50,261 bases of DNA from Deltaproteobacteria bacterium (GTDB taxonomy: Bacteria; Desulfobacterota; Dissulfuribacteria; Dissulfuribacterales; QOAL01): assembly GCA_024275145.1 (NCBI GenBank), contig JAJRZR010000070.1, positions 1 to 50,261 on the forward strand, in the 5' to 3' direction. Made by a program: the position numbers and the translations under genes. Below are positions 1-50,261 of this stretch, one piece after another; the first letter of the stretch is position 1; each line of letters starts with the position of its first letter. The notes under the pieces were generated by a model. The model ran no database searches. It was not told where the DNA came from and saw only the letters and a program-made list of their open reading frames with translations.

Positions 1-507
1 ACTGCCCGCAGACTGTTGGACCACGCAAGGGGTAAAATCATGATAAGGATGTCCGGGGTTCTTACCAGGCTGAATCCTGATGAAGGCCCTGCCTACAAGG
101 ACTTCTGGAGACAAATGGGGGCCGATGCCTGGGTGTATACATGCCACGGCCGTGGCGGGAACCTGGATGCCCCAAGCATCTATCAACCAGGAGAAACCGG
201 GCTAAAGGCAGGTGGATGCGGACTCATCAGGTTTCATGGCTTCATATCATGGGAAGGGGAGATGCTGGCATGTTGCAATGACCTCACGGGCGCTACCAGT
301 ATTGGTAATATCAATATCTGCGATCTGAAACATATGGCCATAAAGAGGGAAGCCATCATAAAAAAAACCCTTCCCTTTGAGCTGTGCCGCTGGTGTGACG
401 AACCGCTCAGGAATGTAAAAATCCCTGCGTATCTGCCAAAACGTGGTAAAAAGGGCCTGTGGAAATCTTTAAAGTCCATCAACCAAAACGGGAAAAAATC
501 GGATTGA
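1..507 (+). CDS. Radical SAM/SPASM-domain protein, C-terminal part
   Basis: The frame is open from base 1, so the true start lies outside the window; the TTG at 16 is not a believable start. What remains looks like a SPASM-type auxiliary iron-sulfur domain: GGCG near residue 72, a short beta segment ending in LACCND, then a GN(I) turn and CRWCDEP near residue 133. Such domains follow a radical SAM barrel and bind an extra 4Fe-4S cluster in enzymes that modify peptides or small molecules. The substrate cannot be told without the N-terminal half. The gene ends 29 bases before an EamA transporter on the same strand. The domain call rests on Cys spacing and is fairly sure; the function is open. 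Confidence 0.7.
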   Translation, partial: TARRLLDHARGKIMIRMSGVLTRLNPDEGPAYKDFWRQMGADAWVYTCHGRGGNLDAPSIYQPGETGLKAGGCGLIRFHGFISWEGEMLACCNDLTGATSIGNINICDLKHMAIKREAIIKKTLPFELCRWCDEPLRNVKIPAYLPKRGKKGLWKSLKSINQNGKKSD

Positions 508-536
508 AAAAATCTTAGAGAGGGACCCTTCCATCC

Positions 537-971
537 ATGCCCACGTGGCTTCTTTATTCCATACTGGCACTGATTATCTACGGTTTCTGGGGATTTTTCC
601 CAAAGCTTGCAGTCAACTACATCCGTCCCATGAGCGCCCTGATATATGAAGTCAGCGGTGCACTCGTTGTCGGTATCTGTTGCCTGCTTTTCGTAGATTT
701 CAGGCCTGATTTCAACCCGAGGGGGGTATTGTTCGCCGTACTTACCGGCATCTGTGGGATGCTGGGAACCCTTTTCTTCTTTGCCGCTGCCAGCAAGGGG
801 AAGATCTCGGTGGTGGTGAGCCTTACGGCCTTGTATCCGCTTATCACCATATTTCTGGCCGCTGTTTTCCTGAAGGAATCCCTTAGCGTAAAACAGATTA
901 TAGGCATGGTGTTCGCGCTCGTTGCCATATATCTATTGTCATCTGGCCAAAACAGCCCTTATGGAAATTAA
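537..971 (+). CDS. EamA-family half-size membrane transporter
   Basis: This 144-residue protein is almost entirely hydrophobic and has about five membrane segments: residues 4-25, 33-54, 64-84, 92-112 and 118-137. Motifs are typical of one EamA (DMT superfamily) repeat, including ALYPLIT before the fourth helix and FLKESLS just after it. Full-length EamA carriers have two such repeats. Single-repeat members are known and are thought to act as dimers, as in the SMR family. Substrate unknown; export of a small metabolite is the usual guess. It follows the radical SAM gene by 29 bases and may share its transcript. A terminator-like hairpin lies about 145 bases downstream. Confidence 0.8.
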   Translation: MPTWLLYSILALIIYGFWGFFPKLAVNYIRPMSALIYEVSGALVVGICCLLFVDFRPDFNPRGVLFAVLTGICGMLGTLFFFAAASKGKISVVVSLTALYPLITIFLAAVFLKESLSVKQIIGMVFALVAIYLLSSGQNSPYGN

Positions 972-992
972 TACCCCAAAAACGGATTATAA

Positions 993-1103
993 ATGAAACA
1001 ACGACTATTCAAATTCAAAGCTGAAAGGATTAAAATTGCCAATGGATCAGTCGACCAGAAGGAAGCCATTGTGAGGTGGGCCCCATTGTCAAAAACTACA
1101 TAA
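993..1103 (+). CDS. Possible 36-aa basic small protein
   Basis: An ATG opens a 36-codon frame that ends 15 bases before the hairpin of a probable terminator. The peptide is basic at the N-terminus (MKQRLFKFKAERIK) and has an ordinary amino-acid mix afterwards. No convincing ribosome binding site is seen upstream, and no family is recognised. Its place between the EamA gene and the terminator makes it part of the probable transcript, but that does not show it is translated. Confidence 0.2.
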   Translation: MKQRLFKFKAERIKIANGSVDQKEAIVRWAPLSKTT

Positions 1104-1116
1104 TACTTAAATCTTG

Positions 1117-1142
1117 CATTCCGCATGTGCGGAAAATTTTTT
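1117..1142 (+). terminator. Rho-independent terminator after EamA gene
   Basis: TTCCGC (1119-1124) pairs with GCGGAA (1129-1134) across a four-base loop, and a run of six T follows at 1137-1142. The stem is short but perfect and the T run is clear. It would end the transcript carrying the EamA gene. Confidence 0.55.
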
Positions 1143-1174
1143 ATATAATAATGAGTTTAGTAAGTTGCATATAG

Positions 1175-1183
1175 TGGTATAAC
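1175..1183 (+). promoter_or_regulatory. Possible extended -10 promoter for the acyl-CoA synthetase operon
   Basis: TGGTATAAC fits an extended -10 element (TGN plus TATAAC) about 130 bases before the ATG at 1313. No good -35 box stands at the usual distance. The site sits in an AT-rich stretch between the upstream terminator and the gene. Weak prediction. Confidence 0.25.
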
Positions 1184-1312
1184 TTTCCAAGTTGCTTGAT
1201 CTGTGGATCATGGCCTGGTTTTACGATATCTTCTCAATCCCCGTCGTCGGCATTGGGAAAATTGTGCATTAATGATCCGGCACCAACCAAGGCTTAGGAG
1301 AATTTGTAAGAC

Positions 1313-3409
1313 ATGTTAGGCAGTCTTTTTTCACCGGATTCCGTCGCCGTAATAGGGGCTTCAAGGACACCAGGAAAACTTGGACACGCGGTCTTGAAAA
1401 ACATTGTTGATTGCGGTTTCAAGGGACCTGTCTATCCGGTCAATCCTGCTGCCAGGGAAATACTGGGGCTCAGGTGCTATCCTGATCTTGATTCGATAGG
1501 GGAACGGATCGACCTTGCGGTCATAATGATACCGGCAGCCCGTGTACCAGAGGCCGTTTCCGATTGTGCCCGAAGGGGTGTCAAGGCAGTAGTGGTAATA
1601 TCCGCTGGTTTCAGGGAAACGGGTCACGATGGACTAGTGGCCGAAAAGGAGATGGCAAGGATCGCCAGTGAAAACAACATGGCCCTCCTTGGCCCAAACT
1701 GCCTTGGGCTCATCAACACCAGGACCCCCTTGAACGCATCCTTTGCGGGTGCCATGCCCCTCAAGGGAAACATCTCCTTGATGTCACAATCCGGTGCCCT
1801 CTGCACTGCCATTCTCGACATGTCTTTTGAAAGAAAGCTTGGTTTTTCAAGCTTCGTGAGCCTTGGGAACAAGGCACAGTTAAATGAAGTGGATTTTCTC
1901 GACTACTGGTCGAATGATCCGGATACGAAGGTCGTCCTTGCCTACCTAGAGGGTATTTCCGATGGTGGGAAATTCATGAAGGCTGCAAGGACCTTTACAA
2001 GAAAAAAACCGCTCATTGCCATAAAGGCAGGCGTTACCAACGCCGGCTCCAAGGCGGTCAGTTCGCATACAGGCAGCCTGGCAGGCAGCGAACGGGCATA
2101 CGAAGCTGCATTCAAACAGGCAGGGGTAATAAGGGCGGAATCGGTTGCCGACCTGTTTGACATGGCTAGCTCCCTTGTCAATCAACCCTTGCCTGGAAAC
2201 GATCAGATAGCCGTGGTCACCAATGCAGGGGGACCGGGGATAATGGCCACGGATGCCATCGAACGGGCTGGATTGAGACTCGCCAATCTATCCCAGGAGA
2301 CCATGAAGAGGTTGGCTGCAGAGCTTCCAGGGGCTGCAAGCGTCATAAACCCTGTCGATGTCCTCGGAGACGCATTGGCAGAGCGCTATCGATTGGCACT
2401 CGACGCCCTGATAGACGACAGGAATGTGGGTGCCATCATCGTGATACTTACGCCACAAATCATGACCCAGGTAGAGGAAACGGCAAGGGTTGTCGCATCC
2501 CGGTCGGAGAAACAAGCAAAGACCATCCTGGCATGTTTCATGGGGAAACCGCATGTGGAGGCAGGAATAAGAATATTAAACGACAACAGGGTCCCCAATT
2601 ATGCCATTCCAGAAAGAGCGGTTATTTCCTTGAAGGCAATGGTATGCCAAAAGAAACGCCAGGAGAGACCAAAACGCAGGATCACCAGGATCACCATTCC
2701 CAGGAAACCGATCAAGGAAGTCTTCGATGGGGCAAGGGAAAGAGGACAACTGGAAATTGGAGAGACAGGGGCACAAAAGGTCCTTGAGGCGTGCGGGATC
2801 CCAACACCTGCATCCAGACTCTGCCGAACCCCTGATGAGGCGGTAAAATTTGCAGAGGATATAGGCTACCCAGTGGTCTTGAAGATCGCCTCGCCCGACA
2901 TCCTGCATAAGACCGATATAGGCGGAGTCAAGACCGGTGTAACCGGCTCCCAGGAGGTAAGGGATTCCTTCGATCTCCTGGTTCTCAGGACCCTTCGTTA
3001 CATGCCTGATGTAGAGATATGGGGATGCCTGGTCCAGAAGCAGGTGGAAGGTGGCACTGAAACCATTCTAGGTATGAACAGGGATCCCCAGTTCGGGCCC
3101 CTCATAATGTTTGGCCTTGGTGGTATATACGTGGAGGCATTGAAGGATGTCGCCTTCAGGATTGCCCCACTATCCAGACGTGATGCCAGACAAATGATAG
3201 AGGAGATACGCTCCTCAAGGCTTCTCTATGGGGTAAGAGGACGTCCCAGATCCGACATCGATGCCCTTGAAGATGCCATACTGAGGATCTCCCAACTGGT
3301 AACGGACTTTCCAGAGATCGTGGAACTAGACATCAATCGACTGGTGGTTTTCCCAGAAGGGCAAGGTGTTACAGGACTGGACATGCGGATGGTAATCACA
3401 GGCCAGTGA
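1313..3409 (+). CDS. Acyl-CoA synthetase (ADP-forming), fused alpha and beta parts
   Basis: A 698-residue protein of the acetate/acyl-CoA ligase (ADP-forming) family, which converts acyl-CoA, ADP and phosphate to the acid, CoA and ATP, reversibly. It has an N-terminal CoA-binding Rossmann domain (about 1-130, with the early VIGAS motif), succinyl-CoA-ligase-like domains (about 150-460) with the phosphohistidine motif SSHTGSLAGS (His252), and a C-terminal ATP-grasp domain (about 480-698, with YPVVLKI and HKTDIGGV). An AGGAG at 1296-1300 supports the ATG. The next gene starts 18 bases after the stop, so the two form an operon. In anaerobes this enzyme often gains ATP from acetyl-CoA or other acyl-CoAs, or activates acids. 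Acyl specificity cannot be read from sequence. Confidence 0.92.
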   Translation: MLGSLFSPDSVAVIGASRTPGKLGHAVLKNIVDCGFKGPVYPVNPAAREILGLRCYPDLDSIGERIDLAVIMIPAARVPEAVSDCARRGVKAVVVISAGFRETGHDGLVAEKEMARIASENNMALLGPNCLGLINTRTPLNASFAGAMPLKGNISLMSQSGALCTAILDMSFERKLGFSSFVSLGNKAQLNEVDFLDYWSNDPDTKVVLAYLEGISDGGKFMKAARTFTRKKPLIAIKAGVTNAGSKAVSSHTGSLAGSERAYEAAFKQAGVIRAESVADLFDMASSLVNQPLPGNDQIAVVTNAGGPGIMATDAIERAGLRLANLSQETMKRLAAELPGAASVINPVDVLGDALAERYRLALDALIDDRNVGAIIVILTPQIMTQVEETARVVASRSEKQAKTILACFMGKPHVEAGIRILNDNRVPNYAIPERAVISLKAMVCQKKRQERPKRRITRITIPRKPIKEVFDGARERGQLEIGETGAQKVLEACGIPTPASRLCRTPDEAVKFAEDIGYPVVLKIASPDILHKTDIGGVKTGVTGSQEVRDSFDLLVLRTLRYMPDVEIWGCLVQKQVEGGTETILGMNRDPQFGPLIMFGLGGIYVEALKDVAFRIAPLSRRDARQMIEEIRSSRLLYGVRGRPRSDIDALEDAILRISQLVTDFPEIVELDINRLVVFPEGQGVTGLDMRMVITGQ

Positions 3410-3427
3410 TTGGTTCAAGGAGTTATC

Positions 3428-4501
3428 ATGAAACAAAAAAGCATATACATCACCTCGACCCAGACCTTTGCTGGCAAGAGCGCCCTTTGCACGGCCCTCC
3501 TGAGACGCTACAAGGCAAAAGGCCTGAACGTGGGCTACATGAAGCCCTTGAGTAGTACACCCACGTTCATGGAAAAACAGGTAGTTGACGAGGATACCTT
3601 GTTTATAAGGGAACAACTGGAACTGCCTGATCCACTTGACCTGATGGCCCCGGTGCTTCTTACCGATCAAAAGATAAAGTCGATCCTTGCAGGTCCTGGT
3701 GGGGAAGAAGATGCCACGAAAATAAAAACCGGCTTTGAGCAATTGAGCAGGGAAAAGGACCTGGTGCTCCTTGAGGGAGGAGGAAGCCTGAAAGAGGGAT
3801 GGCTCCTTGGCCTTGCTCCACCTCAAATAAGCGCCTTGCTCCACGTGATGGAACTTGTAATCGTACCATATGAATCAGACCTTCAGGTGGTAGATGACAC
3901 ATTGACAGCATACAGGCACCTCGGGGATGCCATGCTGGGCACGGTGATAAACCGGGTCCCTGGGCACAAGCTGGGCTATATTCAAGAGCTAGTAGCACCC
4001 TTTATCGAGAAAAGGGGCATACAGGTCTTCGCTATACTGCCACGGCAAAGGATACTGTATGCGGCAAGCGTAGAGGAGATCCAGGAGGGACTTGGGGGAG
4101 AAGTCATCTGCGCACATGACCATTTGAACGAACTCGTAGAGCACCTGATGGTAGGAGCCATGGGAGTTGAAAGCGCCCTTACCTATTTCAGAAGAAAGGC
4201 CAACAAGGCGGTCATCACAGGTGGAGACCGGCCTGACATCCAGATAGCCGCGCTGGAAACCTCCACCAAGTGCCTTATACTGACCGGCAACCTAAAACCG
4301 AATCCCTTGATCATAGGCAAGGCAGAGGAGGCAGGTGTTCCAATCATCATCACCAAATACGACACCATGACAGCAGTCGATATCATCGAGAGCTTCTTCG
4401 GCAAGACACGATTCCATCAGGAGAGAAAAATTACCCAGTTTGAAACGCTTCTGGAGGAGAGCATGGATTTCGAAAGGCTTGAAAGGGCCATTTCCCCTTA
4501 A
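3428..4501 (+). CDS. P-loop/DRTGG-domain protein, phosphotransacetylase N-terminal-like
   Basis: The N-terminal half is a BioD-like P-loop NTPase domain: a TSTQTFAGKS nucleotide-binding loop near residue 12, then LLEGGGS, a Walker-B-like segment. The C-terminal half (about 200-330) resembles a DRTGG domain, including GDRPDIQIAAL and the IIITKYDTMTA segment. This pair of domains forms the N-terminal region of long bacterial phosphotransacetylases (Pta) but here lacks the PTA catalytic domain. Start chosen at ATG 3428 because AAGGAG lies at 3417-3422; an upstream in-frame TTG at 3410 lacks such a site. The operon with ADP-forming acyl-CoA synthetase suggests a sensing or regulatory role in acyl-CoA/acyl-phosphate metabolism, which is inference. 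Confidence 0.8.
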   Translation: MKQKSIYITSTQTFAGKSALCTALLRRYKAKGLNVGYMKPLSSTPTFMEKQVVDEDTLFIREQLELPDPLDLMAPVLLTDQKIKSILAGPGGEEDATKIKTGFEQLSREKDLVLLEGGGSLKEGWLLGLAPPQISALLHVMELVIVPYESDLQVVDDTLTAYRHLGDAMLGTVINRVPGHKLGYIQELVAPFIEKRGIQVFAILPRQRILYAASVEEIQEGLGGEVICAHDHLNELVEHLMVGAMGVESALTYFRRKANKAVITGGDRPDIQIAALETSTKCLILTGNLKPNPLIIGKAEEAGVPIIITKYDTMTAVDIIESFFGKTRFHQERKITQFETLLEESMDFERLERAISP

Positions 4502-4876
4502 ACCTTCATGCTTCTGTATCCTTGACGCCACGCCCCAAGGCATACAGACACGGCCCTGAGGGCACACGACAAAAGCCTCGACTCCGGGCTGACACGTGTC
4601 GAAAGGCCATACCGTGTCGTGGTAGAAACACCATCGGCGATCTTCGCCGCGCAAATCCATTCGAACGGGACCCTGCCTGCCGTATCTGGCAGAAGTCTCT
4701 ATTAATACCTCCATTGATGTGTTAGGTTAAAAATAGAGGCCTTTTTATTGGACACAGAGGTATCCAACGAAGACAAACCGAAGATGTTACCAACTAGCTT
4801 CCAATCAGGACCCTGAAAGATATTTCTGGGCCCCTGCTTCACAAAATGGATATATGAAAGATCAACCGGAGAAAAT
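4502..4876. other. Intergenic stretch upstream of hflK
   Basis: No convincing gene on either strand. Frames across 4292-4725 read as low-complexity shadow peptides without binding sites. The stretch contains the palindrome GACACGTGTC near 4590 and becomes AT-richer after 4720, where the hflK promoter would be expected. A CCGGAG at 4867-4872 is the hflK ribosome binding site. Confidence 0.5.
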
Positions 4877-5863
4877 ATGGACCCACAAAACATCCGCAAT
4901 CTAAACGTGCGCAACATCAAACCAACAGGATCACAGTTCCGATCGATTCTCGCCTTTTTGGGGGCGATAATATTGGTGACCGTCCTTTGGAACCTGTGGT
5001 TTACGGTAGAGCCAGAAGAGGTAGGACTTGTGCTGCGCTTCGGCAAGTATGTGAGGGAGGCGCCCCCGGGCCTAAATTTCAAATTACCAGACCCGATCGA
5101 AACCGTCATAAAGGTCCCTGTTCAACGGCAATTAAAGGAAGAATTCGGATTTCGTACAGCCGCTGCCGGGGTTAGAACCCAATATTCCCCCAAAAATTAC
5201 AATAACGAGGCCTTAATGCTCACCGGTGATCTAAACGTTGCAGTGGTAGAGTGGACGGCCCAATACCGTATAAGGGACCCCTATAAATTTCTATTCAAGG
5301 TAAAGGACCCAAGAAGCACCTTCAGGGATATGAATGAAGCAGTAATGAGGGAAGTAGTCGGCAACCGTACGGTCAATGATATACTCACCATTGGCAGACA
5401 GTCAGTGGCCGACGAGGTGAAGCGCGAACTTCAAAGGCTTTGTAACCAGTACGAGATGGGTATCGCCGTAGAACAGATCGTACTACAGGATGTCAATCCG
5501 CCCGATCCGGTCAAGCCCTCCTTCAATGAAGTAAACCAGGCCCAGCAGGAAAAAGAAAAGATGATCAACAATGCCCTTGCCGAATACAACCGCATCATCC
5601 CCAAGGCCAAGGGCCAGGCATTACAGACAATCCAGGAGGCAGAGGGCTATGCCGCAGATCGTGTCAACAGGGCACAGGGGGATGCCATCTTCTTCGAAAA
5701 GGTATTAAAGGCCTATAAAAAGGCCCCTGAGGTTACCAGGCAGAGACTCTATCTTGAAACCATGGACATCATCTTTCCAAAGATTCAACAAAAAACCGTC
5801 ATAGATGAAAGATTGAAAAATGTTATCCCATTGATGCCACTGGGTAAGAAGGTTTCGCCATGA
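4877..5863 (+). CDS. hflK: HflK, SPFH-family membrane protease modulator
   Basis: A 328-residue protein with one membrane anchor (about residues 24-43) followed by an SPFH/band-7 domain starting at VEPEEVGLVLRFGKY, and a C-terminal Ala/Glu/Lys-rich coiled-coil region. With HflC it forms a large cage around the FtsH protease in the inner membrane, on the periplasmic side, and modulates degradation of membrane proteins. It is shorter than E. coli HflK because it lacks the Gly-rich N-terminal region. The CCGGAG before the ATG supports the start. Its stop overlaps the hflC start (ATGA), a sign of translational coupling and of a 1:1 complex. Confidence 0.93.
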   Translation: MDPQNIRNLNVRNIKPTGSQFRSILAFLGAIILVTVLWNLWFTVEPEEVGLVLRFGKYVREAPPGLNFKLPDPIETVIKVPVQRQLKEEFGFRTAAAGVRTQYSPKNYNNEALMLTGDLNVAVVEWTAQYRIRDPYKFLFKVKDPRSTFRDMNEAVMREVVGNRTVNDILTIGRQSVADEVKRELQRLCNQYEMGIAVEQIVLQDVNPPDPVKPSFNEVNQAQQEKEKMINNALAEYNRIIPKAKGQALQTIQEAEGYAADRVNRAQGDAIFFEKVLKAYKKAPEVTRQRLYLETMDIIFPKIQQKTVIDERLKNVIPLMPLGKKVSP

Positions 5864-6795
5864 AAATATTTTCGACACTACTTATCATAATAGTAATAGT
5901 TACGGTCTCCATCGTTGGAGGTACCTTTTATACACTCAACGAGACACAACAGGCGGTCATCACCCAATTCGGGAAACCCGTAGGTGCACCCGTGACAAAA
6001 CCAGGCCTGCACTGGAAACTCCCTTTCATCCAAAACGTCAACTACTTTGAGAAACGCTTTCTTGCCTGGGACGGTGAACCAAACCAGATAACCACCAAGG
6101 ACAAGAGGTTTATATGGGTTGATACCTATGCCAGATGGAGGATTGCAAACCCGCTTCTGTTTTTCCAACGCCTCCGGGATGAACGAAGGGCCCAATCCAG
6201 GTTGGATGACATCCTGGACGGGGGAACCAGGAATGTAGTGGCAAAGCACAAGCTCATAGAGCTTGTAAGGAGCTCCAACGTCGGCACTAACAGCACTGCT
6301 GGAAACGTTTCCGATGAATTGGCGACCCAAAAGATACGTTATGGCAGGGAGGAACTGGCCAGGGAGGTACTTAAATCGGCAAAACCAAAGGTGGCAGATC
6401 TGGGCATAGACATACTGGATTTCAGATTCAAACGTATAAATTACGTGGAGCAGGTAAGAAAAGAGGTCTATGCCAGGATGATCTCAGAGAGGAAACGGAT
6501 TGCTGAACAATACCGCTCTGAAGGGGCGGGGGAGGCTGCCAGGATAGAAGGTGAAAAAGAACGCGAACTCAAGGTCATCACCTCCGAGGCATACAAGAAG
6601 GCCAAGGAAATCAAGGGAAATGCAGACGCCAAGGCATCCGAGATATATGCAAAGGCATACAACGAGGACCCTGATTTCTACCGTTTCCTACGTACCCTTG
6701 AGACCTACAGGAAGGCCCTTGGGGAAAACAGCACTATCTTGATCTCAACCGGCAGTGATCTTTTTAAATATTTTGACCGGGTAAATGCGAAATAG
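5860..6795 (+). CDS. hflC: HflC, SPFH-family partner of HflK
   Basis: A 311-residue protein with an N-terminal membrane segment (about 3-24), then the band-7 domain beginning LNETQQAVITQFGKP, and a long helical region rich in Ala, Glu and Lys (about 210-265). The segment with YRSEGAGEAARIEGEKE is characteristic of HflC. It pairs with HflK to encase FtsH in the inner membrane. The start overlaps the hflK stop by four bases. A six-base-pair hairpin (ATGGGG/CCCCAT, 6797-6813) stands just after the stop but has no T run, so it is not called as a terminator. Confidence 0.93.
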   Translation: MKIFSTLLIIIVIVTVSIVGGTFYTLNETQQAVITQFGKPVGAPVTKPGLHWKLPFIQNVNYFEKRFLAWDGEPNQITTKDKRFIWVDTYARWRIANPLLFFQRLRDERRAQSRLDDILDGGTRNVVAKHKLIELVRSSNVGTNSTAGNVSDELATQKIRYGREELAREVLKSAKPKVADLGIDILDFRFKRINYVEQVRKEVYARMISERKRIAEQYRSEGAGEAARIEGEKERELKVITSEAYKKAKEIKGNADAKASEIYAKAYNEDPDFYRFLRTLETYRKALGENSTILISTGSDLFKYFDRVNAK

Positions 6796-6906
6796 AATGG
6801 GGTCGAGCCCCATGTGATCCGCACGCCTTCCTGCTGCCCCATGATAAAGCACAATCCGACGAAGATCCGCATCATCATGACAAAGGCAACAGGCGCATGC
6901 CCAGGC

Positions 6907-7929
6907 TCAAAGCAAAAAGAATGCAGCCTCCAAACCTGTGGGCCAAAGGCCCTTGAACCCAGGAGGCACTTGCATACCAGCGGCCCTCTGGACTACCTCC
7001 TCCAAGGGCCTTCCCTTGTAAAGGGTAAGATTCATAACAGGTCCATTAGATGCCTTACCCACCATGCCATCCCAGGCTTCTTGCAGCTCACCCGCAATAC
7101 CCCTGATAGCATCGGCGGATTCTGCCGAGGCTGCCTTGAGGATCGCCCTGAGAAGGGAATCCCAAAGATCACCCAGCCTGCTATCTCTAAGCGGAGGTGC
7201 GGCATCACGGCCCTTCATGGCAAGAGACAGATTTAACAGCTCCTCAGGCTGGACCTTCTCGATCCCACCATAGGCCTCGTCCATCAGGTCCTTTACCGAC
7301 ACGGATTCACCTACTGGCAAGCATCCGAGATCCTCACCTGTGTACCTACTTGCAAGGATTGCCCATGCCTTCAGACGCTCCTTTGGCCGGTCAAGCGGCC
7401 TCACATATTGCACCTGATCACTTGATGCGGCGGCCCTTGACTCCACGCCAACCAAGGCGGAAAGCATATCCGTTTTTCTGCTCACCTCTTCGAGCTCAAC
7501 CCCCAGCTCATCTTCCTTGCGGTCGAACTCCAATGCCAGTTGTAGAAACAGACGGGCGGTCAACACCACATCCTCTTCCCCTTTACCCTTGATAGTACAT
7601 ATAAGCTCCTGCATGGACTCTGCCTTGTCCAACTGCAAGGCACTGATCAAGGTTTGTGCAGACAGATCGGTTCCTACCCCTACTTGGCGTGCCCATTCTT
7701 CCATGTCCTTCAAGAATCTCTTGAACCTGCCCAAGTCTTCATCTCCTAACGGAACGGGCGTGATGCATCTTACCTCTGGCGTATCCGCAAACCGACCGGT
7801 ACAGGGAGATAGCTCCGGGTCCTCCGTAGGCGTAAGGCATGTGAGCGAGGGGAAAACCAGGGCCAGTCTCCTGGCCGTATCCTGTTTTAGATAGGTGGTC
7901 GGGAATAGAAGGCCACTAAATGAGTCCAT
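6907..7929 (-). CDS. Uncharacterised 340-aa soluble protein
   Basis: I do not recognise the family. The start at 7929 is supported by an almost ideal binding site, GGAGGTGATC, complementary to 7936-7945; the frame also runs further upstream but without such a site. The product is about 340 residues, probably cytoplasmic and largely helical, with no signal peptide or membrane segment. It opens MDSFSGLLFPTTYL, has a charged middle section near EFDRKEDELGVELEEV and a conserved-looking YVRPLDRPKERLKAW segment. It stands alone on the minus strand, convergent with hflC and divergent from the DUF1232 gene. The strong start and long clean frame make it a real gene. Confidence 0.75.
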   Translation of the reverse strand: MDSFSGLLFPTTYLKQDTARRLALVFPSLTCLTPTEDPELSPCTGRFADTPEVRCITPVPLGDEDLGRFKRFLKDMEEWARQVGVGTDLSAQTLISALQLDKAESMQELICTIKGKGEEDVVLTARLFLQLALEFDRKEDELGVELEEVSRKTDMLSALVGVESRAAASSDQVQYVRPLDRPKERLKAWAILASRYTGEDLGCLPVGESVSVKDLMDEAYGGIEKVQPEELLNLSLAMKGRDAAPPLRDSRLGDLWDSLLRAILKAASAESADAIRGIAGELQEAWDGMVGKASNGPVMNLTLYKGRPLEEVVQRAAGMQVPPGFKGLWPTGLEAAFFLL

Positions 7930-8081
7930 GGGCAGATCACCTCCGGTTTTATTTCCTTCTTGCCAAACCTTCATGCGACCCGTGCCTCTGACACCGTATC
8001 CCAAAGGCAGTATCTTCTACACGGTAAACAATTAGTACAGCCCGTTCCGAGTAAAGGCAACCCTCTTTTCGGATCAAGGCC

Positions 8082-8594
8082 ATGACGGCATTGAAACCCC
8101 TAGTCCGAATGGTAGCAAAAAGATGGCTTTACTTTTTCAAAAAGATACGGTTAAGTTATTTAAATATGGAAAAGAGACTCAAAGACAAGGACAGTATAAT
8201 CAAAGGAACCCGCACGTCCACCAGGGCAGAGGCTAAAATGAAGGGATATCTGGCGCTCTTGCCAAAATTTTTCGGGCTAATAGTCAACCTGCTGAGGGAT
8301 CCCAGGGTCTCCGCATCCGACAAGGCCATCCTGGGGGCTACCATTGCCTATTTGTTGAATCCGGTGGATCTCGTGCCAGACTGGATCCCATTTCTTGGAT
8401 TGGTAGACGACGTCTACCTTATTGCTCTGGCCTTGCTGCGACTGGTCCTCAGAACCGATGAAAAGGTACTGCAGGAATATTGGACCGGGCCTGATGAACT
8501 TATTCCACTACTTAAGCAGGTAGCCGATTGGGCCGTAGCATTTCTTCCTGCCAGGATAAGACGCGCCCTGCTGGCAAGAGTAGACACTGACTGA
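8082..8594 (+). CDS. DUF1232 (YkvA-like) membrane-associated protein
   Basis: The C-terminal two thirds match the DUF1232/YkvA pattern: LLRDPRVSASDKAILGA, then a hydrophobic stretch with LLNPVDLVPDWIPFLGLVDD, then further hydrophobic helices. The role of the family is unknown; members are short and membrane-associated. The start is unsure: ATG 8082 gives 170 residues with a basic N-terminus, while ATGs at 8166 and 8238 would give shorter forms closer to the domain, and none has a strong binding site. It precedes the HAD-selD pair on the same strand by 54 bases and may be cotranscribed. Confidence 0.75.
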   Translation: MTALKPLVRMVAKRWLYFFKKIRLSYLNMEKRLKDKDSIIKGTRTSTRAEAKMKGYLALLPKFFGLIVNLLRDPRVSASDKAILGATIAYLLNPVDLVPDWIPFLGLVDDVYLIALALLRLVLRTDEKVLQEYWTGPDELIPLLKQVADWAVAFLPARIRRALLARVDTD

Positions 8595-8648
8595 GCCAGA
8601 GATTACAGATCTTCAAAATATATCGAAGAAACCGGGAGTTATAGATTT

Positions 8649-9146
8649 ATGAGCAGTGTCAAACAGATCGAATTGGATCTACCTTGCGGGCTATTTTATG
8701 ACATATCGAACCTGATCCTGGACCTGAACGGAACGCTTACTGTAGATGGGCAGCTTGTAGAGGGGGTTGTGCCCAGGCTGAAGGAACTTTCCAAATTGCT
8801 CAATGTGTATGTCCTGACCGCCGATACCCATCAGACCCTGGATGGTCTCACAAACGAACTCAGGGATGACTGCGGCGTCAACATACACTGCCTGGAATCG
8901 GGCAGGGGGGACCTACAGAAGCTGGCATTCCTTGAAAAATTGGGCAGGGAACAAACAGTGGCCATCGGTAACGGCTGTAATGATGCCCTTATGCTTAAAG
9001 AGGCCGCCATCGGGATATGCGTAATCGGCAAAGAGGGGGCATCCATAGACGCATTGACCTCAAGCAGGATAGTATTCCTGGATATTCGTGACGCGCTTGA
9101 TATCTTTCTCAAACGTAACCGGCTCATAGCCACGCTCAGAAAATAA
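8649..9146 (+). CDS. HAD-superfamily protein of the soluble P-type-ATPase type
   Basis: A 165-residue HAD fold. Motif I is LILDLNGTLTVDG, with Asp25 as the nucleophile; the second acidic position of typical phosphatases (DxD) is Asn27, as in the soluble P-type-ATPase-like group. Motif II is the TAD near residue 58, and motifs III/IV appear as AIGNGCNDALML. No membrane part, so it is not an ion pump. Loss of the second Asp makes fast phosphatase turnover doubtful, so it may be slow, or may bind or transfer phosphate. It ends seven bases before the selD ATG, so the two are very likely translated together; whether they share a function is unknown. Confidence 0.82.
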   Translation: MSSVKQIELDLPCGLFYDISNLILDLNGTLTVDGQLVEGVVPRLKELSKLLNVYVLTADTHQTLDGLTNELRDDCGVNIHCLESGRGDLQKLAFLEKLGREQTVAIGNGCNDALMLKEAAIGICVIGKEGASIDALTSSRIVFLDIRDALDIFLKRNRLIATLRK

Positions 9147-9153
9147 GGATCCA

Positions 9154-10206
9154 ATGACCACCGCATCCAAAGGAGCCAAATTGACCGAAAGGGTCAAGGC
9201 CTCCGGTTGAGCATCCAAAATAGGTCCGGGTGACCTGCAGAAGATACTTGAGAGTCTGCCTTTATCCAACGATCCACGTCTGCTCATTGGCATAGAATCT
9301 GCTTCCGATGCCGGGATATTCAAGCTTTCGGAGGACATAGCGCTGGTTCAATCCCTGGATTTTTTCACACCAATCGTAAACGATCCTTATGAATTTGGAC
9401 AGATTGCAGCGGCAAACTCCATGAGCGATATCTATGCCATGGGTGGGCACCCTGTAACTGCACTGAACATCGTCTGTTTTCCGGTGAAGGAACTCCCCCG
9501 TGAGATGCTTGCCAATATACTCAGGGGAGGAATCGACAAGGTACACGAGGCCGGCGCTGTGCTCGTCGGTGGACACAGTGTGGATGACCCAGAGCCCAAA
9601 TTTGGCCTGGCCGTAACAGGGATTGTTGACCCTTCCAACTTCGTTACAAATGCAGGCGCGCGACCTGGCGACAGACTAATCCTGACAAAGCCCATAGGTA
9701 CTGGCATCCTGTCTACCGCCCATAAGGCCGGGCTTCTTCCTGAAGAGACGCTTCAAAAAATGATAAAGGTGATGAAGGCCTTGAACAGGGCTGCGAGCGA
9801 GGCAATGATGGAGGTGGGTGTTCATGCCGCAACCGACATAACCGGATTCGGACTTATTGGGCATGGCCTCGAAATGGCCGAAGCCAGCCAGTGCAAGATG
9901 GTCATAGAGGCCGGAAAGATCGTCGTATTGGACGAGGCGATCAAGTTCTTGGGTCAAGGCCTGATCCCTGAAGGTGATTATGCCATCAAACGCTTCTGTT
10001 CCAGGCAAATCGTTATCCACGAGGGGATCGACCGGGACAGGCTGGAAATCCTCTTCGATGCCCAGACGTCAGGCGGCCTGCTCATAGCGGTGCCGGAAGA
10101 AAAGGCCGATCTCCTCTTTACCAGGCTCCTGGAAAAGGGCCTGGTAGAAATAGGCCTAGTAGGCCACATGGAAGAAGGCCACCCATCGGTTGAAATCATT
10201 CCCTGA
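9154..10206 (+). CDS. selD: Selenide, water dikinase SelD, itself a selenoprotein (UGA = Sec19)
   Basis: SelD makes selenophosphate from selenide and ATP, the selenium donor for selenocysteine and selenouridine synthesis. The gene reads from ATG 9154 (AAGGA at 9145-9149) through an in-frame TGA at 9208-9210 to TGA at 10204-10206, giving 350 residues, the normal family length. The TGA lies in the context SG-U-ASKIGPGDL, where the family has its catalytic Cys (or Sec), and the partner Lys follows three residues later (Lys22, as Cys17/Lys20 in E. coli). Downstream are conserved SMSDIYAMGG, GGHSVDDPEPKFGL and TDITGFGLIGH segments. Gene callers will start it at the internal ATG 9421 and lose the active site. 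It follows a HAD gene by seven bases. Decoding needs SelA, SelB and SelC from elsewhere. Confidence 0.95.
9208..9240 (+). promoter_or_regulatory. Sec UGA and bacterial SECIS-like hairpin in selD
   Basis: After the TGA at 9208-9210 the message can fold AGGTC (9222-9226) with GACCT (9232-9236) around the loop CGGGT. The stem starts 11 bases after the TGA and can be lengthened by a T-G pair. Bacterial SECIS elements are short hairpins at about this distance, with G and T in the apical loop, and are bound by SelB. Fit is by eye, not by a folding program. Confidence 0.65.
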
Positions 10207-10216
10207 CAAACGAGGC

Positions 10217-10735
10217 CTAGTGTGCCTTTTCAGCCACAAGCCGCCTGATTATGGGCTCAATCTCCGCTTCGGTTATCATGCCGGTATAACTCTTTACTAT
10301 CTTGTGATCCCTGTTCAGCAAGAAGGTGGCAGGCAATGCATAGATGTTGCCGTAATCCCTAAGCACCTTTTGTGTAGCAAGAAGTACCGGGTAGTTGATC
10401 TTCAGGGCCTGTATAAAATAGGGTAGCACCTTGCGAGGATTCTGGTCTACTGAAATGCCTATGATTGCAAAGCCGTCTCTGCCATAGCGGCTGGCAAGCC
10501 TTACAAAGTCAGGTATCTCCATACGACACGGGGGACAGTAAGTGGCAAAGAAATTGATCAGGACCACCTTGCCCCTGAAATCAGCAAGACTTATACGGTC
10601 CCCGTTTAGATTCAATAATGTAAAATCAGGGGCGCGGGATGAATCCGCCTTGCTCTGACAGGCAGAAAACAGGAAGATGGAAAGTAATACCAGAACGATC
10701 CCGACAAGTGGTTTCCTGAGTATTTTGACAGCCAT
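10217..10735 (-). CDS. TlpA/ResA-like thioredoxin-fold lipoprotein
   Basis: Start taken at 10735 (MAVKILRK), which puts a lipoprotein signal right at the N-terminus: hydrophobic 10-24 and the lipobox LFSAC with Cys26. The mature part is an AhpC-TSA/TlpA thioredoxin domain with APDFTLLNLNG, the active-site CPPC (Cys67, Cys70) and a cis-Pro in YALPATF. Such proteins work outside the inner membrane, reducing or oxidising disulfides, often for cytochrome c maturation, and need an electron donor such as CcdA/DsbD. None of those genes is nearby. It lies just downstream of a creatininase-family gene on the same strand, and faces selD, with only ten bases between the two stops. Confidence 0.88.
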   Translation of the reverse strand: MAVKILRKPLVGIVLVLLSIFLFSACQSKADSSRAPDFTLLNLNGDRISLADFRGKVVLINFFATYCPPCRMEIPDFVRLASRYGRDGFAIIGISVDQNPRKVLPYFIQALKINYPVLLATQKVLRDYGNIYALPATFLLNRDHKIVKSYTGMITEAEIEPIIRRLVAEKAH

Positions 10736-10819
10736 ATTCAAAAATCCCTTTTTACAGCCCGCAAAAGGCTTCCTCTGCAGGGTATGCGCCCCGAAGCAGC
10801 CCGGAGTAATACCCATGAT

Positions 10820-11533
10820 TTACAATTCCTCCAGCCTCTTGACAAGGGCAACCAGCACAAGGGCCTCTTCTTCCATTATCGTAGCCCCCTTCGAAGGAGA
10901 TGCCTTTTGAGGATTGCCCCATACACCCCCTGGCCAGTACCTGAGCTTGTCCCTGACCAGTATATGCTTGGGAAAGGCCGGATATTCCTCTGGACTTGTC
11001 CCGTTCACCAAATGGCCCCTCAGGTGCAATATAAGGGACGTCTCGACCTCACCGGCATGGGAATCGCCAGGGGTCTCTATAATCCCATCCGGCATCTGGC
11101 CCTGTATATCAAGCACGGATAATACCGCCACCTTACTGTCATGGAACCTTGACAACACCTGTTCCCCTGCATCGGTTAAAAAGGCCATATGCGTACCACC
11201 GGCGTGTCCTGAAAGAAAGACGAAATTCCTGCAACCCTGGCGGTGAAATGCAGAGGCAATGTCCAAGGCAAGCCTTTTCAAGGTGTCACCCGATATACCC
11301 ACGGTACCGGGATGAAGGGCAGTACTACGGCACAACCCGTACCATACAGGAGGTGCCACAAATACCGGATGAGTCCCTGCAACCCTTTTGGCTAACTCAT
11401 AGGCATGAATCGTATCGGTTCCCAGGGGTAGATGGTTGCCGTGTTCTTCAACCGAACCAAAAGGGATTAAAACGGTCTGAGTAGCCGCAAGCCCATGCGA
11501 AAAAGCAGACATTGTGATTTCTTCTAAAAGCAT
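10820..11533 (-). CDS. Creatininase-family metal amidohydrolase
   Basis: A 237-residue member of the creatininase superfamily, which includes creatinine amidohydrolase, the mycofactocin protein MftE and the formamide hydrolase ArfB. Metal-ligand motifs are visible: GSVEEHGNHLPLGTDT near residue 24, SGHAGGTHMA in place of the more usual NGHGGN, and a Glu in HAGEVETS. Start chosen at 11533 because the family typically opens M-x-LEE-(M/I)-T; the frame extends upstream with no homology-like sequence. No clear ribosome binding site is seen. The true substrate is unknown: no creatine, mycofactocin or deazaflavin genes accompany it. A TlpA-like lipoprotein gene follows about 85 bases downstream. Confidence 0.82.
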   Translation of the reverse strand: MLLEEITMSAFSHGLAATQTVLIPFGSVEEHGNHLPLGTDTIHAYELAKRVAGTHPVFVAPPVWYGLCRSTALHPGTVGISGDTLKRLALDIASAFHRQGCRNFVFLSGHAGGTHMAFLTDAGEQVLSRFHDSKVAVLSVLDIQGQMPDGIIETPGDSHAGEVETSLILHLRGHLVNGTSPEEYPAFPKHILVRDKLRYWPGGVWGNPQKASPSKGATIMEEEALVLVALVKRLEEL

Positions 11534-11924
11534 GCCGCAAATTAACTTACCTGTTGCCTGGCTGTCAAATCTTTCCCTGCCTACCCGCAGGATCTGAAAA
11601 CGCAGCCTGGATACACGCTGTATTTTCACGGCAAAATTGGTAATAATGCTTGCTAAGCAATTTTGATTTGGGCTAAAATAGTCCCGATTGATAAAGTCAT
11701 ACGGTAGACAAGCCCCTGACAACCAGGTGGGCGTCTATCATTTTAACCAATCATAGGATAAGGCAATAGTCGGTATCTGTGGCATCCCAAGCTGTAAGTG
11801 TCCACAGGATACAGCAGATGCGTTATGAAGAATGCCAAGGAGTTGCTCCTTGTACTTCGTGCGCCCGGCGACGAACAGATGCATCCCTTGGGTGTCCACA
11901 TTTTACTATTTTCAGGAGATCTAC
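11534..11924. other. Divergent intergenic stretch with small hairpins
   Basis: No credible gene. The region separates the minus-strand creatininase gene from a plus-strand 100-aa gene and should hold both promoters, none clear by eye. It contains a perfect hairpin CAAGGAG-TTG-CTCCTTG at 11836-11852 in the probable leader of the plus-strand gene, and TTGC-TAA-GCAA followed by four T near 11650. The nonamer GTGTCCACA occurs twice (near 11808 and 11891). Confidence 0.5.
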
Positions 11925-12227
11925 ATGGGCAAACTGGTAACTATTCAGGACAAAAGGCCTTCAGGCAGGGGAAGGGCCAGGAGGTTGGAAAAGATAAAGG
12001 ATGAATTGCTCAGGGATCATGGAATAGACCTTGAAGACCTCATGGCCTCAGAACCAGCGACCAGCCTGACCATTTCACAGTTTGAGGATCTGACCGAAAG
12101 GATCCTTGCCACGGTAGATGATTTTTGCGAAGATTACCCCAAAGTGACAATCCATGATGTCCTTTACACATTGGAAAATGTAAAAGATATCATAAAGGAG
12201 AGCACCAACCCAGACGAAGGGGGTTAG
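11925..12227 (+). CDS. Small hypothetical protein, 100 aa
   Basis: Family not recognised. ATG 11925 is preceded by AGGAG at 11914-11918, so the longer upstream frame is not needed. The peptide starts with a basic stretch (GRGRARRLEKIK) and then becomes acidic and helical, with LTISQFEDLTERILATVDD and a C-terminal IHDVLYTLENVKDII. It looks like a compact soluble helical protein. The stop lies three bases from the stop of the convergent feoA gene. Confidence 0.65.
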   Translation: MGKLVTIQDKRPSGRGRARRLEKIKDELLRDHGIDLEDLMASEPATSLTISQFEDLTERILATVDDFCEDYPKVTIHDVLYTLENVKDIIKESTNPDEGG

Positions 12228-12230
12228 CTT

Positions 12231-12455
12231 TTAGATCTTTTCTACCTCTATCTGGGCTGCCTCCTCATGGCGCAGGCTTACATGATAGCCCATGACCCGG
12301 TATTCCACAGGATCCTTAAGGGGAGCATACTTCACCACGTCTACCTCCGCGCCGGAAACAAAACCCATCTCAAGCAACCTTTTCTTGAACGGGCCGTGGG
12401 CCATTATCCTGACAACCCTGCCCCTCTCCCCTTTTTGAAGATCATCCAAAGTCAT
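12231..12455 (-). CDS. feoA: FeoA-family protein (stand-alone)
   Basis: A 74-residue FeoA/SH3-like domain: MTLDDLQKGERGRVVRI at the start, then RLLEMGFVSGAEVDVV and a C-terminal VSLRHEEAAQIEVEK strand, the typical core. FeoA proteins support the FeoB ferrous-iron transporter, probably by binding its cytosolic part. Start set at 12455 because AAGGA precedes it; the longer frame has no such signal. No feoB lies next to it, so the partner is elsewhere or the protein works in another setting. Confidence 0.85.
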   Translation of the reverse strand: MTLDDLQKGERGRVVRIMAHGPFKKRLLEMGFVSGAEVDVVKYAPLKDPVEYRVMGYHVSLRHEEAAQIEVEKI

Positions 12456-12616
12456 ATTATTATCCTTACCTATCTGAAAGGGGGCATTGCCTGTATGCCC
12501 CATCTGAAAACTTGTCCGTTGACCGACATCCGGTTCCTGTATTATGACACTGTCAGGCAGATTTTGGAGACCTGAATCTGCCGGAGCAAAATTAATATCT
12601 TTGAGGGGTCAAGGCA

Positions 12617-13000
12617 ATGGCAAAAGTTGCAGTTGGTGGGTCGAGAAGCATTGAATCATATGGTTTGGTCAAGGGAGTCCTTGAACAATTGCTGGTCAGG
12701 GGGGATATAGTTCTGTCAGGCAATGCTCCAGGGACCGACAGACTTGGAGAACGCTATGCGCAAGAGGCCGGCCTTGCATACAAAATCATACCGTCCGAAT
12801 GGGAAAAGCATGGCCTTAAGGCCACCATGATGAGAAACGAGGTCCTGCTCCGTTCTGCAGATTTTGTAATAATTTTCTGGGATGGCAAATCAAAAGGGGC
12901 GGGCCACATGCTTGAAATCTCAAAACGCGCCAAGAAACTGCTGGCCGAGGTAAGGCCTGATGGCTACCTGAGACTGTTTCTGAATCCAAGGATGTTATGA
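12617..13000 (+). CDS. SLOG-fold (DUF2493/YspA-like) nucleotide-binding protein
   Basis: A 127-residue protein with a Rossmann-like SLOG fold: VAVGGSRSIESYGLV at the N-terminus, VLSGNAPGTDRLGERYA as the phosphate/ribose-binding segment and FVIIFWDGKSKGAGHML later. This is the DUF2493 or YspA group, related to lysine-decarboxylase-like and DprA folds, thought to bind nucleotides or nucleotide-derived signals. Molecular role unknown. A GAGGGG stands upstream of the ATG. It stands alone on the plus strand and converges on the PilZ gene. Confidence 0.8.
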   Translation: MAKVAVGGSRSIESYGLVKGVLEQLLVRGDIVLSGNAPGTDRLGERYAQEAGLAYKIIPSEWEKHGLKATMMRNEVLLRSADFVIIFWDGKSKGAGHMLEISKRAKKLLAEVRPDGYLRLFLNPRML

Positions 13001-13018
13001 AAGCCGTCCCTGTAATTC

Positions 13019-13363
13019 CTAATCATTCAACCTTGAGGTTTCCCAAAACAGCGCCTGTATTATATCCCTTACCTGTTGTTCCTGATCCGGCGTCAAGGAT
13101 TTAAATTTTATACCCATCTTGTATCTGAGCCCGCTTCTTTTTCCCCACCTTACCTCACCATCAAGCTTCAATGCCGGAGAGGTCAGAAGCACCACCTTGA
13201 CATCGCTAAAGGGTTCAATGGATCTGTCGCATTCAACTTGGGCACCCATGAGGCTTATGTCATGGAGCTCCCCGGTATAGAACCCCTTGCCATCCGAAAG
13301 TGTCACCTCGATAGAGGTCTTCAGGCGATCATGTCTTCTGGTATCCTGGAAATTTTTAGCCAT
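13019..13363 (-). CDS. PilZ-domain protein
   Basis: A 114-residue protein that is little more than a PilZ domain. It shows the N-terminal basic motif RRHDRLK and the DISLMGAQ motif (D/N-x-S-x-x-G), which together bind cyclic di-GMP in family members; a KMGIKF strand follows. It probably acts as a cyclic di-GMP receptor or small adaptor. It is last in a minus-strand group with a decayed mechanosensitive channel gene and the methionine-synthesis fusion, with a 30-base spacer to the pseudogene. Confidence 0.85.
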   Translation of the reverse strand: MAKNFQDTRRHDRLKTSIEVTLSDGKGFYTGELHDISLMGAQVECDRSIEPFSDVKVVLLTSPALKLDGEVRWGKRSGLRYKMGIKFKSLTPDQEQQVRDIIQALFWETSRLND

Positions 13364-13393
13364 CGATAATTACCCTGCCTTTTATGTGATATT

Positions 13394-14631
13394 TTATCCT
13401 GTTAAACTCCAGCCCCTTTCCATCAAGGACGCAAGATCACGGCCCGATGGTCTCTGGTACACCCGCAGTCCAAATTCAGATATTGAAACTAGGATATGAT
13501 CAAATATATCTGACTGAATAGATTCATAATTCGCCTACTTGACATCATTTGTGAACACGTAAATCTTAAGTGGAATGCCTTCAGGAGTCGGATCAAGCTG
13601 CCTTACCAAAAAGGTCATATCCTGCCTGATCCTGGGATGGCGACGAAGATACTCCACCAGATAGGCCCTGAAGGTACCTGGTCATCCTCCTGCCGTTGAC
13701 GACCTGGACCTAGCATGGATCGATTCCTTGTTCCCTATTGTATCTTTCAAGTTCTTCCCTCTTGTGCCGTATATAATCCCGCAAGATCTGTATCTTTTCA
13801 AATCTCTCGATCATCTCTTCGTCACAAAACCTTACGCTGAACTGATATATCAGCAGACTTAGCTTGATCCACCGACCACCTGCCTCTATCATTCCCCTCC
13901 AGTTCTTAAAGGGGTCTTCTATCAACCTGTAGGTAGGAATTGTAGTTATCGTCTTATCCCAATTCTGGATCTTGATCGTGTGGAGCGCCATCTCGACTAC
14001 ATCACCATTGGCACCATATCTGGGCATCTCTATCCAATCACCTACCCAGACCAGGTCATTGGCCACTATCTGAAGGCTTGCGGCGAATGATAATATCGTG
14101 CCCTTGAACACGAGCAGAAGGACCACTGTCATGCGCCCAAGCCGCTCAAAAACACCCATGGAGACTGGCCTGTAAGCATACAGACAGCAACAATGCCCCC
14201 GAAAAGATACAAAAATATCTTGAGGATCTGGATGTATCCCTTGATCGGGCGTTTTTTTGATACAGGAAATCAATTATATATTTCTAGCCCTGCCGACAGC
14301 AACCGGTCAACAACCACCAAGACATTGACAAAAATGAAGGTGCCACAGAGCGTTCCAGCATACCCGAAACCCCTGAAAAAAGATGGCCCCCGTAATAGAT
14401 GACCAGTGCCGGCGCCATGTAGACAAGGGGCAACAATACCCTCTTATGTAGCAGCACGTCATCCCAGGCGTTCCTGGTCCGGGAAAGCGCCACATAGATG
14501 ACACGGATAAGTATCCACCTAACCAGAAAAAAGGCGATCAGGGCCGCTACCGTGACAGCCGCGACCATAAACACGGACCTGAAGGGTGAAGTGGCGGCGG
14601 GGAAGAATGATGCAAGGAGAGAAACGCCCAT
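13394..14631 (-). pseudogene. Decayed YbdG/MscS-type mechanosensitive channel gene
   Basis: Read on the minus strand from ATG 14631, pieces of one MscS-family channel of the YbdG type appear in order but in different frames. There is an N-terminal membrane part (14631 to about 14370), then FVNVLVVVDRLLSAG, KKRPIKGYIQILK, MTVVLLLVFKGTILSFAAS (near 14130), [48 protein letters not shown] and finally [17 protein letters not shown], with a TAA at 13394-13396. Lesions include at least three frameshifts (near 14350, at the GA/MTVV junction near 14132, and near 13690), an in-frame TGA near 14253 and a TAG near 13535 where homologues have a residue. The total span equals a full-length gene of about 412 codons, so decay is by point changes and small indels, not deletion. 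It starts seven bases after the metH-like stop. Confidence 0.85.
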
Positions 14632-14637
14632 ACGGTA

Positions 14638-16530
14638 TCAGTCTCCGGCTGTCAAGGATCTTATCCTGCCACTACCCATCCAGCCTGCCGACCTTATGGC
14701 CTCAAGCAATTTGACCGGCACATCCCATTTGTTTAGCGGACTTATAAGGTATAATCCATCCACGAACTGTGCGATTTCTTCCAGAAGCCTCAAGGTCAGA
14801 ACCAGGGCAGCCTTCCGCTGGTCCTCAACCTCAGCGTATTTCCAAAGCGTCTTGCGAACCCCTTCCGGGATCGAGATCCCGGGGACCTCATGATGCAAGA
14901 ATTCAGCATTCCTCGCAGAGATCAGGGGAAAGATGCCAGGGAATACCATAAGCCCTGTATTTTCTGTCAACCTGACCATATCCTCGACCGTTCCACTATC
15001 GAATATAGGCTGGGTCATTACGAAATGGGCACCAAGGGATGCCTTTCTTTCGAGCCTTCTAAGTTGAAGATCGGGATTTTTGGGCCTGAAGCTAAATGCC
15101 ACTCCTACGGAAAAATTCGTCCTTGCTCTCATGGACATACCCGCCATATTGAATCCCTGGTTGAAACGACTGATCATCTTTACGAGCCCGTAGGAATTCA
15201 CGTCGAACACCCCGCTCACCCCAGGTTGATCACTGGACGTGGCAGGATCGCCGGTCACTGCCAGAATGCCCTCTATACCCAGCAGGTGGGCCCCCATGAT
15301 CTGGGCCTGAAGACCCAACACATTCCTGTCCCTGCACGTGAGATGCAATATGGTTTGTATGCCTATTCCCTGTCTGATCAGGTGGGCAATGGACAGATTG
15401 TCTGCCCTCAATGCCGCAAGGGGATTCTCGGCCAGTGTAATGGCATCTGCACCGGCCTCTTTCAATGCCGCGGCGCCGGCAAGTACATTTGTTATGTCCA
15501 GATGCTTGGGTGGATCCAGCTCTACCAGTACAGGCAATCTGTCCTCGTCGAAGGACTCCAGCAACCCGCCCATGCCGGACGTGCTTACATGGGGCCTGCG
15601 CTGGTCCGGCTCGCCTGTTTCCGTCCGTATGTTGTAGAGGGCTGCCGGGCGCCTTATGTGAAGGTGTTGTCTGAATTCATAGATATGGGCAGGGGTAGTG
15701 CCGCAACAACCACCAACCAGACGAACACCCTGCTTGACCATCTCGCCAACTTTCGACGCCATATAGGTTGTAGGGGTGGTATAGACCGTCCTGTGATCAA
15801 TGACCTCCGGTATCCCTGCATTTGGAAAGGCACAGATGGGTGCCTGGTCCCTGAAGGCAGAAAGCAATTCAATGGCCGGGAGCATGGCCTTTACCCCTCT
15901 GCCACAGTTTGTACCAATAATGTCAGCACCATTTTCAAGGGCGGCCCTGGCGCAGTCAACGGCACTGATGCCAAGGGCAGTCCGGCCACCGGACGGGTAA
16001 GACATCTGGGCAACGACGGGAATCGTCCTGTCCAAGGACCTTGTAACCGATAATGCCTCCAAAAGCTCATCAAGGCTACTGAAGGTTTCAAGGATCAGTA
16101 AATCCACCCCTCCCTCCAGCAAGGCAGATATCTGCTCCTTGAAAATTTCACGTATCTCTCCGGTACTGTTCAGGTCGGCTTCCATGGGCATATCGACGCC
16201 AGAAGGGCCTACCGAACCGGCAACATATATTTCCCCTCCAGCAGCCTTGGCCGCCAGGGCCACTCCCTCGAGATTGATCTGCCTGACCTTGGATGCCTGG
16301 CCCACGTTGCCAAGTTTCAACCGGTTGGCCCCGAATGTATTTGTTTCTATCAACCGGCTGCCTGCGCGGACATATTCCTCGTGAACCGAGAAGATAAGAT
16401 CCGGGTCTATGATATTTAGAAACTCCGTATTAGTGCCCAGACCTACACCTTTTTCATACAGGTAGGTGCCCAAGGCACCATCGCCAAGGATGATTTCTTC
16501 GTGGATGGCATCCAAGAATGGTGGTTTCAT
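14638..16530 (-). CDS. Bifunctional homocysteine S-methyltransferase / methylenetetrahydrofolate reductase
   Basis: A 630-residue fusion. Residues about 1-300 form a BHMT/MetH-type homocysteine methyltransferase barrel with its three zinc cysteines: Cys209 in GTNCGRG and Cys275/Cys276 in GGCCGTTP. Residues about 330-610 form a MetF-type reductase, including VELDPPKHLDI, a LTCRDRNVL segment and HFVMTQPIFD. Together these give 5-methyltetrahydrofolate and move methyl groups to homocysteine for methionine. Such fusions are known in many bacteria. No cobalamin-binding domain is present in the protein. The gene heads a minus-strand group with a decayed channel gene and pilZ. No SAM riboswitch was recognised upstream. 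Confidence 0.92.
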   Translation of the reverse strand: MKPPFLDAIHEEIILGDGALGTYLYEKGVGLGTNTEFLNIIDPDLIFSVHEEYVRAGSRLIETNTFGANRLKLGNVGQASKVRQINLEGVALAAKAAGGEIYVAGSVGPSGVDMPMEADLNSTGEIREIFKEQISALLEGGVDLLILETFSSLDELLEALSVTRSLDRTIPVVAQMSYPSGGRTALGISAVDCARAALENGADIIGTNCGRGVKAMLPAIELLSAFRDQAPICAFPNAGIPEVIDHRTVYTTPTTYMASKVGEMVKQGVRLVGGCCGTTPAHIYEFRQHLHIRRPAALYNIRTETGEPDQRRPHVSTSGMGGLLESFDEDRLPVLVELDPPKHLDITNVLAGAAALKEAGADAITLAENPLAALRADNLSIAHLIRQGIGIQTILHLTCRDRNVLGLQAQIMGAHLLGIEGILAVTGDPATSSDQPGVSGVFDVNSYGLVKMISRFNQGFNMAGMSMRARTNFSVGVAFSFRPKNPDLQLRRLERKASLGAHFVMTQPIFDSGTVEDMVRLTENTGLMVFPGIFPLISARNAEFLHHEVPGISIPEGVRKTLWKYAEVEDQRKAALVLTLRLLEEIAQFVDGLYLISPLNKWDVPVKLLEAIRSAGWMGSGRIRSLTAGD

Positions 16531-16886
16531 CTATATACTAACCTGCCAAGTTTATAGTAAAGATATATCCGGCACATGGTCCGTGTCATTTACATGCCCT
16601 GGGTTGCAGCGTCAAAGATACGGGCCACACAATCCGATATAATGCTCAAAATAAAAAGGACATTCCCTGCCAGGATCATCTTTCCAGAGGACGACATGAA
16701 CACATAAGCAGGATCTATGGAGACTCAGGTAATACTAACAAGCCGATATTCTTTTTTGAAGATAATTGTGTATACTATCCACCAGTTTCAGGGATGGAGT
16801 GTATCGCCTGTTAAGGGACTCCAGTTTCCCGGGCACGCAATGTCTCTGTTCGACATCTAACAAAAACAACAGGGGAGTAATACCAG
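16531..16886. other. Divergent intergenic stretch between the methionine fusion and the UDP-sugar dehydrogenase
   Basis: Holds the outgoing promoters of both neighbours. TATACT at 16771-16776 is a possible -10 for the plus-strand gene but has no good -35. AGGGGAG at 16872-16878 is the binding site for the dehydrogenase. A possible small minus-strand frame at 16590-16697 is listed separately. Nothing else was recognised. Confidence 0.45.
16590..16697 (-). CDS. Possible 35-aa small membrane peptide
   Basis: A 35-codon frame starting at ATG 16697 encodes a peptide with a basic start and a hydrophobic middle (MILAGNVLFILSIIS), a plausible single membrane helix. It has no visible ribosome binding site and no recognised family. 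It lies upstream of the methionine-synthesis fusion on the same strand. Could be chance. Confidence 0.18.
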   Translation of the reverse strand: MSSSGKMILAGNVLFILSIISDCVARIFDAATQGM

Positions 16887-18173
16887 ATGGCGGTTAACTC
16901 AATTGCTGTTATAGGGCTGGGATATGTTGGGCTACCATTGGCAGTGGCCTTTGGGAAAAAACTCGACACCGTTGGCTTCGATATATCCAGCGATAAAATC
17001 AGGCATTACCAGAAGGGCATAGACCCAACCGGAGAGGTTCCAAGTGAAGACTTCAAGGCCTCAGTCCACCTGTCCTTTTCAAACGATCCATCTGTCATCA
17101 GGCAGGCAGAGATGGTGATAGTGGCTGTACCCACCCCGATCAATGCCAGCCATCTTCCGGACCTCCGGCATATAATTTCATCCTCGGAGACGGTGGGAAG
17201 GAATCTCGCCAAGGGGGCCACCGTGGTCTACGAATCCACTGTATATCCAGGTGTTACTGAAGACGTGTGTGTCCCCATACTGGAAAGGGAATCCGGGCTC
17301 AAATGTGGAAGGGATTTCAAGATCGGATACTCACCTGAACGTATCAATCCTGGTGACAAGGAGCACACCCTGTCAAAGATAGTAAAGGTTGTTGCCGGCC
17401 AGGATGATGAGACTCTGAAAAGGATAGCAGCCACCTATGAAATGATCGTGGATGCAGGGGTGTACAGGGCAGAGAGCATCCGGGTTGCCGAAGCGGCCAA
17501 GGTGATCGAGAATACCCAGCGGGACCTCAATATTGCGCTGATGAACGAGCTGGCCATAATCTTCAACCGCCTTGGAATCGATACCCAGTCGGTACTGGAT
17601 GCCGCCAGTACCAAATGGAACTTCCTCCCGTTCCGACCGGGGCTCGTGGGAGGACATTGCATAGGCGTGGATCCTTATTATCTTACATATTGTGCACAGC
17701 AGGTAAACTACAGGCCGGAGGTCATCCTGGCTGGAAGGCGTATAAATGACTCCATGGGGGAATACGTGGCACAACGCACGGTAAAGGAATTGATCCATGC
17801 CGGCGTAAGGGTACAGGGTGCAAGGGTCGTGATCCTTGGACTTACCTTCAAAGAAAACTGCCCTGATATCCGAAATACCAAGGTCATGGATATCATTAGG
17901 GAGCTTAGGGAATATGGCATTGAACCGCTGGTTCACGATCCTGCTGCCGACCCCGAGGAAGCCAGGGATGTCTACGGCATCAGGCTGCTAAAGGAACTGC
18001 CAGGCAGCACGGATGGAGTGATCATCGCCGTTGCCCATGACACTTACCGAGATGCCGGGCCAAGAATGATCAAGGACATATTGACACCGGATCGGTCTGT
18101 AGTGATAGATGTAAAGGGACTCTTTGGCAAAGAGGATTTTACCGGAAGCAACGTTAGATACTGGAGGCTGTAG
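16887..18173 (+). CDS. UDP-N-acetylhexosamine 6-dehydrogenase (TviB/WbpO-like)
   Basis: A 428-residue nucleotide-sugar dehydrogenase that oxidises C6 of a UDP-sugar to the acid with two NAD. It has the N-terminal NAD loop VIGLGYVGLPLA, a PTPI segment near residue 76, the YESTVYPGVTE segment, and the catalytic Cys258 in GGHCIGVDPYYLTY. The sequence fits the UDP-GalNAc/UDP-GlcNAc group (TviB, WbpO) better than UDP-glucose dehydrogenases. The product feeds surface polysaccharide synthesis. The AGGGGAG site supports the ATG. No other polysaccharide genes are in view, and amrA follows after 88 bases. Confidence 0.9.
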   Translation: MAVNSIAVIGLGYVGLPLAVAFGKKLDTVGFDISSDKIRHYQKGIDPTGEVPSEDFKASVHLSFSNDPSVIRQAEMVIVAVPTPINASHLPDLRHIISSSETVGRNLAKGATVVYESTVYPGVTEDVCVPILERESGLKCGRDFKIGYSPERINPGDKEHTLSKIVKVVAGQDDETLKRIAATYEMIVDAGVYRAESIRVAEAAKVIENTQRDLNIALMNELAIIFNRLGIDTQSVLDAASTKWNFLPFRPGLVGGHCIGVDPYYLTYCAQQVNYRPEVILAGRRINDSMGEYVAQRTVKELIHAGVRVQGARVVILGLTFKENCPDIRNTKVMDIIRELREYGIEPLVHDPAADPEEARDVYGIRLLKELPGSTDGVIIAVAHDTYRDAGPRMIKDILTPDRSVVIDVKGLFGKEDFTGSNVRYWRL

Positions 18174-18261
18174 GAAGGCCTATAGGTGGCGGACTGACAC
18201 ATTTTAAAGGGGGCTTGGCCGCAATTGTGGGGGAAGACCCATAGATCAGGAGGTTCCTGGA

Positions 18262-18846
18262 ATGACATCATCACATCTTTCCCAAAAGGACCGTATAACC
18301 CTTCTCAAGATCGCAAGGGAGGCAATCAAGGCACAGCTTACCGGTGAAGCCATTAAACTTCCAATGGTCACGAGCCCTGGCCTACTTGAACACCGTGGCG
18401 CCTTCGTCACACTTCATGAGCATGGGCAACTCAGGGGATGTATCGGGAATTTCGTTGCCCAGAAGCCCCTGTACGAAGTAGTGGCAGACATGGCTGTATC
18501 AGCGGCATTCAACGACCCAAGATTTCCACCCCTTGCCCCTCACGAATTCGATAAAATAGATATAGAGATCTCGGCCCTAACCCCTCTGAAGCAGATATAC
18601 GATATCAACGAAATACAGGTGGGAACCCATGGAATATACATCATAAGGGGACCGTATCACGGGGTATTGCTGCCACAGGTGGCCACTGAATATGGCTGGG
18701 ACCGTTTGACCTTCCTTGACCAGACGTGTATGAAGGCTGGATTATCTCCTGGATGTTGGAAGACACCAGATGCACAGATATTTATCTTCAGCGCCGAGAT
18801 ATTTGGTGAAAGATCGGAAGGTCTTGCACAAAACGACAGGGGTTAG
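18262..18846 (+). CDS. amrA: AMMECR1-domain protein, AmmeMemoRadiSam protein A
   Basis: A 194-residue AMMECR1-family protein. The hallmark segment LRGCIGNF is at about residue 53, followed by SAAFNDPRFPPL, the family's conserved DPRF stretch, and GVLLPQVATEYGWDR in the C-terminal half. Family members occur with a radical SAM enzyme (AmrS) and a Memo-like protein (AmrB), but neither is next to it here. The exact reaction is unknown. AGGAGG precedes the ATG. Its TAG stop (18844-18846) overlaps the TAA stop of the convergent coaD gene. Confidence 0.9.
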   Translation: MTSSHLSQKDRITLLKIAREAIKAQLTGEAIKLPMVTSPGLLEHRGAFVTLHEHGQLRGCIGNFVAQKPLYEVVADMAVSAAFNDPRFPPLAPHEFDKIDIEISALTPLKQIYDINEIQVGTHGIYIIRGPYHGVLLPQVATEYGWDRLTFLDQTCMKAGLSPGCWKTPDAQIFIFSAEIFGERSEGLAQNDRG

Positions 18847-19367
18847 ACAGGATTTCTGGACCCGTTCAGCCCGGCGGAATGCCTGTATTTTTCCCGCATT
18901 CGTTGCTCCACGACAGGTGGAACCAATCCCTCCAGGCTGCCTCCGAACTGTGCAGCCTCTTTCACTATGGTAGAACTTATATAGATCCACCTGAAACCTG
19001 TCATCAAGAATACGGTCTCTATGCCCCGGTCGAGTTTCCTGTTCATAAGCGCACGCTGCAATTCATATTCGAAGTCCGATACGGCCCTCAAGCCCCTGAG
19101 TATTGCCCCTGCCCCCTTGGACCTTGCAAAGTCGACCAGGAGTCCATCGAACTTGGCAACCTCTACCCGGTGATCGATACATGCCGTCTCCTTTATCATC
19201 TCCAGGCGCTCTTCCAGGGTAAAAAGGGGCATCTTGCTGGGATTCTTGCCTACCGCCACTATCACCTTGTCAAACAACCGCAACCCACGCTTTATGAGGT
19301 CCAGATGCCCGTTGGTTACAGGATCAAACGTACCTGGATAAACTGCTATCCTTAGATGGCTATCCAC
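18843..19367 (-). CDS. coaD: Pantetheine-phosphate adenylyltransferase CoaD
   Basis: CoaD joins 4'-phosphopantetheine and ATP to dephospho-CoA, the fourth step of CoA synthesis. The protein has YPGTFDPVTNGHLDL with the nucleotidyltransferase TxxH-type motif, ILRGLRAVSDFEYE, and ISSTIVKE near the end. Start set at GTG 19367: AGGAGG lies 11 bases upstream, and the GTG follows the rsmD stop by one base. This gives 174 residues, slightly longer than usual, with a short N-terminal extension and a loose C-terminal tail. rsmD-coaD is a common bacterial pair. Confidence 0.92.
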   Translation of the reverse strand: MDSHLRIAVYPGTFDPVTNGHLDLIKRGLRLFDKVIVAVGKNPSKMPLFTLEERLEMIKETACIDHRVEVAKFDGLLVDFARSKGAGAILRGLRAVSDFEYELQRALMNRKLDRGIETVFLMTGFRWIYISSTIVKEAAQFGGSLEGLVPPVVEQRMREKYRHSAGLNGSRNPV

Positions 19368-19368
19368 C

Positions 19369-19974
19369 CTATTGAACGCCCTCCTGTGCCCTGTGCCCAC
19401 GATATAGACGAATCATCGTCTGCCCGTATACCCTCTTATCGATGACTTCCAGGCAGATACCCTTTCTTTCTATTCCTCCAGGAAGCCCCTCCGATTTAAA
19501 GGCCTCGATGGCCATTATGCCTCCGTCGGCAAGGGTACCTGTATCCGCCACTAACCTGAGAACCTTTGCCGACAGGCCTGTTGAATAGGGTGGATCAGCA
19601 AATATTAACCTGTATGGGCCACCCAGGCTGGAAAGCCGTTTTGCAAACCCTCTGGAGTCGATCCTTGCCCGCACTAGCCTGGCCTTTTGCCCTGACATGC
19701 CAAAGGCAGAAAGATTCACTGCTATGGTATCCAATGACCTCTGGTCCGAATCGATAAAGGTTACATGCCTTGCGCCCCTGGACAATGCCTCAAGACCCAA
19801 TGAGCCAGAACCGGCAAACAGATCAAGAACGGAGAACACAGTCCAATCCTGGCCCAGGTGGTTAGACAGGATCTGAAACAGGGCCTCCCTGACCTTATCG
19901 GATGTGGGCCGTACCGTCCTCGTCCTGGGATGTTTTAAGGTCCTTCCCCTGAAGCGGCCCCCGGTTATCCTCAT
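19369..19974 (-). CDS. rsmD: 16S rRNA m2G966 methyltransferase RsmD
   Basis: A SAM-dependent methyltransferase of about 201 residues that modifies the N2 of G966 in 16S rRNA. Visible are the N-terminal MRITGGRFRGR, the VRPTSDKVREALF segment, the SAM-binding DLFAGSGSLGLEALSRG and the catalytic DPPY. The ATG at 19974 overlaps the stop of the aldolase gene as TGATG, so the two are translationally coupled. An in-frame TTG one codon earlier is less likely. Confidence 0.92.
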   Translation of the reverse strand: MRITGGRFRGRTLKHPRTRTVRPTSDKVREALFQILSNHLGQDWTVFSVLDLFAGSGSLGLEALSRGARHVTFIDSDQRSLDTIAVNLSAFGMSGQKARLVRARIDSRGFAKRLSSLGGPYRLIFADPPYSTGLSAKVLRLVADTGTLADGGIMAIEAFKSEGLPGGIERKGICLEVIDKRVYGQTMIRLYRGHRAQEGVQ

Positions 19975-21269
19975 CAATCATCAAAATCGCCATGAGGCCC
20001 CTTATCGGATTCAATGAGGGATGCCTTCTCCCGTATCCTTTCAGGGGTCCAGTCGTTGATCTCCTCAATTTTCCCTCCCTTGGGCCCCAGGTCATAGGAG
20101 CCTGCCTTGAGTATGATATCCATCGCCAATGGTGCAGTGTCCTTCGCGTTGAAGACATTCACGAGAAGAGCATAGACAAACTCTTCCACACCCCTTGCCA
20201 TACGTTCCCTGATCTGCCTTGGCTGTCCCATGATCTTATTCTCAAAGGGAAGATTCAGCTTCTTGTAGTTCCCGCCCTTGAGTCCATGGGCCTTGGCGTA
20301 TTCAGTCATCTCGGTCCACAATTCCCCAGTGACCCCCTGATCCTCTATTTTGATGAACTCGCCGTTATCATCCATTACGGCATTACCAAACTCATCTACC
20401 TTTACACCCCATGAAATCATCTGAAGGGCCGTTGCCACATTCGCCTTGGTGGTCCGGGTCTTCTCGGCAATAGCGCGCAACCGCTCGGAATTATTGCCGG
20501 AGGTACCATGTTGTGCCCCTGAGACCTTGTAGGGCCTAAGGGCCTCGTGAATCTCTGCGGTCAGATCTACCTGTATACCCTGGCTGCTTTTTTCAATGCC
20601 GTGGGTCGTACCATTGTTGAGTGCAATCCAGTCAGGGAATATCCCGTGTGCATTGAGCCCCTTTATGAGGAAAAGGGCCTCCTCAACAGTAGAAAGCCCT
20701 TCCTTCCCCTTGATCTCCCCTACCTCTGTCTCATATCCTGCCCATTCAGGTATCAAGGGGAAGAGCTCTATGTTTGCAAGGAGATTTTTGTCATCCGGAA
20801 GGTGCGAGGCATCTATGGCAATTGAGGTCATGCCTGCATCAAATATCGTAGGTATTTCAACCTTTGCAGGGCCTATGTCGGATTCCTTTTTTATTCCATA
20901 ATGATCCGCATGTATGGCTACAGGTACCGTTATGCCCAACTCGTTTGCAACCGCATCTACCTGCCGGGCAAGATTCCAGTAGTTGGTTGCACAATAGGCA
21001 TTGGCACCGCCTTCAGAACGGGCAATTTCAATAATTACAGCCGCATTGGCACGCTGGGCAGCCGCAAGCACGCCCCTAACTATAATGTGATTCCTCGCAT
21101 TGGCAGCGATTGTCATGGACCTTCCCTTGGCCAGCATGGCCCTGTCGATTACCTTGCCGCTTACGATCAAGGCCTTGGAATTGGGAAAAAGCCGCTTTAT
21201 GTTAGGGGGACGACCGATTTCGATGGCCTTTAGAAAATCGTCCGAATAGTTGAACTTCTTTGCTGACAT
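19974..21269 (-). CDS. Class II (zinc) fructose-bisphosphate aldolase-like protein
   Basis: About 431 residues from ATG 21269, backed by GGAGGTG just upstream. The zinc-aldolase signature can be followed: AAQRANAAVIIEIARSEGG, AIHADHYG (active Asp and metal His), NNGTTHG and SGAQHGTSG (metal His with phosphate loop). It is longer than the typical 300-360 residue class II enzyme, with a distinct C-terminal third including a tract ending MARGVEEFVYALL. It likely splits or forms fructose 1,6-bisphosphate, though a related ketose-bisphosphate cannot be excluded. It sits between asd and rsmD in the minus-strand series, with a 279-base spacer before it. Confidence 0.85.
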   Translation of the reverse strand: MSAKKFNYSDDFLKAIEIGRPPNIKRLFPNSKALIVSGKVIDRAMLAKGRSMTIAANARNHIIVRGVLAAAQRANAAVIIEIARSEGGANAYCATNYWNLARQVDAVANELGITVPVAIHADHYGIKKESDIGPAKVEIPTIFDAGMTSIAIDASHLPDDKNLLANIELFPLIPEWAGYETEVGEIKGKEGLSTVEEALFLIKGLNAHGIFPDWIALNNGTTHGIEKSSQGIQVDLTAEIHEALRPYKVSGAQHGTSGNNSERLRAIAEKTRTTKANVATALQMISWGVKVDEFGNAVMDDNGEFIKIEDQGVTGELWTEMTEYAKAHGLKGGNYKKLNLPFENKIMGQPRQIRERMARGVEEFVYALLVNVFNAKDTAPLAMDIILKAGSYDLGPKGGKIEEINDWTPERIREKASLIESDKGPHGDFDD

Positions 21270-21548
21270 GGCCACACCTCCAAAAAAGCCTTCGGGAGAT
21301 TCCTGAGAGACCATATTTGTCACTGGCCTGGCTACGTGCCGCCATGGTCGATATGGACATACATTACTGTAGCGCCTCCGTGGGAATTTCCCTATGTGAA
21401 CACCTTATCCAATATCTTCGGCCCCATGCTCCGAAGCCGCGCCACGGAACACGAAAACACAGCCCATTCCTGGACTGCCTTTCCATGGTAATATGATTTT
21501 TGGACACCCTGACAATTCCTGGCCGACCTGCCTGTGCCAAAACCCGTA

Positions 21549-22607
21549 TCACATGAAATCCCTTATGAGCACCTCGGCTATCTGCACTGCGTTGGTCGCC
21601 GCACCCTTCCTGATATTGTCGGCGACCACCCATATGTCGAGACCATTTTCCTGGGATATATCCTCGCGTATGCGACCTACCAATGTAAAATCCTGACCTT
21701 CAGCATCAAGAGCCAGCGGGTATACGTTATTCAAAGGATCATCTACCACCTTGACCCCTGGGGCGGCCGAGAGAAGTTCCCTGGCCTTCTCCGCGCTGAC
21801 AGGCCGCTTGAACCTTATATTGATCGCCTCCGAATGGCTGAAAAAGACAGGAACCCGCACAGCGGTAGCAGAAACCAGGATGCTGTCATCCTCCAGTATC
21901 TTCCTGGTCTCGTTTACCATCTTCATTTCCTCTTTTGTGTAACCATTGGAATTGAACCTATCAATATGGGGTAGACAATTAAACGCGATCTGATGGGGAT
22001 ATGCGTTGAACTCGTACCTGCCTACATAGCCCATAGGTTCATCGCGGCGGCCTTCTTCCCTGCGTCTGGCCCACTGCCTGACCTGCCTTTCCAGCTCATC
22101 GATAGCCTTCTGCCCCGTGCCTGAAACCGCCTGGTAGGTAGACACCACTATGCGCTCGATGCCGGCAAAGTCGTAAAGGGGTTTCAAGGCGACTACCATT
22201 TGTATAGTGGAACAATTAGGATTGGCAATGATACCCTTCGCCTTATAACCTGCAATGGCCCCTGGATTCACTTCCGGAACGACCAGGGGGACATCGGGAT
22301 CCATCCTCCATGCACTGGAATTGTCTATTACAACCGCACCTGCCCTGGCGGCAGATGGGGCGAACATGATGCTTCTGTCTCCTCCTGCTGAAAACAGGGC
22401 TATGTCTATTCCCTCGAAGGAACCATGGTCCAACTTGTGAACGGTGACAGGCTCACCCCTAAAGGAGAGAACCTTGCCCTCGGAACGTTCAGAGGCAAGA
22501 AAACGGACCTCCCCTACCGGGAAATCCCTTTCTTCCAGCACTCTGATCATTGTCTTGCCAACCGCCCCGGTAGCCCCTGCAACGGCAACATTGTATTTCC
22601 TTGGCAT
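21549..22607 (-). CDS. asd: Aspartate-semialdehyde dehydrogenase
   Basis: A 352-residue enzyme that reduces aspartyl phosphate to aspartate semialdehyde, the branch point to lysine/diaminopimelate, threonine and methionine. It has VAVAGATGAVGKTM for NADP, SAGGDRS, the nucleophile Cys132 in NPNCSTIQ, and YEFNAYPHQIAFN with RVPVFFSHSE further on. It follows leuB by about 20 bases, so it is in the leucine operon, as in several Desulfobacterota. Threonine from this branch also feeds isoleucine synthesis. Confidence 0.94.
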   Translation of the reverse strand: MPRKYNVAVAGATGAVGKTMIRVLEERDFPVGEVRFLASERSEGKVLSFRGEPVTVHKLDHGSFEGIDIALFSAGGDRSIMFAPSAARAGAVVIDNSSAWRMDPDVPLVVPEVNPGAIAGYKAKGIIANPNCSTIQMVVALKPLYDFAGIERIVVSTYQAVSGTGQKAIDELERQVRQWARRREEGRRDEPMGYVGRYEFNAYPHQIAFNCLPHIDRFNSNGYTKEEMKMVNETRKILEDDSILVSATAVRVPVFFSHSEAINIRFKRPVSAEKARELLSAAPGVKVVDDPLNNVYPLALDAEGQDFTLVGRIREDISQENGLDIWVVADNIRKGAATNAVQIAEVLIRDFM

Positions 22608-22626
22608 GATGAGAAGTGCCCTCCTG

Positions 22627-23688
22627 CTAACCCCTTACATAACCTGCTACCAGATCCCCTACCTCAGTAGTGGAATATCCCATCTTTCCTGCCGAGAGGC
22701 TCTTTAGATCCTTGCTGACCGCACGTTTTACCGCATCTTCAACCGCCTTTGCCGCCTCTGTTTCACCCAGGTGATCCAGCATCATCTGCCCAGCACAGAT
22801 GGCGGCCATGGGATTTATGACATTCTTGCCCGTATACTTCGGGGCCGAGCCGCCTATGGGTTCAAACATGGAAACACCTTCAGGATTGATGTTGCCGCCG
22901 GCAGCGATCCCCATGCCTCCTTGTATCATGGCCCCAAGATCGGTAATGATATCCCCGAACATGTTGTCTGTGACGATCACGTCGAACCACTCCGGATTTT
23001 TCACCATCCACATGCAGGTGGCATCCACGTGTGCATATTCGGTTTTGATATCAGGGTATTCCTTGGCAACCTCATGGAACGTCCTCTCCCATAGTCCAAA
23101 GGCATAGGTAAGCACATTAGTCTTGCCGCAGAGAGTAAGGGTCTTTTTCTTATTACGGCGCCGACAATATTCGAACGCATACCGGATACACCTTTCGACA
23201 CCCTTCCTGGTATTTATCGATTCCTGCACCGCCACTTCATCAGCGGTCCCCTCCTTCAAAATGCCGCCTGCGCCGGCATAGAGGCCCTCTGTATTTTCCC
23301 TGACGACCACGAAATCTATATCCTCCGGCCCCTTATCCTTTAACGGTGTATCCACACCCGGATACAAGACAACAGGCCTTAGATTAATGTATTGATCCAG
23401 GGCAAACCTCAAGGCCAAGAGAATGCCCTTTTCCAGTATGCCCGGCCTTACGTCCGGATGTCCAATAGCCCCCAGATATATTGCCTTATATTGCTTGAGC
23501 TCCTCTGCCGCACCCTCAGGAAGAACCTCACCGGTACGCAGATACCTTTCTCCACCATAGTCGTACCAGGTCATGTCCAACCCGAAACCATACTTGGAAG
23601 CGGCTGCCTCCAGGACCTTGACCCCTTCGGCAATGACCTCCGGCCCTGTCCCGTCCCCTGGGATAACTGCAATCTTATATCTATTCAT
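22627..23688 (-). CDS. leuB: 3-Isopropylmalate dehydrogenase LeuB
   Basis: A 353-residue member of the isocitrate/isopropylmalate dehydrogenase family, oxidising and decarboxylating 3-isopropylmalate in leucine synthesis. It shows IAVIPGDGTGPEV, VVVRENTEGLYAG, VIVTDNMFGDIITDL with the metal-binding Asp residues, and EPIGGSAPKYTGKN near the nucleotide site. Sequence reading cannot fully exclude isocitrate or homoisocitrate specificity, but the leuCD context argues for LeuB. Start set at 23688 because GGGAGG lies upstream; the longer frame reads into the spacer. Confidence 0.92.
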   Translation of the reverse strand: MNRYKIAVIPGDGTGPEVIAEGVKVLEAAASKYGFGLDMTWYDYGGERYLRTGEVLPEGAAEELKQYKAIYLGAIGHPDVRPGILEKGILLALRFALDQYINLRPVVLYPGVDTPLKDKGPEDIDFVVVRENTEGLYAGAGGILKEGTADEVAVQESINTRKGVERCIRYAFEYCRRRNKKKTLTLCGKTNVLTYAFGLWERTFHEVAKEYPDIKTEYAHVDATCMWMVKNPEWFDVIVTDNMFGDIITDLGAMIQGGMGIAAGGNINPEGVSMFEPIGGSAPKYTGKNVINPMAAICAGQMMLDHLGETEAAKAVEDAVKRAVSKDLKSLSAGKMGYSTTEVGDLVAGYVRG

Positions 23689-23726
23689 GTTCAAAAAATC
23701 CTCCCTTTGATTTCCGTGATTCTGTC

Positions 23727-24233
23727 TCAACTGGTAGTGGCTGCCCTAGAGCGTTTCAGCACATGCGGAATCAATCCACCATCCGCGATGAGTTCCTGCA
23801 TAAAGGCAGGTATGGGCTGGGCATGAAAGGTCTTGCCGGTAGTAAGATCGTGGATCTCTCCGGTATCACCATTTACCTCGACCTCATGGCCCTGTTCAAG
23901 GGCGACGGCTGCTTCTTCGCATTCAAAGATGGGAAGCCCCATGTTGAAGGAGTTTCGGTAAAAGATCCTGGCAAAGCTCGGGGCAATGACACAACCTACT
24001 CCAGCGGCCTTCAAAGCAATTGGGGCATGTTCGCGGGAAGAACCACAGCCAAAGTTCTTGCCCGCAACTATTATGTCGCCAGGCTGCACCTTAATGGCAA
24101 ATTCAGGATCGGCATCCTCCATGCAGTGCTTTGCCAGTTCAGCGGGTTCCGAAGTATTAAGATACCTTGCAGGGATTATCACATCGGTATCGATATTTTT
24201 ACCAAACTTCCAGACCTTACCTCTTATATTCAT
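23727..24233 (-). CDS. leuD: 3-Isopropylmalate dehydratase small subunit LeuD
   Basis: The 168-residue swivel-domain subunit that works with LeuC to isomerise 2- to 3-isopropylmalate. It opens [19 protein letters not shown], then [14 protein letters not shown], and has [14 protein letters not shown], the substrate-binding core of the family. Length and style match the short LeuD/homoaconitase-type small subunits of archaea and many anaerobes. It lies 151 bases downstream of leuC and 38 before leuB. Confidence 0.93.
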
Positions 24234-24384
24234 AAAAACCTCTTAAACTCCATATGGCTACGACTCTGGAGACGTCTTAGCGTAAAAATGAGACCGAAAA
24301 AACATGCCCTCGCAAAGAACCAAAAGGATACATCCCTTAAGTTCAGCAAGGCATTGGACAAAAGGGCAATTTTTATAAGGTCTC

Positions 24385-25650
24385 CTAAAGTTGATCAGGG
24401 GTACCAATATATCCGAGGACCGCGCTTGCCGCCGCAATGGCAGGATTGGCCAGGTAGACCTCGCTTTCAGGATGTCCCATGCGCCCGACAAAGTTCCTGT
24501 TCGTTGTTGCAAGCGCCCTCTCTCCCTTGGCAAGTATACCCATGTGCCCCCCAAGGCATGGCCCACAGGTAGGCGGACCGATGACGGCCCCTGCCTTCAG
24601 AAAGGTCTCGAGGTATCCCCTTTCAAGTGCCTCACAATAGACCGAGGGAGTGGTTGGCAGCACTATCAACCGGAGGCCTCTTGCCACCTTATGCCCTGAG
24701 ATCACCCTTGCAGCCAGCTCCAGGTCCTCAATCCTACCATTGGTACATGAACCTATCACAACCTGATTCAGCTCCACACGGCCCACTTGGGAAACAGGCC
24801 TTGTATTCTCCGGCAGGTGCGGAAAGGCTATCTGTGGCTCTATATCATTGCAATCATACTCGATCACCTTCTTATAATGTGCATCAGGATCACTTGTAAA
24901 GAAGGTATAGTCACGTTGCGCCCTGCCTTCCACATATTGCCGTGTGACATCATCGGGGTTTATAAGCCCAACCTTGCCACCTGCCTCTATGGCCATGTTG
25001 GACATGGTGAACCTGTCTGACATGCCCAGGGAATCTACCGCCGGGCCGGTAAATTCCATGGCCTGATACAAGGCCCCGTCCACACCAATATCCCCGATGG
25101 TATAGAGAATGAGGTCCTTGCCACCTACCCATGGCCTCAATTGCCCGTTGAACACGAACTTGATGGTCTCTGGCACCTTGAACCAGGTCTTCCCTGTCAT
25201 CATGGTGGCAGCAAGGTCTGTACTTCCAACTCCTGTGGCAAAGGCCCCCAAGGCACCATAGGTACAGGTATGACTGTCGGCCCCGATGACCACGTCACCA
25301 GGAATCACTATACCCTTTTCAGGCAAGAGAACGTGCTCCACCCCGGTCTCCCCACCATCATAGTGATGAACTATCCCGTGTTCCCTGGCAAACTCCCTAA
25401 GCATGAGTGCCTGCTCAGCACTCATTATATCCTTATTTGGCACGAAATGATCGGCGACAAGGGCAATCTTCCCCTTGTCAAAGACCGATTGCACCCCGGC
25501 CTTGCGAAAGGTCTTGATGGCAATCGGTGCCGTAATATCGTTACCAAGGGCAAGATCCACGGTTACCTCCACGAGCTGGCCAGGGCTCACCGAATCAAGG
25601 CCAGCGTGGGAGGCCAGGATCTTTTCCGCTATATTCATGGATTTGCTCAT
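24385..25650 (-). CDS. leuC: 3-Isopropylmalate dehydratase large subunit LeuC
   Basis: The 4Fe-4S aconitase-type subunit of isopropylmalate isomerase, 421 residues, the short form that pairs with short LeuD. Visible are IGADSHTCTYGALGAFATG, the cluster Cys in GSCTNGRIEDLE and the CGPCLGGHMG pair. The start at 25650 (MSKSMNIAEK) has GGAG nearby; an upstream in-frame ATG at 25686 lacks family-like sequence. It sits between leuA and leuD. The spacer to leuD is longer than others in the operon (151 bases) and I see no gene in it. Confidence 0.93.
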   Translation of the reverse strand: MSKSMNIAEKILASHAGLDSVSPGQLVEVTVDLALGNDITAPIAIKTFRKAGVQSVFDKGKIALVADHFVPNKDIMSAEQALMLREFAREHGIVHHYDGGETGVEHVLLPEKGIVIPGDVVIGADSHTCTYGALGAFATGVGSTDLAATMMTGKTWFKVPETIKFVFNGQLRPWVGGKDLILYTIGDIGVDGALYQAMEFTGPAVDSLGMSDRFTMSNMAIEAGGKVGLINPDDVTRQYVEGRAQRDYTFFTSDPDAHYKKVIEYDCNDIEPQIAFPHLPENTRPVSQVGRVELNQVVIGSCTNGRIEDLELAARVISGHKVARGLRLIVLPTTPSVYCEALERGYLETFLKAGAVIGPPTCGPCLGGHMGILAKGERALATTNRNFVGRMGHPESEVYLANPAIAAASAVLGYIGTPDQL

Positions 25651-25749
25651 CTTTTCACTCCAATCAAGGTATATATCATCTGCCATGCCCCCACCAGGGC
25701 CATGTTTTCATGCCTGGAACCTGTACAGGTTAAGGTAAAGCGTAAAAAT

Positions 25750-27264
25750 TTACTTCTTATACTCCAACCGGTTCAGGGCGTTGAGATAGGCCCTGACACT
25801 GGCAGTAATAATGTCTGGATCAGCGCCCTGGCCTGTCACCACCTGGGAATCTTCCTGGAGCCTCACGGTCACCTCTCCCTGGGCATCGGTACCACCTGTG
25901 ATCGAATTCACCGTGAACCTGAGCAGCTGGCTCCTTGTTTCGGTGAGGCTGGCCACCGCCTTGAAGGCTGCATCAATCGGGCCGGCGCCTATACACGCGA
26001 CAACCTTCTCCTTACCGTCGATCTCTACGCCCACGGTAGCAGTAGGCCTGATACCGCTTCCACCAGCCACATGGAGATAGGTCAACCTGTAACGCTCGGG
26101 TATCCGCAACACCTCCTCAGCCACGAGGGCATCCAGGTCCTCAGGATAGATTTCCTTCTTCTTGTCCGCAAGGTCCTTGAATCTGGCAAAAACCCTGTCA
26201 ACCTCCTCCTGGGATAGGTCATATCCCATCTCATCAAGTCTGGCCTTGAGGGCATGGCGGCCTGAATGCTTACCAAGGACCAATCTGCCCCTTGCAAGTC
26301 CTATGTCCTTGGGATCCATGATCTCATAGGTTGTCCTTTCCTTGAGGACCCCGTCCTGGTGAATACCAGACTCATGGGCAAAGGCATTGGCACCCACAAT
26401 GGCCTTGTTCGACTGCACGCTCATGCCCGTTAAGGTGCTTACCAGCCTGCTCGTGGCCATTATCTGCCTGGTTTCTATACCTGTCTCGAAGGGCAGGCAG
26501 TCATGTCTGGTCCTTATGGCCATTACCACCTCTTCCATGGCGGTATTGCCAGCCCTCTCACCGATACCGTTTACGGTACATTCTACCTGCCTAGCCCCTT
26601 GATTTATGGCCGACAAAACATTGGCCGTAGCGAGCCCCAGGTCATTATGACAATGGATGCTGAGCACGGCCTTGTGGATATTAGGAGTATGTTCAACCAC
26701 ATATTTTATCATGCGCCCAAAATCCCAGGGTATTGCATAACCGACGGTATCCGGGAAATTAACTGTTGTAGCACCGGCATCTATAACCGCTTCAAAGACA
26801 TTGGAAAGTAAATCCAGATCGCTACGACTGGCATCCTCTGCTGAAAATTCCACGTTACTGGTATACCTTGCCGCATAGGCAACGGCAGAGCTTGCCATTT
26901 CAAGGACCTGTTCTCTGGTCTTGTTGAGCTTGTATTTGAGGTGTATGTCTGAAGTGGCAAGGAACGTATGAATCCTCGGATTTTCACCCTGTTTGATTGC
27001 CTCCCATGCGGTATCGATATCCCCTTGAAAGGCCCTGGCAAGGGCCGTTACCTGAAGGTTGCGCAATTCCTTGGCAAGTCTCTTAACGGCCTCAAAGTCC
27101 CCCGGAGAGGCCACTGGGAAGCCTGCTTCCAGGACATCTACGCCCAGTTTTTCCAACTGGCGACCAATCTGGAGCTTTTCGTCCACATTCAGTGAGACAC
27201 CTGGGGATTGTTCCCCATCTCTCAACGTAGTATCAAAAATTATTATCCTGCCTCTTTCAGTCAT
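25750..27264 (-). CDS. leuA: 2-Isopropylmalate synthase LeuA
   Basis: A 504-residue enzyme that condenses acetyl-CoA with 2-oxoisovalerate, the first committed step to leucine. The HMGL-like barrel starts with IIIFDTTLRDGEQSPG, has NFPDTVGYA, the metal motif HCHNDLGLA and GIGERAGN; the C-terminal 120 residues form the LeuA regulatory domain, ending near LNRLEYKK, where leucine feedback usually acts. Start chosen at ATG 27264, which overlaps the pssA stop (27257-27259) out of frame, a coupled arrangement. An in-frame ATG at 27276 is an alternative. Confidence 0.94.
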   Translation of the reverse strand: MTERGRIIIFDTTLRDGEQSPGVSLNVDEKLQIGRQLEKLGVDVLEAGFPVASPGDFEAVKRLAKELRNLQVTALARAFQGDIDTAWEAIKQGENPRIHTFLATSDIHLKYKLNKTREQVLEMASSAVAYAARYTSNVEFSAEDASRSDLDLLSNVFEAVIDAGATTVNFPDTVGYAIPWDFGRMIKYVVEHTPNIHKAVLSIHCHNDLGLATANVLSAINQGARQVECTVNGIGERAGNTAMEEVVMAIRTRHDCLPFETGIETRQIMATSRLVSTLTGMSVQSNKAIVGANAFAHESGIHQDGVLKERTTYEIMDPKDIGLARGRLVLGKHSGRHALKARLDEMGYDLSQEEVDRVFARFKDLADKKKEIYPEDLDALVAEEVLRIPERYRLTYLHVAGGSGIRPTATVGVEIDGKEKVVACIGAGPIDAAFKAVASLTETRSQLLRFTVNSITGGTDAQGEVTVRLQEDSQVVTGQGADPDIITASVRAYLNALNRLEYKK

Positions 27265-28075
27265 TGTCTTTACCATTGATATCCACGCCGCTGCCGGGCT
27301 TTGCAGGCTCAGGTGCATACTTTGGTTTTGAGGATGGAACAAGGGCCTTAAATGACATTATCACGGGCCCTGAAAGTACGTAGGCTACGGATAGGATAAA
27401 AAGTATCACCTTTGGTTCCAAGGCAATGATCATCATGGCCAGTATAAGCCCCACCATACCTGAGAATGGATGCCTGTAGAACCAGGCAATGTCCTTGAAA
27501 CTCTTGTACCTGACATTGCTAACCATGAGGAATGACAACCCGTAGACCATGAGCAGGACCGCATTATGCCGTATAGGTCCAAGGATACCTAGTTGCTGGC
27601 AAAAAAGTATGGACGTGGCTATCATGCCGGCGGCAGATGGACAAGGAAGCCCAAGGAAGTCCCTCTTGACCCCGGGATGACCTGTGCTCAGGGTATTAAA
27701 CCTGGCCAATCGCAGGGCGGTAGTGGCCACGTAAAGAAAGGCGGCAAGCCAGCCCAGGCGTCCGAAGCCCTGCAATCCCCATAAAAATGCAAGTATGCCA
27801 GGGGCTATCCCGAAGGAAACGAGGTCTGCAAGGGAGTCATATTCCGTACCAAACTTGCTGGTCGAGCTGGTCATGCGTGCCACCCTGCCGTCAAGGCCAT
27901 CAAAGATCGCTGCAACCAGTATGGCCACGGCCGATGTCTGAAAATTCCCATCTATAGCAGCTATTATGGCATAAAAACCGCTAAACAGACTGGCAGATGT
28001 AAAAAGGTTGGGGAGCAGGTAGATACCCCGCCTTGTTTTCCTGGACCGATTTTCCATCGATTTCGAATCCTTCAT
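27257..28075 (-). CDS. pssA: CDP-diacylglycerol--serine O-phosphatidyltransferase
   Basis: A 272-residue membrane enzyme making phosphatidylserine from CDP-diacylglycerol and serine, the entry to phosphatidylethanolamine. The CDP-alcohol phosphatidyltransferase signature is complete: DGLDGRVARM then GTEYDSLAD with the metal-binding Asp residues, between hydrophobic helices. A basic N-terminus precedes the first helix. The usual partner gene psd is not beside it, although the 1.06-kb gap upstream is where psd often stands in related operons. It overlaps leuA by eight bases. Confidence 0.93.
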   Translation of the reverse strand: MKDSKSMENRSRKTRRGIYLLPNLFTSASLFSGFYAIIAAIDGNFQTSAVAILVAAIFDGLDGRVARMTSSTSKFGTEYDSLADLVSFGIAPGILAFLWGLQGFGRLGWLAAFLYVATTALRLARFNTLSTGHPGVKRDFLGLPCPSAAGMIATSILFCQQLGILGPIRHNAVLLMVYGLSFLMVSNVRYKSFKDIAWFYRHPFSGMVGLILAMMIIALEPKVILFILSVAYVLSGPVIMSFKALVPSSKPKYAPEPAKPGSGVDINGKDND

Positions 28076-29138
28076 CGTTCACACCACCTTGCCGACATGA
28101 CATTTGACACCACGCTCACTGACCTCCCTAACGCCCTTTTACCAGACCCGGTCGTTATTATATCGTTACTAATCCGCATGCTGCCGGAATAGATACGATT
28201 CCCTGAGTGTTTTTTAAGATCCGTTACCAGCATACAACCTTTCTAGCTGTCAGACCAGTTAATATGGATATACCTATGACCCCGTATCGGCGACAAGGAA
28301 ACCGAGGACCACATAGCATTTCGATGTGATTTGAAAGACGTTTGAATCGAACAGCTTGCCGTGAAAATATGCCCTTGACCGGTGCCATATCTTCGCGTCC
28401 TGAGGAGACGGCATGAATATACCAGCCTTTATAAAGGCTTGAGACAATATTTGGCCGAGAAATACATTGGTATCAGGGAAATCAATGCATACCGGCGTGT
28501 CCTCACCGCCCAAAATTATGTAAGGACACGCGCATAATCCCAAATTATACACTTCAAATGCCGAACAAAAATAATTTTCTTTTATTTAAAATACTTACGA
28601 GCATTCTGATATATATAGATATTTATCTAATCAATGATGCCTTAAATTCCAATCAAATTTGCTCGGCATCTGAAGCCGCAAAAGGCCGCGATTTCACCAA
28701 ATCTGCTGCCAGGGCATTGAGCACCGAAGTACATCTACCCCTTCCGCCTTGCATTTCTTGGTAAGCTTGCGAGCTACATTATTTGCCGTGAAAATGTGCC
28801 TTCCATCAGGGCTGTATTTTTATACCTGGGGTACCCGTACAATGTCCAGTCAGGTATGAAAGTTTGGGATAGTAATTCCAGATCATGTATCTTAAAGGTG
28901 CCTGGGGAAAGGATCTTATCTGGATGGAGCGGCTACTTGCAACCTTCCGCCTAAAGGGTGTGCTTCCCTGTCGCGCAATATTTTTAAGGGGCAACCACAC
29001 CTACCGAATCCGTCTTGTACCAGACGCTCAAGGTGCCAAAGCGCGTCTACGGGCTTCTGCCCCGTATCTGCGGCAGCCTTGACAACTACATACATGATAG
29101 ATAGGCCCCCCCTTGCCGGCTAGACGGTAGAGAGTTGC
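28076..29138. other. 1.06-kb gap between pssA and ilvC with coding-like relics
   Basis: No intact gene is convincing. On the minus strand short stretches read like protein in several frames. One, from about 29096 down to 28913, opens MYVVVKAAADTGQKP and stays open for about 60 codons; another, near 28825-28705, contains YSPDGRHIFTANN and VARKLTKKCKAEG before a stop. A 28300-28500 frame contains CIDFPDTNVFLGQILSQAF. The phrase HIFTA recurs in a second frame near 28360, where the DNA TTGCCGTGAAAAT is also repeated (near 28356 and 28784). The stretch 28556-28650 is AT-rich. A perfect GTGTCCT/AGGACAC pair flanks about 28496-28529. This looks like decayed DNA, family unknown. Confidence 0.5.
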
Positions 29139-30128
29139 CTATTTTTTCAACCAACTCATCATATTTCTCAGGCGTGAACCCACTTCTTCTATCGGATGTT
29201 CCTTTTCCCGTTGTCTCATGGCATTGAACGCCGGCCTGTTTACCTGATTCTCGAGCAGCCATTCCTTGGCAAAGTTTCCTGTCTGGATCTCCTCGAGTAT
29301 TCTGCGCATCTCCTTTCTGGTCTCCTGGGTAATGACCCTCTTGCCACGTGTAAGATCGCCATATTCAGCGGTATCGCTGATGGAATAGCGCATCTTGGAA
29401 AGGCCACCCTCATAGATGAGATCCACTATCAACTTCAGTTCATGACAGCATTCAAAGTACGCAATCTCAGGCTGATAACCAGCACTTACAAGGGTCTCAA
29501 AGCCTGCCTTGATGAGTTCGCTTACACCGCCGCACAGAACGCACTGTTCTCCGAACAGATCGGTTTCCGTCTCCTCCTTGAAGGTGGTTTCAATAACACC
29601 GGCCCTGGCAGCACCTATTCCATTGGCATAGGCAAGGGCCAATTGAAGGGCCTTTCCACTCGCATCCTGGTGAACCGCAACGAGTGAGGGTACCCCAGCC
29701 CCTATCTCGTACTCCCGGCGAACCAGATGTCCAGGACCCTTAGGGGCTACCATGGCCACATCAACGGTTTCGGGGGGTACTATCTGGCCAAAGTGGATGT
29801 TAAAACCATGGGAGAAGAGCAACATGTTACCTGGCTCGAGATTTGGCTCTATGGCCTCTTTGTAAAGCGAGCCCTGGATATGATCCGGAACCAGGACCAT
29901 GATGACATCGGCCTTGCTGGCTGCCTCGGCCGCGCTCACTGGTGCGAATCCGTGCTTTACAGCAAGGTCGTAATTGGCCGAGCCAGGACGCTGCCCCACG
30001 ATTACAGAAAAACCGCTGTCCCGCAGGTTCTGGGCATGTGCATGGCCTTGACTGCCGTAACCTATAATCGCTATCGTTTTGCCCTCCAAGGCGTCCTTGG
30101 GCGCCTCCTCCTCGTAATAGATCTTCAT
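29139..30128 (-). CDS. ilvC: Ketol-acid reductoisomerase IlvC (class I)
   Basis: A 329-residue class I enzyme that isomerises and reduces acetolactate and acetohydroxybutyrate in valine and isoleucine synthesis. It has the NAD(P) loop [17 protein letters not shown], the Rossmann domain to about residue 180 and the knotted C-terminal domain with [14 protein letters not shown] and YECCHELK-like metal and substrate residues. The start ATG follows ilvN by about 20 bases. Stop at 29139, before the 1.06-kb gap. Confidence 0.95.
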
Positions 30129-30147
30129 GGTTTCAGGATTCTCCTTC

Positions 30148-30633
30148 TCATGCTGTCTTTTTTTCTCTTATTATGGCTATGGTACCCGTTCGGGTTATCT
30201 CTTTGATTCCAAGTGGCTTGAGCAGCTCTATTACCGCCTTGAGCTTGGATTCAGGTCCGGTTATCTCTATCGTATAGGTCTTTGGACTAACGTCTACCAC
30301 CTTGCATCTGAAGATATCACACATCCTCAGGATCTCGGCCCTCGTTTCAGCCTCTGCCCTCACCTTTATGAGTGCCATCTCCCTTTCAACGAAATCGCCC
30401 TCGGATACATCCACCACCTTGTAGACATCAACGAGCCGGTTGAGCTGCTTGATAATCTGCTCTATGATGAAATCGTCACCAGAGGTTACCAAGGTGAGAT
30501 GGGAGAGTGTGGGATCAAGCGTGGCCGCAACGCTCAGGCTTTCGATATTGAAACCACGGCCGCTAAATAGCCCGGTGATCCTGGACAAGGCACCTGGGGT
30601 ATTCTCTACCAAGACAGACAGTGTATGTTTCAT
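30148..30633 (-). CDS. ilvN: Acetolactate synthase small (regulatory) subunit
   Basis: A 161-residue regulatory subunit with an N-terminal ACT domain ([23 protein letters not shown] cut at about residue 27; the core is NTPGALSR) and the C-terminal ALS domain with IRTGTIAI-like ending. It binds valine and activates the large subunit. It lies between ilvB and ilvC with short spacers on both sides, so all three are one operon. The symbol ilvH would fit equally well. Confidence 0.93.
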
Positions 30634-30657
30634 AGGGAAAAGCTCCTTCCAGTCGAA

Positions 30658-32358
30658 TTATACCAGCAGCATTTCGGTGGTTGCCTTCCCTGCAGGAACC
30701 ATGGGGAAAACACCTTCTTCACGGGCAATTGCAAACTCCATTATTACAAGTCCATCGGTCTCAAGGCCCTTTTTCAAGACCGCCTCCACCTCTTCGGGTT
30801 TTTGCGCCCTGAAACCTGTGGCACCGTAGGACTCCGCCACCTTCACAAAATCCGGGGTGGTTTCGAATTTCGTTGCCGCGTAACGCTTCTCGTAAAAAAG
30901 CTCCTGCCACTGGCGGACCATTCCCAGGAACCTGTTGTTGAGGATAACTATCTTGACAGGCAGTTTTTGATCCATGGCAGTGGCCATCTCCTGGATGTTC
31001 ATCTGGATGCTGCCATCACCGGCTACATCAACTACCAGTTTGTCAGGGAAGGCCATCTGTGCCCCGATTGCCGCTGGGAAGCCATAGCCCATGGTGCCCA
31101 AGCCACCTGATGTCAAAAAGGTCCTTGGCTTGTCGAATTTGTAGAACTGGGCGGTCCACATCTGGTTTTGCCCCACCTCCGTAGTAATAATGGCCCTACC
31201 CTTGGTCATTTCATAGAGTTTCTCTATTACATATTGGGGCTTTATTACCCCGGGTTCCTCCTTGTAACCCAGCGGATGTCTCTCTTCCCATGCCCTTATC
31301 TGTTCAAGCCAGGACTGATGTTGGTCACACCAGGCCTCTTCAGGACGACCCGCCACTTTCACCGCATTGACGAGTTTCCTCAAGGCCTTCTTACAATCAC
31401 CGACTATGGGTACATCGACCTTCACGTTTTTCTGGATGGATGTGGGATCGATATCTATATGGATAATCTTGGCAAAGGGTGCAAAGGCCTCGATCTTGCC
31501 AGTCACCCTATCATCAAACCTGGCCCCTACGGCGATTATCAGATCCGTATTCGCCATGGCCATGTTGGCACAATACGTACCGTGCATGCCCAGCATGCCA
31601 AGATTCAACTCATGGGTTCCAGGAAAGCCTCCCAGTCCCATAAGGGTCATGGTGACCGGTGTACATGTTCTCTCGGCCAACTCTCTCAGCTCATTATGGG
31701 CATCGGAGATGATAACACCGCCCCCTGCATAGATGACAGGTCTTTTGGCCCTTTCCAGCACACGGTAGGCACGCTCGATCTGCTTTCCATGTGGTTCTAT
31801 CACAGGGTTGTATGAACGAAGTTTGATCTTGTCTGGATACTCAAATTCTGCCTTTGCATTCTGCACATCCTTGGGCAGATCGATAAGGACAGGCCCGGGA
31901 CGGCCTGATCTGGCGATATAAAAGGCCTCTTTTATTGTGCGGGACAGGTCCTTCACATCCTTCACCAGATAGTTATGCTTGGTGCAAGGCCTGGTTATAC
32001 CTACAATATCTACCTCTTGGAATGCATCATTTCCTATGAGACCGGTTGGAACCTGTCCGGTAAAAATGACCATGGGAATGGAATCCATGTAGGCCGTTGC
32101 AATACCGGTAACGGTATTTGTGGCACCAGGGCCAGAGGTGGCTATACATACACCCACCTTTCCTGTTGCACGGGCATAACCGTCTGCCGCATGGGCCGCA
32201 CCCTGTGCGTGCCTTACCAAGACGTGTTTGATCGAACCATCCTTTTCCAGTTGGTCGTAGACGTCAATAATTGCGCCTCCGGGAAAGCCAAAAACCACAT
32301 CCACGCCTTCTCTCTTCAAGGCCTCCACAACCATTTCTTTACCGGTCATCTTTGCCAT
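30658..32358 (-). CDS. ilvB: Acetolactate synthase large (catalytic) subunit
   Basis: A 566-residue thiamine-diphosphate enzyme that condenses pyruvate with pyruvate or 2-oxobutyrate. Motifs are [14 protein letters not shown] at the start, [18 protein letters not shown], and the TPP-binding [15 protein letters not shown] followed by [13 protein letters not shown]. Length is standard for IlvB. A sigma70-like promoter lies about 35 bases upstream, and ilvN begins 24 bases after the stop. The upstream leader shows no run of branched-chain codons. Confidence 0.95.
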
Positions 32359-32392
32359 AAACTTTACCCCTAACTATTCGAAATAAGCGCCT

Positions 32393-32421
32393 AACATATT
32401 CCTCTGGGCACTTGTTGTCAA
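32393..32421 (-). promoter_or_regulatory. Sigma70-like promoter for ilvB
   Basis: On the minus strand TTGACA (32421-32416) stands exactly 17 bases before TATGTT (32398-32393). The -35 is a perfect consensus and the -10 matches four of six. It is about 35 bases upstream of the ilvB ATG, so the transcript would have only a short leader. Confidence 0.7.
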
Positions 32422-32547
32422 TCAACTCGTGGGCAGAATTTACCTGCCGTATTTTTTACGAGGCATGATTGCCTGGCAACTGATCCCTTAGGTATCAACC
32501 TGAACTAATCACATAAATAATTTTGAAAATATTTGCAATTCATAAAA

Positions 32548-32668
32548 TCGACTATCCCAGATCGCGCAGCTACTGAATGCTTTTGTTGATATGTTGTTAC
32601 ACCTTTTGGGTGCGTCATAGGAAGCACCAAAATGTAACTCAGCAAAATTCTATTTATTCGATAGTCGA
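32548..32668. repeat. 121-bp nested inverted repeat
   Basis: Outer arms TCGACTATC (32548-32556) and GATAGTCGA (32660-32668) are perfect complements. Inside, GTTACA (32596-32601), TTTTGG and TGC (32604-32613) pair with GCACC-AAAA-TGTAAC (32624-32638), with small bulges, around a ten-base loop. More weakly matched bases lie between. The symmetry suggests a small mobile-element-like palindrome or a regulatory structure. No target-site duplication is obvious. Fold strength was not calculated. Confidence 0.6.
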
Positions 32669-32839
32669 AATACATAATTTTGGATTGAATTGATTCTGGT
32701 GCGCTTCAGGCTGCAAGGCACCCTGAAAGGGCCTTCAAAAATATTACTTCCTGAAAAGCTCAGCCCCTTCACTTCTATCCCCACATTTGTTATTCATTAA
32801 AGTTTGTGTAACTTACCACTGGTGAATGGACTGACGAGA

Positions 32840-34666
32840 ATGCATGGTATCGAGATAAACGAGTTTTCCGTCCTACTGAAGCATCCTGCCAAGAGGGCCG
32901 GCAAATGGCTACTCTATTGTATCCTGACCGGCGTATTTGCCGGAATTGGCTCGGTGACGTTCCATTATCTCTGCCATTTTGGTCACTTTTTCTTCCTGGA
33001 TTACCTGGCTGGATACCACCCAAGCCATCCGGCAGGCGATCCCCCGCTGTTCTCTCATAGCTCCCACGAGCTAAGGCCCGTGATTCTATGGATGATACCC
33101 GCAGTTGGAGGATTGCTGAGTGGATTGCTCGTATACCTGTTCTGTCCGGAGGCCCAGGGGCATGGAACAGACTCTGCAATCAAGGCATATCACTTCAAAA
33201 ATGGACTGATCAGCCCCAGGGTACCATTGGTAAAGACTATAGCATCATTCTTAACCTTAGGCACAGGGGGATCGGGCGGAAGCGAGGGTCCCATATGCCA
33301 GATTGGAGCAGGCCTGGGTTCACTGCTTGCTCAAAGGCTTGGCCTCACACGTAGGGAAATGAGAATTCTCATGGCAGCCGGCATGGGAGCTGGCATTGGC
33401 AGCATCTTCAGGGCCCCCCTTACAGGGGCCTTGTTCGCAGCAGAGATATTATACAGCGAGCCGGAATTCGAGGCAGACGTAATCATACCTACTGCCATCG
33501 CCTCAACCATAGCCTATTCCCTTTTCTGCTCCGTCTATGGATGGGGCTCCCTGTTCCGTGCAGAAGATTTTAAATTCGACAACATATTGGCACTTGGCCC
33601 CTATACGGTCTTGGCAGGTGCGGTAACCATCGCTGCCTTCCTTTTCGTCAAAATATTCTGGGGTACACATGATTTCTTTCAGGCCCTTGCCATACCGATG
33701 TGGGTAAAACCTGCCATAGGAGGCATACTCACCGGCACACTAGGGCTTTTCCTTCCGCAGGTGTTGGGCTTCAGTTACGGGTTCATACAACAGGGACTGA
33801 ACGGCAACGTCTCCCTGGTACTGTTCCTGCTCGTGGCCTTTGGAAAGATACTGGCCACCTCTTTCTCTATAGGCTCGGGAGGCAGTGGAGGCGTTTTCGG
33901 TCCATCAGTGGTAATAGGTGGTTGTATCGGCGGGGCGGTAGGGCTTTTCTTCCATCAGGTTGCACCTGATATCGTAACCAGTGCTACTCCCTTCATAATA
34001 GTGGGCATGGCAGGTTTTTTTGCCGGCAGTTCCAACGTCCCCATTACCGCTGTCATCGTGGTCAGCGAAATCACCAGCTCTTACCACCTCTTGTTGCCGA
34101 GCATGCTGGTTTGCAGCATGAGTTACTTTTTGTGCAGAAGGTGGAATCTGTACCGGGCACAGGTACCTAACAAGGTAGCCTCACCTGCCCATAAGGGTGA
34201 TTTCATCACGGACGTGCTGGAAGACATCAAGGTCAGGGACATATTCAACCCTGCCAGGACATTTGCAGTCATTCCGGAGGACATGAGTTTTTCTCAATTC
34301 TGCAAGTTCTTCAGGTTCACGGATCAACATTATTTCCCAGTAGTAGACAGGGAAGGAAGGCTTTCTGGAATATTCTCCATAAATGATATCCGTCACTGCC
34401 TCTTTGACGACGTGGATCTTGGACCGCTAGTCATAGTGAAGGACATAGCCAGGAAGGATGTGATAACCACTACCCCATCGGAGGATATAAATTCCCTGCT
34501 GCAAAAGTTTACTGTCAGGAACATCGACAGGATACCCGTGGTAAAAGATGATGATCCAACCCAGTTCCTGGGCATGATCAGCAGGAGGGAGGTCATAGCG
34601 TTCTACAACAAGTCATTGAATGATATGAAGGTCACGGCGTCAAAGAATGAACCCGTGCCATTTTAA
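32840..34666 (+). CDS. ClC-family chloride channel/transporter with tandem CBS domains
   Basis: About 609 residues. The membrane part (about 20-450) has ClC selectivity motifs: GSGGSEGPICQIG, with the likely gating Glu149, and GSGGSGGVFGPS later. The C-terminal region (about 460-600) has two CBS domains, beginning VRDIFNPARTF and IARKDVITTTP, which often bind adenine nucleotides and gate the channel. It may move chloride, fluoride or another anion. ATG 32840 is preceded only by a weak GACGAG; GTG 32822 is an alternative. It stands alone, divergent from ilvB and convergent with the ribosomal cluster. Confidence 0.9.
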   Translation: MHGIEINEFSVLLKHPAKRAGKWLLYCILTGVFAGIGSVTFHYLCHFGHFFFLDYLAGYHPSHPAGDPPLFSHSSHELRPVILWMIPAVGGLLSGLLVYLFCPEAQGHGTDSAIKAYHFKNGLISPRVPLVKTIASFLTLGTGGSGGSEGPICQIGAGLGSLLAQRLGLTRREMRILMAAGMGAGIGSIFRAPLTGALFAAEILYSEPEFEADVIIPTAIASTIAYSLFCSVYGWGSLFRAEDFKFDNILALGPYTVLAGAVTIAAFLFVKIFWGTHDFFQALAIPMWVKPAIGGILTGTLGLFLPQVLGFSYGFIQQGLNGNVSLVLFLLVAFGKILATSFSIGSGGSGGVFGPSVVIGGCIGGAVGLFFHQVAPDIVTSATPFIIVGMAGFFAGSSNVPITAVIVVSEITSSYHLLLPSMLVCSMSYFLCRRWNLYRAQVPNKVASPAHKGDFITDVLEDIKVRDIFNPARTFAVIPEDMSFSQFCKFFRFTDQHYFPVVDREGRLSGIFSINDIRHCLFDDVDLGPLVIVKDIARKDVITTTPSEDINSLLQKFTVRNIDRIPVVKDDDPTQFLGMISRREVIAFYNKSLNDMKVTASKNEPVPF

Positions 34667-34674
34667 CGATGATG

Positions 34675-34709
34675 AAAAAGCTCAGCCGCCTCTAAGGGCG
34701 GCCAAGCTT
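34675..34709 (-). terminator. Terminator-like hairpin, minus strand
   Basis: GCCGCC (34685-34690) pairs with GGCGGC (34697-34702), extended by AAGC/GCTT outside an unpaired gap. On the minus strand it is followed by a run of five T (from AAAAA at 34675-34679). It may back up the stronger terminator 50 bases before it, or end the plus-strand channel gene without a T run. Confidence 0.45.
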
Positions 34710-34752
34710 GTCCATACTCCAACAGGTCCCCACAACACCACTTTTTACAAGG

Positions 34753-34791
34753 TTAAAAAAAACGCCCTCAAAGCATGGCTTCGAGGGCGTT
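34753..34791 (-). terminator. Rho-independent terminator of the ribosomal cluster
   Basis: The hairpin at 34761-34791 has 14-base arms (AACGCCCTC... and ...GAGGGCGTT) with one mismatch and a three-base loop. On the minus strand it is followed by eight T (A run at 34755-34762, sharing two bases with the stem). It stands about 125 bases after rplQ and is clearly the end of the alpha-operon transcript. Confidence 0.85.
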
Positions 34792-34915
34792 CATGGCCCA
34801 AACAAAATATTCAATTTTTTATTATCTTTTTCTAGCAAACTGCCTGTTTTTTGTCAAGGCAATTTATACGGAGAAGGCCGCCCTTAGACGAAGAGCGTTT
34901 TCACGTGTCTCTTTC

Positions 34916-35551
34916 CTATTTTCCCGATCCCTCCCCTCCTTCAGGGGTATCTTCTGATTCAGTTAACTTTTCCTCGGAAGCCTCTGGCTTGCCCCCTTCT
35001 TGCACTTCATCGGCATCCACAGACTCCTCCACGGCCTCAGCCTCTGGCACGGATGACTCGCCAGCCGGCGCCTTCACCTCATGGGTTTCCTCTTTTGTCT
35101 TGGCCATAGGTTCAGGCTGTGCCTCGGGAATGATCTTTTGCCCCTCCGGTTGCCTGGAGGAAGCAGGCCTTTTCCTGGCCTTAGGACCTGGAAGAGACTC
35201 AGTCACCAGTTCAATGATACACATCATTGCCCCGTCACCCAACCTGGGACCTGTACGTACTATTCTGGTATACCCGCCATTTCTATCGACAAACATTGGA
35301 CTGAGTTCGCCAAAGAGCCTGGCAACCACCCCCTTGTCCCTTATCACCGAAAGTGCCTGCCTCCTGGCATGGAGTGTCCCGTTCTTTCCTAGTGTAATCA
35401 TCCTGTCGGCAAGAATTCGCACTTCCTTGGCCCGGGTCACGGTAGTTTGTATCCTCCCATGTTCTACCAAGGATGTCACCATATTCCTGAGCATTGCCTT
35501 ACGATGCGCCGTCTTACAGCCAAGCCGGCGACTTCTTCTACGATGCCTCAT
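34916..35551 (-). CDS. rplQ: Ribosomal protein L17 with long acidic C-terminal extension
   Basis: Residues 1-118 are a normal L17: [36 protein letters not shown] and [15 protein letters not shown]. Usual length is about 115-130 residues. Here the protein runs to 211, with about 90 extra residues rich in Glu, Pro, Ala and Lys and no hydrophobic core, so the tail is probably disordered. L17 sits near the exit tunnel of the 50S subunit. It is the last gene of the alpha operon, two bases after rpoA. The extension is in frame with no frameshift seen, so it is native. Confidence 0.94.
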
Positions 35552-35553
35552 AT

Positions 35554-36603
35554 TTACTTACCTTCCTTATCCCCTTCGCCTTCCTCCTTTGAAGGTGAAG
35601 GTGGACTCCAGCCTTCCAGTTTCATTCCCAGTTTGAGCCCCATTCCATCTAGTATCTTCAATATCTCTTCCAAGGATTTCCGCCCAAAGTTTTTCGTTTT
35701 GAGCATCTCTTGTTCGGTCTTCTGAACAAGTTCGCCAATATAGTGTATATTGGCATTTTTGAGACAATTGGCAGAGCGGACGGAAAACTCAAGCTCATCA
35801 ATCCTCCTGTTCAGGTCCTCCAGCTTGCCACCCAGTTCTGGGGCGGGTGGTTCCTCTTCAGGTTCCTCTTCCTCATCAAAATTGATAAATACCGCCAGTT
35901 GTTCCTTCAGGATCTTTGCAGAATATGCCACAGCGTCCTCTGGCGCCACACTGCCATCGGTCCAAACCTCAAGCGTAAGCTTGTCATAGTCGGTCCTCTG
36001 GCCCACCCTGGCCTGTGAAACCACGAAGTTGACCTTTTTTATGGGTGAATACAGCGCATCTATGGCAATAGTGCCAATAGGGGCGTCAGGGTCCAGCTTG
36101 GCATTTTCCTCGGCGGCAACATATCCCTTACCCCATTTTACCTTCATTTCCATATTGAGTTCGCCATCTTCCGTCAAAGTGGCTATGTGATGGTCAGGGT
36201 TCAATATTTCGACACCACCCTCAGGAGCCACTAGATCCTTGGCGCTTATATAGCAAGGTCCCTTTTTCTCAACCCGCAACCATTTTTCCCCATCCTGGAA
36301 CAGCTTTGGCCGGACGCCCTTGAGATTCAATATAATCTCCGTAACATCTTCCAACACACCCGGGATGGTGGCCAATTCATGAAGTACACCCTCTATCTTG
36401 ACCGAGACGATGGCGGCACCCTGTAACGAAGACAGCAAAATACGCCTCAATGCGTTCCCAAGCGTCGTCCCATATCCCCTTTCAAGCGGCTCGCACGTAA
36501 ACTTACCGTATGATTCTGTACGGGTCTCCGAGTCGATTTCCAGACGTTTGGGAACGATAAGCTCCCGCCAATTTCGGTAAAAAGGAGTCTGTTCTGTACT
36601 CAT
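35554..36603 (-). CDS. rpoA: RNA polymerase alpha subunit
   Basis: A 349-residue alpha subunit. The N-terminal domain (about 1-230) has the assembly motif [18 protein letters not shown]; the linker is strongly acidic ([14 protein letters not shown]); the C-terminal domain (about 270-330) has [11 protein letters not shown]-type and LLKTKNFG-type segments that bind UP elements and activators (here [14 protein letters not shown] and [15 protein letters not shown]). The acidic linker and the tail ending [10 protein letters not shown] are longer than in E. coli. It lies between rpsD and rplQ, the canonical alpha-operon position. Confidence 0.96.
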
Positions 36604-36680
36604 ATCTTTATTTGATGCCCCATTTATTACTTAACCCCCAATCTAATATGACCAGAAGGTCAAGAAATAGCAAACCTCTA

Positions 36681-37307
36681 CTATTTTGAGTAAAACTCAA
36701 CTATGAATTGCTCCTGAATCGGCATTGTAATATGCGCTCTCTCCGGGAGAGATTTGACACTGCCTTTCTTGTTATCGGCATCCAGTTCCAGCCATTCCGG
36801 CACCCCCCGCCTGGCCACAGCCTCCAGTGCCTGGATTATTACCGGGATCTCCCTGCTCTTCTCCGCGACTTCCACTACATCACCTACCTTTACCTGAAAG
36901 GAAGGGATATCGACCTTACGTCCGTTTACCCGGAAATGGCCGTGTTTCACAAGCTGGCGGGCCTGAGACCTTGACTCGGCGAATCCAAGCCTGTACACCA
37001 CATTATCTAGCCTCTTCTCAAGGAGTACGAGCAGATTCGTACCGGTCACACCTTTTTGCCGGTCAGCCAGGTCGAAATAGCTTCTGAACTGATCCTCCTG
37101 AATACCGTACATGCGACGGACCCTCTGCTTTTCCCGCAACCTGATCCCGTAATCCGAAACCTTGACGCGGCCCTGCCCGTGCTGTCCAGGGGGATAGCTT
37201 CTTCTCTCAAATGAGCATTTGTCTGAAAAACATCTATCTCCCTTAAGAAATAATTTGTTTCCTTCCCTGCGGCATAACCTGCACCGCGGCCCAGTATATC
37301 GTGCCAA
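36681..37307 (-). CDS. rpsD: Ribosomal protein S4, zinc-type
   Basis: A 208-residue S4, a primary 16S rRNA binder that in many bacteria represses its own operon. The N-terminus keeps a Cys cluster (Cys9, Cys12, Cys26, Cys31) of the zinc-binding form. The S4 RNA-binding domain follows at about residue 98 ([19 protein letters not shown], then [17 protein letters not shown]). Located between rpsK and rpoA, 77 bases before rpoA, room enough for a regulatory leader. Confidence 0.96.
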
Positions 37308-37420
37308 GTTCTATCCTCCGACTCTGAATCCTGTCTGTCTTAGATGTTGAAATTTATGTAATTGACGGGAGCACCCCTTGCGTTTATCAGACGAAGACTG
37401 AGGACACCTTTAACCGTCTG

Positions 37421-37816
37421 TTATACCCTTCTTCGCTTGGGAGGCCTGCAGCCATTGTGTGGAATGGGGGTAACGTCCTTAATGACCTTGATCTGGAACC
37501 CTGCCATTTGCAGGGCACGCAGTGCTGCCTCACGCCCTGATCCGGGTCCCTTGACATGAACCTCTACCGTCCTCATACCATGCTCTGCGGCCTTTCGTGC
37601 CGCATGCTCTGCAGCTACCTGGGCCGCAAAAGGGGTTCCCTTTCTGGAACCCTTGAATCCCTGGGACCCAGCGCTGGACCACGAAACCGCATTGCCTTGT
37701 TTGTCTGTAATTGTCACTATCGTGTTATTGAAGGTCGCCTGGATGTGCACAACGCCCTCAGGTACATTCTTTTTTTCCTTCCTGCCACCTCGTCTAGGTG
37801 AGGCCATATTCCTCAT
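37421..37816 (-). CDS. rpsK: Ribosomal protein S11
   Basis: A 131-residue S11, part of the 30S platform close to the E-site mRNA. It has the conserved [36 protein letters not shown] and a C-terminal [16 protein letters not shown]. The N-terminal tail is basic. It follows rpsM by 16 bases and precedes rpsD by about 113. Confidence 0.96.
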
Positions 37817-37832
37817 ACCTCCAATCGGCTAT

Positions 37833-38204
37833 CTATCCTTTCTTCTTCCTTACAACAGAACGTCTCGGCCCTTTGCGGGTCCTGGCATTGGTTGACGTCC
37901 TCTGTCCCCTGACAGGCAGACCACGCCGGTGCCGAAGGCCCCTGTAACAACCGAGGTCCATCAGACGCTTGATATTCATGGAGACCTCCCTCCTGAGATC
38001 CCCTTCCACCTTATAGTCTGCATCTATGATCTGTCTTAGGGCAGTAATATCCTGGTCGGTCAATTCGTCGGTCTTTTTGTTCCAATCTATACCCGCCTTA
38101 TCCAGAATCTTCTGAGCACTTGTCCTGCCGATTCCATAGATGTAGGTAAGGGCCACTTCAAGCCTCTTGTTTTTAGGCAGATCAACTCCAGCAATCCTTG
38201 CCAT
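37833..38204 (-). CDS. rpsM: Ribosomal protein S13
   Basis: A 123-residue S13, in the 30S head where it contacts tRNA and L5. It starts [19 protein letters not shown], has [14 protein letters not shown] and the C-terminal [15 protein letters not shown] with a basic tail. It follows rpmJ by 15 bases, the usual order. Confidence 0.96.
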
Positions 38205-38219
38205 GTATTTTCCCCCTCG

Positions 38220-38333
38220 CTATCCCTGCCTCTGCTTATGCCGTGGATTCTTACAGATAACGCGGACAATACCCTTGCGCCTGATTATCCTGCAATCCTT
38301 ACACCTGCACTTGACTGATGCTCTGACTTTCAT
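38220..38333 (-). CDS. rpmJ: Ribosomal protein L36, zinc-type
   Basis: A 37-residue protein that is easily missed because of its size. It reads [14 protein letters not shown] at the start and [13 protein letters not shown] at the end, which is L36 without doubt. The zinc ligands Cys11, Cys14, Cys27 and His32 are all kept. It lies between infA and rpsM, the normal site. Confidence 0.95.
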
Positions 38334-38363
38334 CACCTTTTCCCCTAAACTAAAGGCAACAAG

Positions 38364-38432
38364 CCACCAGAAGTCTGGTGGACATTCCTTATAATTTGAA
38401 TACCTCTTCTATTGCCGATCCGTACCCGGATC
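38364..38432. other. Two perfect hairpins in the rpmJ-infA spacer
   Basis: CCACCAG-AAGT-CTGGTGG (38364-38381, seven pairs) and GATCCG-TACC-CGGATC (38417-38432, six pairs) lie within the 122-base spacer. Neither is followed by a T run on the minus strand, so they are not terminators. They may be processing, stability or regulatory elements. Confidence 0.45.
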
Positions 38433-38455
38433 AACTAAAGGGTGTCACTAAAAAA

Positions 38456-38674
38456 CTATTTAGATCGATAGATAACCCTGCCACGGGTCAAATCATATGG
38501 AGAAAGCTCTACAGTTACCCTGTCCCCAGGCAGGATCTTTATGTAATGCATACGCATCTTTCCAGAAATGTGAGCAAGCACCTTGTGACCGTTGTCAAGC
38601 TCAACCCTGAACATAGCATTAGGCAAGGTTTCTAATACCTTACCCTCAACCTGTATAGCGTCTCCTTTTGCCAT
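38456..38674 (-). CDS. infA: Translation initiation factor IF-1
   Basis: A 72-residue OB-fold protein that binds the 30S A site during initiation. It has [40 protein letters not shown] and the C-terminal [13 protein letters not shown]. Positioned between map and rpmJ, as in most bacteria. The spacer to map is 183 bases and shows no gene; it may hold an internal promoter. Confidence 0.96.
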
Positions 38675-38857
38675 TTAGCGCCTCTATCAAGCCATTTGAA
38701 TTCAGACAAAAAATTAAATTACCATATATCAGCAAAAACGCGAAGAAAAAACTTACCTCAATTCTCCGACAGCAAACTCAAATATCGATGCGCCTGTGAA
38801 TATGGGGACACACACGCACCAGGGCCACCAGGCTGTATCACTGAATACACACAAAAA

Positions 38858-39634
38858 TCATACGGCACTCAATATAAGCGGTCCTTTGTTGGTGACAGCG
38901 ACCGTATGTTCAAAATGCGCGGCAAGTGATCCATCTGCCGTAACCGCCGTCCAACCATCCTCTAGCACACGTATATCCACACTACCTGCGGTCACCATCG
39001 GCTCTATAGCGATGACCATACCCGGTCTAAGCACCGGGCCGGTACCCTTTTTACCGTAGTTCGGCACCTCTGGCGGTTCATGGAGCGCCTTACCAATACC
39101 ATGGCCGACAAACTGACGCACCACCCCAAATCCGGCCGATTCCACGTATCCCTGGATAGCAGCCGACACATTGCCAAGCCGAGATCTTGGTCTGACCTTG
39201 GAAATGCCCGCGTCAAGGGCGCCACGAGTCACCTCTAAGAGCCTGTGGGCTACAGCAGGCCCATTTGGGCCTACGATTCCGCTCAGTGCGGCATCACCAT
39301 AATAGTCTTTGTAAATAACGCCAAGGTCAAGGCTGACCAAGTCCCCATGACGCAGTTTCCTATGCCGGGAAGGAATACCATGGACTATTTCTTCATTGAT
39401 TGAGACGCATAAACTGGCCGGATAGCCATGATAGCCCTTGAATGCAGGTTTGCAGCCCCTGCGAAGAATTTCCTTTTCGGCGAATGCATCAAGACGGTAA
39501 GTAGTTACACCTTCCACCAGTTCTTCGAGTAATAGCTGGAGGATCTCGGCTACGATTTTATTCGCCGTGCGCATCAGCTCAATCTCCCAAGGTGCCTTGA
39601 GCCTTATACGCTTTATCGCGACTTTATTTTTCAC
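38858..39634 (-). CDS. map: Type I methionine aminopeptidase
   Basis: A 258-residue enzyme that removes N-terminal Met from new proteins. The five metal ligands are placed in SLDLGVIYKDYYGDAAL (two Asp), the GHGIG His, the IEPMVT Glu and HFEHTVAVT (His neighbour and Glu). It follows secY by 14 bases. adk, which usually stands between secY and map, is absent. Confidence 0.95.
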   Translation of the reverse strand: MKNKVAIKRIRLKAPWEIELMRTANKIVAEILQLLLEELVEGVTTYRLDAFAEKEILRRGCKPAFKGYHGYPASLCVSINEEIVHGIPSRHRKLRHGDLVSLDLGVIYKDYYGDAALSGIVGPNGPAVAHRLLEVTRGALDAGISKVRPRSRLGNVSAAIQGYVESAGFGVVRQFVGHGIGKALHEPPEVPNYGKKGTGPVLRPGMVIAIEPMVTAGSVDIRVLEDGWTAVTADGSLAAHFEHTVAVTNKGPLILSAV

Positions 39635-39648
39635 ATTACCACTTCGGC

Positions 39649-40959
39649 TCAGGCCCTGCGTCCCCTGAGCTTGGCACCCTTCATAAAACCTTCATAATTC
39701 CTGGTAATCAGGTGCGATTCTATCTGTGCCATGGTATCCATGGCCACCCCCACTACGATCAAAAGCGCCGTGCCACCAAAATAAAAAGGAACGTTAAAAT
39801 TCGAAATCAATATACTCGGCAACACACATACCGCCGATACATAGATCGCTCCGATGAGCGTAATCCTTGAAAGAATATGATCTATGAACTCGGCCGTCCG
39901 CCTTCCGGGTCTGATTCCCGGTATATAACCACCATTCTTTTTAAGATTGTCGGCAATATCCGACGGATTAAAGGTTATGGCCGTATAAAAATAGCAGAAA
40001 AATACTATCAGTACGATATAGAGGCCTTCGTAAGAAAGGCTACCGGGTCTAAGGGCCTGCGCCACCCTTTGCATCCACGGCACCTGGATGAAATTGGCGA
40101 TTGTCGCAGGAAACATGATGATAGAAGATGCAAATATAGGAGGAATCACGCCTGCGGTATTAACCTTCAAGGGCAAATGGGTGCTCTGCCCACCATATAC
40201 CTTTCTACCAACAACCCTCCTGGCATAGTGAATGGGTATCTTCCTCTGGGCCCTCTCCATAAAACATATAAATGCCACCACTGCGATCATCATAACCAGC
40301 AAAAAGGCCATAAACGCCACGCTGATCTCACCAGTGCTCATCAGGCGAAAGGTGTCTATTATGGCAGAGGGCATCCTGGCCACGATACCGGCAAAGATGA
40401 TCAAGGATATACCGTTACCGATCCCCCTTTCAGTGATCTGCTCGCCAAGCCACATGAGGAACACCGTTCCGGACATCAAGGTAAGGGCGGTCAACAACCT
40501 GAAACTCCAGCCAGGGATCGCCACTACAGGGGCGCCACCGGGTGCCGTCATGCTCTCGAGACCTATCGCTATTCCCAACCCCTGTAGCAGGCTGAGCCCC
40601 ACCGTGCCAAACCGGGTATATTGACTTATCTTTTTTCTGCCGGATTCACCCTCCTTTTGGAGCGCCTCCAGATGGGGTATCGCCACGGTCAACAATTGAA
40701 TAATAATGGAGGCGCTGATGTAGGGCATGATCCCCAATGCAAATATCGAAAAATTCTTCAGCGCTCCGCCAGAAAACATATCGAAAAGGCCAAACAGAGT
40801 GCCCTGCGCCCTGGCAAAGAATGATCCCAATGCCACGGTGTCAATGCCAGGAGTAGGAACCTGGACACCAATTCGGTATACCGCAAGCATTGCAAGGGTA
40901 AACAGGATGCGCTTACGTAACTCTGGTACGTTTCCGAGCCCCTCTAGACCTTTTAGCAC
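39649..40959 (-). CDS. secY: Protein translocase subunit SecY
   Basis: The 436-residue channel subunit of the Sec translocon, with ten membrane helices. It starts [19 protein letters not shown], has the plug-region [21 protein letters not shown] split across helix 2, [11 protein letters not shown] in a cytosolic loop, and [10 protein letters not shown]-type ending ([12 protein letters not shown]). It lies between rplO and map. Confidence 0.96.
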
Positions 40960-40962
40960 CTT

Positions 40963-41430
40963 TTAAGACCCTACCTTCCCTGCCCTTGAGATAATCTCCA
41001 CCGAGCCACCGGCCGCTTCTATCTTTTTCCGGGCGGAGGCACTGATTCCATGTGCCCGCACCCTGACAGGCCTGGAAATCTCCCCCTCCCCCAGGATCTT
41101 CAAGAGCCCGTACACCTTACGTACCAAGCCACGCCTCTTCAGGGTATCAAGATCAATGGTATCCAGACCTTCAAGCCCCTGGAGGGTACCTACATTGACA
41201 ACACCATATACTATCCTTGACCTGTTCTTGAAACCCCTCTTGGGTAGCTGTCGATAAAGCGGCATCTGGCCACCCTGAAAACCGGCTGGTATGCTGGCCC
41301 CTGACCGGCTCTTTTGGCCTTTCTGTCCCTTGCAGGCAGTCTTGCCATGGCCAGAACCTGGCCCGCGACCTACCCGTTTTTTATTTCGCTTTGCCCCGGC
41401 AAAGGGCGTTAATGAATCCAATCCGATCAT
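40963..41430 (-). CDS. rplO: Ribosomal protein L15
   Basis: A 155-residue L15 that helps assemble the 50S subunit. It has the glycine-rich GRGPGSGHGKTACKGQKGQ and GGQMPLYRQLPKRGF, and ends in the usual helical domain with ISASARKKIEAAGG. Start set at ATG 41430, with GGAG close upstream. It follows rpsE by only 33 bases, so rpmD (L30) is missing between them. Confidence 0.95.
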   Translation of the reverse strand: MIGLDSLTPFAGAKRNKKRVGRGPGSGHGKTACKGQKGQKSRSGASIPAGFQGGQMPLYRQLPKRGFKNRSRIVYGVVNVGTLQGLEGLDTIDLDTLKRRGLVRKVYGLLKILGEGEISRPVRVRAHGISASARKKIEAAGGSVEIISRAGKVGS

Positions 41431-41463
41431 CAGCTTCTCCAAAAAATCCAGTCAGTTTCTTCC

Positions 41464-41970
41464 CTAAAGAAATGGATGGACATCAACCTTCCTGCCCCTG
41501 TACTTCGCACGGCGAATAGACAATTCCAGGTTCTTAAGTCCATCAAAGGTGGCATGGACCACGTTATGGGGGTTGCTGGTACCCAGACATTTGGTCAGAA
41601 TGTCGTGTATGCCGGCTGCCTCCATGATGGCCCTTACTACTGTCCCGGCGATAACCCCGGTGCCGGGATATGCTGGCTTAAGCAATACCTTGCCTGCCCC
41701 AAAATGGCCAACTATGTCATGGGGTATGGTCTTTCCCACCATTGGGACCTGTATCATGGCCTTCCGGGCCTTTTCGCTGGCCTTCCTCAGGGCCTCTGGC
41801 ACCTCTTTTGCTTTTCCCAGGGCAAAGCCGACCTTCCCATTCCCATCACCCACTACCGAAAGGGCACTGAAGCTAAATCTTCGCCCCCCCTTGACCACCT
41901 TGGCCACGCGGTTGATAAAGACTATTTTTTCAATCAGTTCCTGATCGTTTTTATCTTTCAATTCTCGCAA
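41464..41970 (-). CDS. rpsE: Ribosomal protein S5
   Basis: A 168-residue S5, a decoding-fidelity protein of the 30S body. It has the N-terminal double-stranded RNA-binding domain with [19 protein letters not shown] and [14 protein letters not shown], then the C-terminal domain with [20 protein letters not shown]. It lies between rplR and rplO. Confidence 0.96.
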
Positions 41971-41990
41971 CTTATCACTCCTCAGAGGCG

Positions 41991-42362
41991 TTAAAACTCA
42001 AGGCCGCCTTCCCTAGCTGCATCCGCCAAGGCCTTGACACGCCCATGATAAAGATTTCCACCACGGTCAAAGGCTACCCGCTTGATCCCTTTCTCCCCAG
42101 CTATCGTGGCCAGCATCCGGCCAACCTCGGCAGCAACATCCTTTTTTGAGCCCAATTCCCTGCGTCTCTGCCTTATTTCCCTGTCGATTGAAGATGCAGC
42201 AGCGAGGGTTACACCCTTTTCATCGTCAATGATCTGGGCAAATACATTCTTGTTGCTACGGAAAACAGCCAATCTTGGCCTCTTGCCCGTACCTTTGATC
42301 CTTTTCCTGATCCGCTGCTTCCTACGAAGTCTAGCAGCTAGCTTTGGATTCGTCTTAAACAT
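41991..42362 (-). CDS. rplR: Ribosomal protein L18
   Basis: A 123-residue L18 that binds 5S rRNA. It has a basic N-terminus, [20 protein letters not shown], and the C-terminal [20 protein letters not shown]. Start at 42362, between rplF and rpsE. Confidence 0.95.
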
Positions 42363-42382
42363 ATGATCCTGACCTATTCAAC

Positions 42383-42928
42383 CTATTTGGCAGCGGCCTT
42401 CCCGGCCTTCCTGATGATGACCTCGTCTACGTACTGAACACCTTTACCCTTATATGGTTCAGGTGGCCTGAATGCCCTTATCCTGGCAGCTGTCAACCCT
42501 AATAATTCCTTGTCAAACCCCTCAAGGATGATCCTTATCTCCTTCTGCCTTTCCACCTTGGCGGTTATTCCATCCGGAACCCGGAATTCAATAGGATGGG
42601 AATAACCCAGGTAAAGCACCAATGCCTTACCCTTTTCCTCTACTTTGTACCCTACCCCATTGACCAGTAATTCCTTCTTGAATCCATTGGTAACGCCTTC
42701 AACCATGTTAAACAATAGCGCCCTGGTCAGGCCATGGATGGCCCTGCTCTGTTTCGAGTCGTCCGCCCTTTCCACGATAAGATAGTCACCATCAATCTTC
42801 ACCGAGGCCAATTCATGTATGTACCGCTGAAGACTGCCCTTAGGGCCCTTGACTTCTATGTGCCTGCCCTGAATATTTACCGTGGTGCCCGCTGGAATCT
42901 TGATGGGCTGCTTGCCAATTCTTGACAT
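42383..42928 (-). CDS. rplF: Ribosomal protein L6
   Basis: A 181-residue L6 with two similar domains; it lies near the factor-binding site of the 50S. It starts MSRIGKQPIKIPAGTTV, has GLTRALLFNMVEGVTNGF, and the C-terminal signature RIRAFRPPEPYKGKGV. Between rpsH and rplR. Confidence 0.96.
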   Translation of the reverse strand: MSRIGKQPIKIPAGTTVNIQGRHIEVKGPKGSLQRYIHELASVKIDGDYLIVERADDSKQSRAIHGLTRALLFNMVEGVTNGFKKELLVNGVGYKVEEKGKALVLYLGYSHPIEFRVPDGITAKVERQKEIRIILEGFDKELLGLTAARIRAFRPPEPYKGKGVQYVDEVIIRKAGKAAAK

Positions 42929-42943
42929 CCTAAATACTCCTAT

Positions 42944-43339
42944 CTACCAGACGGAACACAAAAGCTCCCCGCCGACCCCCAGCTTTTTGGCCTCGGCGTC
43001 GGTCATAACGCCCTTCGATGTAGAAACTATAGCGATCCCAAGTCCGCCCCTGATGGTAGGAATATCTTCCTTTCCACAATATAACCTGCGGCCAGGCTTA
43101 CTGAGTCGTTTCATCTCTATTATCACAGGATCCCCGTGAATGTATCTCAGAAATACACGGATCTTGCCCTGTTTTCCGTACTTGATCAACTTGAAGTTGC
43201 TTATGTAGCCTTCTCTTTTCAGAATTCCCACTATATTCGCCTTTAGATTGGACGAAGGGATATCGACCTTATCATGCCTTGCCTTTACCGCATTCCTGAT
43301 GCGGGTGAGCATATCCGCTACCGGATCTGTCATTGCCAT
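42944..43339 (-). CDS. rpsH: Ribosomal protein S8
   Basis: A 131-residue S8, a 16S rRNA central-domain binder and the usual translational repressor of the spc operon. It begins [18 protein letters not shown], and the C-terminal half shows [16 protein letters not shown] then [11 protein letters not shown]. Between rpsN and rplF. Confidence 0.96.
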
Positions 43340-43371
43340 ATGGATAATCTCCGTAATTCTCCGACGAATCT

Positions 43372-43557
43372 TTACCAGCTCGATTTCGTTACGCCAGGTA
43401 ACTGGCCAAAAGAGGCCATCTTTCTGAAACAGATTCTACAGATACCAAACTGCCTGATGAATGCCCTGGGTCTGCCACAGATTGGGCACCTGTTATACTT
43501 CCTCACCTTGAATTTAGGCTCCCGTCTGGCCTTTACCATCAACGACTTCCTAGCCAA
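43372..43557 (-). CDS. rpsN: Ribosomal protein S14 type Z (zinc)
   Basis: A 61-residue zinc-type S14 with Cys24, Cys27, Cys40 and Cys43 (CPICGRP and GICRICF). It ends in the standard [11 protein letters not shown]. The longer zinc-free S14 is not present here. Between rplE and rpsH. Confidence 0.95.
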
Positions 43558-43583
43558 TTGCTTGTCTCCTCCCTATAACCACC

Positions 43584-44123
43584 CTATTTACGAAAGGGCA
43601 TGCCCAAAGTGCGAAGCAGAAATCTGCCTTCATCGTCCGTCTTGGCTGTAGTCACAATCGTGACATTCAGACCCTTGACCTTGTCAATTTTATCATAATC
43701 GACCTCTGGAAATATGATATGCTCCTTTATGCCCAAGGTATAGTTACCACTTCCATCAAAGGCCTTGGGTGAGATGCCCCGAAAGTCCCTTATCCTTGGT
43801 ATCGCGATATTGATCAGCTTGGTGAGAAAATCATACATGCGTTCCCGCCTCAAGGTTACACAACATCCAATGGGCATACCCGTACGGACCTTAAAGGCCG
43901 CGATGGACTTTCTAGCCCGTGTAATAACGGGCCTCTGACCAGCGATCAACGCAAGTTCGTTAGACGCCGATTCCAGGATCTTGGGATTCTGGATGGCCTC
44001 ACCCAGCCCCATGTTCAGCACCACTTTTTCAATCCGTGGTACCTGATACATGTTGTTATATCCAAAGTGTTCCATCAGTTGAGGAACACTTTCGTTTATA
44101 TATTTTTCTTCTAACAGGGCCAT
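43584..44123 (-). CDS. rplE: Ribosomal protein L5
   Basis: A 179-residue L5 that binds 5S rRNA and touches P-site tRNA. It has [15 protein letters not shown], the [17 protein letters not shown] segment and ends in [16 protein letters not shown]. Between rplX and rpsN. Confidence 0.96.
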
Positions 44124-44144
44124 CTTGAAAATGCCTCCGCGGAC

Positions 44145-44480
44145 CTATTTCTTCTCAACGGGAATTATCTCTCCGCATTTTTTACAGAGTCTGACCTTTG
44201 ATCCATCATCCAGTTTCTTTTTGGATATTCGGACCGGATCGGTACACTTTGGACAGATCAACATCAGGTTGGAGATATGGATAGACGCTTCCTTTTCTAT
44301 TATTCCCCCACCTGAACGAGGGCCGGGTTTGGTGTGTCTCTTGACGATCTGAGCACCCTCTACTATCGCCCTGTATTTACCAGGCAGGATTGCCTTGATC
44401 TTTCCCACCTTGCCACGGTCCTTACCAGCCATGACCATGACCCGGTCGTTTTTCCTGAGATACGTACTGACAGTCTTCAT
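44145..44480 (-). CDS. rplX: Ribosomal protein L24 with zinc ribbon
   Basis: A 111-residue L24, an assembly-starting protein of the 50S. The KOW motif is at about residues 9-35 (DRVMVMAGKDRGKVGKI). The C-terminal part keeps a full Cys ribbon (CPKC and CKKCG), the zinc form found in some bacteria. Between rplN and rplE. Confidence 0.95.
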   Translation of the reverse strand: MKTVSTYLRKNDRVMVMAGKDRGKVGKIKAILPGKYRAIVEGAQIVKRHTKPGPRSGGGIIEKEASIHISNLMLICPKCTDPVRISKKKLDDGSKVRLCKKCGEIIPVEKK

Positions 44481-44501
44481 GAACTTTGGTCTCCTGGCCG
44501 A

Positions 44502-44870
44502 CTACAATACTTCAGGAGCCAAGGATATGATCTTCATATATCGCTTTGCTCTCAGCTCCCTAGCAACAGGACCGAATATACGCGTGCCTATCGGCTCACC
44601 GTATTGATTGATCAGTACCGCGGCATTTTCATCAAACCTGATCCACGTGCCATCAGCCCTCGCAATTTCCTTCTTGGTCCTGACGATCACCGCCTTGGCC
44701 ACGTCTCCTTTCTTGACCTTGGAATTCGGCATGGCCTCCTTGACAGACACAACGACCACATCACCTATGCTAGCATAGCGTCTCCGCGTACCACCAAGAA
44801 CCCGCACACAACAGACCCTTTTGGCGCCTGAATTATCTGCAACGCTGAGCATTGTCTCCTGCTGGACCAT
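44502..44870 (-). CDS. rplN: Ribosomal protein L14
   Basis: A 122-residue L14 at the 50S interface. It opens [19 protein letters not shown], has [26 protein letters not shown] and the [16 protein letters not shown] signature. Between rpsQ and rplX. Confidence 0.96.
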
Positions 44871-44888
44871 ACTCGTAACCTTCCTTTC

Positions 44889-45149
44889 CTAAATCGCCTT
44901 TTCCAGAATTTCCTTCACAACCCACCGTTTCCTACGGCTCATGGGCCTGCATTCCTCAAGGAGTATCTTGTCTCCCACCTTACAGGCGTTCATCGGGTCA
45001 TGCGCCATATATTTCTTTCTGCTCTGGACAAATTTTCCATAGATCGGATGTTGAAATCGCCTGATTACAATCACACTGACCGTCTTATCCATCCTGTCAC
45101 TGGCGACCGTACCGATCAGCGTTCTTTTTAATCCTTTTTCAGCCTTCAT
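44889..45149 (-). CDS. rpsQ: Ribosomal protein S17
   Basis: An 86-residue OB-fold S17. It has GTVASDRMDKTVSV, HPIYGKFVQSRKKYMAHD and VGDKILLEECRPMSRRKRW. Between rpmC and rplN, with a ten-base spacer to rpmC. Confidence 0.95.
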   Translation of the reverse strand: MKAEKGLKRTLIGTVASDRMDKTVSVIVIRRFQHPIYGKFVQSRKKYMAHDPMNACKVGDKILLEECRPMSRRKRWVVKEILEKAI

Positions 45150-45158
45150 TATTACTCC

Positions 45159-45362
45159 TTAAACAGCAGCCAGTTCCTTTTCCCGTATAACAGTCTTTAC
45201 CCTGGCTATCTGCCTCCGAACCTGCTTGATCTTGGACACATCTTCCAACTGATGGGTAGAATGCTGAAATTTGAAATTAAACAATTCCTGCCGGAGATCC
45301 CTTTCCTTTTGCAGCAGTTCTTCCATGCTCAATTCCCTCAATTGTGAGACATCCTTCTTCAT
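45159..45362 (-). CDS. rpmC: Ribosomal protein L29
   Basis: A 67-residue helical L29 near the exit tunnel. It has [27 protein letters not shown] and the C-terminal [18 protein letters not shown]. The ATG overlaps the rplP stop (ATGA). Confidence 0.94.
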
Positions 45363-45775
45363 AATGCTTCACTCCTGGTAACAATCTTGGTAGGAATGGG
45401 AAGCTTGTGGGCCGCAAGACGCAAGGCCTCTCTAGCGGTTTCCTCTTCGATGCCCTCCATTTCATAGAGAATCCTACCTGGCTTTACCGGAGCCACCCAG
45501 TACTCCACGCTGCCTTTTCCCTTTCCCATCCTGGTCTCGGCAGGTTTTTTGGTGATAGGCTTATCAGGGAAGATCCTGATCCAGATCTTTCCGCGCCTCT
45601 TTACGTGCCTGGTAATCGCAATACGGGCGGCCTCTATCTGCTGTGACGTCAGCCTTCCCTTACCCAAGGCCTTCAGACCGAAATCACCAAAGGACAATGT
45701 GCAGCCGCGTTGGGCCACTCCCTTTATCCTTCCCTTCTGCTGCTTTCTGTATTTTACCTTCCGCGGGGTCAACAT
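45359..45775 (-). CDS. rplP: Ribosomal protein L16
   Basis: A 138-residue L16 at the A-site tRNA elbow. It starts [19 protein letters not shown], has [40 protein letters not shown] and [10 protein letters not shown]. It overlaps rpmC by four bases. Confidence 0.96.
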
Positions 45776-45832
45776 ATCCTACACCTTATATCTTTCACTG
45801 TACTTGCCAGCAGATTCAATTTCTTGAAAATT

Positions 45833-46489
45833 CTAAACGAGGGTGGCTATATCGGACTCCCTGTCGGGCAATACCTCACCCTTGAAAATCCAGACCTTCA
45901 CACCGATCACACCATACGTAGTCTTGGCCTCTGCCATGCCATAATCTATATCTGCCCTGAGGGTATGAAGCGGCACCCTTCCCTCCAGGTACCATTCCTT
46001 TCGCGCCATCTCGGCACCACCCAGACGGCCTGAACATTGAATCCTTACACCCTTTGCGCCGAATTTCAGGGTAATGCCGACGGCCCTTTTCATGGCCCTC
46101 CTGAAGGATATACGGCGCACCAACTGGCTTGCTACATTTTCAGCCACAAGCTGGGAATCCAGCTCCGGCCTCCGCACCTCGGTTATATCAACCAGAACCG
46201 GTCGCTTTACCATCTTTTCGAGATCCCGCTTGAGCGCCTCTATCTCTACGCCCTTTTTACCGATAACAATACCAGGTCTTGCGGTATGAATCTTCAATCT
46301 CAGGCGTTTGGCAGCCCTTTCTATCTCGATCCTGGATATTCCCGCATGTCCTACCCTGCTCTTCACGAACTGCCTCACGTTGTAGTCTTCATGGACGAGT
46401 GCAGGGTATTCCTTTTCAGCGTACCATTTCGAGTCCCAGCTTCTCGTGATATTGACCCTGATACCTATCGGGTTAACTTTCTGTCCCAA
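45833..46489 (-). CDS. rpsC: Ribosomal protein S3
   Basis: A 218-residue S3 at the mRNA entry site. It starts [20 protein letters not shown]; the KH domain has [17 protein letters not shown]; the C-terminal domain has [20 protein letters not shown]. The spacer to rplP is 57 bases. Confidence 0.96.
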
Positions 46490-46509
46490 AATTTCCTCCC
46501 CGGGTGCCG

Positions 46510-46857
46510 TTAGATGTTGAACTCATCAAGAACGACCGTGATATGTGACAGCTGATGCCGGATCGGGTATGCCCTACCCATGGCGCGTGGATGCCATCTC
46601 TTCAGCTGAGGGCCCTGGTCCACATAGATCTGCTTCACATACAGACTATCTACATCCAGATTATAATTTTCCACCGCATTCGCCAGTGCCGACTCGAGCA
46701 CCTTTTTTATAATGCGTGCTGCCTTCTTTGGCATGACGTCAAGGATGGTCAAGGCCTCGCCTGCCGGCCTTCTTCTTATAACATCCGCCACAAGCCTGGC
46801 CTTCTGTGGTGAAATCCTCTTATATTTCGCTATCGCCCTGGCTTCCATCGTTATCAA
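46510..46857 (-). CDS. rplV: Ribosomal protein L22
   Basis: A 115-residue L22, whose loop lines the exit tunnel. It has [20 protein letters not shown] and the hairpin-bearing [20 protein letters not shown], then HITVVLDE. Between rpsS and rpsC. Confidence 0.95.
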
Positions 46858-46862
46858 TCCTG

Positions 46863-47147
46863 TTATTTTTTCCGCATCTTGGATTTCTTGTCAGCCGCAT
46901 GTCCATAATAGGTCCTGGTGGGTGAAAACTCGCCAAGTTTATGCCCTACCATATTTTCCGTGACAAAAACCGGGATAAACTTCCTGCCATTATGGACAGC
47001 GAACGTGAGACCTACCATTTCAGGAATAATCATTGACCTGCGTGACCATGTCTTGATGACACGCCTATCCTTGGTCTCGATAGCCTTGTTAACCTTACTC
47101 ATCAAATGATGGTCTACAAATGGACCCTTTTTTACTGACCTGGGCAC
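46863..47147 (-). CDS. rpsS: Ribosomal protein S19
   Basis: A 94-residue S19 in the 30S head. It starts [19 protein letters not shown], has [20 protein letters not shown] and [19 protein letters not shown]. The 136-base spacer before it, downstream of rplB, is long for this operon and holds an inverted repeat. Confidence 0.96.
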
Positions 47148-47180
47148 GGATTAACTCCTCGATCTCTTCTTTCATTCCGA

Positions 47181-47234
47181 GACAGCGAAAAAACTCCCAT
47201 TTCACCCGACAGCCATGGTGCCTGTTTCGCTATC
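47181..47234. repeat. Inverted repeat in the rplB-rpsS spacer
   Basis: GACAGCGAAA (47181-47190) pairs with TTTCGCTATC (47225-47234) in nine of ten positions. A smaller ACAG/CTGT pair lies inside the 34-base loop. No T run follows on the minus strand, so it is not a simple terminator. Confidence 0.4.
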
Positions 47235-47283
47235 GAATAAAATCGCGCTCTTCCATATGCCTCATTCAACGCAGTCAAGGTAC

Positions 47284-48111
47284 CTATTTCTTATGACGGC
47301 TTCTGACTATAAAGGCATCACTTGGTTTCTTACGCCTGGTTCTATATCCCTTTGTGGGCCATCCCCAGGGACTGCAAGGATGCCTCCCACCTGATGACTT
47401 TCCCTCACCTCCACCCATGGGATGGTCAACCGGATTCATTGCCACCCCGCGGACCCTGGGCCTCCTACCCAGCCAACGGGACCGGCCAGCCTTTCCAAGG
47501 GATATATTTTCATGCTCCAGATTGCCAACCTGCCCTATGGTGGCCCGGCACTGATCAAGGAACATGCGTACCTCACCGCTTGGCAGCCGGATCTGGACGT
47601 ACTTGCCTTCCTTTGCCATGAGCTGGGCAGAGCCACCGGCGCTGCGCACGATCTGGGCCCCTTTCCCCGGACGCAATTCAATATTGTGTATCAAGGTGCC
47701 CAAAGGAATATTCTTCAACGGCATACAATTGCCGGGCCTTACATCCGTTATCTCATCTGATATGACCCGGTCTCCCACATGCAGATCATTCGGTGCGAGG
47801 ATATACCTCTTTTCCCCATCTCTATAGACGAGCAGGGCTATATTGGCCGAACGGTTTGGATCGTACTCTATAGCGGCCACCCTGGCATCTATGCCGGTCT
47901 TGTTTCGCTTGAAATCAATTTTGCGGTATTTCCGCTTATGGCCGCCGCCCCTGTGCCGTGCAGTTACCCTGCCGTTGGAATTGCGCCCACCACTACTTTT
48001 GAGCGGTTCGGTAAGGGACTTTTCCGGTTCCTTCTTGCTGAGCACCGGATCGATTATGACGCTCATAAACCTGCGGCCAGGAGAGGTCGGTTTATATTTT
48101 TTGACAGCCAT
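47284..48111 (-). CDS. rplB: Ribosomal protein L2
   Basis: A 275-residue L2 near the peptidyl-transferase centre. It starts [18 protein letters not shown], has [20 protein letters not shown], the C-terminal [20 protein letters not shown] with the key His, and [15 protein letters not shown]. The start overlaps the rplW stop as TAATG. Confidence 0.97.
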
Positions 48112-48401
48112 TACAATTCCTCAAAAAATTCCAGTGTCTCGCCGGGAAACAGCCGAACTATAGCCTTCTTTCTATCCGGCCTCTTGCCCAGATAGCGACC
48201 AACCCTCTTTGGCTTTCCCTTGACATTGATGGTCTGAACAGCAAGGACCTTCTTTTTAAAGATCCTTTCCACTGCTTTTTTTATCTCTATCTTATTGGCC
48301 CGCCTATCCACTTCAAAATATATCTGATTGGCCTTCTCCTTCTGAAAGGTGGCCTTCTCAGTGATTATGGGGCCCTTTATTACAGAATAAAGTTCCTTCA
48401 T
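48111..48401 (-). CDS. rplW: Ribosomal protein L23
   Basis: A 96-residue L23 at the tunnel exit, the docking site of trigger factor and SRP. It has the [11 protein letters not shown] start, [20 protein letters not shown] and a [17 protein letters not shown] segment. The ATG overlaps the rplD stop (ATGA). Confidence 0.95.
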
Positions 48402-49021
48402 GCCTTAAGACGCTCCTCTATGGCGGTGACCGCAGACTCCGTTACAAGCACGCTTTCGTAATTGAGAAGGTCATAGACGTTCAAACCCTCCTTCAGCAGG
48501 ACCTTGACACCTGGGATGTTCCTGGCGGCCAACATTATCTTTTCATCTACCGAATCCAGGATTATCAGTGTTTTGTCTATCTTAAAGTTGTCCAGGATGG
48601 CCTTGACCTTTCTTGTCTTGATCTCATCAATCCCAAAATCATCTATAACAAAGAATGCATCCCCGGAAACCTTGGCACTCAGGGCCATTTTGAGACCAAG
48701 CCTCCTGACCTTTTTGGGCAAGGCATAACCGTAATCCCTTGGCTTGGGCCCAAAGGTGGTCCCACCATGCCGCCAGACAGGCGATCTCGAACTTCCGGCA
48801 CGTGCACGCCCCGTCCCCTTCTGTCTCCAGGGTTTTCTGCCCCCCCCGCTTACTTCACTCCGGGTCTTAGTCGAGGCAGTACCGGCCCTGCGGCAGGCAC
48901 GCTGCCACCTGACCACGTCATGCAACAGACCTGTCTTTGGCTCTACTCCGAATACAGAGTCACTGACCTCAACTTCGCCTATTTTCTCTCGTTTCCGGTT
49001 ATATATTGTCAGGGTTGCCAT
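48398..49021 (-). CDS. rplD: Ribosomal protein L4
   Basis: A 207-residue L4, which lines the exit tunnel and in some bacteria regulates the S10 operon. It has [40 protein letters not shown] and [20 protein letters not shown]. Start set at ATG 49021 ([10 protein letters not shown]) by family likeness; an in-frame ATG at 49033 has a GGGGG closer to it and is a fair alternative. Confidence 0.95.
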
Positions 49022-49040
49022 CTTATTGCCCATTCGCCCC

Positions 49041-49670
49041 CTATTTGAACCGTACAAACACCATCTGATTGATGGCCCCTGGAACTCCACCCTTGACCAG
49101 GAGCAGGTTTTCCTCCGGCCGCATATCAATAACCAGACAGTTTTTTGAAGTATGCCTGGTTCCACCAAGTCTTCCGGGCATCTTCTTACCCTTTATTACA
49201 CGGGCAGGATAGGCGCTCATGCCTGCTGATCCGACCGCCCTGTGGTGTTTGGACCCGTGCGCCATTGGTCCCCTGGAAAATCCGTGCCTTTTCACTGTAC
49301 CGGCAAAGCCACGGCCCTTGCTGATTCCTACGATATCAACGAGTTGTTTTACATCGACATCCTTCAACGTCAGGACATCACCAAGGCTGAATTGGTCTGG
49401 ATCATCGACAGATACCTCCCTGAGATGACGATATCCTTCCTGCAATCCAGCCCTCTTGAAATGCCCCTTCATAGGATTATTTGTCTTCTTGAAGGGCTTG
49501 GGATGAAAGCCTAGCTGGATGGCGTTGTAGCCATCCTTTTCAGCAGTCTTCTTCTGAACCACAGTGCATGGGCCTACTTCCAGCACTGTTACAGGCACCC
49601 GCTTTCCGTCTTCCTGGAATACCTGCGTCATTCCTATCTTGTGGCCCATGAGGCCTGTTATATTTGCCAT
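49041..49670 (-). CDS. rplC: Ribosomal protein L3
   Basis: A 209-residue L3 that starts 50S assembly. It opens with [17 protein letters not shown] and has the extended-loop segment [17 protein letters not shown], then [19 protein letters not shown]. Between rpsJ and rplD. Confidence 0.96.
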
Positions 49671-49696
49671 AATTGCTATCCCTGTATCGAACAGCC

Positions 49697-50008
49697 TTAC
49701 AGTTTGATTTCCACATCGACGCCGGCTGAAAGCTCCAGCTTCATCAGCGCATCGATCGTCTGTTGTGTCGGCTCTATGATATCAACAAGTCTCTTATGTG
49801 TTCTGACCTCGAACTGTTCCCTCGACTTCTTGTCGATATGAGGAGACCTGAGAACAGTATGCCTGTTAATACGCGTAGGCAGTGGAATGGGACCGGCTAT
49901 CCTGGCACCTGTCCGCCTTGCAGTATCAACGATTTCATTCAAAGACTGGTCCAACTGCTTATGGTCATACGCCTTAAGGCGTATCCTGATCCTTTGAGTT
50001 GGGATCAT
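49697..50008 (-). CDS. rpsJ: Ribosomal protein S10
   Basis: A roughly 103-residue S10, which also serves as NusE in transcription antitermination. It has [34 protein letters not shown] and [16 protein letters not shown]. Two adjacent ATGs (50011 and 50008) both fit; the second has the better distance to AGGGG. First ribosomal gene after tuf. Confidence 0.95.
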
Positions 50009-50124
50009 CATCCCCTAAATCCTCATCTTTCAATGGGCCTGCCGAATGACCGCAACGGGACCGGCTGGCATCACCCCACGGTACAATCGGATCGACCTCC
50101 AATAGTTATTATTAATCAAGCCCT

Positions 50125-50261
50125 TTATTCTATTATCTTGCTGACCACCCCAGCGCCCACTGTCCGGCCACCTTCGCGGACGGCAAAACGTAAACCCTCC
50201 TCCATGGCTATGGGCTGGATCAAAGAGGCATCTATCGTCACGTTGTCACCTGGCATCACCA
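50125..50261 (-). CDS. tuf: Elongation factor Tu, C-terminal end (partial)
   Basis: The last 44 codons plus stop of EF-Tu, with [19 protein letters not shown] then [20 protein letters not shown], which is unmistakable. The gene runs off the window edge. EF-Tu delivers aminoacyl-tRNA to the ribosome. The tuf-rpsJ order is the standard str-S10 junction. Confidence 0.96.

Follow-up and report, generated by a model that had tools for sequence, protein, structure and literature searches.

The gene at positions 9154 to 10206 of the window, by which we mean the whole 50,261-nucleotide stretch that was analyzed, almost certainly encodes a Sec-containing selenophosphate synthetase (SelD), in which the UGA codon at 9208 to 9210 is predicted to be read as Sec by means of a hairpin at 9221 to 9237. 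The following features carry this reading:

9154 to 10206, plus strand: selD, selenide water dikinase, predicted Sec at residue 19; 350 amino acids, own stop codon TGA at 10204 to 10206 (TIGR00476, PDB relatives, 13-sequence alignment)
9208 to 9210, plus strand: UGA predicted to encode Sec at residue 19, the catalytic Sec/Cys site (codons of relatives, alignment to 3u0o)
9217 to 9219, plus strand: codon of the invariant Lys22, three residues past Sec (alignment A2)
9221 to 9237, plus strand: putative bacterial SECIS hairpin, stem 9221-9226/9232-9237, loop CGGGU at 9227-9231 (fold, conservation of pairing)

Translation from ATG 9154 through the TGA at 9208 to 9210 gave a protein of 350 residues with U19 and K22. 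In a profile search, this read-through protein matched the SelD model TIGR00476 with 385 bits (cut-off, 125) across model positions 1 to 310 of 311. The solved SelD structures (PDB 2yye/2zod and 3u0o) aligned over nearly their full length; the alignments to 2yye and 3u0o extend to either side of the TGA and match U19 and K22 to the catalytic Sec/Cys and Lys residues, and Lys22 was invariant across the 13 sequences of alignment A2. Entry 3u0o is presumably E. coli SelD, which would place U19 opposite Cys17 of that enzyme. The mechanistic roles of the Sec/Cys residue and the Lys are well established for the SelD family, and U19 and K22 conform to the family pattern of a catalytic Sec or Cys with Lys three positions further on. 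The initial annotation had called this gene a 350-residue SelD starting at ATG 9154, with the TGA at the catalytic Cys position and the Lys three residues on; the reading frame, the near-complete coverage of the family model, and the alignment across the TGA bear out each of these points.

Under the standard code, the sole listed open reading frame in this region runs from ATG 9421 to 10206 (261 amino acids), ATG 9421 being the earliest in-frame start 3' of the TGA. As had been anticipated, gene callers would pick this start and cut off 89 residues, the catalytic Sec and Lys among them. That same open reading frame is what would favor taking the UGA as a true stop, leaving either a pseudogene or a 261-residue protein from ATG 9421. 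We consider this extremely improbable: both catalytic residues, Sec and Lys, are encoded upstream of 9421, the genome carries no other strong SelD although SelA and SelB are present, and the frame, the UGA, and its flanking residues are conserved over 51 genomes. The downstream terminator behaves differently. At the place equivalent to 10204 to 10206, TGA, TAA, and TAG alternate among relatives, so the TGA there is a true stop.

Conservation of the in-frame TGA was observed in two sets of relatives. Exactly one TGA interrupts the SelD frame in 51 of 60 related genomes (the present genome counted), the remaining 9 being without a strong SelD, and the context A-S/A-G-U-A-S/A-K surrounds it at all 30 loci that were read. 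The second set comprised 80 named relatives of the GTDB collection, among them Desulfobacterota-type MAGs, Bacillota, and Chloroflexota. Here the aligned codon was TGA in 63, a Cys codon (TGC/TGT) in 17, and any other codon in none; in one of these relatives (L140) the automatic reading was shifted and the codon was assigned by hand. SelD identity was 47 to 57% to these named relatives and up to 91% to a same-genus genome. The UGA thus lies where homologs hold Sec or Cys, and every relative checked has either TGA or a Cys codon; a relative with a stop there and neither Sec nor Cys, which would have spoken against the initial annotation, was absent from this set. Copy number varies in a few genomes: G021 has two SelD copies (C4:99182-100177 and C10:60403-61425 in its own assembly), one stop-free and one with a TGA, and G052 and G055 have two TGA-containing copies each. 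A sequencing error converting TGC to TGA would require a single base change in a draft assembly of 120 contigs, but the identical TGA and the conserved hairpin recur in dozens of independently assembled genomes. Such an error is already refuted by this conservation, and we regard it as the most improbable of the explanations weighed here.

Immediately 3' of the UGA, the fold places AGGTC (9222 to 9226) opposite GACCT (9232 to 9236) around the loop CGGGT (9227 to 9231), beginning exactly 11 bases after the TGA, and a U-G pair between 9221 and 9237 lengthens the stem to 6 bp. Folding thus reproduced the geometry and the GT-containing loop described in the initial annotation, with an energy that is unremarkable on its own (z about -0.8 to +0.6); a comparable hairpin was found at 7.3% of random window positions. 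Pairing is nevertheless maintained in evolution. Among 28 distinct relatives, pairing held in 87.5% of cells, versus 27 to 48% when the partner strand was slid. The hairpin was kept over 30 relatives with compensatory changes: a UA pair of the stem is exchanged for CG at an Asp-to-Gly change in the protein, and a GC pair for AU at a Gly-to-Ser change, a covariation that rests on a small basis of 3 cells in 2 pairs. Stem pairs 16-28, 17-27, and 19-25 are broken in two relatives (L048 and L050). A scan of the window against Rfam at the gathering threshold gave no matches. Because it is conserved with compensatory changes, and not because of its energy, this stem-loop, situated just 3' of the UGA and with an early G in a small loop, is very likely the SECIS element of selD.

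The genome (2.65 Mb in 120 contigs; a draft listed as 100% complete) also encodes the machinery that such decoding would require. Profile searches detected one SelA (contig C39, 603 bits) and a single SelB match above the cut-off (contig C9, 352 bits), and a tRNA-Sec with anticodon TCA (UCA) is located on contig C111 (73 bits), so that SelA, SelB, and tRNA-Sec(UCA) occur together in one genome. A full Sec-decoding pathway and further selenoproteins had both been predicted from the selD sequence, and the search for selA, selB, and selC substantiated the former. For the latter, at least one more selenoprotein was found: an FdhA-type (formate-dehydrogenase-type) molybdoprotein on contig C81 (positions 7 to 822, minus strand; L060), with a TGA at its catalytic position (NCARV-U-HAPSVSGL). 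Within the window itself, a read-through Pfam scan of ten other TGA-interrupted open reading frames returned no matches and hence no second selenoprotein.

The genome additionally carries a tRNA-Sec-like tRNA with Cys identity and anticodon GCA (C4:1797-1884, minus strand; locus L052/L063), which follows a Cys-type formate dehydrogenase gene (catalytic codon TGC) at a distance of about 9 nt. This tRNA fits the selC* class of tRNA-Cys (review, PMC7609411). In four relatives (G001, G022, G023, and G024), a second SelB (selB*) lies beside the selC*-type tRNA; the present genome has one SelB only and no selB* partner for this tRNA, and because of this single SelB, selB* appears to have been lost. 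Could such a tRNA deliver Cys, not Sec, at the selD UGA? Some tRNAs of this kind in Desulfobacterales do have an opal anticodon (PMC7609411), and Cys homologs of SelD exist among the relatives. The tRNA on C4, however, has an anticodon that reads UGC/UGU, the second SelB that accompanies its counterparts is missing here, and a normal tRNA-Sec(UCA) is present with SelA and SelB. On the strength of its GCA anticodon we rejected the selC*-type tRNA as the decoder of this UGA, and Cys decoding is thus a very remote prospect.

Reading of the UGA as Sec suggests the following course of events, in which we infer Sec insertion, SelB binding, and catalysis from the sequence features described above. 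A ribosome translating the selD mRNA would reach the UGA at 9208 to 9210, where SelB, holding both Sec-tRNA-Sec and the hairpin at 9221 to 9237, would bring about insertion of Sec rather than termination. Sec19, together with Lys22, would then take part in the synthesis of selenophosphate from selenide and ATP. SelA would in turn use selenophosphate in making Sec-tRNA-Sec, and SelD would therefore supply the residue for its own synthesis.

Two further features lie directly upstream of the selD start:

9145 to 9153, plus strand: weak ribosome binding site AAGGA with a 4-nt spacer before ATG 9154 (sequence)
8649 to 9146, plus strand: HAD-superfamily gene, soluble P-type-ATPase-like, with a DLNGTLT motif (Pfam PF00702)

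The ribosome binding site of ATG 9154, initially described as good, is present as AAGGA (9145 to 9149), but only 4 nt separate it from the ATG, it shares bases with the stop codon of the preceding gene, and the same-genus genome G001 has AATGA in its place. An alternative form of the Sec-containing SelD would start at TTG 9181, making Sec residue 10. AAAGGAG lies five bases upstream of this TTG and is a better Shine-Dalgarno match than the AAGGA before ATG 9154, and protein homology begins nearby. Relatives, however, carry an ATG 16 to 17 codons ahead of the TGA, and some of them, such as L027 and L031, lack any start codon where the TTG stands here. The TTG start is thus improbable, and the comparison supports ATG 9154 as the preferred start of selD.

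The HAD gene ends 7 nt before selD, and the two genes are probably cotranscribed; translational coupling between them is also plausible. Its product has the P-type-ATPase-like motifs DLNGT and GNGxND. In 25 of 60 relatives the HAD gene is next to selD (in one of the 25, G015, across a contig break), mostly on its upstream side but on its downstream side in G043; among the named relatives, L105 has it upstream of selD and L156 downstream. It is nonadjacent to selD in 18 relatives and occurs without a strong SelD in four, and for this reason a strict functional link was rejected and the association is suggestive at most. We consider it unlikely that the HAD protein is a functional partner of SelD in selenium handling. 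On the other side, a gene for a TlpA/ResA-like thioredoxin-fold protein with a CPPC motif (10217 to 10816, minus strand) is convergent with selD, an order kept in many relatives.

Sec-containing SelD proteins have been described in many bacteria, with Deltaproteobacteria prominent among them (PMC1794560), and in one survey 19% of prokaryotic SelD genes had Sec, always at the identical position (PMC4561486). The present protein resembles the Sec-containing SelD proteins of Deltaproteobacteria and Firmicutes (PMC1794560, PMC4561486) in family, in Sec position, in its UGA and downstream hairpin, and in the accompanying SelA, SelB, and tRNA-Sec. We see no essential difference from them, the neighboring HAD gene being a local feature of gene order. 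E. coli SelD, in contrast, has Cys17 instead of Sec and is diverged in sequence. Since Sec-containing SelD is already well described (PMC1794560, PMC4561486), selD here is an ordinary selenoprotein gene in an arrangement long known in many bacteria. The chief value of the finding lies in annotation, as automatic calling omits the first 89 residues of the protein with its catalytic Sec and Lys. These results indicate decoding of UGA as Sec in this organism, and other TGA-interrupted genes in its genome, such as that for the formate dehydrogenase on C81, should therefore be read as selenoproteins.
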